DNA from: an uncultured Eudoraea sp. | GTDB taxonomy: Bacteria > Bacteroidota > Bacteroidia > Flavobacteriales > Flavobacteriaceae | NCBI RefSeq assembly: GCF_947490415.1 | Contig: NZ_CANLGX010000007.1 | Coordinates: forward strand, 1 to 64,000 | Direction: 5' to 3' | DNA length: 64,000 bases | In this document: one piece after another, positions 1 to 64,000 of the stretch | Layout: the number at the start of each line of letters is the position of its first letter | Position numbering within the stretch: position 1 is the stretch's first letter | The notes under the pieces: model-generated | Database searches by the model: none | The model's input: the letters and a program-made list of their open reading frames with translations, nothing else | What the model was told of the DNA's origin: nothing | Made by a program: the position numbers and the translations under genes

Positions 1-185
1 ATGCGCTGTTAAAAGCACTTGAAGAAATTAAAAAAGTACAGCAGGGACTGCAAGAGGGTTTATCGGGAGATCTTTTAACTATTGATATCCGGCAGGCACT
101 TTATCATTTTGGGGAAATCACCGGTGAGATCACCAACGACGACCTTTTAGGGAATATTTTTGCGAATTTTTGTATCGGGAAATAA
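1..185 (+). CDS. mnmE: tRNA modification GTPase MnmE, C-terminal end (partial)
   Basis: The reading frame runs in from before the window and stops with TAA at 183-185; whole codons start at base 3. The visible 60 residues end in DLLGNIFANFCIGK, the hallmark C-terminus of MnmE (TrmE), whose last Cys (CIGK) takes part in tRNA wobble-uridine modification together with MnmG. The preceding residues (LLTIDIRQALYHFGEITGE) match the C-terminal helical domain. Only the tail is present, so the GTPase domain cannot be inspected. It is a housekeeping gene that marks the left edge of the polysaccharide locus. Confidence 0.95.
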   Translation, partial: ALLKALEEIKKVQQGLQEGLSGDLLTIDIRQALYHFGEITGEITNDDLLGNIFANFCIGK

Positions 186-248
186 CCCAAATTTAGATAG
201 GTATATTATTTAGAAATATTGTTTTGTAGTTACAAGCTATCTAACAAT

Positions 249-1346
249 TTAGGTTAGAACTCCATTTTTTGTTTTGACTAAATCTGTTTTGATTTCATTT
301 TCTTTCTGGACGTCCAATTTCTTTCTGGCAGAAAAAACATAAATAAACTCATACACCTGATGTACCTGCATATCTTCAAGTTCTTCCGGGAGTAAGTCAA
401 CAGGGCTTCCTGCAAGAGTATTGTAACAGGCAAACACCTTTTTATAATACACATGTTCTAACCATGTAGCCTCTGGATACTCTTGTTCATCTAAAATAAG
501 GATTTTTCCACCTTTTTTGGTCACTCTAATCATTTCTTTCAGAGCGCTTTTTGTATCAGCAAATCCATTAAATGCCCCATAATTTGTACAAATATCAAAT
601 GTCCCGGATTTAAAAGGAAGATTGGTGGCATCAGCCAGAATGAAATCTACAGGAGCCTTCTGTTTAACCATTAAATCCCTTCCCTGTACAATCATACCCG
701 CAGAAAGGTCAACCGCCGTGTAATCTGCATTCAGATTCATATAACCACGTCTATAAAGTGCTTGACCAGTGCCACTGGCAATATCAAGCATTTTTATTCT
801 TTTATCTGACTCCAGATATTCTTTTAGAAACTCATCGTGGACAGAAGAGATACTTTTTTTAGGTACAAAACTACGAATCGAAACTATAATTTTTATAGGT
901 ATCGCAAGCAAAAGCAAATATGCATATCGCTGTTGTTTTGAAAACACAAAAATGAAAATCACCAAAGCCGCAAATAATAAAAAATCTTTGATTGTTACAT
1001 TTTCAATGCCACGAAATGCTATCAAATCTATCACATTATACACCATGAAAATAAAGGAAAATACTAATAAAAAATATACAAGCCAGTGTTTCAAAGATAT
1101 TTTTATTGGTCTAACCGGAAGCATAAAGAAAGGATTCCAAAAATTATAAAACCATGCCATGTATTTATAAACTTTATCTCTAAGTCCCTTATCTGTCATA
1201 CCAAGTGATTCTTCTAAATAAAGTTTAGGGATACCACTTACACAAGAATATTTCTCACCGCATTCACTGCACATCCAGAAAGTTTGGTAACGAACATTAA
1301 CACTATTTTTTTTACAAGAGGGACATATAACGTTTGATTCTACCAT
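249..1346 (-). CDS. Zinc-ribbon, membrane-anchored SAM-dependent methyltransferase
   Basis: The protein has an N-terminal zinc-ribbon-like segment with two CxxC pairs (CPSC and CSEC) followed by the CVSGIPKL motif seen in Trm112/RlmA-type zinc modules. A hydrophobic middle (roughly residues 60-150) contains two or three membrane segments. The C-terminal part is a class I methyltransferase domain with SAM motif I LDIASGTGQ and the downstream motif NYGAFNGF. The substrate is unknown; the family includes methyltransferases of small lipophilic or quinone-like compounds. The ORF track starts at a TTG (1355); the ATG at 1346 (MVESNVICPSC) is preferred because it keeps the zinc ribbon and is the only nearby ATG. 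It converges on mnmE and is divergent from ppdK. Confidence 0.75.
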   Translation of the reverse strand: MVESNVICPSCKKNSVNVRYQTFWMCSECGEKYSCVSGIPKLYLEESLGMTDKGLRDKVYKYMAWFYNFWNPFFMLPVRPIKISLKHWLVYFLLVFSFIFMVYNVIDLIAFRGIENVTIKDFLLFAALVIFIFVFSKQQRYAYLLLLAIPIKIIVSIRSFVPKKSISSVHDEFLKEYLESDKRIKMLDIASGTGQALYRRGYMNLNADYTAVDLSAGMIVQGRDLMVKQKAPVDFILADATNLPFKSGTFDICTNYGAFNGFADTKSALKEMIRVTKKGGKILILDEQEYPEATWLEHVYYKKVFACYNTLAGSPVDLLPEELEDMQVHQVYEFIYVFSARKKLDVQKENEIKTDLVKTKNGVLT

Positions 1347-1355
1347 GTTAAACAA

Positions 1356-1802
1356 TCATTAAATTAAAAATTAGTTTTTCCTTCACAAAGCATTTCGCGT
1401 TACCCAATAAAATCACCTTCAGATGTTTTGATTTTAGCCTATCTCCGGGGTGGTCACTATTGGTAATATGAAACTGTGAACTCAATTTATCGCTTGTAAA
1501 TGTTTAGAGTAAAATTACGTAATACTAAGGGTAGTTTTGTAACATTTCCGACCAATAATACTTATTTAGGATAAAAAGACTTTTTTTGATCAATTCTGTG
1601 CGCATAAATTTAGCTGAATCATTATTAGAGGTGAGATTTTTACACCTTAGGTATAAAATACCTTTCAAGTATCACAACCCAAATATTTTGTAACATTAAT
1701 TACATAAGTGATGCTATTTCCAGATATATGATATATGTCATAAAATCGGAGCCATAATGAGATTAATTTCGGTGTTGAATAATATTTAAAAAGAATTTTT
1801 CC
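1356..1802. other. Intergenic region with two small hairpins upstream of ppdK
   Basis: This 447-base AT-rich stretch lies between the divergent methyltransferase and ppdK genes and must hold both promoters. I see no coding potential. Two adjacent inverted repeats are visible: AGGTG at 1629-1633 with CACCT at 1643-1647, and a perfect AGGTAT-AAA-ATACCT hairpin at 1649-1663, about 140 bases before the ppdK start. They could be an operator or part of a leader; neither has a T-run that would make it a clear terminator. Confidence 0.4.
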
Positions 1803-4523
1803 ATGGAAACGATATCCGAAGTAAAAACAAGAGTCTACAGGTTTGGAAATAAAGAAGCAGATGGCAACAGTAAAATGAAAAACCTGTTAGGTGGCAAGGG
1901 CGCCAATCTTGCAGAAATGAGTGCAATTGGCATTCCCGTGCCACCCGGATTTACTATCACTACTGAGGTTTGTACCGAATATAATGAACTGGGCAAAAAT
2001 AAGGTTGTTCAAATCATTAAGGAAGAAGTCAAGCAGTCTGTTAAATATCTCGAAGGGATTATGGGGACAAAATTTGGAGATGCTCAAAATCCTTTATTGA
2101 TTTCAGTACGTTCAGGGGCCCGTGTTTCTATGCCCGGGATGATGGATACCGTACTGAACCTTGGACTTAATGACGAGGTGATAGCCGGATTGGTGGAAAA
2201 AACAAAAAATGAACGCTTCGCCTGGGATTCTTATCGACGTTTTATTCAAATGTACGGCGGGGTTGTACTTGGTATGAAACCGGAAACCAAAGAAGACATA
2301 GATCCGTTTGAGGAAATCATGGAACATCTTAAAGATAAGCGAAATATAGAATTAGACACCCAGTTTACTGTACAGGATTTAAAGGATTTGGTTTATGACT
2401 TCAAAGATGCGGTAAAAAAACAAACGGGTCACGATTTTCCTTTGGATCCCTGGGATCAGTTATGGGGCGCCATTATGGCTGTATTCGATAGCTGGAATGG
2501 CGACAGAGCCATTTATTACAGGAAAATGCATGGCTACCCAGCAGACTGGGGTACAGCTGTTAATGTCCAGGCTATGGTATACGGGAATATGGGTAATAAT
2601 TCCGGAACCGGGGTATGCTTTACCAGAGATGCAGGAACCGGGGAGAACGTCTTTAATGGGGAATATCTCATAAACGCGCAGGGAGAAGATGTAGTCGCAG
2701 GTGTCCGTACACCACAGCAAATAACCAAATTAGGTTCTGAACGCTGGGCCTTACTGGCGCAAGTAAAAGAAGCCGAAAGGGCTACTAATTATCCTTCTTT
2801 AGAAGAGCTAATGCCATCTATCTTCTCCGAACTGAATGGCTACCAGGAAAAACTGGAAAAACATTACCGCGATATGCAAGATATGGAGTTTACCATTCAG
2901 GAAGGGAAACTATGGATCCTGCAAACCAGAAATGGCAAAAGAACCGGGGCTGCCATGGTTAAAATTGCAATTGATCTTCTTAAAGAAGGCCTGCTTGATG
3001 AAAAAGAGGCGTTGATGCGCATAGAACCCAATAAACTGGATGAATTACTACACCCTGTATTTGACCCCAGCGGATTAAACAAAGATGATATTATAGCACA
3101 GGGCTTACCTGCCTCACCGGGAGCTGCTACCGGCCAGATTGTATTTTTTGCAGATGAAGCAGATAAATACAAGTATACCATACTTACGCGAATAGAGACT
3201 TCCCCTGAGGACCTGGAAGGTATGAACATTGCCAGAGGGATCCTCACAGCCAGGGGTGGGATGACATCTCACGCAGCCGTGGTAGCGCGTGGCATGGGTA
3301 AATGCTGTGTTTCCGGAGCGGGCGCACTAAAAATTGATTATAAAAATAGAGTTTTAAGAGTTGATGATAAAGAATACCATGAAGGAGATTGGATTTCATT
3401 AAATGGTTCTACGGGTAATATCATTGAAGGTAAAGTACCTACCATGGAGCCCGAGCTAAGTGGTGAATTTGGGGAAATCATGAAGTTATCTGATAAGTAC
3501 AGGACTATGAAAGTTCGTACTAATGCAGACACGCCTAAAGATGCCAAAGCAGCTCGTAATTTTGGTGCTGAAGGTATAGGACTTACCAGGACCGAGCATA
3601 TGTTTTTTGAAGTAGACAGGATAAGGGCCATGAGGGAAATGATTTTGGCCGATACCATAAAGGGTAGAAAAGTGGCTCTTAAAGAGCTCCTCCCTATGCA
3701 ACGTTCAGATTTTGAAGGAATCTTTGAAGCTATGCAGGGATTGCCGGTTACTATTCGTTTGCTGGATCCGCCATTACATGAATTCGTTCCTCACCAATTG
3801 GCTACTCAAAAAGAACTGGCGGAGGATCTTCATATTTCTCTGGCTTCAGTAAAAAATAAAGTGTCAGAGCTTCATGAATTTAACCCAATGCTGGGTCACA
3901 GAGGATGCCGTTTGGGAATTACCTATCCGGAAATAACCGAAATGCAGACCCGTGCAATCATTGAAGCCGCTTTAAATTTAAAAGAAAAGGGAATTGAAGT
4001 TATCCCCGAAATAATGGTGCCTCTTGTTGGTACGGTTAATGAATTTGTCGCCCAGGAAAATGTAATCAGATCTACAGCGCAAAGAGTATTTAAAGAACGA
4101 AAAGATACGGTAGAATATCTGGTAGGGACAATGATTGAAATTCCGCGTGCAGCACTTATGGCAGACCAAATTGCCGAACACGCTGATTTCTTTTCATTTG
4201 GCACAAACGACCTTACTCAAATGACTTACGGCTATTCCAGAGATGATGCCGGTTCCTTTCTTGGGATCTATATGAAAGAAGGAATACTAACCTCCGATCC
4301 TTTTGAAGTACTGGATCAGGAAGGAGTAGGACAACTAGTAGCTATGGGAACAGAAAGGGGTAGAAAAACAAAACCTAATTTAAAGGTAGGTATTTGTGGA
4401 GAACATGGTGGCGAGCCGAGTTCAGTTGAATTCTGTAATCGAATTGGATTAAATTATGTAAGTTGTTCCCCGTTTAGAGTCCCTATTGCAAGGATTGCTG
4501 CAGCCCAGGCAGCTATTTCTTAG
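1803..4523 (+). CDS. ppdK: Pyruvate, phosphate dikinase
   Basis: PPDK interconverts pyruvate + ATP + Pi and PEP + AMP + PPi, in gluconeogenesis or glycolysis. All three domains are visible. The N-terminal ATP-binding domain begins with KNLLGGKGANLAEM (about residue 27) and PVPPGF. The central phosphohistidine domain carries GGMTSHAAVVARGMGKCC with the catalytic His near residue 490. The C-terminal PEP/pyruvate TIM barrel has EIMVPLVG, FGTNDLTQM and the catalytic Cys near residue 865 in GICGEHGG. At 906 residues it has the usual length. It stands alone on the plus strand and has no obvious link to the polysaccharide genes. The many short ORFs opposite it are antisense shadows. Confidence 0.97.
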   Translation: METISEVKTRVYRFGNKEADGNSKMKNLLGGKGANLAEMSAIGIPVPPGFTITTEVCTEYNELGKNKVVQIIKEEVKQSVKYLEGIMGTKFGDAQNPLLISVRSGARVSMPGMMDTVLNLGLNDEVIAGLVEKTKNERFAWDSYRRFIQMYGGVVLGMKPETKEDIDPFEEIMEHLKDKRNIELDTQFTVQDLKDLVYDFKDAVKKQTGHDFPLDPWDQLWGAIMAVFDSWNGDRAIYYRKMHGYPADWGTAVNVQAMVYGNMGNNSGTGVCFTRDAGTGENVFNGEYLINAQGEDVVAGVRTPQQITKLGSERWALLAQVKEAERATNYPSLEELMPSIFSELNGYQEKLEKHYRDMQDMEFTIQEGKLWILQTRNGKRTGAAMVKIAIDLLKEGLLDEKEALMRIEPNKLDELLHPVFDPSGLNKDDIIAQGLPASPGAATGQIVFFADEADKYKYTILTRIETSPEDLEGMNIARGILTARGGMTSHAAVVARGMGKCCVSGAGALKIDYKNRVLRVDDKEYHEGDWISLNGSTGNIIEGKVPTMEPELSGEFGEIMKLSDKYRTMKVRTNADTPKDAKAARNFGAEGIGLTRTEHMFFEVDRIRAMREMILADTIKGRKVALKELLPMQRSDFEGIFEAMQGLPVTIRLLDPPLHEFVPHQLATQKELAEDLHISLASVKNKVSELHEFNPMLGHRGCRLGITYPEITEMQTRAIIEAALNLKEKGIEVIPEIMVPLVGTVNEFVAQENVIRSTAQRVFKERKDTVEYLVGTMIEIPRAALMADQIAEHADFFSFGTNDLTQMTYGYSRDDAGSFLGIYMKEGILTSDPFEVLDQEGVGQLVAMGTERGRKTKPNLKVGICGEHGGEPSSVEFCNRIGLNYVSCSPFRVPIARIAAAQAAIS

Positions 4524-4629
4524 GCAACAGAAATTGGCTTGACATACTATTCAGTGAGACTAATTAGTATTGATGTATGTGATTGTTTTTATGCATTAAA
4601 CACTATTTTTGTGCTGATAATAGAATCGT

Positions 4630-5370
4630 ATGTTTCATATTTTTAGTAAGAAAAAATATCTGGTAGATTATCTGCATAATTTTGTGGATATCCACAACCA
4701 CATTCTTCCGGGTATAGATGATGGAGCTAAGAATGTGCAGGAATCAATAGACCTGATTCGTGGCTTTAAGGAGCTTGGTATAACTAACCTGGTTGCCACT
4801 CCTCATATCATGAGTAATTTATACCCAAATACTAAAGAAACCATCACTAGCTCGTTAGATCTGTTAACTAATGAGTTGTTAGCAAACGATTTAAAAGACA
4901 TCTCCATTGAGGCCTCTGCTGAACATATGATAGATGACAGTTTCGAAGAGCTACTTGAGCAAGGCGAAGTAATGTCTATGAGAAAGCAGTATTTATTGGT
5001 TGAAATGTCCTATTTACAGCCTTCAATTAATTTTGATGACGCCATAAAAAGTATTATGAAAAAAGGCTTTTTTCCTATTCTGGCACATCCTGAACGTTAT
5101 GGGTATTGGCATACCAATAAAGCTAATTATTCAAAGTATAAAAAAAAAGGAGTTCAATATCAGCTTAACCTTTTATCCTTAAGTGATTATTATGGGCCTG
5201 AAGTACAGAGGATGGCCTTATATCTATTAGATCATGGCCTGATTGACTATATTGCTACAGACATACACCGTAGGGAACAGATAGAATTTTTAAAGGAAAT
5301 AAAAATTAATGCTGGTGTTTCAGAAAGTATTATACCTTTAATAAACAATACTATTAATCAATTTTATTAA
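4630..5370 (+). CDS. CpsB/YwqE-type tyrosine-protein phosphatase (PHP domain)
   Basis: This is a PHP-fold metal-dependent phosphatase. DIHNHILPGIDDGAKN at residues 20-35 supplies metal-binding histidines, and ATPHIM, EMSY and AHPERYG (the HPER motif) follow, as in CpsB/CapC/YwqE. Members of this family dephosphorylate the tyrosine-rich tail of Wzc/CpsD-type autokinases and so control chain length and export. It is convergent with the autokinase gene, with only 5 bases between the two stop codons, which fits a kinase/phosphatase pair. Length (246 aa) is typical. It marks the left start of the polysaccharide locus. Confidence 0.9.
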   Translation: MFHIFSKKKYLVDYLHNFVDIHNHILPGIDDGAKNVQESIDLIRGFKELGITNLVATPHIMSNLYPNTKETITSSLDLLTNELLANDLKDISIEASAEHMIDDSFEELLEQGEVMSMRKQYLLVEMSYLQPSINFDDAIKSIMKKGFFPILAHPERYGYWHTNKANYSKYKKKGVQYQLNLLSLSDYYGPEVQRMALYLLDHGLIDYIATDIHRREQIEFLKEIKINAGVSESIIPLINNTINQFY

Positions 5371-5375
5371 GTATA

Positions 5376-7760
5376 CTAAAAGCGCCACCATTTTTTCACC
5401 GACTTTCCATAGCCATATCCGTATCTGCCGCCATAACCGAGGTTAGAGGACTTCACATCATTTACTATAAATGAAAGTCCTTTAAGTTTCCCTTCCTTGT
5501 ACAATTTCAATGGAAAATCTAATACCTTTAATTCCGTTACCCCGGCTCTGGTTACATAAAGTATTTGATCCGCATATTCACTTATGAGCAATGTATCTGA
5601 AACTACCATAAGAGGCGCAGTATCGACTATGACATAATCATAATCAAGTTTAACGATTTCCAATAATTCAGACATGCGATCACTCATCAAAAGGTCTGCA
5701 GGGTTAGGGGGTATTTTACCGGAGTAGATAATATCAATGGTATGGTCATAAACCAACATCGAAGAAATAATATCTTTATGGCCCAGATTCGTGTCCACCA
5801 AATACTCAGTGAGTCCCTTATTTTCCTTATTCCGGAATGGATTGCCCAATTTATCAACGTGCTTTCCTGAATAAAATTGGTAAATCTTCGGATTACGTAT
5901 ATCTGCGCCAATCAATAATACTTTTTTATTGGTGTTTGCAAAAATCATGGCCAGATTGGAAGCTATAAATGTCTTCCCCTCCCCGGGTACACTGGACGTA
6001 ACAAAAATGATATTCCCTTTTGAAGCATTCTTTTTTGATTTAATCACATAATCCAGGTTGGTTCTTAAAATACGCAGGGATTCCGCTAAAACAGTTCGCT
6101 CACTACTTTTAACCAGCGTATTTTCCTTTTTGGATAATTTGGGTAATTCGGCCAAAACAGGAATTGAACCCACACGTTTCTCGAGGTCAACCTTATTATG
6201 CACTTTATTATCCAACAACTGATTAACATAAATAAACGAAAAAGGAAGCAGCGTTCCAAAAATCATAGATGCCAGAAGAATTATCGGTATTTTAGGTGAG
6301 ACTGGATCTTCACTAGTCGAATAGGCTCGATCAATAATTTTAGATTTAGGGGCAGTAGAAGCAAATGTAATTTGAGATTCCTCTCGCTTTTGTAATAAAT
6401 ATAAATACAAGGCTTCCGTAGTTTGTTGTTGCCTGGTTATGTCCCTCAAAGCCCTTTCATTTCCCGGAGCGGCATAAATCCTTGCATTTATTGAGGAAAG
6501 CTGACTGCTTAGGTTATTTACCTGCAAATTCAGGTTATTGGTCATACTATTTAAACTGGATTGCAGGTTTCTTCTCAATCCCTGGAGTTGCTGATTCAGA
6601 TTTACAATAATCGGATTCTTCTCATTTGAACTCTTTAACAAACGATTTCGCTCAAGGACCAATTCGTTATAGCGAGCGGTGGTATTGGCTATAGATGCAT
6701 CACTTAAACCAATATTTGAAGGCAGCACTTCATAACCGTTTTGGTTATCCACAATATCCTTCATAGATGCAGCAATATTCAATTGAATAGTGGTATTTTG
6801 TAATTCCTGCCGGTTAGCAGCTCCCACATTTAAATTAATGTTCGACTGTGATGCCACATCCGTGATTCCTCTCCCCTCTTTAAAATCTTCGGCATTTTGA
6901 TCAACACTAGACAAGTCACCGTAAATATCTGAGATACGCTCATTTATAAATTCTGACGTTCTATCAGCAATATCCTTTTTATCCTGAATAGCGTTTCGAT
7001 TATATATGTAAACTAACGTATTAAGGATATCTATTGCTTTATTCTTAACGGGATTCTCAAGTGAAAGTGTTACAATATTGGATTGTTCGTTAGATAATCC
7101 GATTAGCATTTTAGCTTGATAATTTTGGGCTACACTCCCAATCGGATTTATATATATCTGATATTCACGTCCCACATATTTATTCATTTGTGTTTCGTTA
7201 GGTATCAAAACAAATTCCCCAATAGTAGAGTTTATTGTATTTCCAAATCCATAATTCTTAATCGTTACGTCCTCCCCTTCTCTAAAAGAAAAATCTGTTT
7301 CCGTGAGAATCTCAATATGAAATTTAGTCTTAGCTATAAAGACAAGGGAGTCCGGAATCAAAAAATTAATTTTAAAAGGCGGATCTTCATAAATCTCGGT
7401 ATCTTGAATATTCCCCTTTGCCATTATTCTTGTATTTAATCCCAAATACTTCACTACTTCGATTAAATTTGACCTGGATCCCAGAATTTCAATTTCATCC
7501 TCAGCAAGAGTATTTGCTCCGGTTAACATTCCCAAATCGCTAAAAGTACTTAAATCTGCACTGGCATTTTGATCCTCTATAATCTGTATTTTAGCTTGCA
7601 CTGCAAATAATGGGGTAGTATATCTTATATAAATTATGGCTAAGGATAGTGCTAAAAACAAAGAAAAAACAAACCATTTCCAATTTTTGAGAAATGGCTT
7701 TAATAATTCTTTATAATCTTCTTTTTTATGATTTGAAAAACTTGAATAATTAGATTCCAT
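5376..7760 (-). CDS. wzc: Polysaccharide co-polymerase and tyrosine autokinase (Wzc/BY-kinase)
   Basis: This inner-membrane protein combines a Wzz-type chain-length domain with a cytoplasmic bacterial tyrosine kinase. Membrane segments lie near residues 30-50 (VFSLFLALSLAIIYIRY) and about 490-515. The long periplasmic middle is rich in coiled coil (NNLNLQVNNLSSQLSS). The kinase domain has Walker A VPGEGKT (Lys near 596), Walker A' VLLIGADIRNP and Walker B YVIVDTAPL. The C-terminus has a tyrosine cluster (YGGRYGYGYG), the expected autophosphorylation site. Length 794 aa is normal. It is followed in the minus direction after wza and capD and faces the CpsB phosphatase. Its role is control of polymer length and of Wza-dependent export. 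Confidence 0.94.
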   Translation of the reverse strand: MESNYSSFSNHKKEDYKELLKPFLKNWKWFVFSLFLALSLAIIYIRYTTPLFAVQAKIQIIEDQNASADLSTFSDLGMLTGANTLAEDEIEILGSRSNLIEVVKYLGLNTRIMAKGNIQDTEIYEDPPFKINFLIPDSLVFIAKTKFHIEILTETDFSFREGEDVTIKNYGFGNTINSTIGEFVLIPNETQMNKYVGREYQIYINPIGSVAQNYQAKMLIGLSNEQSNIVTLSLENPVKNKAIDILNTLVYIYNRNAIQDKKDIADRTSEFINERISDIYGDLSSVDQNAEDFKEGRGITDVASQSNINLNVGAANRQELQNTTIQLNIAASMKDIVDNQNGYEVLPSNIGLSDASIANTTARYNELVLERNRLLKSSNEKNPIIVNLNQQLQGLRRNLQSSLNSMTNNLNLQVNNLSSQLSSINARIYAAPGNERALRDITRQQQTTEALYLYLLQKREESQITFASTAPKSKIIDRAYSTSEDPVSPKIPIILLASMIFGTLLPFSFIYVNQLLDNKVHNKVDLEKRVGSIPVLAELPKLSKKENTLVKSSERTVLAESLRILRTNLDYVIKSKKNASKGNIIFVTSSVPGEGKTFIASNLAMIFANTNKKVLLIGADIRNPKIYQFYSGKHVDKLGNPFRNKENKGLTEYLVDTNLGHKDIISSMLVYDHTIDIIYSGKIPPNPADLLMSDRMSELLEIVKLDYDYVIVDTAPLMVVSDTLLISEYADQILYVTRAGVTELKVLDFPLKLYKEGKLKGLSFIVNDVKSSNLGYGGRYGYGYGKSVKKWWRF

Positions 7761-7804
7761 TAAATTTGGGCTAAGCTTAAAATTTTTAAAAAACGACTTA
7801 ATTA

Positions 7805-8611
7805 TTAATTACGGGTTAGTACTATTACAGTAGAACTAACTAACAAGGTGAAGAGGGTTAAATATACCGGTAACAATGGATCTATAGTACTTTCTTTCCT
7901 ACCTTGTTTGTTGGGTTCTACGTATACAACATCATTCTGGGTGAGGTAATAAACCGGAGATTTCGTCAGTTCTTTGGAAGTAAGGTCAATACGTGTATAA
8001 ACTTTGGTGCCCTCAAAGGATCTGATTACTAAAACATTATCGCGAACAGCCCGCAAAGACATGTCACCGGCAAGACCGAGTGCTTCCATTATAGTAATCT
8101 GTTCACTAATTACCTGATAAGAGCCAGGGCGAGTAACTTCCCCCAAAATTGTTACTTTAAAATTACGTAATCGTATATTAATAATAGGGTCTTTCAGATA
8201 ATCCGATAGAAGATCCCGAAGCATATTTCGCAATTCATCCGGAGATAAACCCGAAATCTTGATTTTACCAATTACCGGGAAATCTATCATTCCATCCTGA
8301 TCTACAAGATAATCTACCTGCTCTAACCTACCACTACCGCCACTAATACCAGGAATGCTTTCATTTGCTCCTCTGATTAGATTAAATGGTACACTTGCTT
8401 CCGGATCCAGAGAAGATACATAAATAGATACCAGGTCATCTACTTTAAATTTCGTTGCAGTCTTATTGTTGTCTACCAGGGTTTCGAAATTACTGGCATC
8501 CTGAAAATATACAATATCCTCTCTCTTTGCAGATCCACAAGAAGAAAGAATGAAAATGACTAACATCAACAAAATAATGGTAAAACTCGAATAGCAATTT
8601 TTAAAACTCAT
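7805..8611 (-). CDS. wza: Polysaccharide export outer-membrane lipoprotein (Wza family)
   Basis: A lipoprotein signal ends in LSSC with the lipid-modified Cys at residue 25. The Poly_export domain follows (YLVDQDGMIDFPVIGKIKI, around residues 100-120), then an SLBB-like segment (VTILGEVTRPGSYQV). A C-terminal hydrophobic helix (LTLFTLLVSSTVIVLTR) resembles the outer-membrane helix of Wza. At 268 aa it is a short Wza, as is usual in Bacteroidota. It lies 44 bases upstream of wzc on the same strand, and the two very likely form one trans-envelope export machine. Confidence 0.92.
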   Translation of the reverse strand: MSFKNCYSSFTIILLMLVIFILSSCGSAKREDIVYFQDASNFETLVDNNKTATKFKVDDLVSIYVSSLDPEASVPFNLIRGANESIPGISGGSGRLEQVDYLVDQDGMIDFPVIGKIKISGLSPDELRNMLRDLLSDYLKDPIINIRLRNFKVTILGEVTRPGSYQVISEQITIMEALGLAGDMSLRAVRDNVLVIRSFEGTKVYTRIDLTSKELTKSPVYYLTQNDVVYVEPNKQGRKESTIDPLLPVYLTLFTLLVSSTVIVLTRN

Positions 8612-8649
8612 GATTATAAAGGTTGATTTTTTACAAGTATACTGAAAAA

Positions 8650-10608
8650 TTATGATTGGAATATTTTCTTCTCATCTTTATTATCAACATGAGAATCTTC
8701 CCCTAAATTTTTAACCTCAATTTCCTTTTTATCAAGTTCGCAAAAATCAGAATTGTTGGACACAAATTCTGGTACAATGTTTTTCATCAGGCCCACTGTA
8801 TCAGCATTAAAGAACATGTTTGAGACACACAACTCATCAATTTTTGATCGAACATCTGCATAGTCCAAATCCCTTACCTTACTGATCATTATTTTTTTAT
8901 GGTAAGTAGGCAAAGTATTTTCACCGGAAGCTAAAAGCTCTTCGTACAATTTTTCACCCGGACGTAATCCTGTAACCTTTATGTCTATATCCTCAGGATA
9001 TCTCAACCCCGATAGCTTGATCATATTTTTGGCCAAATCAAAGATTTTAACAGATTTCCCCATGTCAAAGATAAAGATCTCTCCTCCCTTACCCATGGCT
9101 CCTGCTTCAAGTACCAATTGAGAAGCTTCAGGGATGGTCATAAAATATCGTGTAATATCTTTATGAGTCACGGTTAAGGGTCCTCCTTTTTCTATCTGCT
9201 TTTTAAATAGAGGTATTACCGAACCATTAGAGCCCAATACATTTCCAAACCTCGTAGTAATAAACTTGGTATTGCTTTGCTGATGCTTACAACTTATGTA
9301 CATCTCAGCAATTCTTTTGGTAGCACCCATTACATTTGTAGGATTAACCGCTTTATCCGTTGAAATAAACACAAACTTATCTACATTATGACTGGAAGAC
9401 AGATCCACCAACATTTTGGTGCCTGCAATATTAATTTTTATAGCCTCATAAGCATTATATTCCATCAGGGGAACATGTTTATAGGCTGCTGCATGGAATA
9501 TTATATTTGGTTTATATTCCTGAAAGAAAGTATTCATTCTGTTTTTATCCCTAATATCCGAAACTATTGGAATAAAGTTGTGAAATCCGTTTTGTTTTAA
9601 TTCCTGCTGCAAATCATAAAGAGGTGACTCTGCCTGATCAATAATGATCAGGGATTTATATTCATAATTAACAATTTGTCTTATAATCTCGCTCCCAATT
9701 GATCCTGCGCCTCCCGTGACAAATATTACCTGATCCTTTAGTTGTTGTGAAATTTTTGAATTTTTAATGTTGATGGGTACTCTATTTAACAAATCCTCAA
9801 TTTGTACCTGTTTTATCTGAGATAATTTTAGTTCTCCGTTTATCCAGTCATCAACCGGTGGTACTATTTTTACCTGTACCGGAAATTCAACTAAACTTTC
9901 AACCAGTTCATTCAAAAAGGTTTTATCTTCACTGTGAATAGAAACAATAATTTCTGTTATATTCCTCTTATCTATAAAGAACGCCGTTAGCTCTTCTCTC
10001 GCATAGACTCTAACCCCATTTAAATTCTTTCCAATTTTTTTTCGATCATCATCTATATAACCTATTACCTTAGAGTTGCTCGCAGTATGACTAGTAAGGG
10101 CATTAAAGGTCAAAACACCCGCCTCACCTGCACCATATATCAGCACATTCTTTGTTACTTTAAATCCCCGGATCATATTATAATACAAGGCCTTAAATAT
10201 ATATCTGGAAGTTGTAAGTGCAATAAAACTAATTAAACTATGAATTATGATAATAGATAAAGGGATGGTAAAATCCTCCATGAAATTCACTTGTCTGTTT
10301 ACTATAACCAAAAATATGGTCAGAATACTGGAAAGGCAGATGGCATTAAATATATTATAGACATCCTGGACTCCAGTATGCCTTATAACACCTTTATATG
10401 ATCCTGTAACAATAAACGCCAAGCCGGCGATGAAAGCCACCAAAGGCAATTGTAATAAAAGTCGGTCGGTATCAAAATTCAGGGTTAAATTAAACCTGAT
10501 GAAATAAGATAAAACAAAAGAAATGCTTATTAAAAATATGTCAATACCCAAAACCAGCCATTTAGAGGCATATCTATGAGCATTGTTTACGAGGTAGCTT
10601 CTTATCAT
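8650..10608 (-). CDS. UDP-N-acetylglucosamine 4,6-dehydratase-like protein (CapD/WbpM/PglF family)
   Basis: Four N-terminal membrane segments (about residues 15-135) are followed by a Rossmann-like fold (VLIYGAGEAGVL, about 150-165) and the SDR dehydratase domain (FVTGGAGSIGSEII near 293-306). The active-site stretch STDKAVNPTNVMGATKR has the Met/Lys arrangement of large UDP-GlcNAc 4,6-dehydratases in place of the usual Tyr/Lys. The product would be a UDP-2-acetamido-4-keto-6-deoxyhexose. The gene overlaps the upstream aminotransferase by 4 bases (ATGA), which fits sequential action to give a 4-amino-2,4,6-trideoxy sugar. The C-terminal ~60 residues are charged and poorly conserved. Confidence 0.92.
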   Translation of the reverse strand: MIRSYLVNNAHRYASKWLVLGIDIFLISISFVLSYFIRFNLTLNFDTDRLLLQLPLVAFIAGLAFIVTGSYKGVIRHTGVQDVYNIFNAICLSSILTIFLVIVNRQVNFMEDFTIPLSIIIIHSLISFIALTTSRYIFKALYYNMIRGFKVTKNVLIYGAGEAGVLTFNALTSHTASNSKVIGYIDDDRKKIGKNLNGVRVYAREELTAFFIDKRNITEIIVSIHSEDKTFLNELVESLVEFPVQVKIVPPVDDWINGELKLSQIKQVQIEDLLNRVPINIKNSKISQQLKDQVIFVTGGAGSIGSEIIRQIVNYEYKSLIIIDQAESPLYDLQQELKQNGFHNFIPIVSDIRDKNRMNTFFQEYKPNIIFHAAAYKHVPLMEYNAYEAIKINIAGTKMLVDLSSSHNVDKFVFISTDKAVNPTNVMGATKRIAEMYISCKHQQSNTKFITTRFGNVLGSNGSVIPLFKKQIEKGGPLTVTHKDITRYFMTIPEASQLVLEAGAMGKGGEIFIFDMGKSVKIFDLAKNMIKLSGLRYPEDIDIKVTGLRPGEKLYEELLASGENTLPTYHKKIMISKVRDLDYADVRSKIDELCVSNMFFNADTVGLMKNIVPEFVSNNSDFCELDKKEIEVKNLGEDSHVDNKDEKKIFQS

Positions 10609-11738
10609 AAAACCGTTTTAAGGATTAGGGCAACAATTCTTTCCAAATCTTCCTTTCTGAGATTCGAACCACTAGGCAAACAAAGACCGCGATCAAACAA
10701 ATCTTCTGAGGTTCCGTCTGTAAAGCTTGGATACTTATTAAAAACCGGTTGTAAGTGCATTGGTTTCCATAATGGCCTGGACTCGATATCTTCTTGTAAA
10801 AGGGCCAAACGTATTTTTTCTCTTGCTTCAAAGGAAGGAGTAAGGATGCATGTAAGCCATCTGTTACAAAAATAACCCGTAGGTTCCATTAAAAATTCTA
10901 TTTCTTTTAGTTCAGCTAAATTAGTCCTGTAAAATTCGAAATTCGCTCTCCTGGCTGTTACCCTTTCATCTAGAACTTCCATCTGCCCACGACCAATTCC
11001 TGCAAGCACATTGCTCATTCTGTAATTATAGCCAACATGAGAATGTTCATAATGGGGAGCATCATCCCTTGCCTGAGTAGCTAAAAAAACTGCTTTATTT
11101 TTTATTTCCTCTTTCCTGCTGACCAATGCGCCGCCGCCTGAGGTTGTAATTATTTTATTACCATTGAAGGAAAGTATCCCAATATCACCAAAACTACTGC
11201 ATTTAATTCCGCTATAAGTGCTTCCCAGTGCTTCTGCACTATCTTCCACAATAGGAATATTGTATTTTTCAGAAATTTTTCTTATTTCAACAATCTTATA
11301 GGGCATTCCATATAGATGAACAGCTACAATAGCCTTTGGTTTTTTACCTAAAGCCATTCTGTTAATGATTGCTTTCTCCAACAACTGTGGTGAAATATTC
11401 CAGGTATCTCGCTCACTATCAACAAACACAGGTTTAGCCCCAAGATAGAGAATAGGATTAGCTGAAGCAGAAAAAGTAAAGCTCTGGCATAGTACTTCAT
11501 CATCACGGGATACCCCTAAAAGTTCCAAGGCAAGATGAATTGCCCCTGTTCCGGAACTCAAAGCCGCAACATAAACATCATTTTGGATGTACTCCTTAAT
11601 AGCCATTTCAAATTGGTTGACATTTGGTCCTAATGGCGCAACCCAATTCGTATCAAAGGCCTCTTTAACATATACCTGTTCCATGTCACCCATGTGGGGA
11701 GATGAAAGCCATATTTTAGTTTTTATTGCAGTTTCCAA
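10605..11738 (-). CDS. DegT/DnrJ/EryC1/StrS family sugar aminotransferase (PglE-like)
   Basis: This is a PLP-dependent aminotransferase that would aminate the 4-keto sugar made by the overlapping CapD-type enzyme. The family motifs are complete: SSGTGAIHLALELLGV near residue 60, the PLP-phosphate region EDSAEALGSTY, and SFNGNKIITTSGGGALVS with the PLP lysine at about residue 195. Length 377 aa is standard. METAIKTKIWLSSPHMG is a typical start for PglE-like proteins. It is the first gene of the minus-strand operon aminotransferase - dehydratase - wza - wzc; its promoter must lie in the AT-rich divergent region at 11739-12241. Confidence 0.92.
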   Translation of the reverse strand: METAIKTKIWLSSPHMGDMEQVYVKEAFDTNWVAPLGPNVNQFEMAIKEYIQNDVYVAALSSGTGAIHLALELLGVSRDDEVLCQSFTFSASANPILYLGAKPVFVDSERDTWNISPQLLEKAIINRMALGKKPKAIVAVHLYGMPYKIVEIRKISEKYNIPIVEDSAEALGSTYSGIKCSSFGDIGILSFNGNKIITTSGGGALVSRKEEIKNKAVFLATQARDDAPHYEHSHVGYNYRMSNVLAGIGRGQMEVLDERVTARRANFEFYRTNLAELKEIEFLMEPTGYFCNRWLTCILTPSFEAREKIRLALLQEDIESRPLWKPMHLQPVFNKYPSFTDGTSEDLFDRGLCLPSGSNLRKEDLERIVALILKTVL

Positions 11739-12241
11739 AATTGATTTTTAAGTCTTAAAGTTTGGTTGTGAGATTTCTAAATCGAAATTTAAAATTATAT
11801 CGAAATTAAATCAGAAAATAATATTGATTCAACTATTCGCTAAAGTTTGAATTTAATTCGATCAAGTACAAAGTTTATACTTTAGATTCACATCCAAAAA
11901 CCTCATTTAATAAACTTTGATTTTTTATTAACAATACTATAAACACTTATTGTTCAATGTATAATATAAGTTATTTTATTTACAAATTTAAGGTATTAAT
12001 AGGAATTTATCTACAATAATTAGCCACTAATAGATGAGCATAATTTCTTTTTTACATTTGTAATATTTTGGAAATTTTATCTAAACAAGTTACTCGATAA
12101 TTTTCATAGAATATTACTTAATATCTTTTCATTTATGCAGTTGATCGTTATTATTGTATCCCTCAAATAATTTTTACAGCTATTTCGGATTTAATAATTG
12201 AATTTCACCATTTCTATTTTAATTGATTATATATTTAAATC
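11739..12241. other. AT-rich divergent intergenic region (promoters for both arms)
   Basis: This 503-base stretch contains no gene I can support. It separates the minus-strand export operon from the plus-strand sugar and sulfation genes, so it should hold two divergent promoters. It is strongly AT-rich. TACATTTG at 12053-12060 matches the Bacteroidota -7 consensus TAnnTTTG, but I do not see a convincing -33 TTTG at the right spacing, so no promoter is called. Confidence 0.4.
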
Positions 12242-13279
12242 ATGAAAATTCTTGTCACAGGTGCTGCAGGTTTTATTGGGTTCTTTGTATCAAAAAGGCT
12301 TTTGGATAAAGGACATACAGTTATTGGCCTTGATAATATTAACGATTACTATGATGTACAGCTCAAATACGAACGCCTGGCTCAGTTGGGTGTTGATCAA
12401 AACAAAGCAAAAGTTTACCATAAAATAACGCGCAGTAATTCAGAAGCCAATTTTTCATTTATCCGCCTGAATTTAGAAGATAGGGAAGCCCTTCCGCTGC
12501 TCTTTAAAACCGAAAAATTTGATGTGGTTTGCAATTTGGCGGCCCAGGCCGGGGTTCGTTACAGCCTGGAAAACCCCGAAGCGTACGTTGACAGCAATAT
12601 AGTGGGGTTTCTTAACATTCTGGAATGCTGCAGACACCATAAAATCAAACATTTGGTTTATGCCAGTAGTTCCAGTGTTTATGGCTTAAATACCAAAATT
12701 CCGTTCGAAACAACCGACAATGTAGACCACCCTATAAGCCTTTACGCGGCTACTAAGAAAAGTAACGAACTAATGGCCCATACCTATAGTCATTTATATG
12801 GTTTCCCAACCACAGGATTGCGCTTTTTTACAGTCTATGGGCCATGGGGACGCCCGGATATGGCCATGTTCCTTTTTACTGAAGCTATTGAAAAAGGGAA
12901 TCCTATAAAGGTATTTAACCACGGCCAAATGGAACGCGATTTTACCTATATTGACGATATCACAGAAGGAGTAGTACGGATAATAGAGGGTTCAGTTGAA
13001 AAAAGACTCGGGTTAAATGAACTTTACAAGCTATATAATATTGGAAACAATAATTCGGTAAAGCTGTTAGATTTTATCGAAGCTATCGAAAAAGGTCTGG
13101 GTAAAGTTGCTGTAAAAGAAATGCTGCCCATGCAACCGGGTGATGTAACCAGAACCTGGGCTAATGTAGATGATTTAATAAGAGACTATAATTATAGTCC
13201 AAGTACACCAATTCAAAAAGGAGTAGAAAACTTTATAAACTGGTATCTGGAGTTCTATAAAAAATTAAACTATTTGTGA
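12242..13279 (+). CDS. UDP-glucuronate 4-epimerase-like NAD-dependent epimerase
   Basis: This is an extended SDR epimerase. The NAD-binding motif GAAGFIG lies at residues 7-13. GLDNINDYYDVQLKYERL is the characteristic N-terminal stretch of CapI/LpsL-type UDP-glucuronate 4-epimerases. The catalytic region has ASSSSVYG and YAATKKSNE (YxxxK). The product would be UDP-galacturonate from UDP-glucuronate, the latter coming from the UDP-glucose dehydrogenase at 21.7 kb. Length 345 aa is usual. It is the first plus-strand gene after the divergent region and is separated from cysQ by about 150 bases. Specificity for GlcA is inferred from family resemblance. Confidence 0.87.
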   Translation: MKILVTGAAGFIGFFVSKRLLDKGHTVIGLDNINDYYDVQLKYERLAQLGVDQNKAKVYHKITRSNSEANFSFIRLNLEDREALPLLFKTEKFDVVCNLAAQAGVRYSLENPEAYVDSNIVGFLNILECCRHHKIKHLVYASSSSVYGLNTKIPFETTDNVDHPISLYAATKKSNELMAHTYSHLYGFPTTGLRFFTVYGPWGRPDMAMFLFTEAIEKGNPIKVFNHGQMERDFTYIDDITEGVVRIIEGSVEKRLGLNELYKLYNIGNNNSVKLLDFIEAIEKGLGKVAVKEMLPMQPGDVTRTWANVDDLIRDYNYSPSTPIQKGVENFINWYLEFYKKLNYL

Positions 13280-13431
13280 ATAATAGATTTATAAAGGCAT
13301 GTTGGTATTTATAAGGAGTTATTTTAAGTCCAAGCTATTCTATTTAACGGTGGTATATTTCCGAAACTTGAATCTTATTCTGAACCTTTTATCTTCTTAT
13401 CATCGATAGTTTATAATATTAGATCGTAAAT

Positions 13432-14298
13432 ATGAAATATTCATTGATTAATGCCAATGAAATTACGACTTTTACAAATCAAAAAAAAAAGATGACCAAA
13501 ACTACTAATCCATTACTACTTGCTATTACTGCATCTATCCATGCAGGAAAGGCTATTCTTGATATTTATAACAAACCGGAATTTGAATCCCATTTAAAAA
13601 ATGATCAGTCACCGCTTACCGAAGCGGATTTGGTAGCAAGTAAAATTATCAATAATCACTTAATAGATACCCCTTATCCCATTATCAATGAAGAAATAAA
13701 GAATAAGGACTATGCAGAGCGTAAAATATGGGAAACCTGTTGGATTGTAGACCCGCTGGACGGAACAAAAGAATTTATTAAAAGAAATGGTGAATTTACA
13801 GTGAATATTGCCTTATGTAAAAATGGAGCGCCTATTTTAGGTGTTATTTATGTCCCGGTATCCCGGGAATTGTACTATGCAGATGTAAACTCCCAAAGCG
13901 CATTTAAAACAATTCTTGATGACAGTCACGGGTTTACTTCTAAAATTTTAAATGAAGAAGATCGCATATTTCCTTCCAAACCAAATAAATCTTTAATGCG
14001 CGTGGTAGGAAGTCGTTCCCATATGAATGACACTACACTTGATTTTATTAATGAAGTAGAGAAAAAATATGAAAAAGTAGAAATCGTATCTAAAGGAAGT
14101 TCTTTGAAATTCTGTTTAGTTGCCGAAGGTAAAGCCGATGTATATCCCCGCTTTGCCCCTACTATGGAATGGGACACCGCAGCAGGACAGGCTATTTGCA
14201 AGGCAGCCGGGCTTAAGGTGATCTCCAGGGAAACTAACGAAGAATTGGACTACAACAAAGAAAATTTATTGAATCCTCATTTTATAGTTAGTACTTAA
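13432..14298 (+). CDS. cysQ: 3'(2'),5'-bisphosphate nucleotidase CysQ
   Basis: CysQ hydrolyses PAP (3'-phosphoadenosine 5'-phosphate), the by-product of PAPS-dependent sulfation. The inositol monophosphatase fold is clear: SPLTEADL, the metal-binding WIVDPLDGTKEFIKRNGEFT, and the C-terminal EWDTAAGQAICKAAG. The track start gives 288 residues, but the ATG at 13492 (MTKTTNPLLL, residue 21) gives a length closer to the family, and the first 20 residues look unconserved; either start is possible. The stop codon overlaps the start of the next gene (TAATG). It leads the operon cysQ-DUF2061-cysC-cysD-cysN. Confidence 0.92.
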   Translation: MKYSLINANEITTFTNQKKKMTKTTNPLLLAITASIHAGKAILDIYNKPEFESHLKNDQSPLTEADLVASKIINNHLIDTPYPIINEEIKNKDYAERKIWETCWIVDPLDGTKEFIKRNGEFTVNIALCKNGAPILGVIYVPVSRELYYADVNSQSAFKTILDDSHGFTSKILNEEDRIFPSKPNKSLMRVVGSRSHMNDTTLDFINEVEKKYEKVEIVSKGSSLKFCLVAEGKADVYPRFAPTMEWDTAAGQAICKAAGLKVISRETNEELDYNKENLLNPHFIVST

Positions 14299-14729
14299 TG
14301 ACTAATATTTCCCATAAAAGACATATTGCAAAGACCATTACATGGCGGATTGTAGGTACCATAGATACCATTTTGTTGTCATGGCTCATTTCGGGTAATC
14401 CTCTGACCGGACTCAAAATTGGGTTTTCAGAAGTAGTAACCAAAATGATTTTGTATTATTTACATGAAAGGGCCTGGTTTAATATTGGAATTGCCGAAAG
14501 TCGTAAAAGACATCTAATTAAGACCATAACATGGAGATTTGTGGGTACATTAGATACCATTTTACTATCTTGGCTCATCTCCGGAAATCCTTTAATTGGT
14601 TTAAAAATAGGAATGGCTGAAGTAGTTACAAAAATGGTTTTGTATTATTTTCACGAGCGGGCATGGTACAAAATCAACTTTGGCTTGCCTAAAAGAAATC
14701 AGACAAAAAAATGGAAAAAAATATTGTAG
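14298..14729 (+). CDS. Tandem DUF2061 small membrane protein
   Basis: Two near-identical copies of a ~50-residue DUF2061 domain are joined head to tail. The first is TITWRIVGTIDTILLSWLIS and the second TITWRFVGTLDTILLSWLIS, each followed by SGNPL.GLKIG..EVVTKM and a YHERAW-type motif. Each copy probably contributes two short membrane helices. Its function is not known; DUF2061 genes often sit beside cysC in marine bacteria, so a role linked to sulfate or sulfonucleotide handling is plausible but unproven. The start overlaps the cysQ stop by one base, and the end overlaps cysC by 19 bases, so tight co-translation is expected. Confidence 0.85.
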   Translation: MTNISHKRHIAKTITWRIVGTIDTILLSWLISGNPLTGLKIGFSEVVTKMILYYLHERAWFNIGIAESRKRHLIKTITWRFVGTLDTILLSWLISGNPLIGLKIGMAEVVTKMVLYYFHERAWYKINFGLPKRNQTKKWKKIL

Positions 14730-15313
14730 CCCATACTTATAGAATTGACAGGGAAGCCCGAAGAAAATCTTACGGACATAATTCCTTTTTGATATTCTTT
14801 ACCGGATTATCCGGGTCCGGAAAGTCAACAATAGCCAACGTTCTTGAGGAAAAACTCTTTTCCGAAAGTATAAAAACCTATGTTTTAGATGGGGATAATG
14901 TGCGTCGGGGTATTAATCAGGGTCTTACGTTTAGCCCGGAAGACAGATCAGAAAATATTCGAAGAATTGGAGAAATATCCAAATTGTTTATTGATGCAGG
15001 AATAGTTATATTGGCTGCATTTGTTGCACCATATGAAAAAGACAGACAGCAAATAAAAAAGACCGTTGGAAATAAAAACTATGTAGAGGTATTTGTGAAT
15101 ACTAGTTTGGAAGTCTGTGAAGCCCGGGACGTAAAAGGTCTGTATAAAAAAGCTCGAAACGGAGCCATAAAAAATATGACAGGTATTTCTGCTCCCTACG
15201 AGCCTCCTAAAAATCCTACAGCTGAAGTAACTCAGGAGAACTCTGTAGAGGAAGCTGTGCAGATCATATATGATAAAATTAAAAATAAATTAAGTCTTAA
15301 AGATAATGAGTAA
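14711..15313 (+). CDS. cysC: Adenylyl-sulfate kinase CysC
   Basis: CysC phosphorylates APS to PAPS, the universal sulfate donor. Walker A GLSGSGKS lies at residues 32-39. The APS-binding region VLDGDNVRRGINQGLTFSPEDRSENIRR is typical, as is FVAPYEKDR and the KGLYKKARNGAIKNMTGIS lid. Length 200 aa is normal and no sulfurylase fusion is present. It overlaps DUF2061 by 19 bases and cysD by 8 bases. With three sulfotransferases nearby, PAPS is most likely meant for polysaccharide sulfation. Confidence 0.96.
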   Translation: MEKNIVAHTYRIDREARRKSYGHNSFLIFFTGLSGSGKSTIANVLEEKLFSESIKTYVLDGDNVRRGINQGLTFSPEDRSENIRRIGEISKLFIDAGIVILAAFVAPYEKDRQQIKKTVGNKNYVEVFVNTSLEVCEARDVKGLYKKARNGAIKNMTGISAPYEPPKNPTAEVTQENSVEEAVQIIYDKIKNKLSLKDNE

Positions 15314-16211
15314 ATATTTTTTGAATTATTTAGACGAACTAGAATCCGAGGCAATTTATGTACTTAGGGAGGTCTGGGCTCAATTTCAAAATCCTGTAAT
15401 ACTTTTTTCAGGTGGAAAAGACTCTATTGTGTTAACCCATCTTGCAAAAAAAGCGTTTTATCCAAGTAAAATTCCTTTTGCACTAATGCATGTAGATACA
15501 GGCCACAATTTTCCGGAAACCATTAAATTCAGAGATGATCTGGTTAGCGAACTTGATGCCCGACTTATAGTGGGGTTAGTTCAGGAATCCATTGACCAGG
15601 GTCGTGTAGCTGAGGAACAGGGTAAACACGCCACCAGAAATGCGTTGCAAATCACTACTTTATTGGATACCATTGAGGCTCATAAAATAGATTGTGCCAT
15701 TGGTGGAGGAAGAAGGGATGAAGAGAAAGCCAGAGCTAAAGAGCGTTTCTTTTCACACCGTGATGATTTCGGGCAGTGGGATCCGAAAAATCAGCGACCG
15801 GAATTATGGAACATTTTTAATGGAAAACACTTTGAAGGTGAGCATTTTAGGGTGTTCCCTATAAGTAACTGGACGGAGATGGATGTGTGGAATTATATAA
15901 AGAGGGAACAAATTGAAATCCCATCGCTCTATATTGCTCATGAAAGAGAAGTTGTTTGGAGAAACGATTCCTGGATTCCAAATTCTGAATTCCTGACTTT
16001 ACATGATAATGAAAAAATAGAAACGAAAAAAATCAGGTTCCGTACATTAGGTGATATAACGATTACCGGTGGTATTGAATCTGAAGCCGATTCTCTGGAA
16101 AAAATTGTGAATGAAGTTTCGGCTATGCGACAGACAGAACGTGGTAACAGAACTGATGACAAACGATCTGAAAATGCCATGGAGGACAGAAAAAAGCAAG
16201 GATATTTTTAA
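15306..16211 (+). CDS. cysD: Sulfate adenylyltransferase subunit 2 CysD
   Basis: CysD is the PP-loop subunit of ATP sulfurylase, making APS from sulfate and ATP with CysN. The PP-loop SGGKDS is at residues 35-40, followed by HVDTGHNFPETI, the GGGRRDEEKARAKER stretch and PISNWTEMDVWNYI. The C-terminal TLGDITITGGIES and the end at ENAMEDRKKQGYF are classic CysD. Length 301 aa is standard. It overlaps cysC by 8 bases and precedes cysN by 17 bases. Confidence 0.97.
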   Translation: MSKYFLNYLDELESEAIYVLREVWAQFQNPVILFSGGKDSIVLTHLAKKAFYPSKIPFALMHVDTGHNFPETIKFRDDLVSELDARLIVGLVQESIDQGRVAEEQGKHATRNALQITTLLDTIEAHKIDCAIGGGRRDEEKARAKERFFSHRDDFGQWDPKNQRPELWNIFNGKHFEGEHFRVFPISNWTEMDVWNYIKREQIEIPSLYIAHEREVVWRNDSWIPNSEFLTLHDNEKIETKKIRFRTLGDITITGGIESEADSLEKIVNEVSAMRQTERGNRTDDKRSENAMEDRKKQGYF

Positions 16212-16228
16212 AAAATTAGAAAACTTTT

Positions 16229-17485
16229 ATGAAAATTAATAATAATCAGTTATTGCGATTTACTACCGCAGGAAGTGTTGATGACGGGAAAAGCACTTTA
16301 ATCGGTCGCTTGTTATACGATTCCAAATCCATTTTTGAAGACCAATTGGAGGCCATTGAAAATACCAGCAGACAAAGAGGTCATGAGGGGGTAGATCTTG
16401 CTTTATTTACAGATGGACTCAGAGATGAACGCGAACAGGGCATTACTATTGATGTTGCCTATAGATATTTCACGACGCCTAAAAGAAAGTTTATCATTGC
16501 CGACACCCCGGGACATATTCAGTATACCCGAAATATGGTAACGGGAGCTTCCACAGCAAACGCAGCCATAATTTTGATTGATGCAAGACATGGAGTGATA
16601 GAGCAAACCAAACGACATGCTTTTATAGCCTCCCTTTTGAATATTCCGCATATCATCGTATGCATAAACAAAATGGATCTTGTAGATTTTAATGAAGAAG
16701 TCTATAATGATATTATCAAACAATTTGAGGCGTTCTCTTCCAAATACATAGTTACGGACATCCGGTTTATTCCCATAAGTGCGCTATTGGGTGATAATGT
16801 GGTACACAGATCAGAAAACATGTCATGGTACAATGGAGGTGCACTTTTACACACCTTAGAAACTATACATATAAGCAGTGATTATAATAAAGTGGACGCC
16901 CGTTTACCTGTGCAAACTGTTCTTCGTCCTCAGCGCGATGGGTTTTTGGATTACAGAGGATACGCAGGAAGGGTAGCAAGCGGTCTTTTAAGAAAGGGAG
17001 ATGCAGTAACTGTATTGCCTTCAGGATTTACTTCTATTATAGATTCTATCCAGGGGCCTTCAGGAGAGTTAGATGAAGCCTTTGCACCAATGTCTGTATC
17101 TATTACCCTAAAAGATGATATAGATATTGGCAGAGGTGATATGATAGTCAGAACAACCAATATTCCGGAAACCTCCCAGGATATAGAAGCTTGGTTATGT
17201 TGGTTGCATAATAATTCCGCCAAACCCAGGGCTAAATATACCATCAGGCATACTTCAAACGAACAAAAGGCTATGATAAAAGAAGTATTATTTAAAATTA
17301 ATATTAACACTTTAGCTCATAATACCGAAGACAAAGACCTGAATATGAACGATATATGTAAAGTTCTTATTAGAACTACGCAGCCCCTTATGGTAGATTC
17401 GTATAGGGAAAACAGATCAACCGGAAGTTTTATTTTGGTTGATGAAAATACGAATGAGACCGTTGCTGCGGGAATGATTGTTTAA
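16229..17485 (+). CDS. cysN: Sulfate adenylyltransferase subunit 1 CysN
   Basis: CysN is the GTPase subunit that drives APS synthesis by CysD. It has an EF-Tu-like G domain: GSVDDGKSTLIGRLL (P-loop, residues 15-29), EQGITIDVAYRYF (switch I), DTPGHIQYTRNM (G3) and NKMD (G4). It ends after the C-terminal beta-barrel domains at 418 residues, so there is no fused CysC kinase; CysC is separate upstream. No cysH or sulfite reductase follows, so the operon stops at activated sulfate, consistent with feeding sulfotransferases. Confidence 0.97.
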   Translation: MKINNNQLLRFTTAGSVDDGKSTLIGRLLYDSKSIFEDQLEAIENTSRQRGHEGVDLALFTDGLRDEREQGITIDVAYRYFTTPKRKFIIADTPGHIQYTRNMVTGASTANAAIILIDARHGVIEQTKRHAFIASLLNIPHIIVCINKMDLVDFNEEVYNDIIKQFEAFSSKYIVTDIRFIPISALLGDNVVHRSENMSWYNGGALLHTLETIHISSDYNKVDARLPVQTVLRPQRDGFLDYRGYAGRVASGLLRKGDAVTVLPSGFTSIIDSIQGPSGELDEAFAPMSVSITLKDDIDIGRGDMIVRTTNIPETSQDIEAWLCWLHNNSAKPRAKYTIRHTSNEQKAMIKEVLFKININTLAHNTEDKDLNMNDICKVLIRTTQPLMVDSYRENRSTGSFILVDENTNETVAAGMIV

Positions 17486-17647
17486 ATCTATAATTAAAAA
17501 GGAATACTTAATTAATAAGCAGTATAGTTGCCTGTTAATTTTTATAAACAAGATAATCTTCTAACACTTTCAACGAAATATTTGCAGCTATAGCGAATTA
17601 TTAAACTAAAATGTGCTTATAAGAGATTATCTTATTTTCTTTGCTTT

Positions 17648-18979
17648 ATGAAAAAACTTAGATATATTTTTATTGCTATAGTAGGAATATTAATTTTTTC
17701 GACTTTACTGGCATCCAGTATCCGTAATATTTATGGTTCAAAAGATGGTGGTTACGGTCGTTTTGGTATTCTGGTAAAACCATTAAAGTTTATGGCAGAA
17801 ATACCTTCGACGGTTAAGAAGGTATTTTCCCCCGCCGAGTTTTATGTTACCAATTCAACGTCGAAAGAAGGACTTACCTTTAACAAGAATTTTGAACTAA
17901 AGGAGTATCCTAATTTATTAGTGTCATATAAAGAAAAGGAATTTGATCAAAAATTTGATCTAATTGATCTTAATAACGGAAGCTTAATAAAAAGGTGGGA
18001 GCCCAATAATAAAACACTCTATGAGCAAGCATACAATTTAAATAATCCCAGAAAACCATCAAAAGGAAGTGATCTTTATTTTATGCATCCTCTAATTTTA
18101 GAAGATAGCACCTTAATATTTTCTGCTCAGCTTACTAGCTTACTAGCTAAAATTGATAAAAATAGTCAATTGATTTGGTTAAAGAATGACAGAACTTACC
18201 ACCATACCTTAGAGCTGGATATTAATGGAAATATTTATACATGTACCACGCCCTTCCAATCTAAAAAATATAATTTTTTGTCTGATAACTATGATATCTA
18301 TAAAAATAATATTATTGATGATCATATTACCTTAATAGATAAAAATAATGGAAATGAGCTATTTGATAAATCTATTATTGATATCTTGTTGGAAAATGGA
18401 TATGAAGATTTATTGTTAGCTAAGGGACAAATTAATAGTGATCCTGTTCACTTAAACGACATACAACCTGCCTTATATTCCACTGACCATTGGTTAGAGG
18501 GGGATCTTCTTATTTCATGCCGTAATTTGAGCGCTGTTTTTCTCTATCGGCCATCAACAAACAAAATTCTTTGGTTAAAATCAGGACCATGGTATAATCA
18601 GCACGATGTTGATTTTCTTGATGATGATAAGGTTTTAGTTTTTGGAAATGATGTCATACGTGAAGAGAGTATTATTGATCCAAGGTTAACAACATCGAAT
18701 CTCTTCTTTTCAAGTGAAAGACCTCATAATAATGCATATGTATATCATTTATCTAATGATAGTATTAGCACTCCATATACCGATCTTTTTCAAACTGAAG
18801 AAATCCATACATACACTTCTGGCAGGTGTGATATCCTACCTAATGGAGATATTTTTATAGAAGATACCAATCATGGAAGGATAATTATTGGGAATTCGAC
18901 AACCAAAAAAATAGAATATGTAAAACGACTCGATAAGGACCATATTTCCAGTCTTTTTTGGAGCCGTATTGTTAATTAA
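17648..18979 (+). CDS. Membrane-anchored arylsulfotransferase-like (ASST family) protein
   Basis: An N-terminal membrane helix (residues 5-25) is followed by a probable beta-propeller with many W/NG-type strand repeats. Two stretches resemble the arylsulfotransferase family: HHTLELDINGNIYTC (about residues 184-198) and NQHDVDFLDDDKVLVFGND (about 316-334), which match the His-containing active-site strands of ASST. Known ASSTs move sulfate between phenolic compounds without PAPS; the acceptor here is unknown and catalysis is not proven from sequence. It sits directly behind the cysQ-cysN operon (162-base gap) and ahead of two small membrane proteins and a PAPS sulfotransferase, so a role in sulfated polymer assembly is likely. 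No lipobox is seen. Confidence 0.65.
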   Translation: MKKLRYIFIAIVGILIFSTLLASSIRNIYGSKDGGYGRFGILVKPLKFMAEIPSTVKKVFSPAEFYVTNSTSKEGLTFNKNFELKEYPNLLVSYKEKEFDQKFDLIDLNNGSLIKRWEPNNKTLYEQAYNLNNPRKPSKGSDLYFMHPLILEDSTLIFSAQLTSLLAKIDKNSQLIWLKNDRTYHHTLELDINGNIYTCTTPFQSKKYNFLSDNYDIYKNNIIDDHITLIDKNNGNELFDKSIIDILLENGYEDLLLAKGQINSDPVHLNDIQPALYSTDHWLEGDLLISCRNLSAVFLYRPSTNKILWLKSGPWYNQHDVDFLDDDKVLVFGNDVIREESIIDPRLTTSNLFFSSERPHNNAYVYHLSNDSISTPYTDLFQTEEIHTYTSGRCDILPNGDIFIEDTNHGRIIIGNSTTKKIEYVKRLDKDHISSLFWSRIVN

Positions 18980-18992
18980 AAAATTGTAAGAT

Positions 18993-19145
18993 ATGCTTTT
19001 ATATTTAGGACCGGGACTTGGCGGCGGAATTATCGCCATAATTACAGGAATATTTTTAACTTTTTTTGCATTTTTAGTTGCTGTCTTCTGGCTTCCGCTA
19101 AAACGATTTTTTGGTTTTCTAAAAAGCAAATTTAACAAAGGATAG
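18993..19145 (+). CDS. 50-residue hydrophobic membrane protein
   Basis: This ORF is too short for the track. ATG at 18993 opens 50 codons ending in TAG at 19143-19145. The protein begins MLLYLGPGLGGGIIAIITG, is nearly all hydrophobic through about residue 36 and ends in a basic tail (LKRFFGFLKSKFNKG). It starts 13 bases after the ASST-like gene and ends one base before the next ORF, so it fits tightly into the operon, which supports it being a real gene. Gly-rich LGPGLGGG starts recur in small proteins of polysaccharide loci as I remember them, but no function is known to me. The basic tail suggests a cytoplasmic C-terminus. Confidence 0.68.
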   Translation: MLLYLGPGLGGGIIAIITGIFLTFFAFLVAVFWLPLKRFFGFLKSKFNKG

Positions 19146-19146
19146 T

Positions 19147-19530
19147 TTGGCATATTTTGCATTGGTTATTTTAACCGTAATCTCCTGTTTACTGTTTGAA
19201 TATTCGGGAATACCGAATACTTTAAAGACATTGATGTCAGCCTATCGTCAGCAATTTACTGTGATGTCCGACAAGAATTTAAAGGATGAAGAAAAACAAA
19301 AGCAATTAATGAATCTGATTCCAAAACAATTAATATTATTAGGCAAGCTTGTCCTTGGCATTATCCTTTTTATAGCACCTTTTTTAAGCCTCTTTCTTCT
19401 TAAAATTCTGGAACCTGATCTCAACCCTGATATTTTGATAACCTGGTGGGGTATAACTATCCCTATAGGAACCGTATTTTTATATATTTATATTAAACGC
19501 TTTTATGGCAACCTACAGCGCAACAGATAA
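19147..19530 (+). CDS. Small membrane protein of unknown function (TTG start)
   Basis: The ORF begins with TTG one base after the stop of the 50-aa gene. The 127-residue product has a first membrane helix (residues 2-18), a polar stretch containing KNLKDEEKQKQL, and two strong hydrophobic helices (about residues 58-80 and 92-115). I do not recognise the family. It overlaps the start of the following sulfotransferase by 26 bases, so translation is coupled to it. Position between an ASST-like protein and a PAPS sulfotransferase suggests a helper or membrane partner in sulfation; this is inference from context only. Confidence 0.7.
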   Translation: MAYFALVILTVISCLLFEYSGIPNTLKTLMSAYRQQFTVMSDKNLKDEEKQKQLMNLIPKQLILLGKLVLGIILFIAPFLSLFLLKILEPDLNPDILITWWGITIPIGTVFLYIYIKRFYGNLQRNR

Positions 19531-20524
19531 GTTTCTGCATAAGTTTTACCTTTCTAACTATAGTATTTCCAAAGCTACGTTGGAGATGGAAGAGCTACTT
19601 TACAGCCAAAAAGCAAAACAGTTGGAAGTAAAACAATATGTTTTTGTTACGGGTCTGGCAAGATCCGGAACTACGGCAGTTATGAATAAAATATTTGAAA
19701 CCGGGTTATATGCATCCTTGCAATACGCTAATATGCCATTTTTATTGAGTCCAAATCTTTGGAAGAGGAAATCAAAAATCGAATCTCATGAGAGGGCGCA
19801 TAAAGATGGAATTATCATTGACGGTAATTCGCCTGAAGAATTTGATGAATATTTCTGGAAAGTTTTCATGAATGACTCTTATATAATGAGTGATGGATTA
19901 GCTTTGCATGAAGCAGGTGAAGAGGTGTTGGAGAAATATTTAAAATATATCTCATTAATTTGCCTGGCCAAAGGAAAAGATAAATATATCTCCAAGAACA
20001 ATAATAATGTATTGCGTTTATCCACACTTAACAAAATTGATCATAGTAAAATAATTCTCCTGTTCAGGGATCCGTTATCTCATGCGTCTTCGTTAATGAA
20101 ACTTGACCGGAGGTTTTCAAAAAATCAAACTGAAGATCCCTTTACCCTTGAATATTTTAATTATCTGGGGCATCACGAGTTTGGTTTAAACCATAAACCA
20201 TTTCTGTTAACTTCTGACTTTGATGCTAATAGAGAATTGTATACCAAAGAAAGTTTGAACTATTGGTTAAGCGTTTGGCTTAACTATTATAGCTATATAT
20301 TGCAGAATATGGAAGATGACTACATGTTTGTTGGTTTTGAAGATTTGATCAAGAATCCTGACATGGTTTATTCTTATCTTGCAGATTGTCTAAGTCTGGA
20401 AATTGAATTTGAGGAGAGCAAAAAACATAATCCAACTACTTATGAAGTCTTGAATTATGATAGAGAATTGTTAAACCAATGTATTAAAGTCTATGATTCG
20501 CTTACAGAATTGAAAAAGTATTGA
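19505..20524 (+). CDS. PAPS-dependent sulfotransferase (carbohydrate type)
   Basis: The 5'-phosphosulfate-binding loop is FVTGLARSGTTAVM at residues 47-60, the RSGTT form seen in carbohydrate sulfotransferases. The second PAPS contact (3'-phosphate site) is likely in IILLFRDPLSHASSLMKLDRRF (about residue 180). The C-terminal part contains VGFEDLIKNPDMV, which resembles the YEDL..P segment of the family. Length 339 aa. It overlaps the preceding membrane-protein gene and is downstream of the PAPS-producing operon. The sugar substrate is unknown. Confidence 0.87.
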   Translation: MATYSATDKFLHKFYLSNYSISKATLEMEELLYSQKAKQLEVKQYVFVTGLARSGTTAVMNKIFETGLYASLQYANMPFLLSPNLWKRKSKIESHERAHKDGIIIDGNSPEEFDEYFWKVFMNDSYIMSDGLALHEAGEEVLEKYLKYISLICLAKGKDKYISKNNNNVLRLSTLNKIDHSKIILLFRDPLSHASSLMKLDRRFSKNQTEDPFTLEYFNYLGHHEFGLNHKPFLLTSDFDANRELYTKESLNYWLSVWLNYYSYILQNMEDDYMFVGFEDLIKNPDMVYSYLADCLSLEIEFEESKKHNPTTYEVLNYDRELLNQCIKVYDSLTELKKY

Positions 20525-20662
20525 CATTAATTTTTTAATAACATTACTACTGAGCACTTTTTTAGACTATTTGTCGTCTAACGAGTTCTTTCCATACAAG
20601 ATGATACCTATTCAATATAATTAATCTCATATTTTCGCAATTAAATTAAATAATTTGAATTA

Positions 20663-21661
20663 ATGAATATTCAAAATCTTTATCTTGACCCTAACCTCCA
20701 TATATTGGTAACTGGTGGAGCCGGATTTATTGGGTCCAATTTGTGTGAAGCGTTACTTACTAAAGGAAACAGAGTAACTTGCCTGGATAATTTTGCCACC
20801 GGGAAAAGGGAAAATATTGACCATTTACATGCCAATTCCAATTTTACCTTATTTGAAGGAGATATTAGAAACCTAGAGGATTGCCATAAAGCTTGTACAG
20901 GTGTGGATTATGTACTACATCAGGCAGCATTGGGATCTGTCCCTAGATCTATCAATGACCCCATAACAAGTAATGACGTCAATGTCTCTGGTTTTTTAAA
21001 TATGTTGGTTGCAGCCAGGGATGCAAAGGTAAAACGTTTTATCTATGCCGCCAGTTCTTCTACTTACGGCGACTCTGAAAACATGCCAAAAGTGGAAGAT
21101 ATAATCGGGAAACCTCTCTCCCCTTATGCCATCACAAAATATGTAAATGAACTCTATGCTGATATTTTTAGCAAAACCTACGGATTGGAAACTATAGGTT
21201 TACGCTATTTTAACGTTTTTGGAAGAAAACAGGATCCTAATGGGGCCTATGCAGCCGTGATTCCCAAATTTGTGATGCAACTTATGAAACATGAATCCCC
21301 TGTTATTAATGGGGACGGTAGTTATTCAAGGGATTTCACCTATATAGATAATGTACTGGAAATGAATATAAGGGCAATGGTATCGGAAAATCCTGATGCA
21401 GTTAATACGGTCTATAATGTGGCCTATGGTGAACGAACCGACTTAAATGAACTGGTGGGACTTTTAAAAGATTATTTAAGTAATTTTGATGCGGCAATTG
21501 CAAATGTGAATGCTGAGTATGGTCCCAACAGGCAGGGAGACGTACCCCATTCGCTGGCCTCAATAGAAAAGGCAAAAAAACTTCTGGGGTATACCCCTCA
21601 ATTTGATATAAAAAGAGGATTAAAAGAAGCCGTTACCTGGTACTGGCAAAATTTGAAATAA
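20663..21661 (+). CDS. UDP-N-acetylhexosamine(uronate) 4-epimerase-like SDR (TviC/WbpP-like)
   Basis: An extended SDR with [10 protein letters not shown] near residues 18-27, [21 protein letters not shown] and the YxxxK motif YAITKYVNE. The [10 protein letters not shown] signature and overall length (332 aa) match TviC/WbpP/Gne-type epimerases acting on UDP-GlcNAc, UDP-GalNAc or the uronic forms. It lies 8 bases upstream of the UDP-glucose dehydrogenase and in a cluster with a TviB/WbpO-like dehydrogenase. That resembles the tviB-tviC pair that makes UDP-GalNAcA for Vi antigen. Exact substrate cannot be read from the sequence. Confidence 0.88.
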
Positions 21662-21668
21662 TAATAAT

Positions 21669-23006
21669 ATGATGAACTTAACTGTAATAGGAACAGGTTA
21701 CGTGGGATTGGTTAGTGGTACCTGTTTTGCCGAAATGGGTAACAATGTTACTTGTATTGATATTGATTCCAAAAAAATAGCAGAACTTAAAAAAGGCATC
21801 ATACCTATTTATGAACCTGGATTAGAGGCCATGGTACAAAGAAATGTAGACAATAAAACCCTACATTTTAGTACAGATTTACATTTGAATTTAGACAGGT
21901 GTGATATAGCTTTCATTGCTGTTGGCACACCTATGGGTGAAGATGGATCAGCGGATTTACAGTATGTATTACAAGTGGCTTCTGAAATTGGTAAGCATAT
22001 GAATCATCCACTTATTATTGTGGACAAATCTACTGTCCCGGTTGGTACGGCAGACAAAGTAAAAGCAACTATAGAAAATGAACTCAAAAAACGAAATAAA
22101 AACATCGAATTTCATGTGGTGTCTAATCCTGAATTTTTAAAGGAAGGCGATGCCATTAACGATTTTATGAAGCCGGACCGCGTTGTAATTGGTTCGGATG
22201 ATGAAAATACAACTGCAAAAATGCGTGCATTATACGCTCCCTTCTTTAGAAGTAGTATGGATCGTTTGATTACCATGGATGTTCGCTCTGCAGAAATGAC
22301 CAAATATGTTGCCAATGCTATGTTAGCAACAAAAATTTCATTTATGAATGAAATTGCTAATATCTGTGAACTGGTTGGAGCAGATGTAAATAAAGTTCGA
22401 ATTGGAATTGGTTCTGACAGCAGAATTGGGTACAGCTTTATTTATCCCGGTAGCGGGTATGGGGGCTCTTGTTTCCCAAAAGATGTTAAAGCCCTGCACA
22501 GGACTGCCGCCCAACACGGATATGAGGCACAACTAATAAATGCGGTAGAAACCGTAAATGACCGGCAAAAATTGGTGATTGCTAAAAAAATAATCACTCG
22601 CTACGGTGAAGATTTATCAGGCAAAACATTTGCTGTTTGGGGATTGGCTTTTAAACCACAAACTAATGATATGAGGGAGGCAGCGGCCATTTATATAATT
22701 AAAGAACTCTCTAAAAGAGGTGCTACAATCCAGGCTTATGACCCGAAGGCAATGGAAGAAGCAGAGCATTTTTATTTGAAAGATGTGCCCAACGTAAGTT
22801 ATCACCATTCTAAATATGATACGCTCAAAGATGCCGACGCCATGATTTTATTGACGGAATGGAAAGAATTCAGATCCCCGGATTTTGAGGAATTGAAAAG
22901 TCAATTAAACGAACCTGTAATCTTTGATGGTCGCAATCAATACAACGATTCAAGTCTTAAGAAACAAGGCTTTGAATACTATCAGATTGGAAAAAAAAGT
23001 GTATAA
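21669..23006 (+). CDS. ugd: UDP-glucose 6-dehydrogenase
   Basis: This NAD-dependent enzyme oxidises UDP-glucose to UDP-glucuronate. The Rossmann motif GTGYVGLVSGTCFAEMG is at residues 8-24. The catalytic Cys lies in GSGYGGSCFPKDVKAL (Cys about 268). The C-terminal domain has FAVWGLAFKPQTNDMREAAA. Length 445 aa is standard. Its product can be turned into UDP-galacturonate by the epimerase at 12.2 kb. It is 8 bases from the upstream epimerase and 28 bases from the next dehydrogenase. Confidence 0.95.
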   Translation: MMNLTVIGTGYVGLVSGTCFAEMGNNVTCIDIDSKKIAELKKGIIPIYEPGLEAMVQRNVDNKTLHFSTDLHLNLDRCDIAFIAVGTPMGEDGSADLQYVLQVASEIGKHMNHPLIIVDKSTVPVGTADKVKATIENELKKRNKNIEFHVVSNPEFLKEGDAINDFMKPDRVVIGSDDENTTAKMRALYAPFFRSSMDRLITMDVRSAEMTKYVANAMLATKISFMNEIANICELVGADVNKVRIGIGSDSRIGYSFIYPGSGYGGSCFPKDVKALHRTAAQHGYEAQLINAVETVNDRQKLVIAKKIITRYGEDLSGKTFAVWGLAFKPQTNDMREAAAIYIIKELSKRGATIQAYDPKAMEEAEHFYLKDVPNVSYHHSKYDTLKDADAMILLTEWKEFRSPDFEELKSQLNEPVIFDGRNQYNDSSLKKQGFEYYQIGKKSV

Positions 23007-23033
23007 ACTTTTACTGACAACCTAAGAAAAAAG

Positions 23034-24314
23034 ATGAGTAAAATAAAAATAGCTATAATAGGATTGGGATATGTAGGCCTTCCATTGGCACGTTTGTTTG
23101 CCACAAAATACCCTGTGATAGGTTTCGACATCAATACAAAAAGAATAGCAGAACTGAAATCAGGTACGGATAGTACGCTTGAAGTGGAGGATGACATCCT
23201 GTGTGCTGTTTTGCAGGATAATCCGAATATGGAAAAAGGTTTGTTCTGTACTGATGAATTAGAAGCTATTAAGGATTGCAATTACTACATTGTTACGGTA
23301 CCAACACCGGTAGATAATACTAACAGGCCTATTCTGACCCCTCTATACAAGTCGAGTGAAACTGTGGGCAAGGTATTAAATCAAGGAGATACAGTCATTT
23401 ACGAATCAACAGTTTATCCCGGTGTTACCGAGGACGAATGTGTACCTATTTTGGAAAAAATAAGCGGTTTAACTTTCAACAAAGACTTTTTTGTAGGTTA
23501 TTCCCCTGAGCGCATAAATCCCGGGGATAAGGAACATACTATAGAAAAAATACTAAAAGTAACTTCAGGATCCACTTCTGACGCGGCGAAAAAGATAGAC
23601 GATTTATACGCCTCAGTAATCACTGCAGGCACGTACCTGGCACCTAGTATTAAGGTAGCCGAAGCAGCTAAAGTTATTGAAAATTCTCAGCGCGACATTA
23701 ATATTGCCTTTGTAAACGAACTGGCTAAAATATTTAATTTAATGAAAATTGACACCCAGGATGTCCTGAAAGCCGCAGGAACCAAATGGAATTTTTTACC
23801 CTTTAAACCGGGACTCGTTGGTGGACACTGCATTGGCGTTGACCCTTATTATTTGGCGCAAAAAGCTCAGGAATTTGGGTATCATCCTGAAATTATACTT
23901 GCGGGAAGACGTATAAACGACGGTATGGGGAAATATGTAGCATCCGAGGTGGTAAAACTAATGTTGCAAAAGGATATAAAGGTAAAAGGTTCCAAAATAT
24001 TGGTACTGGGGATTACTTTTAAGGAAAATTGCCCGGATGTTAGGAATACTAAAGCTCTAGATGTCATAAATAACTTAAAAAGTTATGGTGCAGAGATTAC
24101 CATTTATGACCCCTGGGCTGATCCAGAAGAGGTCCTACATGATTACAACATAAAAACCAATAATGAACTACCTAGCGAAATCTATGACTCTATTATACTT
24201 GTGGTTTCGCATAATAAATTTTTAGAATTGGATTTGCGCAGTAGGCTCTCCAAAAATGGGGTTTTATATGACGTTAAGGGATTTTTAAAAACCAAGGTTG
24301 ACGGCAGATTGTGA
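23034..24314 (+). CDS. UDP-N-acetyl-D-hexosamine dehydrogenase (TviB/WbpO/WbpA-like)
   Basis: A second nucleotide-sugar dehydrogenase, clearly different from Ugd. It has [16 protein letters not shown] near the N-terminus, the [13 protein letters not shown] motif and [16 protein letters not shown] with the catalytic Cys near residue 266. These are the hallmarks of the TviB/WbpO/WbpA branch, which oxidises UDP-GlcNAc or UDP-GalNAc to the uronic acid. Length 426 aa is usual. The three genes 20.7-24.3 kb form a tight sugar-acid operon. Choice between GlcNAc and GalNAc is not readable here. Confidence 0.92.
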
Positions 24315-24426
24315 TGACCAAAAAATTAATTATGGATTATTTACACTTTGTCCGTACGCAAAACGTTATCAGGGTTGTTTTGAAACATAATTAAGAATAT
24401 CAATAGGCGATTGACATGTTAAACAA

Positions 24427-25200
24427 ATGGCAAATACAAAGACTTCAACATATATTTTTCTAAAAGGAAAACTAAAAAAATGTATTGCCCAGCTTTTCGG
24501 AAATAAGCAATACGAAAAATTGGTAATACTAGGACGTCAGCGAACTGGCTCAAGTCTTTTAAAGACACTGCTTCACGCTCATCCTAAAATTGATATTGAA
24601 GGTGAAGTGTTCCGGTTACTGGAAGGTAAAAGTTGTAGAACCGTTTGGAAAGAAACGTTTTCTAAAAAGTTGCCTTGGATAAAGTATGCAGGCTTTAAAC
24701 TTTTTTATAATCATCCAGATGACAGTGAGGATAGAGAAGTTTGGGAAATCTTAAATGCTGACACTAATGTCAAAGTTATACATATAAAACGTGAAAACAT
24801 TTTAAGGACCTATATTTCTAAATTGATAGCTCTAAAGACCGGTGCATGGAACAGCCGTCAGGAGGAGGAAAAAACAGAATTTTTGGATAAACGTGTCAAA
24901 GTTGATGTTGAACATTGTTTGAATGAACTAAGGGAAATCAAAAAGCTAGAAGCGCAATTTGGCAAGACTCGATTTCCAAATCATCCATACATTGAGCTTT
25001 CCTTTGAAGAACTCACTCAAGATAAAGAAGGTCAATTAAGTCGTATTTATTCATTTTTGGGATTAGAGTACGAAAAAATAGAAAAAACAAAAATTAATCT
25101 GAAAAGGCAGAACCCTGAAGGTCTGAGAGAATTGATTTTAAATTACGACGATTTGGTGGAGAAAATAAGTCATTCCGAATTTAAGAATCTTTTATCTTGA
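24427..25200 (+). CDS. PAPS-dependent sulfotransferase
   Basis: The 5'-phosphosulfate-binding loop is ILGRQRTGSSLLKTLLHAHP (residues 34-53), with RTGSS replacing RSGTT; this variant is common in Stf0/NodH-like and other carbohydrate sulfotransferases. VIHIKRENILRTYISKLIA (about residue 115) resembles the 3'-phosphate site, and ELSFEELTQDKEGQLSRIYSFLGL matches the usual C-terminal motif. Length 257 aa is short but complete. It follows the sugar dehydrogenase by 112 bases. The acceptor sugar is unknown. Confidence 0.87.
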   Translation: MANTKTSTYIFLKGKLKKCIAQLFGNKQYEKLVILGRQRTGSSLLKTLLHAHPKIDIEGEVFRLLEGKSCRTVWKETFSKKLPWIKYAGFKLFYNHPDDSEDREVWEILNADTNVKVIHIKRENILRTYISKLIALKTGAWNSRQEEEKTEFLDKRVKVDVEHCLNELREIKKLEAQFGKTRFPNHPYIELSFEELTQDKEGQLSRIYSFLGLEYEKIEKTKINLKRQNPEGLRELILNYDDLVEKISHSEFKNLLS

Positions 25201-25935
25201 GTTCCGTCAAATCTGTCATGGTGAAACTTTTATTTCATCAACTTATTAAGAATTGAACAATTTGAAGGCTTTCCAAAAGTCACAATCAAAAATTTATTCC
25301 AGTTATCACTCCTGCACGACAATTAAATTCAGTAGAATTATACAATTTTAGAATGATCACCTTATATAATCCATTATTCTTAGTCCACTAAAAGCCAAAA
25401 ATTAAACGATGAACAAAGGGAAAACTCGTTAAAAAGTGCTATTCAATATACGTACAAATCATACATCTATGGTTGTTAGAAAAACAAAGTGGATACAAAA
25501 ATATGTTCATCGATATGCCTACGCCACCGCTGTATTAACTTCTTTTAATAAACCATATTTTAGAAAATATGGAGCATGGGTAAGAGTAATGCCAATTCCA
25601 TAAAAGCTGCCCAAAAGCACAAAATAATTTTCAAAGAGAAAGTAAACCATTTTAGCATTTAGTGCATTGAATCGATATTAGAACAAAAAAATTGATTCCA
25701 TATTGGACTTAATTGGTCAATACTTCTTAAAAACCTAAACAATTTGTTAAAAAAAAGTGTAGTTCATCGAATAAAAAATCCGTTGACATCCAAACCTAAA
25801 AGTTGTAACGTAAAAGATTCAGTGCCAAACAGGTAATTCATCGAAAAATTGATGGTTTTTATCGATGATATTTAATTTTTATATAGTTTTATCAAACCCA
25901 AATTTGATTATCATAATACTTAATTTATCTTACAC
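25201..25935. promoter_or_regulatory. Long AT-rich leader of the lyase gene with repeated TTCATCGA motifs
   Basis: I see no gene in this 735-base stretch. It contains repeated ATCGA-centred motifs: GTAGTTCATCGAATAAAA near 25757, GTAATTCATCGAAAAATT near 25832, an inverted half TATCGATGAT near 25859, and GTTCATCGATATG near 25504. The two TTCATCGA sites about 75 bases apart resemble direct-repeat half sites of LytTR-type regulators (GTTCATC), but the assignment is a guess. A promoter for the secreted lyase should be in the last 100 bases. Confidence 0.3.
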
Positions 25936-27849
25936 ATGAAATTTAATACCGAAAGTCCCCTAGTTTTGTTGTGCCTTTTTTTTAGTATCTCTTTCTTCTT
26001 TTCCTGCAGTAAGGACTCGGATTTGATGGCCGATTACGTTGCATTAGATCCCGAAGTACTCATTGGAAAATATGTTAGGAGTGATATCTTTCAAATATCC
26101 ATAATCAATAACCCGGAGGATGAGACTTTTGAAATAACGGTTAATAACGGAAGTGATGGTGCTGAAAATAGCGGAAGCGGTGGCACTTCAAGTGCTGTAA
26201 GCGCTGGCACTACCGTGAATGATACTTATCAAACATCCTCAAGTGCCAGCATCGTTCTTGATGTTTTGGCCAATGATACTTTTAATGATCTGGAAAATGT
26301 TTCAATAAGTGAAGTAACGCAACCCGACAATGGTGAGGTTGTAATTAATTCAGACAATACATTAACATTCACCCCATTTATAGTCGAACCAACCGAAGAT
26401 ACCTTTACCTATACTGCTGAATTTATTAATGAGGATGGTACGGTTAGTAAAGAAACTGCTACTGTTACCATTACTATAAACCAAGATCCCAACAAAACTA
26501 GGGGTGAGTTAAAAGCCTTCCCAACGGCGGAAGGATTTGGTAAATATGCAACTGGTGGACGTGGAAAACCTATTTATACAGTAACAAATCTTAACAATAG
26601 TGGAGCAGGAAGTTTAAGGCAAGCGGTAGAGGATGCTGAAGATAACGATGGTGGAACAGTTGTATTTAAAACAGGTGGCACTATAAATCTTCTTTCTGCT
26701 ATTACTGTTGGCACTGACACTAAGGGCAATATTACTATTGCGGGCGAAACTGCACCTGGGGATGGAATTACCCTTAGAATGGATTCTAGTGCTACTTATG
26801 GTGCTACATTAGAAATTAGGGGATCTAATGTAATAGTAAGATATATAAGAAGTCACATAGGTTTAACGGCACACAGTGGTTGTGATAATGTTAGGATACA
26901 TACAGCAGGCTCAACTTCAGAACCCAGTTTGAACGCTACTTTAGAAAATGTAATAATTGACCATCTATCTTTATATTGGAATACTGATGAATCCGTTGAA
27001 ATTGGGGCATATAATGGAGGTACTGTAAGGAACATAACTGTGCAGAATTGCATAATAGCTGAAGCCTTAGAGTCCGGATATGGCGCATTGGTTTATAGGT
27101 CCTCCACCTCCCCGTCGGAACCCACATTAGTAGAAAACGTGAGTTTTTATGCAAATATGTTTAACGACATAAAAGATAGATATCCGCGAATAACTAATAG
27201 TGGTTGTGAACACGAAACTATTAATAACATTTGGTATAATACACAATCTCCATTTGGTTCGGCTTGGGGTACTTTAACTGATGTTATTGGAAACGTAAAA
27301 AAGAATAATGGAAATGTACAGCCTTCTACTCTATATGGTCCAGCCATTTTTAAATATTATCAAGGTGAAAACGGACCACAAATTGAACCTTGGGTTAATT
27401 CAGAAGATGGATCAGTGTATGATAAAGATAATTTAATAATTGGAGACAATACTGGAAACCCCTTGTATAATTCAGATTGGATGAATCATAAAGCAGCTTC
27501 AAGGATTCATTCTGACAGTCCTATAACTCCCATGCCTTCCTCACAAGTTTCTGGTTATGTAGTGAAAAATGTTGGTCACAACCTTGCAAGAGACTCACAC
27601 GACACTAGGGTTATAAACAATTTTGTAAATAGTACGGGGACTCACGTAACCAATGAAACACAAGTGGGTGGACATTTGACCTATGCAACAGGAACACCCT
27701 ATGCCGATGCGGATGGCGATAATATGTGGGACGTAGCTGAAATAGCTATTTGGGGCAATATAACCACAACGAACAATCCAATTGCTGATGAAAATGGGGA
27801 TGGCTATACTAATATAGAGGAAACTTTCTTTTATTTTACGGGTGAATAA
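25936..27849 (+). CDS. Pectate-lyase-like (PL1-type beta-helix) surface lipoprotein
   Basis: A lipoprotein signal ends in FFSC (Cys about 24). A Ser/Gly-rich linker leads to a bacterial Ig-like/cadherin-type domain (about 90-185, with VLDVLANDTF and DTFTYTAEFINEDG). The catalytic part (about 193-545) begins AFPTAEGFGKYATGGRGKP, continues SGAGSLRQAVEDAEDNDGGTVVF and has right-handed beta-helix strands, as in PL1-type pectate lyases. The tail has calcium-binding-like repeats (DADGDNMWD and DENGDGYTNIEE). In a polysaccharide export locus it may trim or release the acidic polymer made here, or help remodel the biofilm matrix. Activity on uronic acid polymers fits the sugar genes but is inferred. 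Confidence 0.8.
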   Translation: MKFNTESPLVLLCLFFSISFFFSCSKDSDLMADYVALDPEVLIGKYVRSDIFQISIINNPEDETFEITVNNGSDGAENSGSGGTSSAVSAGTTVNDTYQTSSSASIVLDVLANDTFNDLENVSISEVTQPDNGEVVINSDNTLTFTPFIVEPTEDTFTYTAEFINEDGTVSKETATVTITINQDPNKTRGELKAFPTAEGFGKYATGGRGKPIYTVTNLNNSGAGSLRQAVEDAEDNDGGTVVFKTGGTINLLSAITVGTDTKGNITIAGETAPGDGITLRMDSSATYGATLEIRGSNVIVRYIRSHIGLTAHSGCDNVRIHTAGSTSEPSLNATLENVIIDHLSLYWNTDESVEIGAYNGGTVRNITVQNCIIAEALESGYGALVYRSSTSPSEPTLVENVSFYANMFNDIKDRYPRITNSGCEHETINNIWYNTQSPFGSAWGTLTDVIGNVKKNNGNVQPSTLYGPAIFKYYQGENGPQIEPWVNSEDGSVYDKDNLIIGDNTGNPLYNSDWMNHKAASRIHSDSPITPMPSSQVSGYVVKNVGHNLARDSHDTRVINNFVNSTGTHVTNETQVGGHLTYATGTPYADADGDNMWDVAEIAIWGNITTTNNPIADENGDGYTNIEETFFYFTGE

Positions 27850-27862
27850 ATTATTTGTTTTT

Positions 27863-29042
27863 ATCGATAGAATCCTGGTAACACTCCCCAGGTGTCATTC
27901 CAGTTTTTTGGTGTATTTCTGTTCTATTTTAATGGTCGATATAGAACTGGATGTCTCGTATAGCCCCAATTCGTATTTAAGGGGATTGAGATAGATCTAC
28001 TGGTGCATTAGTGTTCTTCAGAAGCGCTCGATCCATAAATTGTCTGAGGCCCTTCCTGTACCAACCCATGAATATTTTGATTTCTCTTGCCTCACAGGCC
28101 TGGATCCATTTGTAGGCAGTGAACTGCCTTCCTTGATCTGAGTTGATGATCTCGGGTTTTCCCATGTGTTCGGATGGCTTCTTGCAGTAGATCCACACAA
28201 CATTGGGCCTCCAAGGTATTGGAGATACCACAGCCGAGAATCTTCCTTAAATGCGCGTCAAAAATGGCGGAGCAGTATATAAAGTCCCTTGTCATGGGTA
28301 TGTAGGTGATATAGATGTTCCAAACCTGGTTGGCCCTTTTGATATCCGGATTTCACAAATGGCAGGGACGTTTTTATCCAGCCAGCCCCAGTTCACTTAT
28401 GTACTTTCTTGGATAAATGTCTGGTGGCCCATCCTACGCAAGAGTCGCCGAATCCTTTTATGGTTCAACTTATAGCCTTTGCGAGAGAGCATACTGACCA
28501 TTAACAGCACACCCTCGGCCGGGAACTGGATGGCGTGACTTTTCATCAGACGCATTATCTGGAGATTCTCCGGGGATTCTCCCAGAGGCCAATAGTACAG
28601 ACTGGCTCGACTTACCTGTAAAAGGTTACATTGTTTTCGGATGCTAATGCCCCTCGCTCCTTTGCGGATCAGCTTTTTCCTTTCCATGACAGACCGGTCC
28701 TCTTGGAGCTTTTTTTAAATCTTCACCTTCAGCTGCCCGATCTGAGCATAGAGCTTCTTGGTAGGGACTTCCTTCTCCTTGGTCTGCTTACCTTCATCAA
28801 AGGCCTTGGAACTGTTCTCCAAAAACTCCTTTTTCCTGCGAGAAATCATCACTGGTCAAATTTCGAACGTTTCGTCCAGCTCCGAGAGCGTATATCGCTC
28901 GCGAATGGCTTCAATACCGACATTGGCTTTGAACTGTGGACTAAATTTTCTGCGTTTACCTTTCATGATCTTGGTTAAATTTAAGACTTCATGTTTTAAT
29001 CAAGCCTATAGTCTAGTTTTTCTGGAGAATTAAAGTCTTACA
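27863..29042 (-). mobile_element. Decayed IS3-family insertion sequence
   Basis: Fragments of both IS3 genes are found on the minus strand with stops and frameshifts. orfA starts near 28966 with MKGKRRKFSPQFKANVGIEAIRERY and is broken by a stop near 28858. orfB begins at 28687 (MERKKLIRKGARGISIRKQC...ASLYYW), and DDE-domain pieces follow (KPEIINSDQGRQFTAYKW at 28231-27977). A C-terminal remnant QFYIDH.NRTEIHQKTGMTPGECY ends near the lyase gene. Weakly similar ends are seen: TGGTAACACTCCCCAGG near 27876, and TGTAAGACTTTAATTCTCCAG reading inward from 29042. Boundaries are approximate. It cannot be active. Confidence 0.8.
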
Positions 29043-29460
29043 ATAACTTTTCTATGTCAAATTTCTTGATCAGTATATAATAATTTAATTGTTACACTAT
29101 AATGGAATCATATCTCCTTTTCACTTTTTGGTTATACATCGTTGAAATTGAAATAAGAAGTTAGTTCAAGTTATGATTTAATCCATTCATACAAAAGTCT
29201 TCCTAGTAAACCAAGCTGAACAGAATTACCACAATTAGGTAAGGGTTCGGCTTCACTTATTTTTGATATTATCTGTTTAACCAACTTTATGAACATTTAT
29301 CCAATTAATATATGTAATTGTAAAGGTTTGGTTAATTTTGCTTTCGTAAAGAGTGATATTACGTCAATGCGCAGTTTGCAAGTAATAGGTTTTTCTATCA
29401 TAATCATTAAATACCCCTTGTTACCCAGCATTATCAGCTAACATAAATCGTGTCCAAAAA
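29043..29460. other. AT-rich gap upstream of a glycosyltransferase; nothing recognised
   Basis: This 418-base stretch lies between the IS3 remnant and the glycosyltransferase. No ORF or repeat stands out. It presumably contains the promoter of the gene at 29461. Confidence 0.4.
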
Positions 29461-30543
29461 ATGGCTTACAAAATTAATTTTATAACTAATTCGTTACAAG
29501 GAGGAGGAGCTGAACGTGTTTTAAGCATATTGGCTAACGGCCTTTCTGAGAAAGGATTTAGAATAAAAATTATCTGTTTTAAAGATGAAATAGCTTATCA
29601 ACTCAACAGTGAAGTTGAAATAATAATACTAAAAAATAAGAAAAGATTCATTAAGAACCACACAATCAATCGATTAATTCTTCTCCTATCACATTATAGA
29701 ATTAGAGGCAATAGGCCGGATTTGATCATATCCTTCTGTCCTGCTCCGAGCATGGTTGCAATCCCTACAGCGATCGCATACGGGATGAAAATTATCGTTA
29801 GTGAACATATTAATCATTTACATATTCGTTCTAAGGTAGACGTATTTACCAGAAAATTCCTCTATAGATTTGCTCATGCATTGACTGTACTGACCCAATT
29901 TGATATTCCTTACTATGAGAGATTCAGGATAAAAGCCTATGTAATGCCCAATCCTCTTACATTTGATTTAATCCAAGAATCTAATCATAAACGTGAAAAG
30001 TCAATAATTGCTGTTGGTAGTTTGAATAGAATTCACCACAAAGGATTTGACAATTTGATTATTCTAATCGACCCGATATTAAAGAAATATCGGAATTGGA
30101 AACTCCGTATTGTGGGTACCGGTGAAAAGGGTAAGGAGTTCCTTACAAATATGGCACTTGAAAGAAACTTGCTTAATCAAATAGAATTTACAGGTTTTAG
30201 AGAAGATATCAAGGAAATTATGGCAAACTCAAGTATTTTCATTTTGCCATCACGTTTTGAGGGTTTACCCATGGTGCTAATGGAAGCAATGTCACAGGGA
30301 ATGGCTTGTATCGCTTACGATTGCAAAACAGGGCCTTCGGATATCATAAATGATCAGGAAACAGGTATATTGGTCAAAGACCAGGATCAATCCGCTATGC
30401 AAAACTCCTTGGAGCTTTTAATCCAGAACGAAGAACTTAGGAATAAGCTTTCCAATAATGCCACAAAAAGCTTGACGCGATTTTCAAAGGAAAGTATTAT
30501 GAACCAGTGGGAAGGTTTGATACTTAAGACATTATCCCATTAA
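29461..30543 (+). CDS. Glycosyltransferase family 4
   Basis: This is a GT-B retaining glycosyltransferase. The N-terminal glycine-rich SLQGGGAERVLSILANGL (residues 12-29) and the C-terminal donor-site motif FEGLPMVLMEAMSQGMACIAYDC (about residues 270-292, with the EX7E glutamates) define GT4. It would add one sugar to the undecaprenyl-linked repeat unit in the cytoplasm. Length 360 aa is usual. It is related in sequence to the GT at 35582, with which it shares the phrases AERV.SILAN and SQGMACI.YDC, so the two are probably paralogs. A sulfotransferase follows after 59 bases. Confidence 0.9.
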   Translation: MAYKINFITNSLQGGGAERVLSILANGLSEKGFRIKIICFKDEIAYQLNSEVEIIILKNKKRFIKNHTINRLILLLSHYRIRGNRPDLIISFCPAPSMVAIPTAIAYGMKIIVSEHINHLHIRSKVDVFTRKFLYRFAHALTVLTQFDIPYYERFRIKAYVMPNPLTFDLIQESNHKREKSIIAVGSLNRIHHKGFDNLIILIDPILKKYRNWKLRIVGTGEKGKEFLTNMALERNLLNQIEFTGFREDIKEIMANSSIFILPSRFEGLPMVLMEAMSQGMACIAYDCKTGPSDIINDQETGILVKDQDQSAMQNSLELLIQNEELRNKLSNNATKSLTRFSKESIMNQWEGLILKTLSH

Positions 30544-30602
30544 AAAAGACAAAAACCTGTCCTAAGGATGGGGGTAATTATAAAATCATCAAATACAAAG
30601 AC

Positions 30603-31436
30603 ATGTCTAAATTAACAAAGAAAATAAGACGTAGAATTTACCGTGAGTTAAAGCACCTGAATCAAGATCTATTAACTCCAAATCATAAGGAGAAAAAAAT
30701 CGTTTTTATTATGGGAGCTCAGCGATCGGGCACAACCATGCTAACGAATTTATTCGAACGCGACAAGACTATTAGGGTTTACCAGGAATTCAGCAGATTA
30801 ACCCCCAACTTGCGATTGATTCCGTACCCAAAAGTACAAGAACAGATCAATAGAAACCATGCAGGGGTTATTGTTCTAAAACCATTGGTAGAATCCCAGA
30901 ATATTGATCAGTTGTTTAGTTTTTTTCCAGAATCAAAATCAATTTGGGCATTCCGCCACTTTAGAGATGTAGGATCTTCCAATCTTAAAAAGTTTGGCCT
31001 TAGAAACGGAATTGATGATCTTCGGCCAATTTACCATGAAGACAATGAAAACTGGCGCGTTGAGGGCATCTCCAATGAAACAAAGGCGATAATCAAAGAC
31101 TATTTTTCAGAAGATATGTCTCCTCGGGATGCTGCTGCCCTTTTTTGGTATACACGTAATATACTATTCTTTGAGCGAGACTTAACTCTAAATGATCGAG
31201 TCTACCTTCTTAAGTATCGTGATTTGGTTTCCGAGCCTTCAAAGAAAATAAAGGAAGTTTACGATTTTGTTGGAATCGAACACCCAAAATACTCTTTGGT
31301 GTCGGACGTAAACGCATCTTCAATTGGCAAGGGAAAGCAATTTGAACTTTCTCCGGAAATAGAAACGTTATGTGAAGAGCTATGGAATAGGTTGAATACC
31401 GCTCTCAAAATACAGAATAAAAAAGAATCCCGCTAA
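30603..31436 (+). CDS. PAPS-dependent sulfotransferase
   Basis: The 5'-phosphosulfate-binding loop FIMGAQRSGTTMLTNLFERD lies at residues 35-54. SIWAFRHFRDVGSSNLKKFGL (about residue 117) fits the 3'-phosphate-binding segment, and LLKYRDLVSEPSKKIKEVYDFVGI is the usual C-terminal motif. Length 277 aa. This is the third PAPS sulfotransferase in the locus and is unlike the other two outside the PAPS motifs, so it probably has a different acceptor position. It is next to a GT4 gene. Confidence 0.88.
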   Translation: MSKLTKKIRRRIYRELKHLNQDLLTPNHKEKKIVFIMGAQRSGTTMLTNLFERDKTIRVYQEFSRLTPNLRLIPYPKVQEQINRNHAGVIVLKPLVESQNIDQLFSFFPESKSIWAFRHFRDVGSSNLKKFGLRNGIDDLRPIYHEDNENWRVEGISNETKAIIKDYFSEDMSPRDAAALFWYTRNILFFERDLTLNDRVYLLKYRDLVSEPSKKIKEVYDFVGIEHPKYSLVSDVNASSIGKGKQFELSPEIETLCEELWNRLNTALKIQNKKESR

Positions 31437-31502
31437 GGGTATCTAGGTTTTTTCGCCATTCGTAAATTGCATTCAATTTATGAAATTTATGGGTAAACTG
31501 AT

Positions 31503-31850
31503 GTGTGACTGCGTCAACTAAAAGTGGACTATTATTATTAAATAATAAGAAACACTCTTGGCATGAAAAAGATACGGGAAATGAACAATATCTAAGATGG
31601 AAGTTGAAGCTAAGGGTATTGGAGTTTGCATAAGACTATGGAAAGGTTAAGGAAACCTGTGAAATATTCAATATCAGTAAGACCACTTACTTCAATTGGA
31701 AGAGAAAGTATGATAAGTATGGAACCGAGGTTCTGTTAAGGAAAAAAGGGGTGCTGAAACATATACCAACAGAATCAATCAAATAACTATCGATTTGATA
31801 TTGGACCTTAGAAAGAATATAAGCTTGGTACATGGCGTATCAAATGGTAC
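31503..31850 (+). mobile_element. Truncated IS481-type transposase fragment
   Basis: The frame 31592-31786 encodes KLKLRVLEFA, a stop, then DYGKVKETCEIFNISKTTYFNWKRKYDKYG, the helix-turn-helix start of IS481-type transposases. A shifted frame goes on to YKLGTWRIKWY near 31815-31848, matching the next conserved block. TGTGACTGCGTCAACTAAAAG near 31504 may be the element's left end. The catalytic DDE core is absent; instead the sequence runs straight into a lyase gene tail. The fragment is inactive and records an insertion or recombination event. Confidence 0.7.
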
Positions 31851-32321
31851 TCCTTATGAAAGTAGGGTTTTAGCATCAGAGGGAACTGTATGGGAAGAAC
31901 ATAATCGGATAATAGGTGATAATACTGGAAATCCTATGTATGATTCAAATTGGATTGCCAATAGTAATGGTTCTAGAATACATACTCATAGTCCAATAAC
32001 TCCTATCTCATCTTCATTGGTGTCTGATTATGTAGTGGCTAATGTTGGGTGTAATATGAATAGTTATGCCCATGACACAAGACTAATAAACAATTTTTAA
32101 ATAATCCAGGGTGGCACGTGAAAAATGAAACAGAAGTAGGTGGACATTTGACCTATGCAACAGGAACACCCTATGCCGATGCGGATGGCGATAATATGTG
32201 GGACCTAGCTGAAATAACTGTTTGGGGCAATATAACCCCAACTAACAATTCCTTTGCTGATGAAAATGGGGATGGCTATACTGATATGGAGGAAACTATC
32301 TTTTATTTTACAGGTAAATAA
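31848..32321 (+). pseudogene. Decayed second copy of the lyase C-terminus
   Basis: The frames at 31795-32100 and 32118-32321 together encode the last ~155 residues of a paralog of the lyase at 25936. Shared blocks include RIIGDNTGNPMYDSNW, RIHTHSPITPISSS and GGHLTYATGTPYADADGDNM. The frame is broken near 32097 by what looks like a one-base loss in a T-run (AATTTTTAAATAAT where the intact copy has TTTTGTAAAT). The signal peptide, Ig domain and most of the beta-helix are missing; an IS481-type fragment replaces them. About 65 bases near 32142 are identical to the intact gene, so the duplication is recent or has been converted. Confidence 0.85.
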
Positions 32322-32769
32322 ATTATTTATTTTTCTTCAATTTTAAACGAGGTTATAGATAAAATGGCTTCGTTTTGGTTTTAGAATATCTGTATGACTG
32401 CATTGTTTGTCTGGTTTTTAATATTTTTTAACTCTTGCCCCTTATCTTTGTAACTTGATTTCACTTCTTAAATAACAGTTCAAAAAGAATTCTCATTATG
32501 TGCTTATTTTTAAATTTAATAACTATTTTATAAGAACTAAATCCTCTAACGAATAATAATGAAAAAATGTACCCTAACATTTGTCAGAAATTATCCGAAA
32601 CAAAACATGCATGGGATACTACCCCAAAATAGTAATGTGTAAGTCTACTTTTCGAACGGGAATTAGATACTAAAATTGTAGATAATAAAGTTGACGATCA
32701 TAATATTTATTCTAAAAATCGGTTTATAGTGGTATTCCATACAATCAAATATATTGTTGTTTCAGATTT
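32322..32769. other. AT-rich gap before wzx; nothing recognised
   Basis: Apart from a short stretch just after the lyase pseudogene (TAAATTATTTATTTTT) that is also found after the intact lyase, I see nothing here. A 27-codon ORF near 32560 has no coding support. The promoter for the flippase gene may lie here. Confidence 0.4.
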
Positions 32770-34116
32770 ATGTTGAAATCTACCCTTCAAAAAATTACGT
32801 CCAGAATAAAACAGGTGTTTTCCAACACCCTGTTTTTAAACATGTTACTTATTAGTGGTATCTCTTTCCTTGTCAAGTTAATTTCTTTTTATAAGGAAAC
32901 TTTGGTCGCGTCCTATTTTGGTCTTTCAGAAATTTTAGATACATACTATGTAGCGGTTTTGATACCCTCGATCATTCAAAATGTTTTTATTGGTACGTTA
33001 AAAAAATTATTCATCCCCAATTATATTACTGAGCTAAAAACCACACAACATATAGGAAGTTTCCAAACATTCACCTTTTTTGCGATTACTACGCTCGTAG
33101 TCTCATTAACATTATTGGCCTTAATTTTTGTGGCCTTTTTTCTTGAAATGGTTTTTCCTGGGCATGACCAAGCATATTATCACTCAGTCCGTAGTCAATT
33201 TTACATTGTCTTACCCTGTTTATTTTTTTGGGGTTATTCGGGGTTTTTAAACGGTTTACTGGAGATAAAAAATAAATTTTTTATCTCCACAGTTTCACAA
33301 TTCTTTACACCTGTTATAATCATTACTTGTTTGGTTTTTTTAAAGCCTTTCCTTGGAAATATGGTATTGGTTACCGGTTTAACCTTGGGGAGCTTTGCGA
33401 GTTTTATCTACCTATTGACCATGAATTTAATCCAAAAAACAATTGAGTTTGGCCGGGTCAAAATAAATTCAAATATCAAGATGATGTTGCAACAATATTC
33501 ACCAAAGGTTACTTCGAGTTTGTTCACAGGAATTAATCCCTTTGTAGACCAATTCTTTGCAGCTCAATTAGTTGTTGGCTCTATTTCGGCCATACAGTAT
33601 GGCACAAAAATACCAGCTTTCACAATTGGTATTCTAATTCTAGCAATAGGAAATGTATTACTGCCCCACTTTTCGAAGTTAATAAATGACGATTTACATA
33701 AGGCTTACCAGCAACTTTTTAAAATTTTAAAAATTATTTTTATTGGAAGTTTACTGATTTCTATTTGTACTATTATTTTATCCAATGATATCGTAAGAAT
33801 ATTATTTGAGCGTAATGAATTTGATACAAAAGATACTATGATAGTATCATTAATTCAAAAGATTGCGTTAATTTATGTCCCATTTTATTTATGCACTTTG
33901 GTTTGCGTCAATTTCCTCACCGCAATTAACAAGAATAAATTTATGGCCTGGACCTCTTTCTGGAATTTACTATTGAACATATTTATGAACATCATTTTGG
34001 TGAAATATTTTGCAGTTTATGGTTTAGTGTTGAGTACTACAATAGTTTATATGATTGCAAGTTTTATTTATGTTGGTTATACCTATAAACAATTTAAAAT
34101 TACTTTTAATCCATAA
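32770..34116 (+). CDS. wzx: Lipid-linked oligosaccharide flippase (MviN/MurJ-like Wzx)
   Basis: A polytopic membrane protein of 448 residues with about 12-14 helices. The N-terminal half has ISFLVKLISFYKETLVASYFGLSEILDTYYVA, the MviN/MurJ-type opening, and IVRILFERNEFDTKDT is the matching C-terminal block. In this context (next to wzy, sulfotransferases and glycosyltransferases) it most likely flips the undecaprenyl-PP-linked repeat unit across the inner membrane for Wzy polymerisation. A true MurJ for peptidoglycan is less likely because the gene is inside the EPS locus. Confidence in the flippase fold is high, in the substrate moderate. Confidence 0.85.
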   Translation: MLKSTLQKITSRIKQVFSNTLFLNMLLISGISFLVKLISFYKETLVASYFGLSEILDTYYVAVLIPSIIQNVFIGTLKKLFIPNYITELKTTQHIGSFQTFTFFAITTLVVSLTLLALIFVAFFLEMVFPGHDQAYYHSVRSQFYIVLPCLFFWGYSGFLNGLLEIKNKFFISTVSQFFTPVIIITCLVFLKPFLGNMVLVTGLTLGSFASFIYLLTMNLIQKTIEFGRVKINSNIKMMLQQYSPKVTSSLFTGINPFVDQFFAAQLVVGSISAIQYGTKIPAFTIGILILAIGNVLLPHFSKLINDDLHKAYQQLFKILKIIFIGSLLISICTIILSNDIVRILFERNEFDTKDTMIVSLIQKIALIYVPFYLCTLVCVNFLTAINKNKFMAWTSFWNLLLNIFMNIILVKYFAVYGLVLSTTIVYMIASFIYVGYTYKQFKITFNP

Positions 34117-34225
34117 AGTAATCGATATAAAATTAAATATATTTAATTTTATTCCCTCAAACGGCGCAATTATTTCTTTGAAAGGTTTGAGAGGAGTTAT
34201 TAATGGCCTTATTTGAGATTTATGA

Positions 34226-34400
34226 ACTTTAATGCGATCAGCAAGATTCATAGTATTGCCAGAGGTGTTAATTGAAACAACGTTACAAGGGATGGAATGC
34301 ATTGCCTATCATGCAAAAATAAAATTGAAGTTTTAGATAACTTTTCCATTAAAAAACTAGATGTCCTTTGGGAAAATTTATTTACATCTAATAACTACTC
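34226..34400 (+). pseudogene. Remnant of a GT4 glycosyltransferase C-terminus
   Basis: The frame near 34232-34399 reads MRSARFIVLPEVLIETTLQGMECIAYHAKIKIEVLDNFSIKKLDVLWENLF. This aligns with the C-terminal third of the neighbouring GT4 proteins (IFILPSRFEGLPMVLMEAMSQGMACIAYDC...FSKESIMNQWEGL). Several internal blocks are deleted, including the first Glu region and the stretch after the donor site. It lies between wzx and wzy, just upstream of wzy, so it may still serve as leader. Confidence 0.6.
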
Positions 34401-35585
34401 ATGATCAAATCAATTGGTAAATTTTTAGTGCTTTTTGCATTTATTCTTAGTGCGCTACAAATTCAAAATTTATCAACGCTTATTTTTGGTGAATCAATTA
34501 TTCGGTTAATAGCGTACTTAACTATCTGTTTTGTTCTCTTTGGAATGTTTTTTTTCCTAAAAGATAAAGGTAAACTTCCATATATTATAATTTTATGGTT
34601 TTGGTTCTTTAGTATATACTGGGCTTTTGGCCTTTTGGCAAATAGTATACATGACAATCCTGTTTCCGTATTAAAAAACATTATTCCATTAGGTTATTTT
34701 TTGTCTTTTTCTATTTTTCTAAGTATTAAAGAAAATCATAAATTAACCGGTAAAGTTATTGCGGTTACTTTTTTTATAAGTTGTTTATTGCTAATCTTAT
34801 TTGATGTATTAAACTTTGACTTAGACAGACGTGGAATATACCAATTTACATTAGAACGTGCCGGAGGTGTGTACGCAGATGCGAATCAGGCAGCAGTGGT
34901 ATGCTTGCTTACGTTTATATTTATTAAATATTTATTTAAGCCTGTTAATAAACTTCAAAAGATTCTTAAATTTTTAGCGCTTATAATCACCCTTTACGCG
35001 TTTTTACTTACATTTTCTAAAACTGGTTTTATAGTTCTATTAGTAGTCTTGGGTTTAATGTATCACAAATGGTTTAATCCAAAGAGGCTTTTATTTACAA
35101 TAATCTTGATACCCGTATTTTTTTATTTAATTTATAATTTTGCAATTGAAAGCGAATTTTTATCCGTAATTCAAAAGCAGAGAATTGAAGGTTTAGCCAA
35201 TATCTTGACTTTTCAGTATGAAAAAGTCGACTATTCTGGAAGGGATGTTCTTTTAAAGAATATGATGAATTATGTTAATGAGAATCCAATTCTTGGAAAT
35301 GGTATAAATTTTTCTACTAGTATAAGGGGTCACAATACCATAATAGGAATTTGGGCAGATGCCGGAATAATTACTTTCTTGTTCTTTTTGATACTGCTAT
35401 TTCGCCACTTTTGGATTTCTTTACAATCTGAAGGAGAGAATAAATATTTTCTGCTTTCTATCCTAACGGTATTGTCCGTATATATGCTTAGTCTGCAAAC
35501 TATCATTAATCAATCCTATTTTATGGTCGTTTTTGTCTGGATTGGGTATCAAATGTCTAAAGAAAAACAAATTAATTATAAATGA
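34401..35585 (+). CDS. wzy: O-antigen/EPS polymerase (Wzy-like)
   Basis: A 394-residue polytopic membrane protein with about 10-12 helices and a large extracytoplasmic loop in the C-terminal half. The loop contains GNGINFSTSIRGHNTIIGIWADAGI (about residues 298-322), which matches the Wzy/WaaL family block with an H-N near the end of the loop. It would polymerise flipped repeat units in the periplasm. It overlaps the following glycosyltransferase by 4 bases (ATGA). Sequence of Wzy proteins is variable, so the call rests on topology, the loop motif and position beside wzx. Confidence 0.82.
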   Translation: MIKSIGKFLVLFAFILSALQIQNLSTLIFGESIIRLIAYLTICFVLFGMFFFLKDKGKLPYIIILWFWFFSIYWAFGLLANSIHDNPVSVLKNIIPLGYFLSFSIFLSIKENHKLTGKVIAVTFFISCLLLILFDVLNFDLDRRGIYQFTLERAGGVYADANQAAVVCLLTFIFIKYLFKPVNKLQKILKFLALIITLYAFLLTFSKTGFIVLLVVLGLMYHKWFNPKRLLFTIILIPVFFYLIYNFAIESEFLSVIQKQRIEGLANILTFQYEKVDYSGRDVLLKNMMNYVNENPILGNGINFSTSIRGHNTIIGIWADAGIITFLFFLILLFRHFWISLQSEGENKYFLLSILTVLSVYMLSLQTIINQSYFMVVFVWIGYQMSKEKQINYK

Positions 35586-36655
35586 AGATAGATTTTGTAA
35601 TAGGCTCAATGAAAGGGGCTGGTGCCGAAAGGGTGGTAAGTATTTTAGCCAATTATTTTGCCGAAAACGGGCATGAAGTGCGTATAATTACATTTATTGA
35701 CGCTGATGCCTACAACTATCATCCATCTATAAAAAGAATACGATTTCACAAAAAGTTCATAATTAATTATTCCATTTTTCGTGGTTTTTTTTCATTACTC
35801 TATTTTTACTATAAAAAAAGAAATAGACCTGATGTAATTAGTTCACATATTCACTTAATGGGTTATGCCACCATATTACCTGCAAAATTTTACCGTATTA
35901 AATTGGTGGTTTCGGAACATTTTAATCATCTAAATCAAAAAAAAACATTGGGAAAATGGATTTTATGGTATGGTTTATATCGCCTACCGGATGCAATAAC
36001 AGTTTTGACAAAATTTGATCTTCCATTTTTTAAAAAGATTAATAAAAGGACTTTAATAATGGAAAATCCTTGTTCATTTACTATTAATGAAAATATGATT
36101 AGCAAGGGAGAAAAGAAAATCTTAGCAGTAGGTAACCTTGATAGATATATTCATAAAGGATTTGACAATTTATTGGATATTGTATATGAAGTTTTTAAAA
36201 CAAATCCTGATTGGAGCCTTCAAATAGTAGGGTTTGGAGAAGCTGGATTAAGCTATCTATCAGATAAAGCAAAAAAATTGGGGCTGGAAAACAAAGTTGA
36301 ATTTATGGGTTACCGTAAAGATGTTAAAGAATTAATGGCGAAATCGGAAATATTTATTTTAAGCTCACGAGGCGAAGGCTTACCAATGGTATTAATTGAA
36401 GCCATGTCACAAGGAATGGCGTGTATATCCTATGATTGCGTTTCCGGGCCATCCGAAATAATTAGCAATGGTGAGAATGGTATATTGGTAAGCGATCAAA
36501 ATATGGAAGAAATGACTACAAAATTAAATGAATTGATCATCAATAGTGAATTAAGGGAGCGCTTAAGAGCTAATGCCACTAAATCTCTTGAAAAATTTTC
36601 GATTGAAACCGTTGGCGGTAAATGGGAGGCATTATTTAATAGTTTTTTTAATTAA
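35582..36655 (+). CDS. Glycosyltransferase family 4
   Basis: A GT4 protein with SMKGAGAERVVSILANYFAENGHEV near the start and GEGLPMVLIEAMSQGMACISYDC (about residues 262-284) as the donor-site motif. Length 357 aa. It overlaps wzy by 4 bases and is probably co-translated. It is the intact parent of the decayed copy at 38213-38900, with which it shares nearly identical stretches such as VSDQNMEEM. It is also paralogous to the GT4 at 29461. It acts on the lipid-linked repeat unit in the cytoplasm; donor and linkage are unknown. Confidence 0.9.
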   Translation: MKIDFVIGSMKGAGAERVVSILANYFAENGHEVRIITFIDADAYNYHPSIKRIRFHKKFIINYSIFRGFFSLLYFYYKKRNRPDVISSHIHLMGYATILPAKFYRIKLVVSEHFNHLNQKKTLGKWILWYGLYRLPDAITVLTKFDLPFFKKINKRTLIMENPCSFTINENMISKGEKKILAVGNLDRYIHKGFDNLLDIVYEVFKTNPDWSLQIVGFGEAGLSYLSDKAKKLGLENKVEFMGYRKDVKELMAKSEIFILSSRGEGLPMVLIEAMSQGMACISYDCVSGPSEIISNGENGILVSDQNMEEMTTKLNELIINSELRERLRANATKSLEKFSIETVGGKWEALFNSFFN

Positions 36656-37069
36656 AAACGCGATAGCTAAAATATTCACGGAATAAACGCTACAACGTTT
36701 AATTTTAATAATAAAGCGGTAAAAGCAATAGCAGCAAATCTGAAAAGAACTGCATTTAGAGGGCCTGTTAAAATTGGGTCAACATAATGTAATAATCGAA
36801 GAACTTAAATAATTCAAAGGTCATTAGAGGCTTTCTATTTATGATTTTGATGCTTAATTCAAATAACCATTAACATAGGAAGGTTTCATCCATCAGTGTG
36901 TACTGAATAGGTTTAGCATATTCCCGAAAAAGCCTGTAGTTTATCGAAAAAATATCAGATGCCCCAACTTCCAGGGGTATCTTTATTTTCAAAATAGATT
37001 TCCTTAATGTTTTACAAGGTTTGTTTGAAAAACACGGAAATTTTAGATTAATTAACGCAATCTAAGAAT
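36656..37069. other. Gap between GT4 and TupA-like gene; possible remnant coding DNA
   Basis: A 414-base stretch with no intact gene. Bases 36700-36785 read in one frame as NFNNKAVKAIAANLKRTAFRGPVKIGST, which looks protein-like but is not recognised. The last 50 bases (TTAGATTAATTAACGCAATCTAAGAATATGATC) are closely matched upstream of the second TupA gene (about 38960), so this leader was part of the duplicated unit. GTAGTTTATCGAAAAAAT near 36933 resembles the ATCGA motifs upstream of the lyase gene. Confidence 0.35.
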
Positions 37070-38053
37070 ATGATCAATTTTAGAAAATTAATAAAAAACT
37101 TTTACCATAAAACTCAACTGGGAAAAGTATTGATATCTCCTTATATGTTTTACAGAGATTACATAATGTCTGATACTACATATGTAAAAAGAAGTTTTAA
37201 AAGAGAAATGGGATATAACATTAATTTAAACAATCCTATAACACTAAATGAAAAGATGCAGTGGTCAAAGCTTTATAACGATAATACAGCATTACATACC
37301 CAATGTGCAGATAAATATGCAGTAAGAGAGCATGTGGCATCAAAAATTGGCCAAGAATATTTGGTTCCTCTATATTTTACCACAAAAGATCCGGCACAAA
37401 TTGTACCGGATAACTTACCCAAGACTCCATGTATCATCAAAACAAATCATGATAGTTCAGGAGGAATAATCATAAAAAATTTACATAACGTAAATTGGAA
37501 GAAAATTCAAAAATCCCTTAAAGAGAGAATGAGTAAAAATTACTATTATATCTCTAAAGAACAACAATATAAAGATATTGTTCCACGAATCATAGTAGAA
37601 AAATTGTTGCTTGATAAACAAGGAAACGTTCCAAATGATTACAAAATACACTGTTTTAATGGAAACCCAGAGTTTATAGGAGTGGATATTGATAGATTTT
37701 CCAACCATACGAATAACTTATACAATATCAAATGGGAATTACTTCCATTTATATGGTCCGTTAAGGATGATGATAAAAAGCCCCGTTTGGCTAATGGCCG
37801 TGAAATTCAAAAACCAAAAAATCTTAATAAGTTATTGACTTTAGCAAAAGCCCTATCCGAAGATTTTATCTATTCCAGAATAGACTTTTATGTTGTTGAT
37901 GAAGAAATTTATTTTGGTGAAATAACATTTCATCATGGTGGTGGCGTTGCACATTTTATTCCTAAAGAATGGGATACTTACTATGGAAATATTTTGAAAA
38001 TTCCTCTTAATAGAAACATTTTACCAAAAAAAATGCATCCAGTCACTTATTGA
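37070..38053 (+). CDS. TupA-like ATP-grasp protein
   Basis: The protein matches the TupA-like ATP-grasp family in polysaccharide and teichuronopeptide loci. PITLNEKMQWSKLYNDN, the ADKYAVREHVASKIGQEYLVPL block, PCIIKTNHDSSGGIII (ATP-binding strand, about residues 125-140), IVEKLL and FGEITFHHGGG are all present. The family is thought to form amide or peptide-like bonds or to act with glycosyltransferases, but the reaction is not established. Length 327 aa. It is about 75% alike by eye to the second copy at 38989 and follows a GT4, so it belongs to a duplicated GT4-TupA unit. Confidence 0.85.
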   Translation: MINFRKLIKNFYHKTQLGKVLISPYMFYRDYIMSDTTYVKRSFKREMGYNINLNNPITLNEKMQWSKLYNDNTALHTQCADKYAVREHVASKIGQEYLVPLYFTTKDPAQIVPDNLPKTPCIIKTNHDSSGGIIIKNLHNVNWKKIQKSLKERMSKNYYYISKEQQYKDIVPRIIVEKLLLDKQGNVPNDYKIHCFNGNPEFIGVDIDRFSNHTNNLYNIKWELLPFIWSVKDDDKKPRLANGREIQKPKNLNKLLTLAKALSEDFIYSRIDFYVVDEEIYFGEITFHHGGGVAHFIPKEWDTYYGNILKIPLNRNILPKKMHPVTY

Positions 38054-38212
38054 ATTTTATCCTCTATTTTTTATGAACTCTGTTTTGTTAGGGTATACAG
38101 AATTCTAAAAAAATTGAAAAATCAAAGAAACTAAAGGTAATCTGAAAATAACTTCTGGGGAAACTAGAAATATTTATCTAGATTTATGATCTATTTAAAA
38201 AGTAATAGTCCA

Positions 38213-38900
38213 TGAGAATTTTAATGCTTCTTCCTAATGATTCAATGGGTGGGGCAGAACAGTATTTAAAAATAATCGCCTCTTTTTATAAAAACCATGA
38301 AGTAGAGGTGTTTTTATTCAGATAAAGAACGTAGTAGATCATGGGGCTACTGCAAAGAATTGGCAACGCTCCAATTTCCCATAAGTCGTGTTTATTTTCT
38401 TAATGTATTGAGTTTCTTCATAAGAATTGCAATTTCAAGAAAGATCTCATACGATTATATATTTACTTCCCACGTATATACCACAGGCATAATTGGATTT
38501 ATGCAAATATTACAATTAATAAAAACGAAGAGATTGGGGCTGGAAGATAAAGTTAAATTTACAGGTTTCCGTAAAGAAATAATGGCAAATCGGATATTTA
38601 TATTTTAACTTTACGACACGAAGGCTTACCAATGGTTTTAATTGAGGCTATGTCACAAGGAATGGCCTGTATAGCCTGTGATTGCGTTTCCGGGCCATCT
38701 TAAATAATCAGCCATGGTGAGAATGGTATATTGGTAAGCGATCAAAATATGGAAGAAATGGTTATAAAATTGAGTAAATTGATAAATAATGAAGAATTAA
38801 GAAAATCCTTAATGGCCAATACTACAAATTCTCTAGTTGAATTTATTTTGGAAAATGTTGGTGACAAATAAGGAGAAATTATTTAATAGTTTTTTTATAT
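38213..38900 (+). pseudogene. Decayed GT4 glycosyltransferase
   Basis: It starts with MRILMLLPNDSMGGAEQYLKIIASF, a good GT4 N-terminus, and ends with LRHEGLPMVLIEAMSQGMACIACDCVSGPS, then a stop, then GENGILVSDQNMEEM. At least four stops or frameshifts and a large central deletion separate these. The 3' part is nearly identical in DNA to the intact GT4 at 35582-36655, including the tail TTATTTAATAGTTTTTTTA, so it is the decayed member of a duplicated GT4-TupA pair. The N-terminal part is less similar, suggesting a mosaic. Confidence 0.85.
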
Positions 38901-38988
38901 AAAATAGATTTCCCATCAAAATATTGCGTGGTTTATTCGTTTTTTAATTTCACTGAAATTTTAATTTAGATTAACGTAATCCAAGAAT

Positions 38989-39930
38989 ATGATCAATTTT
39001 AGAAATTTATTTAAATATTATTACCATAATACCCGATTGGGAAAAGTTTTGATATATCCTTATATGTTTTACAGAGATTATATAATGTCTGATGTGACAT
39101 ATATAAAAAAAAGTTTTAAAAGAGTAATGGGATATAACGTTAATTTAAAAGATCCAATAACACTAAATGAAAAGATACAGTGGTTAAAACTTAACGATAA
39201 GACAGCATTACATACACAATGTGCAGATAAGTATGCGGTAAGAGAGTATGTGGCATCGAAAATTGGTCAAGAATACTTGGTTCCTCTATACTTTACCACA
39301 AAAGATCCGGCACAAATTGTGCCAGATAACTTACCTCAAACTCCTTATATCATCAAAACAAATCATGATAGTTCAGGTGGTATAATCATACAAAATGTAC
39401 ATGATGTTAACTGGAAAGAAATACAAAAAACCCTTAAAAGGAGAATGAGTAAAAATTACTATTATTATAGTAAAGAAAGACAATACAAAAATATCATTCC
39501 TCGAATCATAGTAGAAAAATTATTGGAAGATAAAAACGGTAACATCCCTTTTGATTATAAGGTACATTGTTTTAACGGTAAGGTACGAATGATCAGTGTT
39601 GATATGTGGCGAGGCACAAATGACCATCACAGAAATTGGTATTCAACCGATTGGCAAAGAGAGCCCTATAAATGGTCATCACCAAAGGGGCCTGGGAAAT
39701 TTACAGATCCTAGTGAAATCGATATAGAAAAGCCTAAGTCGCTTGAGGATATGATCAAATTGTCCGAAATTTTAGCTGAATCCTTTTTATATGTACGTGT
39801 AGATTGGTACGATGTAGATGATACACTCTATTTTGGTGAACTAACGTTTCACCATGATAGCGGTTTTCAGCCCATACTACCTAAAATCTGGGATGAAAAA
39901 CTGGGAAAGGAGTTAATATTAACTAGGTAG
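38989..39930 (+). CDS. TupA-like ATP-grasp protein, second copy
   Basis: A paralog of the protein at 37070 with the same order of motifs: ITLNEKIQWLKLNDKTALH, ADKYAVREYVASKIGQEYLVPL, YIIKTNHDSSGGIIIQNV, IVEKLLEDKNGNIP and FGELTFHHDSG. The two diverge most in residues 195-245, which may set the substrate, since the first has FIGVDIDRFSNHTN where this one has MISVDMWRGTNDHH. Length 313 aa. The start and 30 bases of leader are duplicated too. The upstream GT4 of this copy is broken, so this gene may now depend on its own promoter. Confidence 0.85.
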   Translation: MINFRNLFKYYYHNTRLGKVLIYPYMFYRDYIMSDVTYIKKSFKRVMGYNVNLKDPITLNEKIQWLKLNDKTALHTQCADKYAVREYVASKIGQEYLVPLYFTTKDPAQIVPDNLPQTPYIIKTNHDSSGGIIIQNVHDVNWKEIQKTLKRRMSKNYYYYSKERQYKNIIPRIIVEKLLEDKNGNIPFDYKVHCFNGKVRMISVDMWRGTNDHHRNWYSTDWQREPYKWSSPKGPGKFTDPSEIDIEKPKSLEDMIKLSEILAESFLYVRVDWYDVDDTLYFGELTFHHDSGFQPILPKIWDEKLGKELILTR

Positions 39931-40255
39931 AAAAAGCTATTTTCTAATATTACTATGGATTACTTTGGAATTAATTGATAAATTAGGTAACTATTATAAA
40001 TTAAATTTAGATACCGACTAAATTATTCAGTTCAATTGGTTCAAAAATTTACCGCAAACAACAATAATTATCCCCTAGCACCTATTTGAATATGATCAAT
40101 TAAATTTAAAAAAATATGAATCTTAATCCTCTTGTTTGGGCAATTAAAATTATTCTAAGATGAAATAATTCTATCATATAGGATTTTATGAAAAATCAAA
40201 TACTAATAACTAAAGAATTATAACCTATTATTTAGGGATAATCCTAATACTTAAA
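39931..40255. other. AT-rich gap; nothing recognised
   Basis: A 325-base stretch before a GT4 gene with no ORF or strong repeat. It probably contains the promoter for 40256. Confidence 0.35.
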
Positions 40256-41407
40256 ATGGAGAAAAATAAACCGAATATAGCCATTTATATGTACTCTATG
40301 GCAGGAGGAGGAGCCGAAAGAGTGGTGTCCTATCTCCTGCCCTATTTAAAAAACCAAGGGTTCGAAGTGGTTCTTGTCTTAATGAACAACACTATTGATT
40401 ATGACCTTCCAAAAGACATTCCCATTCACTATTTGGAAACCTCAAAATCCACCGAACACGGTATCTATAAACTGATAAAACTGCCTGTTCTGGCCTATAA
40501 ATATGCCCGATTACTTAAAAATCTAAAGATCACGCATTCTTTAAGCATGCTGTCAAGGCCCTGCTATGTGAATCTGATGGCTCGTTGGTTTACCAACCAC
40601 AAATATAAATTGATCATTAGTGAACGTAATTACCCTAGCTTACAATATGGTTATGGCGATCTTCAAAGTAAAATCAATACCTACTTGGTGAAAAAATTAT
40701 ACCCACAAGCGGATTTGGTGGTAAGCAATGCAGGAGCCAGCGCAGTGGACCTCATTGAAAATTTCAATGTAGACCCAAGTAAGACCAGGGTAATTCATAA
40801 CCCTATTGACCTCGATAAAATTAACGCCATCACACCCATCACAAATTTCTTTGACACTAACTATATAAATCTAGTTAGTGTGGGTCGCTTACAAGTATCA
40901 AAAAATCAAAAACTATTGTTGCAAGCAGTAGCGCCTTTTGAAAAGGTACGTCTTTATATTTTTGGGGAAGGTGAATTACGTCAAGAATTGGAAGAACAAA
41001 TTCTTAAATTGAGCTTAACGGATCGAGTGTTTTTGATGGGATTTGAATCCAACCCCTTTCAATATTTAAAAAGTGCCGATTTCTTTATTTTTGGTTCTAT
41101 CCATGAAGGTTTTCCCAATGTTTTACTGGAAGCCATGTGCTGCGGACTGCCCATTTTAACAACCAATTGTAAATCCGGACCGGATGAAATTATGGAGTTA
41201 AAACACCCAAAGACAGATGACATCATGATTACGGATTATGGTATACTTACCCCTGTTGGTAATCTGGAGATGCTTCAAAAAGGTTTGGCATATTGCCTGG
41301 AACATCCAGAGTTTTTAAAAAGCTGCCGCATTCGTGTTATGGAGCGTATTCAAGATTTTAAAAGAGAACCTATACTTGAAGCTTATACCCGTCATATTCT
41401 ATCGTAA
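40256..41407 (+). CDS. Glycosyltransferase family 4
   Basis: A GT4 protein with MYSMAGGGAERVVSYLLPYLKNQGF near the start, VSVGRLQVSKNQKLLLQAVAPF (about residue 200) opening the C-terminal Rossmann fold, and EGFPNVLLEAMCCGLPILTTNCKSGPDEI as donor-site motif. It resembles the WbnK/PglJ-like class in which the second Glu is in LLEAM. Length 383 aa. It is 7 bases from the next glycosyltransferase (using the start chosen there). Base composition is higher in GC than the TupA region before it, so this pair may have a different origin. Confidence 0.9.
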   Translation: MEKNKPNIAIYMYSMAGGGAERVVSYLLPYLKNQGFEVVLVLMNNTIDYDLPKDIPIHYLETSKSTEHGIYKLIKLPVLAYKYARLLKNLKITHSLSMLSRPCYVNLMARWFTNHKYKLIISERNYPSLQYGYGDLQSKINTYLVKKLYPQADLVVSNAGASAVDLIENFNVDPSKTRVIHNPIDLDKINAITPITNFFDTNYINLVSVGRLQVSKNQKLLLQAVAPFEKVRLYIFGEGELRQELEEQILKLSLTDRVFLMGFESNPFQYLKSADFFIFGSIHEGFPNVLLEAMCCGLPILTTNCKSGPDEIMELKHPKTDDIMITDYGILTPVGNLEMLQKGLAYCLEHPEFLKSCRIRVMERIQDFKREPILEAYTRHILS

Positions 41408-41414
41408 CCAATTT

Positions 41415-42587
41415 ATGAAAAACCATATACACTCCCAAGAAAGAAAAAAATTAATACGCACAGCTGCCATACCGGGTTCATTGCAACACTTACTGAAGGG
41501 ACAGCTACGATTTCTTAATCAATATTACGAGGTCGTTGGCGTAGCCTCCCCTGGCAAGCCATTACAACTCTTAGAGAAGAATGAGGGTATCCGTACAGTA
41601 CCGGTCAATATTGAACGTGCTATTAGTCCGTTTAAAGATGTGGTATCACTCTATAAGTTGTATCTGCTCTTTAGAAAGGAGAAACCATTTATGGTGCATT
41701 CCATTACGCCTAAGGCCGGACTTTTATCTATGGTTGCGGCCTATTATGCCAGGGTACCCAAGCGTGTACACACCTTTACAGGGCTGTTATTTCCAACGCA
41801 AAAGGGTTTTATGAAAAAGTTGTTGCTTTTTTTGGATAAGGTTATTTGCTACTGTGCCACCCATGTTTACCCAGAGGGAAATGGTGTTAAAAATGACCTT
41901 GTGAACTATAAGGTAACTAAAAAACCATTAAAAGTTATAGCAAATGGGAATGTAAATGGTGTAAACCTGCAGTATTTTAATCCTGATCTATTTAATCTGG
42001 AAAAAACGTTGTCTATTCGACAAAAATATCAGTTAAGCGATTCGAATTTTGTTTTTGTATATGTAGGCAGATTTGTCAACGATAAGGGGATCAACGAATT
42101 GGTGAATGCCTTTTGCAGTTTAACGATGACAAATAAAAACGTCAAGTTGCTATTAGTAGGAGGTTTTCGAGGTGAGTCCGATCTTTTACCCAAACAAACA
42201 TTGGACAAAATAACTACTCACGAACAAATTATAACTGTTGGCCACCAAACAGACATCAGACCCTTTTTAATGGTAGCAAATGCCTTTGTTTTACCAAGTT
42301 ATCGGGAAGGTTTTCCCAATGTGGTCCTAGAAGCAGGGGCCATGGGATTACCTTCTATAGTTACTAATATCAACGGTAGCAATGAAATCATTACCCATGG
42401 AGAAAACGGTGTGATCATACCTTCTAAGGATGAAGATGCATTATTGCAAGCAATGTCGACCTTCGTAACAGATCGTAAGCTGGTCAACACATTGGCCCAT
42501 AATGCCAGACCAATGATAGCATCAAGATTCGAAAGAAACTATGTGTGGAAAGCAGTTTTGGAAGAATATATGCGGATAGAAGCTTAA
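41415..42587 (+). CDS. Glycosyltransferase family 4 (PglA/CapM-like)
   Basis: The track ORF opens at 41334, inside the previous gene, but the ATG at 41415 (MKNHIHSQERKKLIRTAAIP, residue 28 of the track) avoids a 74-base overlap and matches family length (390 aa). Key motifs are PGSLQHLLKGQLRFL, HSITPKAGLLSMVAAYYARVPKRVHTFTGLLFP (typical of PglA/WcfI-type enzymes), YVGRFVNDKGINELVNAF and REGFPNVVLEAGAMGLPSIVTN. PglA-type enzymes often add the second sugar to the lipid-linked primer; that role fits but is inferred. Confidence 0.9.
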   Translation: MKNHIHSQERKKLIRTAAIPGSLQHLLKGQLRFLNQYYEVVGVASPGKPLQLLEKNEGIRTVPVNIERAISPFKDVVSLYKLYLLFRKEKPFMVHSITPKAGLLSMVAAYYARVPKRVHTFTGLLFPTQKGFMKKLLLFLDKVICYCATHVYPEGNGVKNDLVNYKVTKKPLKVIANGNVNGVNLQYFNPDLFNLEKTLSIRQKYQLSDSNFVFVYVGRFVNDKGINELVNAFCSLTMTNKNVKLLLVGGFRGESDLLPKQTLDKITTHEQIITVGHQTDIRPFLMVANAFVLPSYREGFPNVVLEAGAMGLPSIVTNINGSNEIITHGENGVIIPSKDEDALLQAMSTFVTDRKLVNTLAHNARPMIASRFERNYVWKAVLEEYMRIEA

Positions 42588-43065
42588 TTATTGAAAATGC
42601 CAATTGCTCTATGCAAGTCCAATTAGGCATTTACAGCCCCGACGATGAGAACGCTCGCCTGGTTTATGATTTAATTGGATAAATGCTTTTTTTAAATAGT
42701 TGGTCTTTCAAGCAGAAAAATGACTAAGTATTAGTATAAATAAATATTTTGTGAACCATAAAAAACAAAGAAGAGCTCCCTATTAAAACAAGACTGATTT
42801 CTATTTTAAAGGAATATCAAACATTGGAAAACTCATAGAGAGCAATCTGGTTCATGCAAATAAGTTGCCGTTTAGCTATTATTCATATTTGGTTCATCCA
42901 AATAAAATGCCTTTTGGCTAATATTTATATTTGGTTCGGGCGGAATAGGTGTTTTTAGTATTTCTTTGCAATGTAATTGGTAATTATCATGGGTAGCACG
43001 ACACAACTTAGAAGCGAAAGTGTCAAAATGGAAGTTTAAGAAAAATCTGGTAAAAAAAGTTCAAA
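42588..43065. other. Gap with possible gene remnant and 42-base tandem repeat
   Basis: Bases 42587-42681 read in one frame as IIENANCSMQVQLGIYSPDDENARLVYDLIG and then a stop; this looks like the end of a lost gene but is not recognised. Bases 42849-42932 are a two-unit tandem repeat. Part of the stretch before 43065 resembles the leader of the second phosphoglycosyltransferase at 51316 (TATTTTAAA.GAATATC...TTGGAAA), so the leader was duplicated with the gene. Confidence 0.4.
42849..42932 (+). repeat. 42-base tandem repeat, two units
   Basis: Unit 1 (42849-42890) begins GGTTCATGCAAATAAGTTGC and unit 2 (42891-42932) begins GGTTCATCCAAATAAAATGC; both end TTAT..ATATTT, and a third partial unit starts GGTTCGGGCGG. 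The units differ at several positions. A related single unit lies at about 51140-51180, before the second copy of the phosphoglycosyltransferase. Confidence 0.6.
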
Positions 43066-43671
43066 ATGTATAAAAGGTTTTTTAAAAGAATACTAGATTT
43101 TTTGGCATCATTATTAGCTTTGCTCCTATTATCACCGGTCATCATCATATTGATCATATTGCTGATGTTTGCCAATAATGGAAAACCATTTTTCTTTCAA
43201 AAAAGACCCGGGAAAGATGAGAAATTATTCAACATTATCAAGTTCAAGACCATGAAAGATCCAAAAGACAAGGATGGTGAATTGCTTGACCAGGCACAAC
43301 GTATTACGAAAGTCGGCGGATTTGTTCGAAAAACCTCTTTAGATGAACTACTACAGTTGATCAATGTTTTAAAAGGAGATATGTCAATCGTGGGACCCAG
43401 ACCACTATTGATTCAATACCTTCCTTTATACAATAAAGAACAGGCCAGGAGGCATTTGGTCAAGCCGGGTATCACTGGCTGGGCCCAGGTAAATGGGCGT
43501 AATAATTTATCACATGAAGATAAATTTGCCCTTGATGTGTGGTATGTTGATCATTTAAGTTTCAGCACCGATTTAAAAATCTTGTTGAAAACCATTCAAA
43601 AAGTATTCAATCGAAAGGATATTTCCTCCATTGAGCAAGATTCGTTTATTCCATGGGAAGGAAACACCTGA
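43066..43671 (+). CDS. Initiating phosphoglycosyltransferase (PglC-like sugar transferase), copy 1
   Basis: This monotopic bacterial sugar transferase moves a sugar-1-phosphate from UDP-sugar to undecaprenyl phosphate and so starts repeat-unit synthesis. It has a single N-terminal reentrant helix (LDFLASLLALLLLSPVIIILIILL), FFFQKRPGKDEKLFNIIKFKTM, the catalytic pair in TSLDELLQLINVLKGDMSIVGPRPLL, and PGITGWAQVNGRN. Length 201 aa matches PglC, with no N-terminal four-helix domain as in WbaP. It is nearly identical to copy 2 at 51316; the differences cluster near the C-terminus. PglC enzymes often use UDP-diNAcBac-type sugars, which the CapD and DegT genes could supply. Confidence 0.93.
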   Translation: MYKRFFKRILDFLASLLALLLLSPVIIILIILLMFANNGKPFFFQKRPGKDEKLFNIIKFKTMKDPKDKDGELLDQAQRITKVGGFVRKTSLDELLQLINVLKGDMSIVGPRPLLIQYLPLYNKEQARRHLVKPGITGWAQVNGRNNLSHEDKFALDVWYVDHLSFSTDLKILLKTIQKVFNRKDISSIEQDSFIPWEGNT

Positions 43672-44146
43672 ATAAAGCATAGTTTAAGTATTGACAAAGG
43701 CCTCTAATTGTCAATTTTGATTAAAGAACAATGGGCTCATTAACGATGGTTTATAGGTTTTAAGGCATTATTATGAAACAAACCAGCTAGCCCCCATATT
43801 TTTTAAATTATTACTATTTTTGGGAGATGCTCAGTTGGGTGGAGTACAGCCAATGCCATAATGGATACAAAATTTGTAGAAGGATGATTGATGGGTTTGA
43901 AGATTCCAATAATATATGTACATATACTTTTGAAAAGTATAAATACCGGATTCTAAAGCTACATTAAAGCACAAACTTTCGGACGACGGTTATAATTGAT
44001 GATAATAGTAGGAAGTATTTTAAAAACCCTAAAACCTAAATCAATTCAATGTAAGACTTCTCTTTTTCTTACCTTTTATTAATTCTATCAATAAAAATTA
44101 GTTATTATTCAATCTTGCCTACAGTAAAGATAATTTAATTATTCAT
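43672..44146. other. Gap holding repeat copy and decayed sequence
   Basis: The first 80 bases contain one copy of the 69-base repeat that follows each phosphoglycosyltransferase. The remaining bases have a few short in-frame stretches (LGDAQLGGVQPMP near 43830) but no recognisable gene. Confidence 0.4.
43685..43753 (+). repeat. 69-base post-phosphoglycosyltransferase repeat, copy 1
   Basis: TAAGTATTGACAAAGGCCTC opens a 69-base stretch found also at 48928-48996 and 51935-52003 with only a few differences (for example CAATGGGCTC here and CAATCGGCTC in copy 2). It always lies 14 or so bases after a phosphoglycosyltransferase stop or its remnant. Function unknown; it may be the conserved 3' end of the duplicated module. 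Confidence 0.8.
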
Positions 44147-44821
44147 TCAAATTACTCGGACTTCATCAAATGAAGATATTAATACATGAGGATTAAATAA
44201 TTTGTTCTGAAATAAGTAAGCATTATGGTGAATGTTCAACCCGTTATCCATCAAACCAATGGTCTTCCATCCAAGCTTATTTGGGGTAATAAAATCTTTC
44301 TCGACATTATCGGCTACATAATAATAATTGCCCAGCACAATCATTTCTTCAATAATTCTAAAGTTCTTATCGTTAGGTTTCTCTGAACCTATTTCCTCAG
44401 AAACTACTATTTTATCTATCATAGACAACAAACCTAAAGCTTTTATCTTCTGCATTTGCGTTGTTTTGCGTCCATCAGTTATAATTCCTATTTTTCCGTT
44501 CTGTTCCTTTATTTTTTTAAATACTTCCTTAACTCCCTTAAAAGGATGTATTGTAGGCACATGCTCCCGATACTGTTGTATCAATTCCTCTTTTGACAGG
44601 TCATAACTCGCGGAAATGATTTTAAAAACATCCATTCCACTTCTATAAAGCGAAAACAAATAAACAAAAAGTGGTTTCCAGTCCCTAGGTTCTAGATTTT
44701 TGGAAATCTCTACATAGGCTGATTTTAAAAAATCAAGTTCATTGTATAGGGTATCGTCCAAATCAAAGGCCACCACAGTATTTTCATTAACTCTGATGTC
44801 CACGTACCAATATTTCATCAC
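44147..44821 (-). CDS. HAD-family phosphatase
   Basis: HAD motif I is FDLDDTLYNELDF, motif II is GIITDGRKTTQMQ, the Lys is in GSEKPNDKNF and motif IV is YYVADNVEKDF. The protein belongs to the group of small HAD hydrolases that sit beside ATP-grasp proteins in polysaccharide loci. The GTG at 44821 and the ATG at 44818 are alternative starts and both overlap the upstream ATP-grasp gene by 32-35 bases, so the two are translated together. Substrate unknown. Length about 224 aa. Confidence 0.85.
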   Translation of the reverse strand: MMKYWYVDIRVNENTVVAFDLDDTLYNELDFLKSAYVEISKNLEPRDWKPLFVYLFSLYRSGMDVFKIISASYDLSKEELIQQYREHVPTIHPFKGVKEVFKKIKEQNGKIGIITDGRKTTQMQKIKALGLLSMIDKIVVSEEIGSEKPNDKNFRIIEEMIVLGNYYYVADNVEKDFITPNKLGWKTIGLMDNGLNIHHNAYLFQNKLFNPHVLISSFDEVRVI

Positions 44822-45758
44822 AGTAACGTAACATCATCAAGTTCTCTTCCCAACATTCGAAGTTTTCAACGATCTTTTTTCCAAAAACATACTCTTCTAT
44901 TATCCATTTTGGGTAATTGGCTCCTGCCAAATAAGTTAAGGGAAAACCACCTCCAAATCTAGGGTTTATCTCTATCCCATATATCTTCTCATTATTAGTC
45001 ATGCACTTAAAAATCTGTACGGTTAAACATCCTCTGGCGCCCTCTATTTTTTTCAACCGTTCAATTAAATAGGGTACTAGTTTATCAGATACGGTTACAG
45101 CTTTGTTTACCTCACCCGCCCTCACGAAAACTCTTTTTCTGGGTACTACACATTTAAGCAAATTATCCCGCCCATAGTATAGGTCGCAGGTAAACTCATC
45201 AAAGGTTTCATGATCTAAATATTCAAGAAACATTAGCTTTTCATTTTCAAAATGAGTGAAGTTAAGTTCTTGTTTTGAACGTATGATGTAAGTGTCAACA
45301 CTATTACTTCCGTTATATGGTTTTATAAAAAGGGGGAATTCGTAATTATCCTTGGTATACTCTTTCGCAACGCGAATATTTTTTGAGAGAAAAAAAGTTT
45401 GTGTATTTCTTTTGTCTCTACACTTATTAATAAATTCAATTGAGGAAACCACTATTTGAATATTGTATTCCTCAAATTTGATTCGGTTAAGTGCAAGCAA
45501 ACTTAATTCATTATCTATAGTTGGGATAATCAACGAAATTTTATTTTTTAAACAAACTTGTAAAAGGCATTCTAAATAATTGTCATCATTTATCATTGGA
45601 AGTTTAAAGGAAGCATCGGCCACATTACAAGCTGCGGAAGCAGTCGGATTGGCATCTGCCGCAAAAACCTTTCCATTAGGAACCAATAGTTTTAATTCTG
45701 TCTGGAACGCTCTTACCAATGAAACACGTCGCCCTGCTGATGTTATCAATATATGCAT
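44787..45758 (-). CDS. ATP-grasp carboxylate-amine ligase-like protein (PylC/CarB-like)
   Basis: An N-terminal Rossmann-like preATP-grasp domain (MHILITSAGRRVSLVRAFQ) is followed by an ATP-grasp fold: FPLFIKPYNGSNSVDTYI, EYLDHETFDEFTCDLYY and the metal-binding IEINPRFGGGFPLTYLAGANYP. These are the marks of PylC/CarB-like ligases. In polysaccharide loci such proteins may attach amino acids to sugar carboxylates or amines; here uronic acids are plausible acceptors. Length 323 aa. It is translationally coupled to the HAD gene. This pair runs opposite to the surrounding genes. Confidence 0.85.
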   Translation of the reverse strand: MHILITSAGRRVSLVRAFQTELKLLVPNGKVFAADANPTASAACNVADASFKLPMINDDNYLECLLQVCLKNKISLIIPTIDNELSLLALNRIKFEEYNIQIVVSSIEFINKCRDKRNTQTFFLSKNIRVAKEYTKDNYEFPLFIKPYNGSNSVDTYIIRSKQELNFTHFENEKLMFLEYLDHETFDEFTCDLYYGRDNLLKCVVPRKRVFVRAGEVNKAVTVSDKLVPYLIERLKKIEGARGCLTVQIFKCMTNNEKIYGIEINPRFGGGFPLTYLAGANYPKWIIEEYVFGKKIVENFECWEENLMMLRYCDEILVRGHQS

Positions 45759-46010
45759 AAAAATAAAAATAACTAATCTTGAGGGTTTTTCGGCATAACT
45801 AGCTAATAAATTGGCATAGGATTAAGAAAAAGTCAGGTTTTTGAAGTATTGTTTAAATCTATTTGCTATTTAATATGTTTGTAATGAATATCTTTCAGTC
45901 CATGTGGAGAGAGAATTAAATATTCATATTGAATTTGTGAAATGGAATATTTAAATCAAGACATTTTCCAAGGCGACAGTTATTTAAATTAAGACTAAAA
46001 AATCGACAAC

Positions 46011-48044
46011 GTGATAAAACAAATTGAAAGTAACCCAAACGTTAAAGTTATATTTTCTGATTTTTTTGATACTTTGATACATAGGCGGGTACATCCTAAT
46101 TACGTATTCCGGATATGGGCAAAGTTCATGATAAGGGAACTAGGGCTGTATGTTGATGTGGACAGTCTTTACCAAATAAGACTAAGTGCCGTAAAGTTTC
46201 TATGCAAAAAAAAAGATGTCAGTAACGTAGAAATCCCCCACGAATGCTTAATAAAAGAGGTGTATAAAAGATTGTTAAACAGTGAAAAAATATCTGATAT
46301 TTCTTACGATACATTCAGTAACTATTTTATTGAGGCCGATTATGGATCAGAAGTTCACACTCAATTTGTTAATAAGGATTTACTAAAAAAACTAACTCTA
46401 GCTAAAAGTAAAGGCTATGGTCTATATTTAATTTCTGATATCCATCTTTCCTTGGGCATAATGCAAAGAATATTGGCCTTCCATGGGCTTGATCAACTAT
46501 TTGATGGCATTTATATATCCTCTTCTTTAGGTAAAAGTAAGCAAAGTGGAAATATTTACGAATTTGTTTTGAAAGATACAAACTCTAGTTCTTTAGAAAC
46601 GGTGATGATTGGAGACAATAAACGAAATGATTACATTAAGGCTAAAGAAAATGGATTGCACGCAATTCACTTAAAACATTTGAAGCATAAGTTTAGGAAT
46701 AAACTAAATTTATTTGGAAATGATCAAAAAAAATTTAATTCAATATGTAAAAGTAAAGAGGTTAAATGTAGAAGAAGTGATTACTTATTTAGTGAGTATA
46801 TCATTCATTATTATTTTTTTATAGAAAGACTTTATATAGAGTCAAAGAAAAAAAATATTAAAAACCTATATTTTTTGGCTAGAGAAGGTTTATTTCTTAA
46901 AGAGCTTTTTGATTATTATCAGGAAGCCAATGGTCTTAATAAAACAGATTTTATTACTACCCATTACCTTAAAGTTTCTAGGCATTCAGCAATGCTAATA
47001 TCCCTGAAGACTCTCGATAAAGAGAAATTTAAATCTATAAAAAATGAATATGGTGTAATGTCTTTACGACAATTTTTGGAATCTTTTCATTTTTCCAAAG
47101 AAGTCCTTAATAGTATTCTCGATGACATACCCTTCGAAGCAGATAAAGTCATTAAGGACTTTGTATCTTCAGAAGTAATGGAATATTTAAGAGTAAACGA
47201 GCATTTTACAAACCATTATAATCATAAAAGATTACAGCAAAGGCGAGCTTTTACCGAATATTTGGATTCCTTTGGTGTCGACTATAAAAATGAAGGTATA
47301 GTTTTGGTAGATGTAGGTTGGGGAGGGACTATGCAAGAAGGTATCAATCATTTTTTAAAACGTAAGGTTAATGTTCAGGGATATTATATTGGTCTTAGGT
47401 ATATCTACAACATAGAAAAGAAAACTAAGCGATTTGGGTTGAATTTTTCAGTTTATCCCAGTCAGGGGTTTTCCGATTACATTCTTTTAGCCAATAGTCA
47501 ACTTTATGAACAACTTTTGGCAGCACCGCATGGAAGCGCCATTAATTATACTTCGATTGAACAGGGATTTGTTTTAGAACATCACGAGGAAAATGAGAAA
47601 GCTGTATATGAAAACTTTATTTCTCCGATTCAAGACTTTATGTTCACTGAATTTAAAAGTTTTATCAAATGTCTTGCTCCCAACGTATACTCCCAAGATA
47701 TGGCTCAGTCTTATCTTACAGATATGGCATTACGTCTTGGTCTTTTGACATCAAAAAGAAAACTCAGATTTATTCATCAAATATCCAAAGGGTTTTATCA
47801 AAATGTCGGCAATAACAAGGTGGGTTTGGTATATAATCCAAAAGCAGTAGGTGTTTCTAAAAAAGAGCTTTTAAAATTATTCCTATGGTCACCGGAGAAA
47901 ATTTTCAGATACTTGGTCAAAATAAAACCTCTATTATATTCCAAGGGTAAATCTTGGTTAGGTTTACCCATTTGTCTTGTATATTATTATATACGCTTAA
48001 ACCGTTGGGTAAAAAGTAAACTTTTTAAGAATAATTTAATATAG
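46011..48044 (+). CDS. Large two-domain HAD-like protein of capsule loci
   Basis: The N-terminal ~230 residues are a HAD domain (VIFSDFFDTLIHRRVHP, YLISDIHLSLGIM and VMIGDNKRNDYIKAKENG). The C-terminal ~430 residues contain NLYFLAREGLFLKELFDYYQ and VLVDVGWGGTMQEGINHFL, as in the large predicted HAD hydrolases found next to glycosyltransferases in capsule and O-antigen loci. The second domain has no known reaction. The start is GTG. Length 677 aa. Downstream lies an IS remnant; the gene is alone on its strand between the HAD/ATP-grasp pair and the duplicated region. Confidence 0.72.
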   Translation: MIKQIESNPNVKVIFSDFFDTLIHRRVHPNYVFRIWAKFMIRELGLYVDVDSLYQIRLSAVKFLCKKKDVSNVEIPHECLIKEVYKRLLNSEKISDISYDTFSNYFIEADYGSEVHTQFVNKDLLKKLTLAKSKGYGLYLISDIHLSLGIMQRILAFHGLDQLFDGIYISSSLGKSKQSGNIYEFVLKDTNSSSLETVMIGDNKRNDYIKAKENGLHAIHLKHLKHKFRNKLNLFGNDQKKFNSICKSKEVKCRRSDYLFSEYIIHYYFFIERLYIESKKKNIKNLYFLAREGLFLKELFDYYQEANGLNKTDFITTHYLKVSRHSAMLISLKTLDKEKFKSIKNEYGVMSLRQFLESFHFSKEVLNSILDDIPFEADKVIKDFVSSEVMEYLRVNEHFTNHYNHKRLQQRRAFTEYLDSFGVDYKNEGIVLVDVGWGGTMQEGINHFLKRKVNVQGYYIGLRYIYNIEKKTKRFGLNFSVYPSQGFSDYILLANSQLYEQLLAAPHGSAINYTSIEQGFVLEHHEENEKAVYENFISPIQDFMFTEFKSFIKCLAPNVYSQDMAQSYLTDMALRLGLLTSKRKLRFIHQISKGFYQNVGNNKVGLVYNPKAVGVSKKELLKLFLWSPEKIFRYLVKIKPLLYSKGKSWLGLPICLVYYYIRLNRWVKSKLFKNNLI

Positions 48045-48134
48045 GACCTGAACAAGAGCTTAAAGTAATAGTTTATTAAGGTTGCCTTGCAACAAAAAAA
48101 GGGGACAACTAGATAAGAGCCATGCGGCTACTGT

Positions 48135-48720
48135 CTAATTATACTTTTCGGTTTCAAATTCTTCTACTCTTTCGTAACCCAAAGCGGAGTGTATTCTTCT
48201 TTTGTTATCCCATGTTTTTATACGGTGCAAGACCAACCGCTTTGCTTCTGATCTAAACCCACTCTATCTCTAAAACTTAAAGGCAGAATACGTTATTTCC
48301 TTGCCCAACAATTTCTTTTTCTGCTTATACTTTGTTTTACAAATTCTCCATGAATTTTTATGGTATTGGTAAATCTGTAACTGGCATCTTGAGATTCTCT
48401 ATTGGAATGGAATATGAGTTCTTTCGAATTGGTATTTAATTTAACAGCCCTATTCCAAGCTAGATCAATAATGTCTTTCGTACGGAGATTATCGCTCATT
48501 GAATATCCGAACATTTGTCGATTGAACAGATCTATGATTACCGTAAGATACTCAGCCTTGTTTGGTTTGTATAAATATGATATCGTGCACCTATACTTGA
48601 TTCCGCCTGGAGACTCTTAAGTTCTGGTTTAAAATATTTACCGCTATCTTTCATTTATGGGTGGAGTTTGTAGTAAACCTGAATTTATGTTTTCTTTGGA
48701 CAAATAGGCTATTAGTCTTC
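48135..48720 (-). mobile_element. Decayed IS3-family transposase fragment (orfB C-terminus)
   Basis: On the minus strand, one broken frame reads KFRFTTNSTHK, then IKYRCTISYLYKPNKAEYLTVIIDLFNRQMFGYSMSD, then HSNRESQDASYRF, SISRKRNCWAR and finally RIKTWDNKRRIHSALGYERVEEFE. These are the standard C-terminal blocks of IS3 orfB, with some expected residues (HSDRGSQYAS, NCWDN) replaced or frameshifted. The start of orfB, all of orfA and clear ends are missing. It is a different IS3 type from that at 27.9 kb. It has been joined to the broken phosphoglycosyltransferase copy. Confidence 0.8.
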
Positions 48721-48778
48721 ATTATCCGGGAAACTCTGGGCCTTGAAACACAATACCCTTTTTCGACAGGTTCACTAT

Positions 48779-48920
48779 GATTCGTTGATTATTAAAGTTT
48801 CAGTACCGGTTTAAAAATCTTGCTGAAAACCATTCAAAAAGTATTCTAGTGAGACGGCGTTTACTCAAGTTAGCAAGATGCAGATGTGTTTGGCCAGTGG
48901 AAAGCAACTACATAAATAAA
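48779..48920 (+). pseudogene. Remnant of a third phosphoglycosyltransferase copy (C-terminus)
   Basis: The DNA AGTTTCAGTACCGGTTTAAAA near 48796 matches the region of copies 1 and 2 encoding LSFSTDLKILLKTIQKVF, but with stops (a TAG after AAAGTATTC) and frameshifts. About 140 bases survive, followed directly by the 69-base repeat. This places a truncated third copy in front of the FemAB-like gene at 49167, as copy 2 stands in front of the one at 52174. Confidence 0.8.
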
Positions 48921-48927
48921 GTATTTT

Positions 48928-48996
48928 TAAGTATTAACAAAGGCCTCTAATTGTCAATTTTGATTAAAGAACAATCGGCTCATTAACGATGGTTTA
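48928..48996 (+). repeat. 69-base post-phosphoglycosyltransferase repeat, copy 2
   Basis: Same sequence as 43685-43753 and 51935-52003, with TAAGTATTAACAAAGGCC at the start. Here it is also the start of a longer near-identical repeat that runs into the FemAB-like gene. Confidence 0.8.
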
Positions 48997-49558
48997 AGGG
49001 ATATTAACCGAAATATTACGATGCAACCCAACTTAACCCGGATATTTGTTCTGTTAGTACTATTGTTCATATCTATTTAATAGGATATAATAGACAGGGA
49101 AGTGATAAAATTCAGATTTATTATTTTTGTGACCAAATCTTATCAAAACTTAGATCGATTATATGTATGATAGAAATCATAAAGGATAAAGAAGTTTGGG
49201 ACACTCTTGTGAAAAAATGTGATTTCGCAGACTTTTACCATACCTACGACTATCATCACACGGCTAAGGCTAAAGATGAAGAACCAGTTTTGATTCATTA
49301 TAAAGAGAATGACAAAACAATAGTTTTGCCACTGCTTTTCAGAAACATTCAATACTCCTTATATAAAGATGCGACGTCGGTTTATGGGTACCCTGGGCCA
49401 ATTACCAAAAACATAACTTCTGATTTTAACTTCAGTGTATTTCAAAAAGAAATACATCAGTTATTTCGGGAACAAAATATTATTTCTGTCTTTTCCAGGT
49501 TAAACTCATTTATACCTTACCAAGAAAGCTGTTTGCTCGGCCTGGGCCAGACGGAAAC
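48931..49558 (+). repeat. 628-base near-identical direct repeat, copy A
   Basis: Matches 51938-52565 at an offset of exactly 3007 bases. By eye I count four differences in 628 bases. It covers the intergenic leader and the first 130 or so codons of the FemAB-like gene, then ends abruptly: after GACGGAAAC the two copies differ at many positions. Confidence 0.9.
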
Positions 49559-50261
49559 GCTAGGGAGAGTTGTATATATCGACTTAACTAAAACACTGGA
49601 TGAGCAATGGGCGGCTTACAGTAAAAGGCTACGGACATATATAAATAAGTCGAGAACCATATACACTATTAAGAAAGCTAATGAACCAGCTGATCTTGAG
49701 GCATTCATTGCATTATATTATGAAAATATGAGGCGGGTAAATGCAAACAAGGAGTATTTCTATGATAAAAAGTATTTTCTTGATTTAATAAATAATAATG
49801 ATTGCGAAACTGAACTGTTATTGGCCATCAATAAAGAAACAGCTGAGGTGGCCGGAGGGGCCATCTTCACAAAAAAAAATACATTTGTGCAATATCACCT
49901 TGCTGGAACCGGTGAAAGATATCTGGATTTAAATCCTGTTAAACTGTTAATAGATGAAATGCGGATTAGAGGAACCCGGGAAAACTTCAAATATTTTAAT
50001 CTTGGTGGTGGTGTTGGTAGTCTGGAAGATTCATTATTCTACTTCAAATCGGGATTTTCAAAAGATTCAATACTCTTCAAAGTCTGGAAATATATGGTGA
50101 ATCCTATTATCTACGAAGACTTGGTTCAAGAGAGAAAGGATATTCAACATTCCGATGAAACATTGCAATACTTTCCCCGTTATCGTAATAACGAACAATT
50201 TAACTTTGGTATAAATGAGAAACAACCTATTTATTTCAAACACCTTCATACAAAAGAATAA
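49167..50261 (+). CDS. FemAB/GNAT-like transferase (peptidoglycan-bridge type), copy 1
   Basis: The 364-residue protein has the fold of FemAB/BioF2-like acyl or aminoacyl transferases: FYHTYDYHHTAKAKDEEPVL near the start, AYSKRLRTYINKSRTIY (about residue 150) like the FemAB lysine-rich block, and a C-terminal YFNLGGGVGS..DSLFYFKSGFS that matches the GNAT-type acceptor core. Such proteins in polysaccharide loci probably add amino-acyl or acyl groups to sugars. The first ~130 residues are almost identical to copy 2 at 52174, whereas the rest is only about 70% alike. It shares TAATG with the next gene. Confidence 0.8.
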   Translation: MIEIIKDKEVWDTLVKKCDFADFYHTYDYHHTAKAKDEEPVLIHYKENDKTIVLPLLFRNIQYSLYKDATSVYGYPGPITKNITSDFNFSVFQKEIHQLFREQNIISVFSRLNSFIPYQESCLLGLGQTETLGRVVYIDLTKTLDEQWAAYSKRLRTYINKSRTIYTIKKANEPADLEAFIALYYENMRRVNANKEYFYDKKYFLDLINNNDCETELLLAINKETAEVAGGAIFTKKNTFVQYHLAGTGERYLDLNPVKLLIDEMRIRGTRENFKYFNLGGGVGSLEDSLFYFKSGFSKDSILFKVWKYMVNPIIYEDLVQERKDIQHSDETLQYFPRYRNNEQFNFGINEKQPIYFKHLHTKE

Positions 50262-51046
50262 TGAGTAAAGCGAATTTTCACCATGTCCATCTAAATGTAA
50301 CGGATCTGGATACGGCGATTGCCTACTATCAAAAATATTTTGGTGCTAAAAAGGTGAAGTACCGTGGCAAGACGGATGCTCTATTTACTGAGAAATCCTT
50401 TTTGTTACTCGATCAGGTCGAAGAATCCCCTAAAACCCACATTGGTTCCAGCCTATGGCATATTGGCTGGTCGGGAGTGGATGGTCATTCTGAGTTTGAC
50501 TGGCGAGTTAAGGAAGGGATTGAGGTACATACTCCCATTAACCCACTTGGCGATAGTCATTGGATGTACTTTTTTGGCCCGAACAAAGAGGTTGTTGAGG
50601 TCTTTACCGGAAACAAAAACCATACTTTTGAGCACATTCACCTATTGGCTTCAAATGTTGATGAGACCATGGATTGGTTCAAATTGCACCTTGGCTTGAC
50701 TCCGGTAAATGAAAGTGCACAACCATGGGGCAACGGTTTATTTAAATGGAACATGCTACACGTAGACAATATAAATATCATGGTGAATGGCAGACCGGTT
50801 GAAGAAAGATCCTGGTTTCCTGAAAAATTCAAGCCTACAGATGGAACCGCATTTGATCATATCGGATTTTCCTTTGAAAATATCGAACCTATCTTTGAAC
50901 AAATGAAATCTGCAGAGGTGAAAATTGTACAGGGTATTAGAATTGATCCTGTTCATGGCCTAAAAAGTTTTTTTGTCCGAGGACCTGATTATTTGCTTAT
51001 TGAAATAGTAGAGGAAAAACCAATCCCAGAGGGTATTTGGCTTTAA
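50261..51046 (+). CDS. Two-domain VOC-family (glyoxalase-like) protein
   Basis: Two vicinal-oxygen-chelate modules are seen: FHHVHLNVTDLDTAIAYYQKYFG (residues 6-28) with EVVEVFTG, and FEHIHLLASNVDETMDWFKLHLGL (about 124-147) with LLIEIVEE. The His and Glu residues could form a metal site. VOC proteins act as dioxygenases, isomerases, epimerases or antibiotic-binding proteins, so no reaction is assigned. It starts within the stop of the FemAB-like gene (TAATG), so the two are coupled. It is unusual in polysaccharide loci. Length 261 aa. Confidence 0.8.
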   Translation: MSKANFHHVHLNVTDLDTAIAYYQKYFGAKKVKYRGKTDALFTEKSFLLLDQVEESPKTHIGSSLWHIGWSGVDGHSEFDWRVKEGIEVHTPINPLGDSHWMYFFGPNKEVVEVFTGNKNHTFEHIHLLASNVDETMDWFKLHLGLTPVNESAQPWGNGLFKWNMLHVDNINIMVNGRPVEERSWFPEKFKPTDGTAFDHIGFSFENIEPIFEQMKSAEVKIVQGIRIDPVHGLKSFFVRGPDYLLIEIVEEKPIPEGIWL

Positions 51047-51315
51047 TTCTAAATTATAATTGAGGAACGATACAATCACAAAATCACTTGCATGCTATTT
51101 TAAAAGAATATCGATTATTGGAAACTAAAAAGAGTGGAATTTCATTCATCTAAATAAATTACGGTTTAGCTAATATTTGACATGGTTAGGCAAGAAAAAA
51201 TTTTATTATTGCATTACTTTGCCTTATAAAAGATTGATTTTCTAAGGCTTCAGGTTTCTAATAAGATATTGCTATGGTGCAATAAAAGAGGTAATACTTA
51301 AACAAATTTAACACA

Positions 51316-51921
51316 ATGTATACACGGTTTTTTAAAAGAATATTAGATTTTTTGGCATCATTAATAGCTTTGCTCCTATTATCACCGGTCATCATCATAT
51401 TGATCATATTGTTGATGTTTGCCAATAACGGAAAACCATTTTTCTTTCAAAAAAGACCCGGGAAAAATGAGAAAATATTCACCATCATCAAGTTCAAGAC
51501 CATGAAAGATCCAAAAGACAAGGATAGTGAATTGCGTGACCAAGTACAGCGTATTACGAAAGTCGGTGGATTTATTCGAGATACTTCTTTAGATGAACTA
51601 CTACAGTTGATCAATGTTTTAAAAGGAGATATGTCAATCGTGGGACCCAGACCACTATTGACTATTTACCTTCCATTATATAATAAAGAACAGGCCAGGA
51701 GGCATTTGGTAAAGCCGGGTATCACTGGCTGGGCGCAGGTAAATGGACGTAACGACATATCATGGGATGATAAATTTGCTTTAGATGTATGGTATGTTGA
51801 TCATTTAAGTTTCAGCACCGATTTAAAAATCTTGTTGAAAACCGTTCAAAAAGTATTCAAGCGAGACGGTATTACCTCCGGTGAGCATGATATCTATGAG
51901 CCGTGGAGAGGTAACACCTAA
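51316..51921 (+). CDS. Initiating phosphoglycosyltransferase (PglC-like), copy 2
   Basis: Almost the same as copy 1 at 43066 (201 aa): reentrant helix LDFLASLIALLLLSPVIII, FFFQKRPGKNEKIFTIIKFKTM, DTSLDELLQLINVLKGDMSIVGPRPLL. It differs at scattered positions and at the end, where it has DGITSGEHDIYEPWRGNT and not DISSIEQDSFIPWEGNT. The differences in the substrate-binding C-terminus could give the two copies different donors, or one could be a backup. It is followed by the 69-base repeat and the second FemAB-like gene. Confidence 0.93.
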   Translation: MYTRFFKRILDFLASLIALLLLSPVIIILIILLMFANNGKPFFFQKRPGKNEKIFTIIKFKTMKDPKDKDSELRDQVQRITKVGGFIRDTSLDELLQLINVLKGDMSIVGPRPLLTIYLPLYNKEQARRHLVKPGITGWAQVNGRNDISWDDKFALDVWYVDHLSFSTDLKILLKTVQKVFKRDGITSGEHDIYEPWRGNT

Positions 51922-51934
51922 ATAAAGCATGGTT

Positions 51935-52003
51935 TAAGTATCGACAAAGGCCTCTAATTGTCAATTTTGATTAAAGGACAATCGGCTCATTAACGATGGT
52001 TTA
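51935..52003 (+). repeat. 69-base post-phosphoglycosyltransferase repeat, copy 3
   Basis: Same as 43685-43753 and 48928-48996; differs by TATCGACAAAGG and AAAGGACAATC. Confidence 0.8.
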
Positions 52004-52565
52004 AGGGATATTAACCGAAATATTACGATGCAACCCAACTTAACCCGGATATTTGTTCTGTTAGTACTATTGTTCATATCTATTTAATAGGATATAATAG
52101 ACAGGGAAGTGATAAAATTCAGATTTATTATTTTTGTGACCAAATCTTATCAAAACTTAGATCGATTATATGTATGATAGAAATCATAAAGGATAAAGAA
52201 GTTTGGGACACTCTTGTGAAAAAATGTGATTTCGCAGACTTTTACCATACCTACGACTATCATCACACGGCTAAGGCTAAAGATGAAGAACCGGTTTTGA
52301 TTCATTATAAAGAGAATGACAAAACAATAGTTTTGCCACTGCTTTTCAGAAACATTCAATACTCCTTATATAAAGATGCGACGTCGGTTTATGGGTACCC
52401 TGGGCCAATTACCAAAAACATAACTTCTGATTTTAACTTCAGTGTATTTCAAAAAGAAATACATCAGTTATTTCGGGAACAAAATATTATTTCTGTCTTT
52501 TCCAGGTTAAACTCATTTATACCTTACCAAGAAAGCTGTTTGCTCGGCCTGGGCCAGACGGAAAC
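51938..52565 (+). repeat. 628-base near-identical direct repeat, copy B
   Basis: Second copy of the repeat at 48931-49558. It ends in the middle of the FemAB-like gene after GACGGAAAC. Confidence 0.9.
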
Positions 52566-53205
52566 ACTGGGCAGAGTGGTGTATGCAGACCTGAATGAAA
52601 CACTTGATAAGCAATGGAAACTCTATCACAGGAGACTTAGAACGTATATCAACAAATCCAGAACTATTTACAAAATAAAAAATGCCAATATACGTGCTGA
52701 TTTAGATTCGTTTATTGATTTGTATTATGAAAATATGAGGCGGGTAAATGCAAACAAGGAGTATTTCTTTGACAAAAAGTATTTCCTGGATTTAATCAAC
52801 AGTTCTGATTTCGAGACTGAGGTATTACTGGCTATTAGCAGAAAGACAGGTGAAGTTGCGGGAGGGGCAATGTTTACAAAAAAGAATACTATTGTACAAT
52901 ATCACCTTTCTGGAACCAGTGAAAGATTCTTAGATTTAAATCCTATAAAATTGTTAATAGATGAAATGAGAATCAGAGGAAACCAGGCGAACTATAATTA
53001 TTTCAATCTTGGCGGCGGTGTTGGCGCTAAGAAGGATTCATTATTCTATTTTAAATCAGGATTTTCTAAATACACATTACCGTTCAAAGTCTGGAAATAT
53101 ATTGTGAATCCAAATATCTACGAAGATTTGGTTCAACAGAGAAAGGATATTCAACATTCCGATGAAACATTGCAATATTTTCCCCGCTATCGTGTTAACA
53201 AATAA
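52174..53205 (+). CDS. FemAB/GNAT-like transferase, copy 2
   Basis: A 343-residue paralog of 49167. Residues 1-130 are virtually identical; later parts vary (LYHRRLRTYINKSRTIYKIK; NYNYFNLGGGVGAKKDSLFYF). The shorter C-terminus ends at FPRYRVNK, whereas copy 1 goes on 20 residues more. The divergent C-terminal half holds the likely acceptor/donor site, so the two may have different specificity while sharing an N-terminal half. It follows copy 2 of the phosphoglycosyltransferase, matching the organisation of copy 1. Confidence 0.8.
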   Translation: MIEIIKDKEVWDTLVKKCDFADFYHTYDYHHTAKAKDEEPVLIHYKENDKTIVLPLLFRNIQYSLYKDATSVYGYPGPITKNITSDFNFSVFQKEIHQLFREQNIISVFSRLNSFIPYQESCLLGLGQTETLGRVVYADLNETLDKQWKLYHRRLRTYINKSRTIYKIKNANIRADLDSFIDLYYENMRRVNANKEYFFDKKYFLDLINSSDFETEVLLAISRKTGEVAGGAMFTKKNTIVQYHLSGTSERFLDLNPIKLLIDEMRIRGNQANYNYFNLGGGVGAKKDSLFYFKSGFSKYTLPFKVWKYIVNPNIYEDLVQQRKDIQHSDETLQYFPRYRVNK

Positions 53206-53618
53206 TAAAACTTTAGCATAGCTGTAAAAAAAATAATAATCCTCACACACTTATTAATTGGTTAGGAAAAAAATCAGACAAAATAAGAGGCGATTTCTTA
53301 AGAAACCTGTTTATTCATTTCATTACGCAAGCAGTGAAGTGATTTAAACTTTTTGGATTGTAGGAGGATTGTCGATTGTTTTAGAGTTTTCGCCTGAAAA
53401 AATATGTGCTGTCAATAAGAAATTGTTGTTTTGTCAAGGATTAGGAATTAAAATGAAGTATTAACGACTAACCTCTTTAGATATAACTATTCTAATCAAG
53501 TTTAATTTTTGAAAATATTATAAATAGCAATAAAACTTACAGGTAGATTATTCTGCTTATTTAATTAAATTTATCCCGTAATAATTATTAAACTTTTAAC
53601 CTAAATAATAAAACAATT
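53206..53618. other. AT-rich gap; nothing recognised
   Basis: A 413-base stretch without ORF or repeat that I can support. The promoter of 53619 is presumably near 53560-53610. Confidence 0.35.
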
Positions 53619-54107
53619 ATGAAAGAAGAATATTTAAAAAGTGTTCAAACCATGGATGATATCATAAAAACCTCCTATGCCTGCATTGGTGGTGAACCAG
53701 GAGAACCCAGAGATTGGGAATTCTACAGGTTTTTATTTCATCCGGATGGAAAATTAATCAGTTATGAAAATGATACGAATGGCAATTTAAGACCTCAGTT
53801 TTTATCTCCTGACGAATATATTAGTAGAATTGGAAAATGGATGGAAACTAAACGAACAACAGGCTTTTATGAAAGAGAAATAGGTAGGGTCGAAGAAAGG
53901 TATGGCAATATAGCACATTGTATAAGTACTTGCGAGTCTTTTCATAGTAAAGAGGATATGGAAGCCAACAAGAATTCTTATGTGAGAAATGTGCATAGTA
54001 TACAATTAGCTTATTATAAGGAAAGATGGTGGATTCTTAGTATGTATTGGCAACGTGCAACACCAGAATTTCCTATCCCGGAAAAGTATTTGCAGTATAG
54101 TAAATAA
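53619..54107 (+). CDS. NTF2/SnoaL-like protein of unknown function
   Basis: A 162-residue soluble protein with no signal peptide. The pattern TMDDIIKTSYACIGGEPGEPRDWEFYRFLFHPDGKLI, then FYEREIGRVEERYGNIAHCISTCES and ending WWILSMYWQRATPEFPIP, fits an NTF2-like (SnoaL/DUF4440-type) cone fold. Such folds serve as enzymes or small-molecule binding domains. It stands alone with 400-500 bases of non-coding DNA on both sides, so it may be a separate transcription unit carried into the locus. Confidence 0.65.
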   Translation: MKEEYLKSVQTMDDIIKTSYACIGGEPGEPRDWEFYRFLFHPDGKLISYENDTNGNLRPQFLSPDEYISRIGKWMETKRTTGFYEREIGRVEERYGNIAHCISTCESFHSKEDMEANKNSYVRNVHSIQLAYYKERWWILSMYWQRATPEFPIPEKYLQYSK

Positions 54108-54598
54108 TTACTGATCTGGATTTTATAAATTATACAAGGGCATAAAATTTCAATGTTCTTGTATAATTATTAATTTCAAATATATTCAATCTGTTCGTGG
54201 TATAGATATATCTAAATTTAATCTAAGAAGGGATTGGTTCAATTTTACCATTAATGAGAATGGTTTAAACGATATTCTCCCAGTTGCCCGTGTAACAAGG
54301 ATTCATAAGCATTTGGATAATCCCGCAATAATAGATGATTGCTAAATAGTGAGTGTAACTTTTATGGGTAGATACTAATATTATTACTTATTAAACAATA
54401 ATAAAAAAGGCGATTCAATTAATGTCAAAAAAAATATTTTTAAAGGATTAGTTGTTTAATCCATTAAATAATTGAAAATACGGATTAATTGATTGAAATC
54501 TAGCTAATAAAAATACGATAGAAGTAAATATTCCGTTAAATTATATGAAAAACTAAGCAACTAACGATTGAAGTTTTATTTGTATTTAATGCGCTAAT
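54108..54598. other. Gap with possible remnant coding fragment
   Basis: Bases about 54175-54345 read in one frame as FKYIQSVRGIDISKFNLRRDWFNFTINENGLNDILPVARVTRIHKHLDNPAIIDDC and a stop. It looks like protein but has no clear start, and I do not recognise it. The rest up to 54598 is AT-rich with no structure seen and should contain the promoter of the adenylation-domain gene. Confidence 0.35.
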
Positions 54599-56119
54599 AT
54601 GATAAAGATTAATTTAATTGAATATTTTGAAAATACTGTTGATTCATTTCCCGATAAATTAGCACTTGTTGACAGTACCTCTCAATTAACTTTTAACGAG
54701 TTAAAGCAAAAAGCAAAACTTGTTGCAACTCAAATATCTAAAAATAACAATTCAATTAATAGCCCTGTTGCTATTTATTTACCTAAAACCAATGATGCAA
54801 TTGCTTCATTTTTAGGTACTTTATACAGTGGCAATTGCTATACGCCATTAGACACGAAAAATCCTGTCCCAAGAATTGAAGCGATCCTAAAAGCATTAAA
54901 CCCATCATGCATTATAACAAATGATCGGTTTATATCGAACATAAAAAAATGTAATTTAGATATTAAGGTCATCAATCTTGATGAATTAGAACAAAAGAAC
55001 AATATTGACGAAAGTTTTAATTATCAAAAATGTATAGATACTGATCCGGCATATATATTGCATACCTCAGGTTCTACAGGTGTACCAAAAGGAGTTGTTA
55101 TTTCACATTTGTCCATTATCGATTATATAAATTGGGTAGTTGACACTTTTGATATAACTGAAAAAGAAAAAATTGGGAATCAAACCCCATTTATATTTGA
55201 TATGTCTACATTAGATATCTATCTAATGATTTTTAAAGGTGCAACACTCTTTATAATTCCTGAACAGAAGTTTATGTTTCCCGCTACTCTGTTAGATTAT
55301 ATAAATGAATATAAAATAAATTTTATTTTTTGGGTTCCGTCAGTTTTAGTCAATATTGCAAATCTTAATCTTTTTAGTTCAATTAAACTCCCAACTGTAA
55401 AAAAGGTTTTATTTGGTGGCGAAGTTATGCCGCCTAAGCACTTAAGTTATTGGATTAAAAATTTAGATAAAAATGTTGTTTATGGAAACATGTATGGCCC
55501 TACTGAGATAACAGGAACATGTGTTTGTCATATTGTTGATGATACATTCAATGAAAATGAGTCTTTACCTATTGGTAAGCCATGCAGAAATACTGATATA
55601 TTAGTACTAAATGATAAGGATGAACTTTGTAAAGTTGGAGAAAAAGGTGAATTATGTGTTAGAGGATCTTCACTTGCACTTGGTTATTGGAATAATTTTG
55701 AAAAAACAAATGCTGTTTTTGTTCAAAACCCATTGAATAAATCGGTACCTGAAAGAATATATAGAACTGGTGATATTGCCTTTTTAAATGATAAAGGTGA
55801 ATATATTTATATAGGAAGAAAAGATTTTCAAATAAAGCTATCCGGGTATAGAATCGATTTAGGAGAAATAGAACATTATATTTTAAGTGTTTTTGACACT
55901 ATAAACGCAGGTGTATTTTTTGACAAAACGAAAAATGAAATTGTTTTAATATACGAGTCTGAAAATGAAATATCCATTAAGGATTTTAGATTAAAACTAA
56001 TGCATGTTTTGTCAAAACACATGATTCCAACAAGGTATATTAAAATGGACGTTTTGCCTAAATCAACAACTGGAAAAATAGACAGAGCTTTATTAAACAA
56101 AGAAATAAATAATACATAA
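54599..56119 (+). CDS. Stand-alone adenylation domain (amino acid/acyl-activating, DltA-like)
   Basis: This ANL-superfamily enzyme activates an amino or carboxylic acid with ATP and loads it onto a carrier protein. Core A3 is ILHTSGSTGVPKGVV (about residues 153-167), A5-like MYGPTEITGTC, A7 RIYRTGDIAF, A8 GRKDFQIKLSGYRIDLGEIE and A10 KSTTGKIDRALL with the catalytic Lys. It lacks condensation and carrier domains (506 aa). An ACP gene follows 49 bases downstream. Resemblance to DltA is noted, but there is no DltB or DltD, so ordinary D-alanylation of teichoic acid is unlikely. The substrate is not readable here. Confidence 0.88.
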   Translation: MIKINLIEYFENTVDSFPDKLALVDSTSQLTFNELKQKAKLVATQISKNNNSINSPVAIYLPKTNDAIASFLGTLYSGNCYTPLDTKNPVPRIEAILKALNPSCIITNDRFISNIKKCNLDIKVINLDELEQKNNIDESFNYQKCIDTDPAYILHTSGSTGVPKGVVISHLSIIDYINWVVDTFDITEKEKIGNQTPFIFDMSTLDIYLMIFKGATLFIIPEQKFMFPATLLDYINEYKINFIFWVPSVLVNIANLNLFSSIKLPTVKKVLFGGEVMPPKHLSYWIKNLDKNVVYGNMYGPTEITGTCVCHIVDDTFNENESLPIGKPCRNTDILVLNDKDELCKVGEKGELCVRGSSLALGYWNNFEKTNAVFVQNPLNKSVPERIYRTGDIAFLNDKGEYIYIGRKDFQIKLSGYRIDLGEIEHYILSVFDTINAGVFFDKTKNEIVLIYESENEISIKDFRLKLMHVLSKHMIPTRYIKMDVLPKSTTGKIDRALLNKEINNT

Positions 56120-56168
56120 TTTTATTAAAAAAATAGAAGCTTTATTAATCAATTATATTTAGTTTATT

Positions 56169-56402
56169 TTGAAGAAAAAAATATTAGACTTTTTAACTGA
56201 AATTAGACCGGAATTCGATTTTACTACATCTAGCAATTTTATTGAAGAGGGTATGTTGGACTCATTTGATATTGTAAGTTTAGTTGCTTCACTAGATGAA
56301 GAGTTTGGAATTTCTATTGATGGAACAGAAATTTTGCCGGAAAATTTCTCAAATGTCGATAGTATTTTTCAATTACTAATTAAAAATGGTGTTACAGAAT
56401 GA
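56169..56402 (+). CDS. Acyl/peptidyl carrier protein 1
   Basis: A 77-residue four-helix carrier protein; phosphopantetheine Ser is in GMLDSFDIVSLV (Ser about 32). The start is TTG at 56169 (MKKKILDFLTEIRPEFDF). It follows the adenylation domain by 49 bases and overlaps the ketosynthase by 4 bases, so it probably receives the adenylated acid and hands it on. Confidence 0.9.
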   Translation: MKKKILDFLTEIRPEFDFTTSSNFIEEGMLDSFDIVSLVASLDEEFGISIDGTEILPENFSNVDSIFQLLIKNGVTE

Positions 56403-57469
56403 ACTTAAAATTTCATAATAAAAAAATTACAGGCATTCTTACAGTTTTGCCCGAAAATGAAGTCAATTTTGACGACGAGATTGATAATTATGACTGCTCA
56501 AGAGGTCAGTCTATGAAGCTCAAGTTGATTATGGGCTATGGTAAGCGTAGGGTGGTCAAAAAAGGGACAACAGTATCGGATCTATGCGTTTTTGGCATGA
56601 ATTATCTTTTTGATAACAATCTTTTAAAAAAGGATGAAGTAGATGCTATGATATTAGTGACGCAATCTCCTGATCATTTTGTGCCAGCTACTAGCCACAT
56701 TATCCATGGTAGGCTCGACTTAAAACAAGACATGATTTGCTTAGACATTAATCAAGCTTGTTCAGGATATCCAATCGGATTAAACCAAGCATTTATGCTA
56801 TTGGAACAAGATGAGGTGAATAAAGTGGTAGTATTAAATGCCGATATCATGAGCCGTAAAGTTTCGGTAAAAGATAGAGGTAGCAGACCATTGACCGGTG
56901 ATGCCGCTGCCATCACTATTGTTGAAAATGATACATCGGATAATATTATTTATGGAACCGTTAATCTTGATGGTAAAGGAGCCGATGCCCTGATAATTCC
57001 GGCAGGTGGTTTTAAGATGCCATCCACGCCAGAAACTGCAGAACTAAAAACCGACAAAAGTGGAAATTCCAGATCTTTGGATCATTTAGTAATGAAAGGG
57101 GACGATGTTTTTAATTTTGTTCAAAAAGAAGTTCCTCCCATGATTGAGAACTTACTGGATAAGGCAGGTAGCAACAAGGACGAAGTAGATTATTATATGT
57201 TTCATCAGCCCAATAAATTTATGCTGAAAAAGCTTGCAGATAAAATGGGGGTGCCCTATGAAAAAATGCCAAACAATATTGTTGAGAATTTTGGTAACTC
57301 CAGTGGTGTCTCCATTCCTACCACTATTACTTACAATTTAGGTGAAAAACTATTGACAAATTCCTTTTTAATTTGTCTAGCTGGGTTTGGAGCAGGTTTG
57401 AGTTGGGCCTCATTACTCATGGAAATGGGAAATCTGGACTTTTGTGAAACAATCGATTATACTAATTAA
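56399..57469 (+). CDS. 3-oxoacyl-ACP synthase III-like ketosynthase (KASIII/FabH family)
   Basis: This thiolase-fold protein has all three catalytic residues of FabH: Cys about 121 in INQACSGYPIGL, His about 269 in MFHQPNKFML and Asn about 300 in FGNSSGVSIPTT. It could condense an acyl starter with malonyl-ACP or extend the acid loaded on ACP1. It is less AT-rich than the adenylation and ACP genes before it, suggesting a separate origin. Overlap with ACP1 is 4 bases and the next ACP gene starts 3 bases after its stop. Length 356 aa is slightly longer than FabH (about 320). Confidence 0.9.
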   Translation: MNLKFHNKKITGILTVLPENEVNFDDEIDNYDCSRGQSMKLKLIMGYGKRRVVKKGTTVSDLCVFGMNYLFDNNLLKKDEVDAMILVTQSPDHFVPATSHIIHGRLDLKQDMICLDINQACSGYPIGLNQAFMLLEQDEVNKVVVLNADIMSRKVSVKDRGSRPLTGDAAAITIVENDTSDNIIYGTVNLDGKGADALIIPAGGFKMPSTPETAELKTDKSGNSRSLDHLVMKGDDVFNFVQKEVPPMIENLLDKAGSNKDEVDYYMFHQPNKFMLKKLADKMGVPYEKMPNNIVENFGNSSGVSIPTTITYNLGEKLLTNSFLICLAGFGAGLSWASLLMEMGNLDFCETIDYTN

Positions 57470-57472
57470 GCT

Positions 57473-57688
57473 ATGGAAGATTTTATATCATTAATTGCTG
57501 AAATCCTGGAAGAAGAATCTGTTGAACTTAGTGATGAGCTAGATTCATTCGAGGCCTGGGACTCATTGACCGTTTTGTCGATCATCGCATTTTGCGACTC
57601 AGAATATAATGCACCTTTATCAGCAGAGGAAATTAATAATTCAGGTACCATATTGGGGTTAAAGGAGCTGATTGAAAGTAAAATGTAG
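57473..57688 (+). CDS. Acyl carrier protein 2
   Basis: A 71-residue acidic carrier protein with Ser in FEAWDSLTVLSII (Ser about 31). It starts 3 bases after the ketosynthase stop. Two ACPs in one cassette suggest one for the activated acid and one for the ketosynthase product or extender. An antisense ORF in the track (57466-57696) is a shadow. Confidence 0.88.
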   Translation: MEDFISLIAEILEEESVELSDELDSFEAWDSLTVLSIIAFCDSEYNAPLSAEEINNSGTILGLKELIESKM

Positions 57689-57840
57689 TATTTCATTATG
57701 GTGTAAGTTCAATACTATATTTTTGGATCGCTTTAAACTAGATTTAAGTTATATTAAAAATTAATTTTGTAAATACTTATATTGCAATAGATACTTATAT
57801 AATTGTCCCAAACTGTACAACCAAAAAAATAAATATAATT

Positions 57841-58497
57841 ATGAGGAACATTATCATTTTAGGAGCAGGAGGAGCAGGCGCTGAAGTAACATTTTATATT
57901 GAAGATCATAATTCAAAGGTTGGAAATGATCAAAAAATCAGAATATCTGGTTATATTGACGACTCTAAAGAGAATTGGGAAAAATATAATTATAAAGCAC
58001 CACTTTTAAGTGATATTGATTCATATACTCCTAATGAAGGCGAAGAGGTCTTGATTGCAATAATGGATATTAGTTTAAGGGAGAAAATGATTAAAACTCT
58101 TTTAGACAAGAATGCCAAAATTGGTAGTTTTATACATCATAGTGTTGTAATGCCCGAAAACCTTGATATTGGTGAGGGTAATATAGTTTTCCCATTCTGT
58201 ATTCTCGAGAAACATGCAACCATAGGCAGTTATAATTTTCTTACATCTTATTGTTTTATTAGCCATGATTGTGTGGTGGGTGATAATAATTTCTTATCAG
58301 TGGCAGGTTTCGCAGGATCGGTCAAGGTTGGTAGCAATAATTACTTTGGATTAAGATCTACAGTAATTCCCGGCGTTGAAGTAGGTAACAATAATGTTAT
58401 ACAGGCCGGTATGATTGTTGACAAAAATGTGAAAGATGACACCACGGTTTTCTATAGGTTTAAAGAAAAGGTTATGGCAATTCCGAAAATAAATTAG
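57841..58497 (+). CDS. NeuD/PglD-type sugar N- or O-acyltransferase (left-handed beta helix)
   Basis: The N-terminal Rossmann-like PglD_N motif is IIILGAGGAGAEVTFYIED (residues 4-22). The C-terminal left-handed beta helix has hexapeptide repeats and the active-site His region FISHDCVVGDNNFLS. Length 218 aa is typical. In PglD it acetylates the 4-amino sugar made by a PglF/PglE pair; here the CapD-type dehydratase (8650) and DegT aminotransferase (10605) would supply such a sugar. Position beside two ACPs raises the option of an acyl donor other than acetyl-CoA. Confidence 0.88.
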   Translation: MRNIIILGAGGAGAEVTFYIEDHNSKVGNDQKIRISGYIDDSKENWEKYNYKAPLLSDIDSYTPNEGEEVLIAIMDISLREKMIKTLLDKNAKIGSFIHHSVVMPENLDIGEGNIVFPFCILEKHATIGSYNFLTSYCFISHDCVVGDNNFLSVAGFAGSVKVGSNNYFGLRSTVIPGVEVGNNNVIQAGMIVDKNVKDDTTVFYRFKEKVMAIPKIN

Positions 58498-58536
58498 AAT
58501 AGGACTGAATTCATAAAAAACAATAATGTACCCTGC

Positions 58537-58616
58537 GGGGAAACAATGATTAGGCTTATAAAGCAGGCTTTTTTTACAAAAAAATGGTTTCCCCTTTATT
58601 TGTTGTATAGACAACA
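58537..58616. terminator. Inverted repeats after the NeuD-like gene
   Basis: GGGGAAAC (58537-58544) and GTTTCCCC (58587-58594) form an 8-base inverted repeat with a 42-base loop containing a T-run. A second compact hairpin TGTTGT-ATAG-ACAACA lies at 58601-58616. Either could end the transcript of the carrier/ketosynthase cassette or insulate the next gene. Neither is a classic stem plus U-tract. Confidence 0.35.
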
Positions 58617-58685
58617 CAATATAACCATATTGATTCTCCCAAATGATATGTAGTACAATGTTTTAGGATATCAAGTTGAAAATAC

Positions 58686-59927
58686 ATGAAAGACAATCCG
58701 TTTACTTCGGATATTTTTACCAACATATGGTCCAAGCACTTTGACCATGCAGCGCAGGGCATCCGTTTTTCCTTTATAAAAAATCTTCTATTTTTAAAAC
58801 ATAAATATTTACCTATTTACTTCAATTACGGTAAAACACATACCAAGGGAATTTCCTATTCTTTGAACAAACACAATATTTCGGATATTCGTAAGAAAAC
58901 ACTTCTAATTTATGATGTCCCCACTTATTTTAATGTGGTAACCGAAATAGAAAATAAAAATTTAAGGTTTAAGAGAATAAAGCAATATCCAGGATATTTA
59001 ATTGAATTGCAGTCATTTGAAGATGTTAATCATTATATGCAGACAACTTTCAGTAAAAGCAGCAGGTATAAACTGAAAAAATATAAAAAAAGACTGGAAC
59101 TGTGCTTTGATATAAAATATAAAATGTATTCTGGTGATATTTCCAAAGACTCCTACGATCATATATTTGAACACTTTAAAACCTTACTGGAGAAAAGGTT
59201 TGCTGAAAAACAAATCAGAAATAACAACCTTGATCCTGCAGAATGGAATTTTTACTATGATGTGTCTTATCCAATGATACTGGCAAAAAAAGCCGGTCTT
59301 TTCGTTATATATGATGGTGATAAACCTATAGGAGTGACTTTGAATTATCTGTCAGGAGAAATCTTATTTGATGCAATAACTGTTTTTGATACAGATTATG
59401 CAAAGTTTCATCTGGGTACCGTAACTATTATGAAACAGATAGAGTGGTGTCTTCTTAATGACATTCAAATTCTGGACTTTTCCAAAGGGTATTTTGAATA
59501 TAAAGAGCGTTGGGCCACCAAAAAATATCTTTTTGAATATCATATTTACTATGACAGAAATTCCTTGCTATCTCATATTATAGCGCATAGCCTAAAATTG
59601 TTTTTTAATCTAAAACAGGGGCTTAGAAAACGACATGTAAATGAAATGATACATAAACTGACATTTCAATTAAAAAATAGAAAACAACCATTAAAAGTAG
59701 GGTATACTTATTCTTTAATTGATGATAACACACCAATTTCATCTCCTCAGCTAAAACAAATAGATCATTTCTCTAAGGAATATGAATTCTTAAAAAATGC
59801 CATATTTGATTTTTTATATTTAAATCAAGAAAACCACCAGATGCTTCATGTTTATCAAGTTATCAATGAGCCAAACACTTATATATTAAAGGGGCAAGGA
59901 CATCAGGTGAAAGCCCTTGGTGAATGA
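58686..59927 (+). CDS. GNAT/FemAB-like acyltransferase (BioF2-like), large copy 1
   Basis: A 413-residue protein with a central lysine-rich block KSSRYKLKKYKKRLELCFD (about 127-145) and a GNAT-type core (LFVIYDGDKPIGVTLNYLSG, DAITVFDTDYAKFHLGTVTIM, ILDFSKGYFEYKERWA). It resembles the CelD/BcsL- and FemAB-type acyltransferases seen in exopolysaccharide loci. The C-terminal ~90 residues (KQPLKVGYTYS through NAIFDFLYLNQENH) form an extra domain shared by the neighbours at 60105 and 60560. It follows the adenylation-ACP-KASIII cassette, so it may transfer the product to a sugar. The donor is not proven. Confidence 0.72.
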   Translation: MKDNPFTSDIFTNIWSKHFDHAAQGIRFSFIKNLLFLKHKYLPIYFNYGKTHTKGISYSLNKHNISDIRKKTLLIYDVPTYFNVVTEIENKNLRFKRIKQYPGYLIELQSFEDVNHYMQTTFSKSSRYKLKKYKKRLELCFDIKYKMYSGDISKDSYDHIFEHFKTLLEKRFAEKQIRNNNLDPAEWNFYYDVSYPMILAKKAGLFVIYDGDKPIGVTLNYLSGEILFDAITVFDTDYAKFHLGTVTIMKQIEWCLLNDIQILDFSKGYFEYKERWATKKYLFEYHIYYDRNSLLSHIIAHSLKLFFNLKQGLRKRHVNEMIHKLTFQLKNRKQPLKVGYTYSLIDDNTPISSPQLKQIDHFSKEYEFLKNAIFDFLYLNQENHQMLHVYQVINEPNTYILKGQGHQVKALGE

Positions 59928-60104
59928 TTAATATTTAATCAATGGGAGTATTTGATAACAGATATTGACATTTTACCCTGGAATTTTTCTATTAGAGGAA
60001 ATTATACCCTTTTTACTATAAACATATCCAAAACAAATAATAGCGAATGGCTAAATCCAGATTTTAATGGATATAAAAAAGATTTACAATAAGAACTTGA
60101 TCAA

Positions 60105-60458
60105 ATGGAAATATTACTGGCAATTGCCTTAACCAATGATCTTAAAGCAAAAAAGATAGATGCTTATTTCAAAAGTCTAAAAGCCTTAATAATTTTTAGA
60201 CAAAATAAAGAAGTATATGGGGAAACTAACTTAAATTACGAAAAAATCACAATTACCAATCCAAACAGTTATGGAAAACTAAAAGAGATTCCTCATAAAC
60301 ATGAACGCCCTTTTCCATTGAAGTTGGTTGTAAATGATTTTCTTTATGCTAATATAGAACACAAAGATCAAATGATTTTTCAAGAAGTACTTCAGGAACA
60401 AGGTTCTTTTATAATTTCAGGAAAAAATATTACCCAAAAAATTACTTATGTAAAATAA
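60105..60458 (+). pseudogene. Detached C-terminal domain of a GNAT/FemAB-like paralog
   Basis: The 117-residue ORF matches the tail domain of its neighbours: LKLVVNDFLYANIEHKDQMIFQEVLQEQGSFIISG lines up with FLKNAIFDFLYLNQENHQMLHVYQVINEPNTYILKG and with FLRRALCDFLYTYQENVSKVEVYEFE. The GNAT core is missing, so it most likely is the remains of a third tandem copy, although it could still make a stable small protein because its frame is open. The bases 59928-60104 before it look like non-coding decay. Confidence 0.55.
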
Positions 60459-60559
60459 TTTCCAATAGTAAATCATGCATGTATATTTATAAAATTTCAT
60501 AAATAGCAATATAAAGTCCTGTTTAACATATAAAATCTAGGGGATAAATTCGCAAACCA

Positions 60560-61732
60560 ATGGGCAATAAAGTTTTATACAAAACAAATTTTTATTTTAA
60601 TTTTTTTGAAAAGAATATATACCCCAAAATTTACACTTCAATTAAATCTAATGTCAATACAATTCCAATTAACTCCAAAACCCTAAATGATTTTGAACTG
60701 GAGGATTTTGGCACCTTAATCATAGAATTGTTCCCCTCCTATTTAACTTATCAACTTGATAGCCGGTACGCTTTTGATCTATTAAAGATATTCAGGGTAA
60801 AAGGGTACTGCATCACAATTGGCAAAGAAGAAAGTTTAGAAGGGTATTTAAAAACTTATTTTAAGCCAAATTTCAGAACTTCCATGAGAAGAAGGCTTAA
60901 AGGCTTGGAAAAATGCTTTAATGTAAGTTATCGGATGTTTTATGGGAATATTGAACGAGGTGAATACGATTACCTAATGAATGAGTTGCATGCAATGTTA
61001 ATCAGACGATTTGCGCAGCGTAACGACCAAAATATGGCTCTAAGCAGATGGAAAGATTACTACGATAATACATTTGAGTTGATTAATGAGAATAAAGCTT
61101 CCTTATATGTGATCTACGACGATGTCAAACCCATTCAAATTTCATTAAGCTACCATTGCGATAAAATTCTGTTTTTATCAATCCCATCATATAATATAGA
61201 TTATTCGAAATTTGGCCTGGGAAATATTTCAGTATTGAAAATATTGGAATGGTGCATTGTCAATAAGTATGAGGTTATGGACATGGGTTTTGGTGCCTTT
61301 GACTATAAGGTTAAATGGTGTAACCAAACCTACGATTTTGAGCATCATTTATTTTATACAAAATCATCAATACTTTCAAGAATGTTGGTATTCTATATCA
61401 GCGTGAAAACCAAATTGATCAATTATTTACTTTCAAAAAAAGTCAATCTTTATTATCATCAACTGAAAACTTTCTTTCTTGGAGGGAAAAAGTCTGACCT
61501 AAAAAAATTTAGTAAGGAGCAGGTGGATGCTAATTCATTAGAACTAAATAAATGCAAAATAATTTATCCTATGAAAGATAATTCATTTGCGTTTTTGAGA
61601 AGAGCACTTTGCGACTTCTTGTATACATATCAAGAAAATGTATCTAAAGTTGAGGTCTATGAATTTGAGAGAAACAGGACTTTTTTTTTCAAAGTAGAAA
61701 ATCAAATACTAAAGATTACATATGAATCCTAG
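60560..61732 (+). CDS. GNAT/FemAB-like acyltransferase (BioF2-like), large copy 2
   Basis: A 390-residue paralog of 58686. The matching blocks are FRTSMRRRLKGLEKCFNVSYRMF, LYVIYDDVKPIQISLSYHCDKILFLSIPSYNIDYSKFGLGNISVLKILEWCI, VMDMGFGAFDYKVKWC and FLRRALCDFLYTYQEN. About 30% identity by eye, so they have been separate for some time. It is the last gene of the polysaccharide locus on the plus strand and converges on the OmpA gene. Likely adds an acyl group to the polymer or repeat unit; donor unknown. Confidence 0.72.
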   Translation: MGNKVLYKTNFYFNFFEKNIYPKIYTSIKSNVNTIPINSKTLNDFELEDFGTLIIELFPSYLTYQLDSRYAFDLLKIFRVKGYCITIGKEESLEGYLKTYFKPNFRTSMRRRLKGLEKCFNVSYRMFYGNIERGEYDYLMNELHAMLIRRFAQRNDQNMALSRWKDYYDNTFELINENKASLYVIYDDVKPIQISLSYHCDKILFLSIPSYNIDYSKFGLGNISVLKILEWCIVNKYEVMDMGFGAFDYKVKWCNQTYDFEHHLFYTKSSILSRMLVFYISVKTKLINYLLSKKVNLYYHQLKTFFLGGKKSDLKKFSKEQVDANSLELNKCKIIYPMKDNSFAFLRRALCDFLYTYQENVSKVEVYEFERNRTFFFKVENQILKITYES

Positions 61733-62052
61733 CGCGCTGGATACCCATTCCATAATAAAAATGTCCGTTTTATTTGATCTTTAATATTTACAGGGCCATT
61801 CTGAAAAAGATTTGACCTCCTCCGGATAAACCGGATAATTCAAAACTAGTAGCCCCTAGTTGGGCTTCTTCCATAATTGGTATCCATAAATACAAGAATT
61901 ACTTCAAAATGCTACATATTATACAATAAGATCAGTGGCAATAACATACCAATTACCAAAAAAGCCTTCGAAAGCAAGTTGGTCTTCTGAATCCCAAATA
62001 GGGAATTAAATTTGGTACTGGAAAAAGTAAAAACATTAATAAAATCTAATTC
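61733..62052. other. Convergent gap at the right edge of the locus
   Basis: A 320-base gap between the last acyltransferase and the OmpA gene. A small hairpin TCCGG-ATAAA-CCGGA is at 61821-61835. On the minus strand a short hydrophobic run (NLLSKAFLVIGMLLPLILLYN) near 61930-61990 reads open but lacks a good start; I do not call a gene. Confidence 0.35.
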
Positions 62053-63306
62053 CTATTTATTTAAACTAATTACATTTTCGCTCTCTTCAACCATGGAATA
62101 TTCGGTTATTCTATTTTGTTTATGTTCTTCTTTGGTACATCTTACGCCGTCCGTACATCCGTTCGAGATCTGCAATTCCCCATACCCGGTTCCATATATT
62201 CGATTACTATCTATTCCTGAGTCAACGATATGCTTAACGGCACTATCGGCCCTTCTCTGCGATAGCCACTGGTTATAATCTGCCTTGCCCCTTGAATCTG
62301 CATGTCCTTTGACTTCTATGATAACATCTGGATATTTATTCATAAATGCTACCAATTCATCCAAAATACCTTGATCGGAAACAGTTAAATAAGAAGAATC
62401 GAACCTGAAAAATACTTTATTGAGATTGGAAAGCTCATCCATTTTCTGTTTCTGCAAGTCAATTGCTTCCTGATTGGCCTTATTTTCAGCTGCTAATCTG
62501 GCAGCCTCTTCCTTTTCCCTGGCTAGCCTTTCTGCAAGTGCCGCAGCTGCAGCCTCCGCTTCTAAAGCCGCGTTAATTGAATCTGAAACACGCTTGGCCT
62601 CTTCTTCCATGGCATTAATTAAAGCCAGTTTTTCGAGCCCTTTTTTGGTAAGCTCTTTTTCAATATTAAATTGATAAACAACACCTACAGCGTGTTGTAT
62701 GTGGTTGGATGCTTCGTTTCCGAACGACCATTTTCCAGAGGAACTAAAATCCAGCCCCCATCTATCTGAAAACCAGGTTCTGAATCCGATTACAGCATTA
62801 TAAGTTCCTCTCCCAAGATCATTCGCGTACGTATATCCTGCTCCTACGCCCACATAAGGATCAAACCAACCTGTCTGGCCTACTATTTTGTTTAAATCAT
62901 AGCTAAACCTAGTATCAAAACCAAAATAGTCCTTATCCTCAGGATTAACAACACCATCTATGATTTTGCCTTTTTTATAATTGTTATAAGATGTAATTGC
63001 TTCCAATCCTATTCCGCTCTTAAAATAACGGCCTATACTTATTCTAGAGGGAAAAGCAACACTATTGTAATAGCCTTTAATTTTGGTAATATTGTTCAAT
63101 CTATCTCCGGAATCATTCACAAAATTCCAGCCTAAACCTACCATCCAGGAACTCACCACCATACTGTCCTTAGCAGTTAACTGAAGTTCTTCCTGCTGAT
63201 CTAGTACAAGTTGTTCTTGTTGAGTTGATTGAATTTCTTCCTGTGCGTAAAATGCATATGTCCCAAAGAAAAGAACAGCGAGGGCGCTTGTTGTGTAGGA
63301 TTTCAT
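62053..63306 (-). CDS. OmpA-family outer-membrane protein
   Basis: A signal peptide (ALAVLFFGTYAFYA) and an N-terminal beta-barrel (about residues 45-225, with VGLGWNFVNDSG and VGVGAGYTYANDLG) are followed by an Ala/Glu-rich coiled coil (about 235-285). The C-terminal peptidoglycan-binding OmpA domain has KVFFRFDSSYLTVSDQG, IEVKGHADSRGKADYNQWLSQRRADSAV and NGCTDGVRC. It anchors the outer membrane to the cell wall. Length 417 aa. It is outside the polysaccharide locus. Confidence 0.92.
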   Translation of the reverse strand: MKSYTTSALAVLFFGTYAFYAQEEIQSTQQEQLVLDQQEELQLTAKDSMVVSSWMVGLGWNFVNDSGDRLNNITKIKGYYNSVAFPSRISIGRYFKSGIGLEAITSYNNYKKGKIIDGVVNPEDKDYFGFDTRFSYDLNKIVGQTGWFDPYVGVGAGYTYANDLGRGTYNAVIGFRTWFSDRWGLDFSSSGKWSFGNEASNHIQHAVGVVYQFNIEKELTKKGLEKLALINAMEEEAKRVSDSINAALEAEAAAAALAERLAREKEEAARLAAENKANQEAIDLQKQKMDELSNLNKVFFRFDSSYLTVSDQGILDELVAFMNKYPDVIIEVKGHADSRGKADYNQWLSQRRADSAVKHIVDSGIDSNRIYGTGYGELQISNGCTDGVRCTKEEHKQNRITEYSMVEESENVISLNK

Positions 63307-63425
63307 AATGTAATGATTTAGGAGTATTACATTACAAAATTACTATCCATTAAATACGATTCCTACAAAGCAAGTTGATGTGCAATTAAATTCGATATGA
63401 AACCTAAAAATGCTATTAATAATTA

Positions 63426-63884
63426 CTAGTTATTACTGAGCATAATTTCCTTCTCGGTAAGTGGCATTTTATATAGATAAAAGGGCATTAATACAGCCGT
63501 AGAAGAACCTTTCTTTTGATTAGACTCTGGTTTTCTCGCAAAGATCATTTTATCGTCCTTGTCCTCCATCCTAGCTAATATAGGAGTATTCATATCAGTT
63601 GTTTTTCCGTTACAATAGATCACAACCATTTCAGTATTAAAATCAATTTCAGGAATTTGAAGTCCTGGCTTTCGAGTCATATTTACTTTGGTAAAGAATC
63701 TTTTTAATGCCTTGTTATCCCGTATGACTAATAATTGTTCAGATTCCGCTCCTCCGTAATTATCACTCAATATTAGTGTTAAAGGATTATTGCCCAACTC
63801 CTGATAATTTATGTCTTTAACCTTATCCTTTTGACTGCCACAAGTTCCCGCCAACATTAATAGTCCCAAAATAAGAATTCTCAT
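63426..63884 (-). CDS. Hypothetical lipoprotein, secreted
   Basis: The N-terminus MRILILGLLMLAGTCGSQ looks like a short lipoprotein signal with Cys at residue 15, though Thr before the Cys is not ideal. The rest (about 135 residues) is mixed alpha/beta, with NTEMVVIYCNGKTTDMN and MPFYLYKMPLTEKEIML. I do not recognise a family with certainty. It is 11 bases from the partial upstream gene on the same strand, so they may be in one operon. Confidence 0.7.
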   Translation of the reverse strand: MRILILGLLMLAGTCGSQKDKVKDINYQELGNNPLTLILSDNYGGAESEQLLVIRDNKALKRFFTKVNMTRKPGLQIPEIDFNTEMVVIYCNGKTTDMNTPILARMEDKDDKMIFARKPESNQKKGSSTAVLMPFYLYKMPLTEKEIMLSNN

Positions 63885-63895
63885 GAGAAATTACT

Positions 63896-64000
63896 TTAAT
63901 AGGTATTGTTATAGTGAGCCTTATAGGCTTTTTCATAGAGTGCCTCGTACAAGGGTAGTACATTCTTTATATCAAAATTCAGGGCCACCTGATAGGCATT
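63896..64000 (-). CDS. Partial CDS, C-terminal end only
   Basis: Reading in from the right edge on the minus strand, the frame encodes NAYQVALNFDIKNVLPLYEALYEKAYKAHYNNTY and stops at 63896-63898 (TAA). Only 34 residues are visible, rich in Tyr, Ala and Lys, and helical. I do not recognise it. Confidence 0.55.
   Translation of the reverse strand, partial: NAYQVALNFDIKNVLPLYEALYEKAYKAHYNNTY

Follow-up and report, generated by a model that had tools for sequence, protein, structure and literature searches.

Why would two unrelated sulfotransfer chemistries be encoded side by side in four tightly packed genes? ASSTs do not use PAPS and need an aryl sulfate as donor, and in the window studied here, i.e. 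the whole 64,000-nucleotide stretch of DNA analysed from an uncultured Eudoraea sp., an ASST-like gene is followed by two genes for small membrane proteins and by a PAPS-type sulfotransferase (ST) gene. The question reaches beyond this locus, as for most bacterial ASSTs neither the physiological role nor the natural partners are known (PMC13426309). Our data argue, with moderate confidence, for sulfation in two steps, relayed across the inner membrane, in which the two small proteins and the ST would act as a loader and the ASST as a writer. Searches of an open-access library gave no description of the four-gene unit.

Gene organization and surroundings of the unit

The four ORFs are listed in Table 1 together with the neighbouring genes and the residues discussed below. 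Their packing, sizes, TTG start and ST overlap, as described in an earlier sequence-only reading of this DNA, agree with the ORF coordinates, and both the TTG start and the overlap between the three-TM gene and the ST gene (TM/ST overlap) were seen again in two relatives (L012 and L013). In general, the small, TM and ST genes mostly abut or overlap, the TM/ST overlap usually comprising 4 to 40 nt, which suggests that they are translationally coupled. An RNA element was not found with Rfam, and scans for promoters and terminators remained at chance level.

Table 1. Position of the four-gene unit, of proposed active-site codons and of neighbouring genes in the window
Feature	Position	Strand	Remarks
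cysQ, 3'(2'),5'-bisphosphate nucleotidase	13432..14298	+	removes the by-product PAP; TIGR01331 above cut-off
DUF2061 membrane protein	14298..14729	+	two tandem domain copies (Pfam PF09834 twice)
cysC, APS kinase	14711..15313	+	PAPS-making; Pfam and NCBIfam
cysD, sulfate adenylyltransferase small subunit	15306..16211	+	NCBIfam
cysN, sulfate adenylyltransferase large subunit	16229..17485	+	NCBIfam
ASST-like gene	17648..18979	+	443 aa; membrane-anchored beta-propeller, Arylsulfotran_2; proposed periplasmic 'writer'
His186 codon	18203..18205	+	proposed counterpart of E. coli AssT His252, mapping inferred from motif order; 47/47
His268-Leu-Asn270 codons (H-x-N)	18449..18457	+	proposed counterpart of His356/Asn358; 47/47; aligned with Cpz4 H-I-N
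Arg292 codon	18521..18523	+	proposed counterpart of Arg374; 45/47 Arg, 2 Lys; aligned with R of Cpz4 S-G-R-N
His319 codon in Q-H-D	18602..18604	+	proposed counterpart of catalytic His436; 47/47; aligned with Cpz4 Q-H-D-V
Thr388 codon	18809..18811	+	proposed counterpart of Thr501; 45/47 Thr, 2 Ser
50-aa 'YIGPG' protein gene	18993..19145	+	single TM; unnamed family; 13-nt gap after ASST ORF
Three-TM 127-aa protein gene	19147..19530	+	TTG start; 1-nt gap after 50-aa ORF; membrane part of sulfotransferase
PAPS-type ST gene	19505..20524	+	339 aa; 26-nt overlap with 127-aa ORF; proposed cytosolic 'loader'
Further PAPS-type ST	24427-25200		no TM partner; Pfam
Pectate-lyase-like protein	25936-27849		secreted; by reading
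Further PAPS-type ST	30603-31436		no TM partner; read from translation

Directly upstream of the unit lies a PAPS-making block (13432-17485), which the sequence-only reading had not mentioned. The DUF2061 gene between cysQ and cysC, possibly encoding a protein for sulfate entry, is also found in this place in L012, L013, L019, L021 and L027, and the whole block from cysQ to the ST gene is kept in the first two of these besides the window's own genome. Among 65 units, ten are adjoined by an APS kinase gene, i.e. five by the complete cysQ-DUF2061-C-D-N block and five by a cysC directly after the ST gene, the latter coming from distinct lineages (Daejeonella, Spirosoma, Mucilaginibacter, Thioglobus and L105). 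Counting Pfam families in 117 unit neighbours revealed no pathway for an acceptor or a carrier that recurs, apart from APS kinase and sugar-nucleotide genes, and type III PKS, a synthase for aryl carriers, was not among the 25 most frequent families in these proteins.

As read from the translations, the window's unit is surrounded by an exopolysaccharide (EPS) locus with export- and glycosyltransferase-type proteins as well as UDP-sugar dehydrogenase and epimerase ORFs. The two further STs of this locus probably sulfate the EPS or a precursor directly. The pectate-lyase-like protein, encoded within the locus as well, has homologs in four other unit-bearing loci. The EPS locus also holds three near-duplicate gene pairs (43066-43671 and 51316-51921; 49167-50261 and 52174-53205; 37070-38053 and 38989-39930), read as sugar transferases, FemAB-like and ATP-grasp-like genes, suggesting a recent segmental duplication.

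The ASST-like protein

The product of the first gene had been taken for a membrane-anchored propeller with ASST-like His motifs, and this identification was supported by a Pfam HMM search, in which the ORF matched Arylsulfotran_2 (PF14269) at 1.3e-38. The same family was matched by all 47 relatives, and PF05935 was reached at E 0.01 by only 23 of the 47. The anchor corresponds to a single predicted TM helix (residues 7-25). In the AlphaFold model (pLDDT 91.8) an N-terminal helix is followed by beta blades forming a propeller, and the top Foldseek match, i.e. the closest solved fold, was Cpz4 (4e-11).

The active site of AssT consists of His252, His356, Asn358, Arg374 and Thr501 in addition to the catalytic His436 (PMC13426309). 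Putative counterparts of each were located (Table 1), and the His motifs proved to be real, their His residues being conserved throughout the relatives. In a profile alignment, H268-x-N270, R292 and Q-H319-D fall on the same motifs of Cpz4. The assignment to AssT itself is based on motif order, because assT was absent from both annotated stretches of E. coli CFT073 that were used; a genome paralog did not reach AssT either. Searching PDB sequences with six close relatives returned weak propeller matches only (CylK), and as PQQ-like repeat designs prevailed among the matches of a broader profile, this profile was trimmed and then found Cpz4. As judged from the alignments, the active-site set is complete, with catalytic and sulfate-binding residues retained, and PAPS-independent sulfuryl transfer from aryl sulfates is predicted for the unit's ASST.

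The sulfotransferase and its membrane partners

The sequence-only reading was also right about the last gene, whose product matched Sulfotransfer_3 (9.8e-8) and Sulfotransfer_1 in Pfam and has intact PAPS motifs: in 46 of 46 members, both the Arg and Gly of GLARSGTT (5'-phosphate loop) and the Pro and Ser of R-x-P...S (3'-phosphate) are present. Fold matches of the catalytic domain were Stf1, Stf9, TPST and NDST. The 127-aa protein has three predicted TM helices with a basic stretch behind the last one, which would place the ST in the cytosol, where PAPS is. In about 15 loci, including L015 and L016 (462 aa there), both are fused into a single protein, and the model of such a TM-ST fusion reached a pLDDT of 92.8. 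Neither the 127-aa nor the 50-aa protein matched a Pfam or NCBIfam family above cut-off. The distance matrices of three unit proteins correlate at r = 0.88-0.89.

The 50-aa protein, with one predicted TM helix, represents a family that has not been named. In an alignment of 46 members, Tyr4, Gly6, Pro7 and Lys37 are invariant, and the motif at the mature N-terminus reads AxA|Y-[IL]-G-P-G. In members with a signal peptide, an AxA or similar site immediately precedes the Tyr, so that this residue would form the N-terminus of the mature protein. The tail carries a mean net charge of +6.6; together with the signal-peptide site, this predicts the N-terminus outside and the tail inside. The 50-aa protein shows a weak, sub-threshold resemblance to the N-terminus of VCA0040-like proteins (E 0.007), and six of the 46 members match them weakly. 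As the match to PF04018 covers only 25 residues at 16.4 bits against a gathering threshold of 26, the 50-aa protein was rejected as an undecaprenyl phosphate translocase of this kind.

For the topology of the unit's proteins, hydropathy and charge predict a periplasmic ASST and a cytosolic PAPS enzyme, in line with the earlier proposal that sulfate may be moved on both sides of the membrane. With an invariant Tyr that is the first mature residue after AxA wherever a signal peptide is present, the 50-aa protein could itself be the periplasmic shuttle, sulfated on this Tyr, and tyrosine-containing peptides are indeed sulfated by ASSTs (PMC13426309). However, with PAPS in the cytosol and the Tyr predicted on the periplasmic side, such a protein relay would still need a second carrier to cross the membrane, and we consider it very unlikely.

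Distribution and co-occurrence of the four genes

An ASST homolog was present in six of 301 family-level genomes. In one of them (L014, Muriicola) the ASST is alone at its locus; in L015 and L016, the ASST, small and ST genes lie outside any EPS locus and the TM part is fused to the N-terminus of the ST. When the ASST alignment was run against GTDB species genomes, it found 79 loci in Bacteroidota, Pseudomonadota, Cyanobacteriota (Prochlorococcus and Synechococcus), Nitrospinota, Myxococcota and others, and the four-gene unit itself occurs in all five of the named phyla. After removal of three duplicates and addition of the window and the family loci, the set comprised 82 loci. In this forward scan, which was seeded with the ASST alone, the small protein was encoded at 62 loci and the small protein together with the ST at 59 of the 82; an ST without the small protein was found at none of them.

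The reverse scan gave the same picture. The profile of the small protein was built from ASST neighbours, and the searches with it in the phylum genomes and in whole genomes were not limited to ASST loci. Against 396 phylum genomes it returned five strong matches, i.e. the window and four others, all beside an ASST and an ST, three more small matches (E about 5e-4) inside long ORFs being left out of the count. Seven of the 396 genomes have an ASST: five have both genes, two only the ASST, none only the small gene, and 389 neither. A hypergeometric estimate by hand for this co-occurrence is about 3e-10, which has to be read for genomes that are not independent, some belonging to the same genus.

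Where the unit is split, both halves are nearly always in the same genome. Among 20 genomes in which the retrieved ASST locus was without the small gene, a strong small gene was present elsewhere in 16, and in a 17th it is cut at the contig end beside the ASST. The 18th (G856) has the ST elsewhere, with no small gene detected, and in two MAGs (G841 and G851) the ASST is present and the loader was not detected. In eight of these genomes (L135, L137, L139, L140, L141, L144, L147 and L148), the small-TM-ST trio, or its visible part, lies away from any ASST; in L148, again from Muriicola, it stands directly behind ORFs whose lengths match those of the PAPS-block genes. For L142 and L149, a break of an intact unit during assembly is the probable explanation. 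In a quick tree, the unit-bearing ASSTs do not form a single clade (12 state changes versus 23.4 in shuffles), a pattern consistent with repeated separation of the unit's parts.

Chance clustering of the four genes is ruled out by the forward, reverse and trans tests, and origin in a single EPS pathway by the occurrence of the unit outside EPS loci, with no visible polysaccharide genes around it in L015, L016 and L071-L073. The four genes are confirmed as a coupled unit, kept in several phyla, and the case is stronger than the sequence-only reading could have seen. The separability of the trio, the TM-ST fusion and the Cpz4/Cpz8 precedent discussed below were all absent from that reading, as was the direction of a relay with the PAPS enzyme first and the ASST second.

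Since the ASST and the trio co-occur per genome even when unlinked, a biochemical dependence is indicated rather than a shared product. This bears on the possibility that both enzymes sulfate one polymer in parallel, the PAPS enzyme acting on lipid-linked precursors and the ASST adding sulfate from an unrelated, scavenged aryl sulfate, with the clustering reflecting only their common product. The window, where the EPS locus around the unit encodes two other PAPS STs (24427 and 30603), would suit such parallel sulfation. However, the four genes also stand alone in unrelated contexts with no polymer genes in common, and the strict co-occurrence of unlinked halves speaks against parallel action; we regard it as unlikely.

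Several genomes have more than one ASST per trio. Two or three full-length ASSTs accompany one strong small gene in G844, G840, G843, G852 and others, and every tested genome having an ST has exactly one. In G848, G844, G840 and other alphaproteobacterial genomes, the two to three full-length ASSTs are often in tandem and probably serve different acceptors. A different, larger type was seen in the window's own genome, on contig C1 of G000 (about 591106-595629, L003), with three tandem ASST-like genes without the small protein, the product of L003 having 519 aa, a lipoprotein-like leader and HH and QHD motifs.

The number of ASSTs per trio also helps to weigh a third alternative, namely that a sulfated membrane lipid is the product which the ST complex forms and exports, the ASST-like protein serving as a partner in binding or export and its catalysis being unused. 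The fusion of the ST to TM helices in many genomes and the weak likeness of the small protein to the VCA0040-like translocase would fit this view, but several ASSTs per loader are ill-suited to a single export partner, and the complete catalytic set is kept in the 47 relatives. Lipid export is thus rather improbable.

A proposed relay across the inner membrane

In the sulfation relay that we favour, the loader would consist of the ST together with the 50-aa and three-TM proteins, embedded in the membrane with the catalytic domain facing the cytosol. It would move the sulfuryl group from PAPS to a carrier soluble in the membrane, for which an aryl alcohol, e.g. a quinol or some other phenolic lipid, is the most plausible candidate. 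Once charged, this carrier would be offered at the periplasmic face, possibly by the N-terminal Y-I-G-P-G of the 50-aa protein, where the anchored ASST would take the sulfuryl group on His319 and write it onto an acceptor in the envelope. In the window's genome, this acceptor is probably the EPS made by the surrounding locus; it need not be EPS elsewhere, because the unit also occurs where no polysaccharide genes are visible.

A shared carrier fits the presence of one trio with several ASSTs in Alphaproteobacteria, and we suggest that a quinol-type carrier may be common to these phyla. It is tempting to speculate that the carrier charged by the relay is a universal one in the membrane, e.g. 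a quinol or a different isoprenoid phenol, and serves one or several periplasmic ASSTs, an extension that we put forward tentatively. If this is true, the universal-carrier relay would take the part of PAPS in the periplasm and act as natural donor system for this ASST class.

Through the unit, a broad ASST subfamily, in which marine Prochlorococcus, SAR11, SAR86 and SAR116 are represented, is tied to a PAPS-dependent membrane ST and to two unnamed protein families. The relay would provide a likely natural source of sulfate for a large class of bacterial sulfate-transfer enzymes that are orphans so far. If it is true, bacteria have a general route by which molecules of the envelope are sulfated outside the cytosol, and identifying what the ST modifies could lead to the natural donor of these ASSTs.

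Comparison with known systems

The closest precedent is caprazamycin biosynthesis in Streptomyces, where, as far as the work of Tang et al. (2013) is related in PMC4257720, the PAPS-dependent Cpz8 sulfates a triketide pyrone that then serves as sulfate donor for the ASST Cpz4. As in that pathway, a PAPS-dependent enzyme and an ASST are both present and linked in the unit, and the H-x-N, R-N and QHD motifs of Cpz4 are common to the unit's ASST. In contrast, Cpz8 and Cpz4 are accompanied by a type III polyketide synthase making the shuttle, and none recurs beside the unit. Moreover, the unit's ST carries TM helices, two unnamed membrane families are fixed parts of the unit and take the place of the synthase, and the unit's two enzyme types are predicted to lie on opposite sides of the membrane.

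AssT of E. coli CFT073 (PF05935, 3ELQ) is periplasmic, as predicted for the unit's ASST, and has its active-site residues in the same order, but it goes with DsbL/DsbI, and its description in PMC13426309 gives no link to a PAPS enzyme. The unit's ST resembles Stf1 and Stf9 (Sulfotransfer_3 type) and TPST in fold and PAPS motifs and differs from them by three N-terminal TM helices, contributed by fusion or by the overlapping partner gene, as well as by its near-obligate ASST companion. Finally, marine loci for sulfated EPS or CPS, such as that of Vibrio sp. KMM 8419 (PMC11641403), also hold STs and PAPS genes inside polysaccharide loci; in the parts of that account considered here, no ASST relay is noted.
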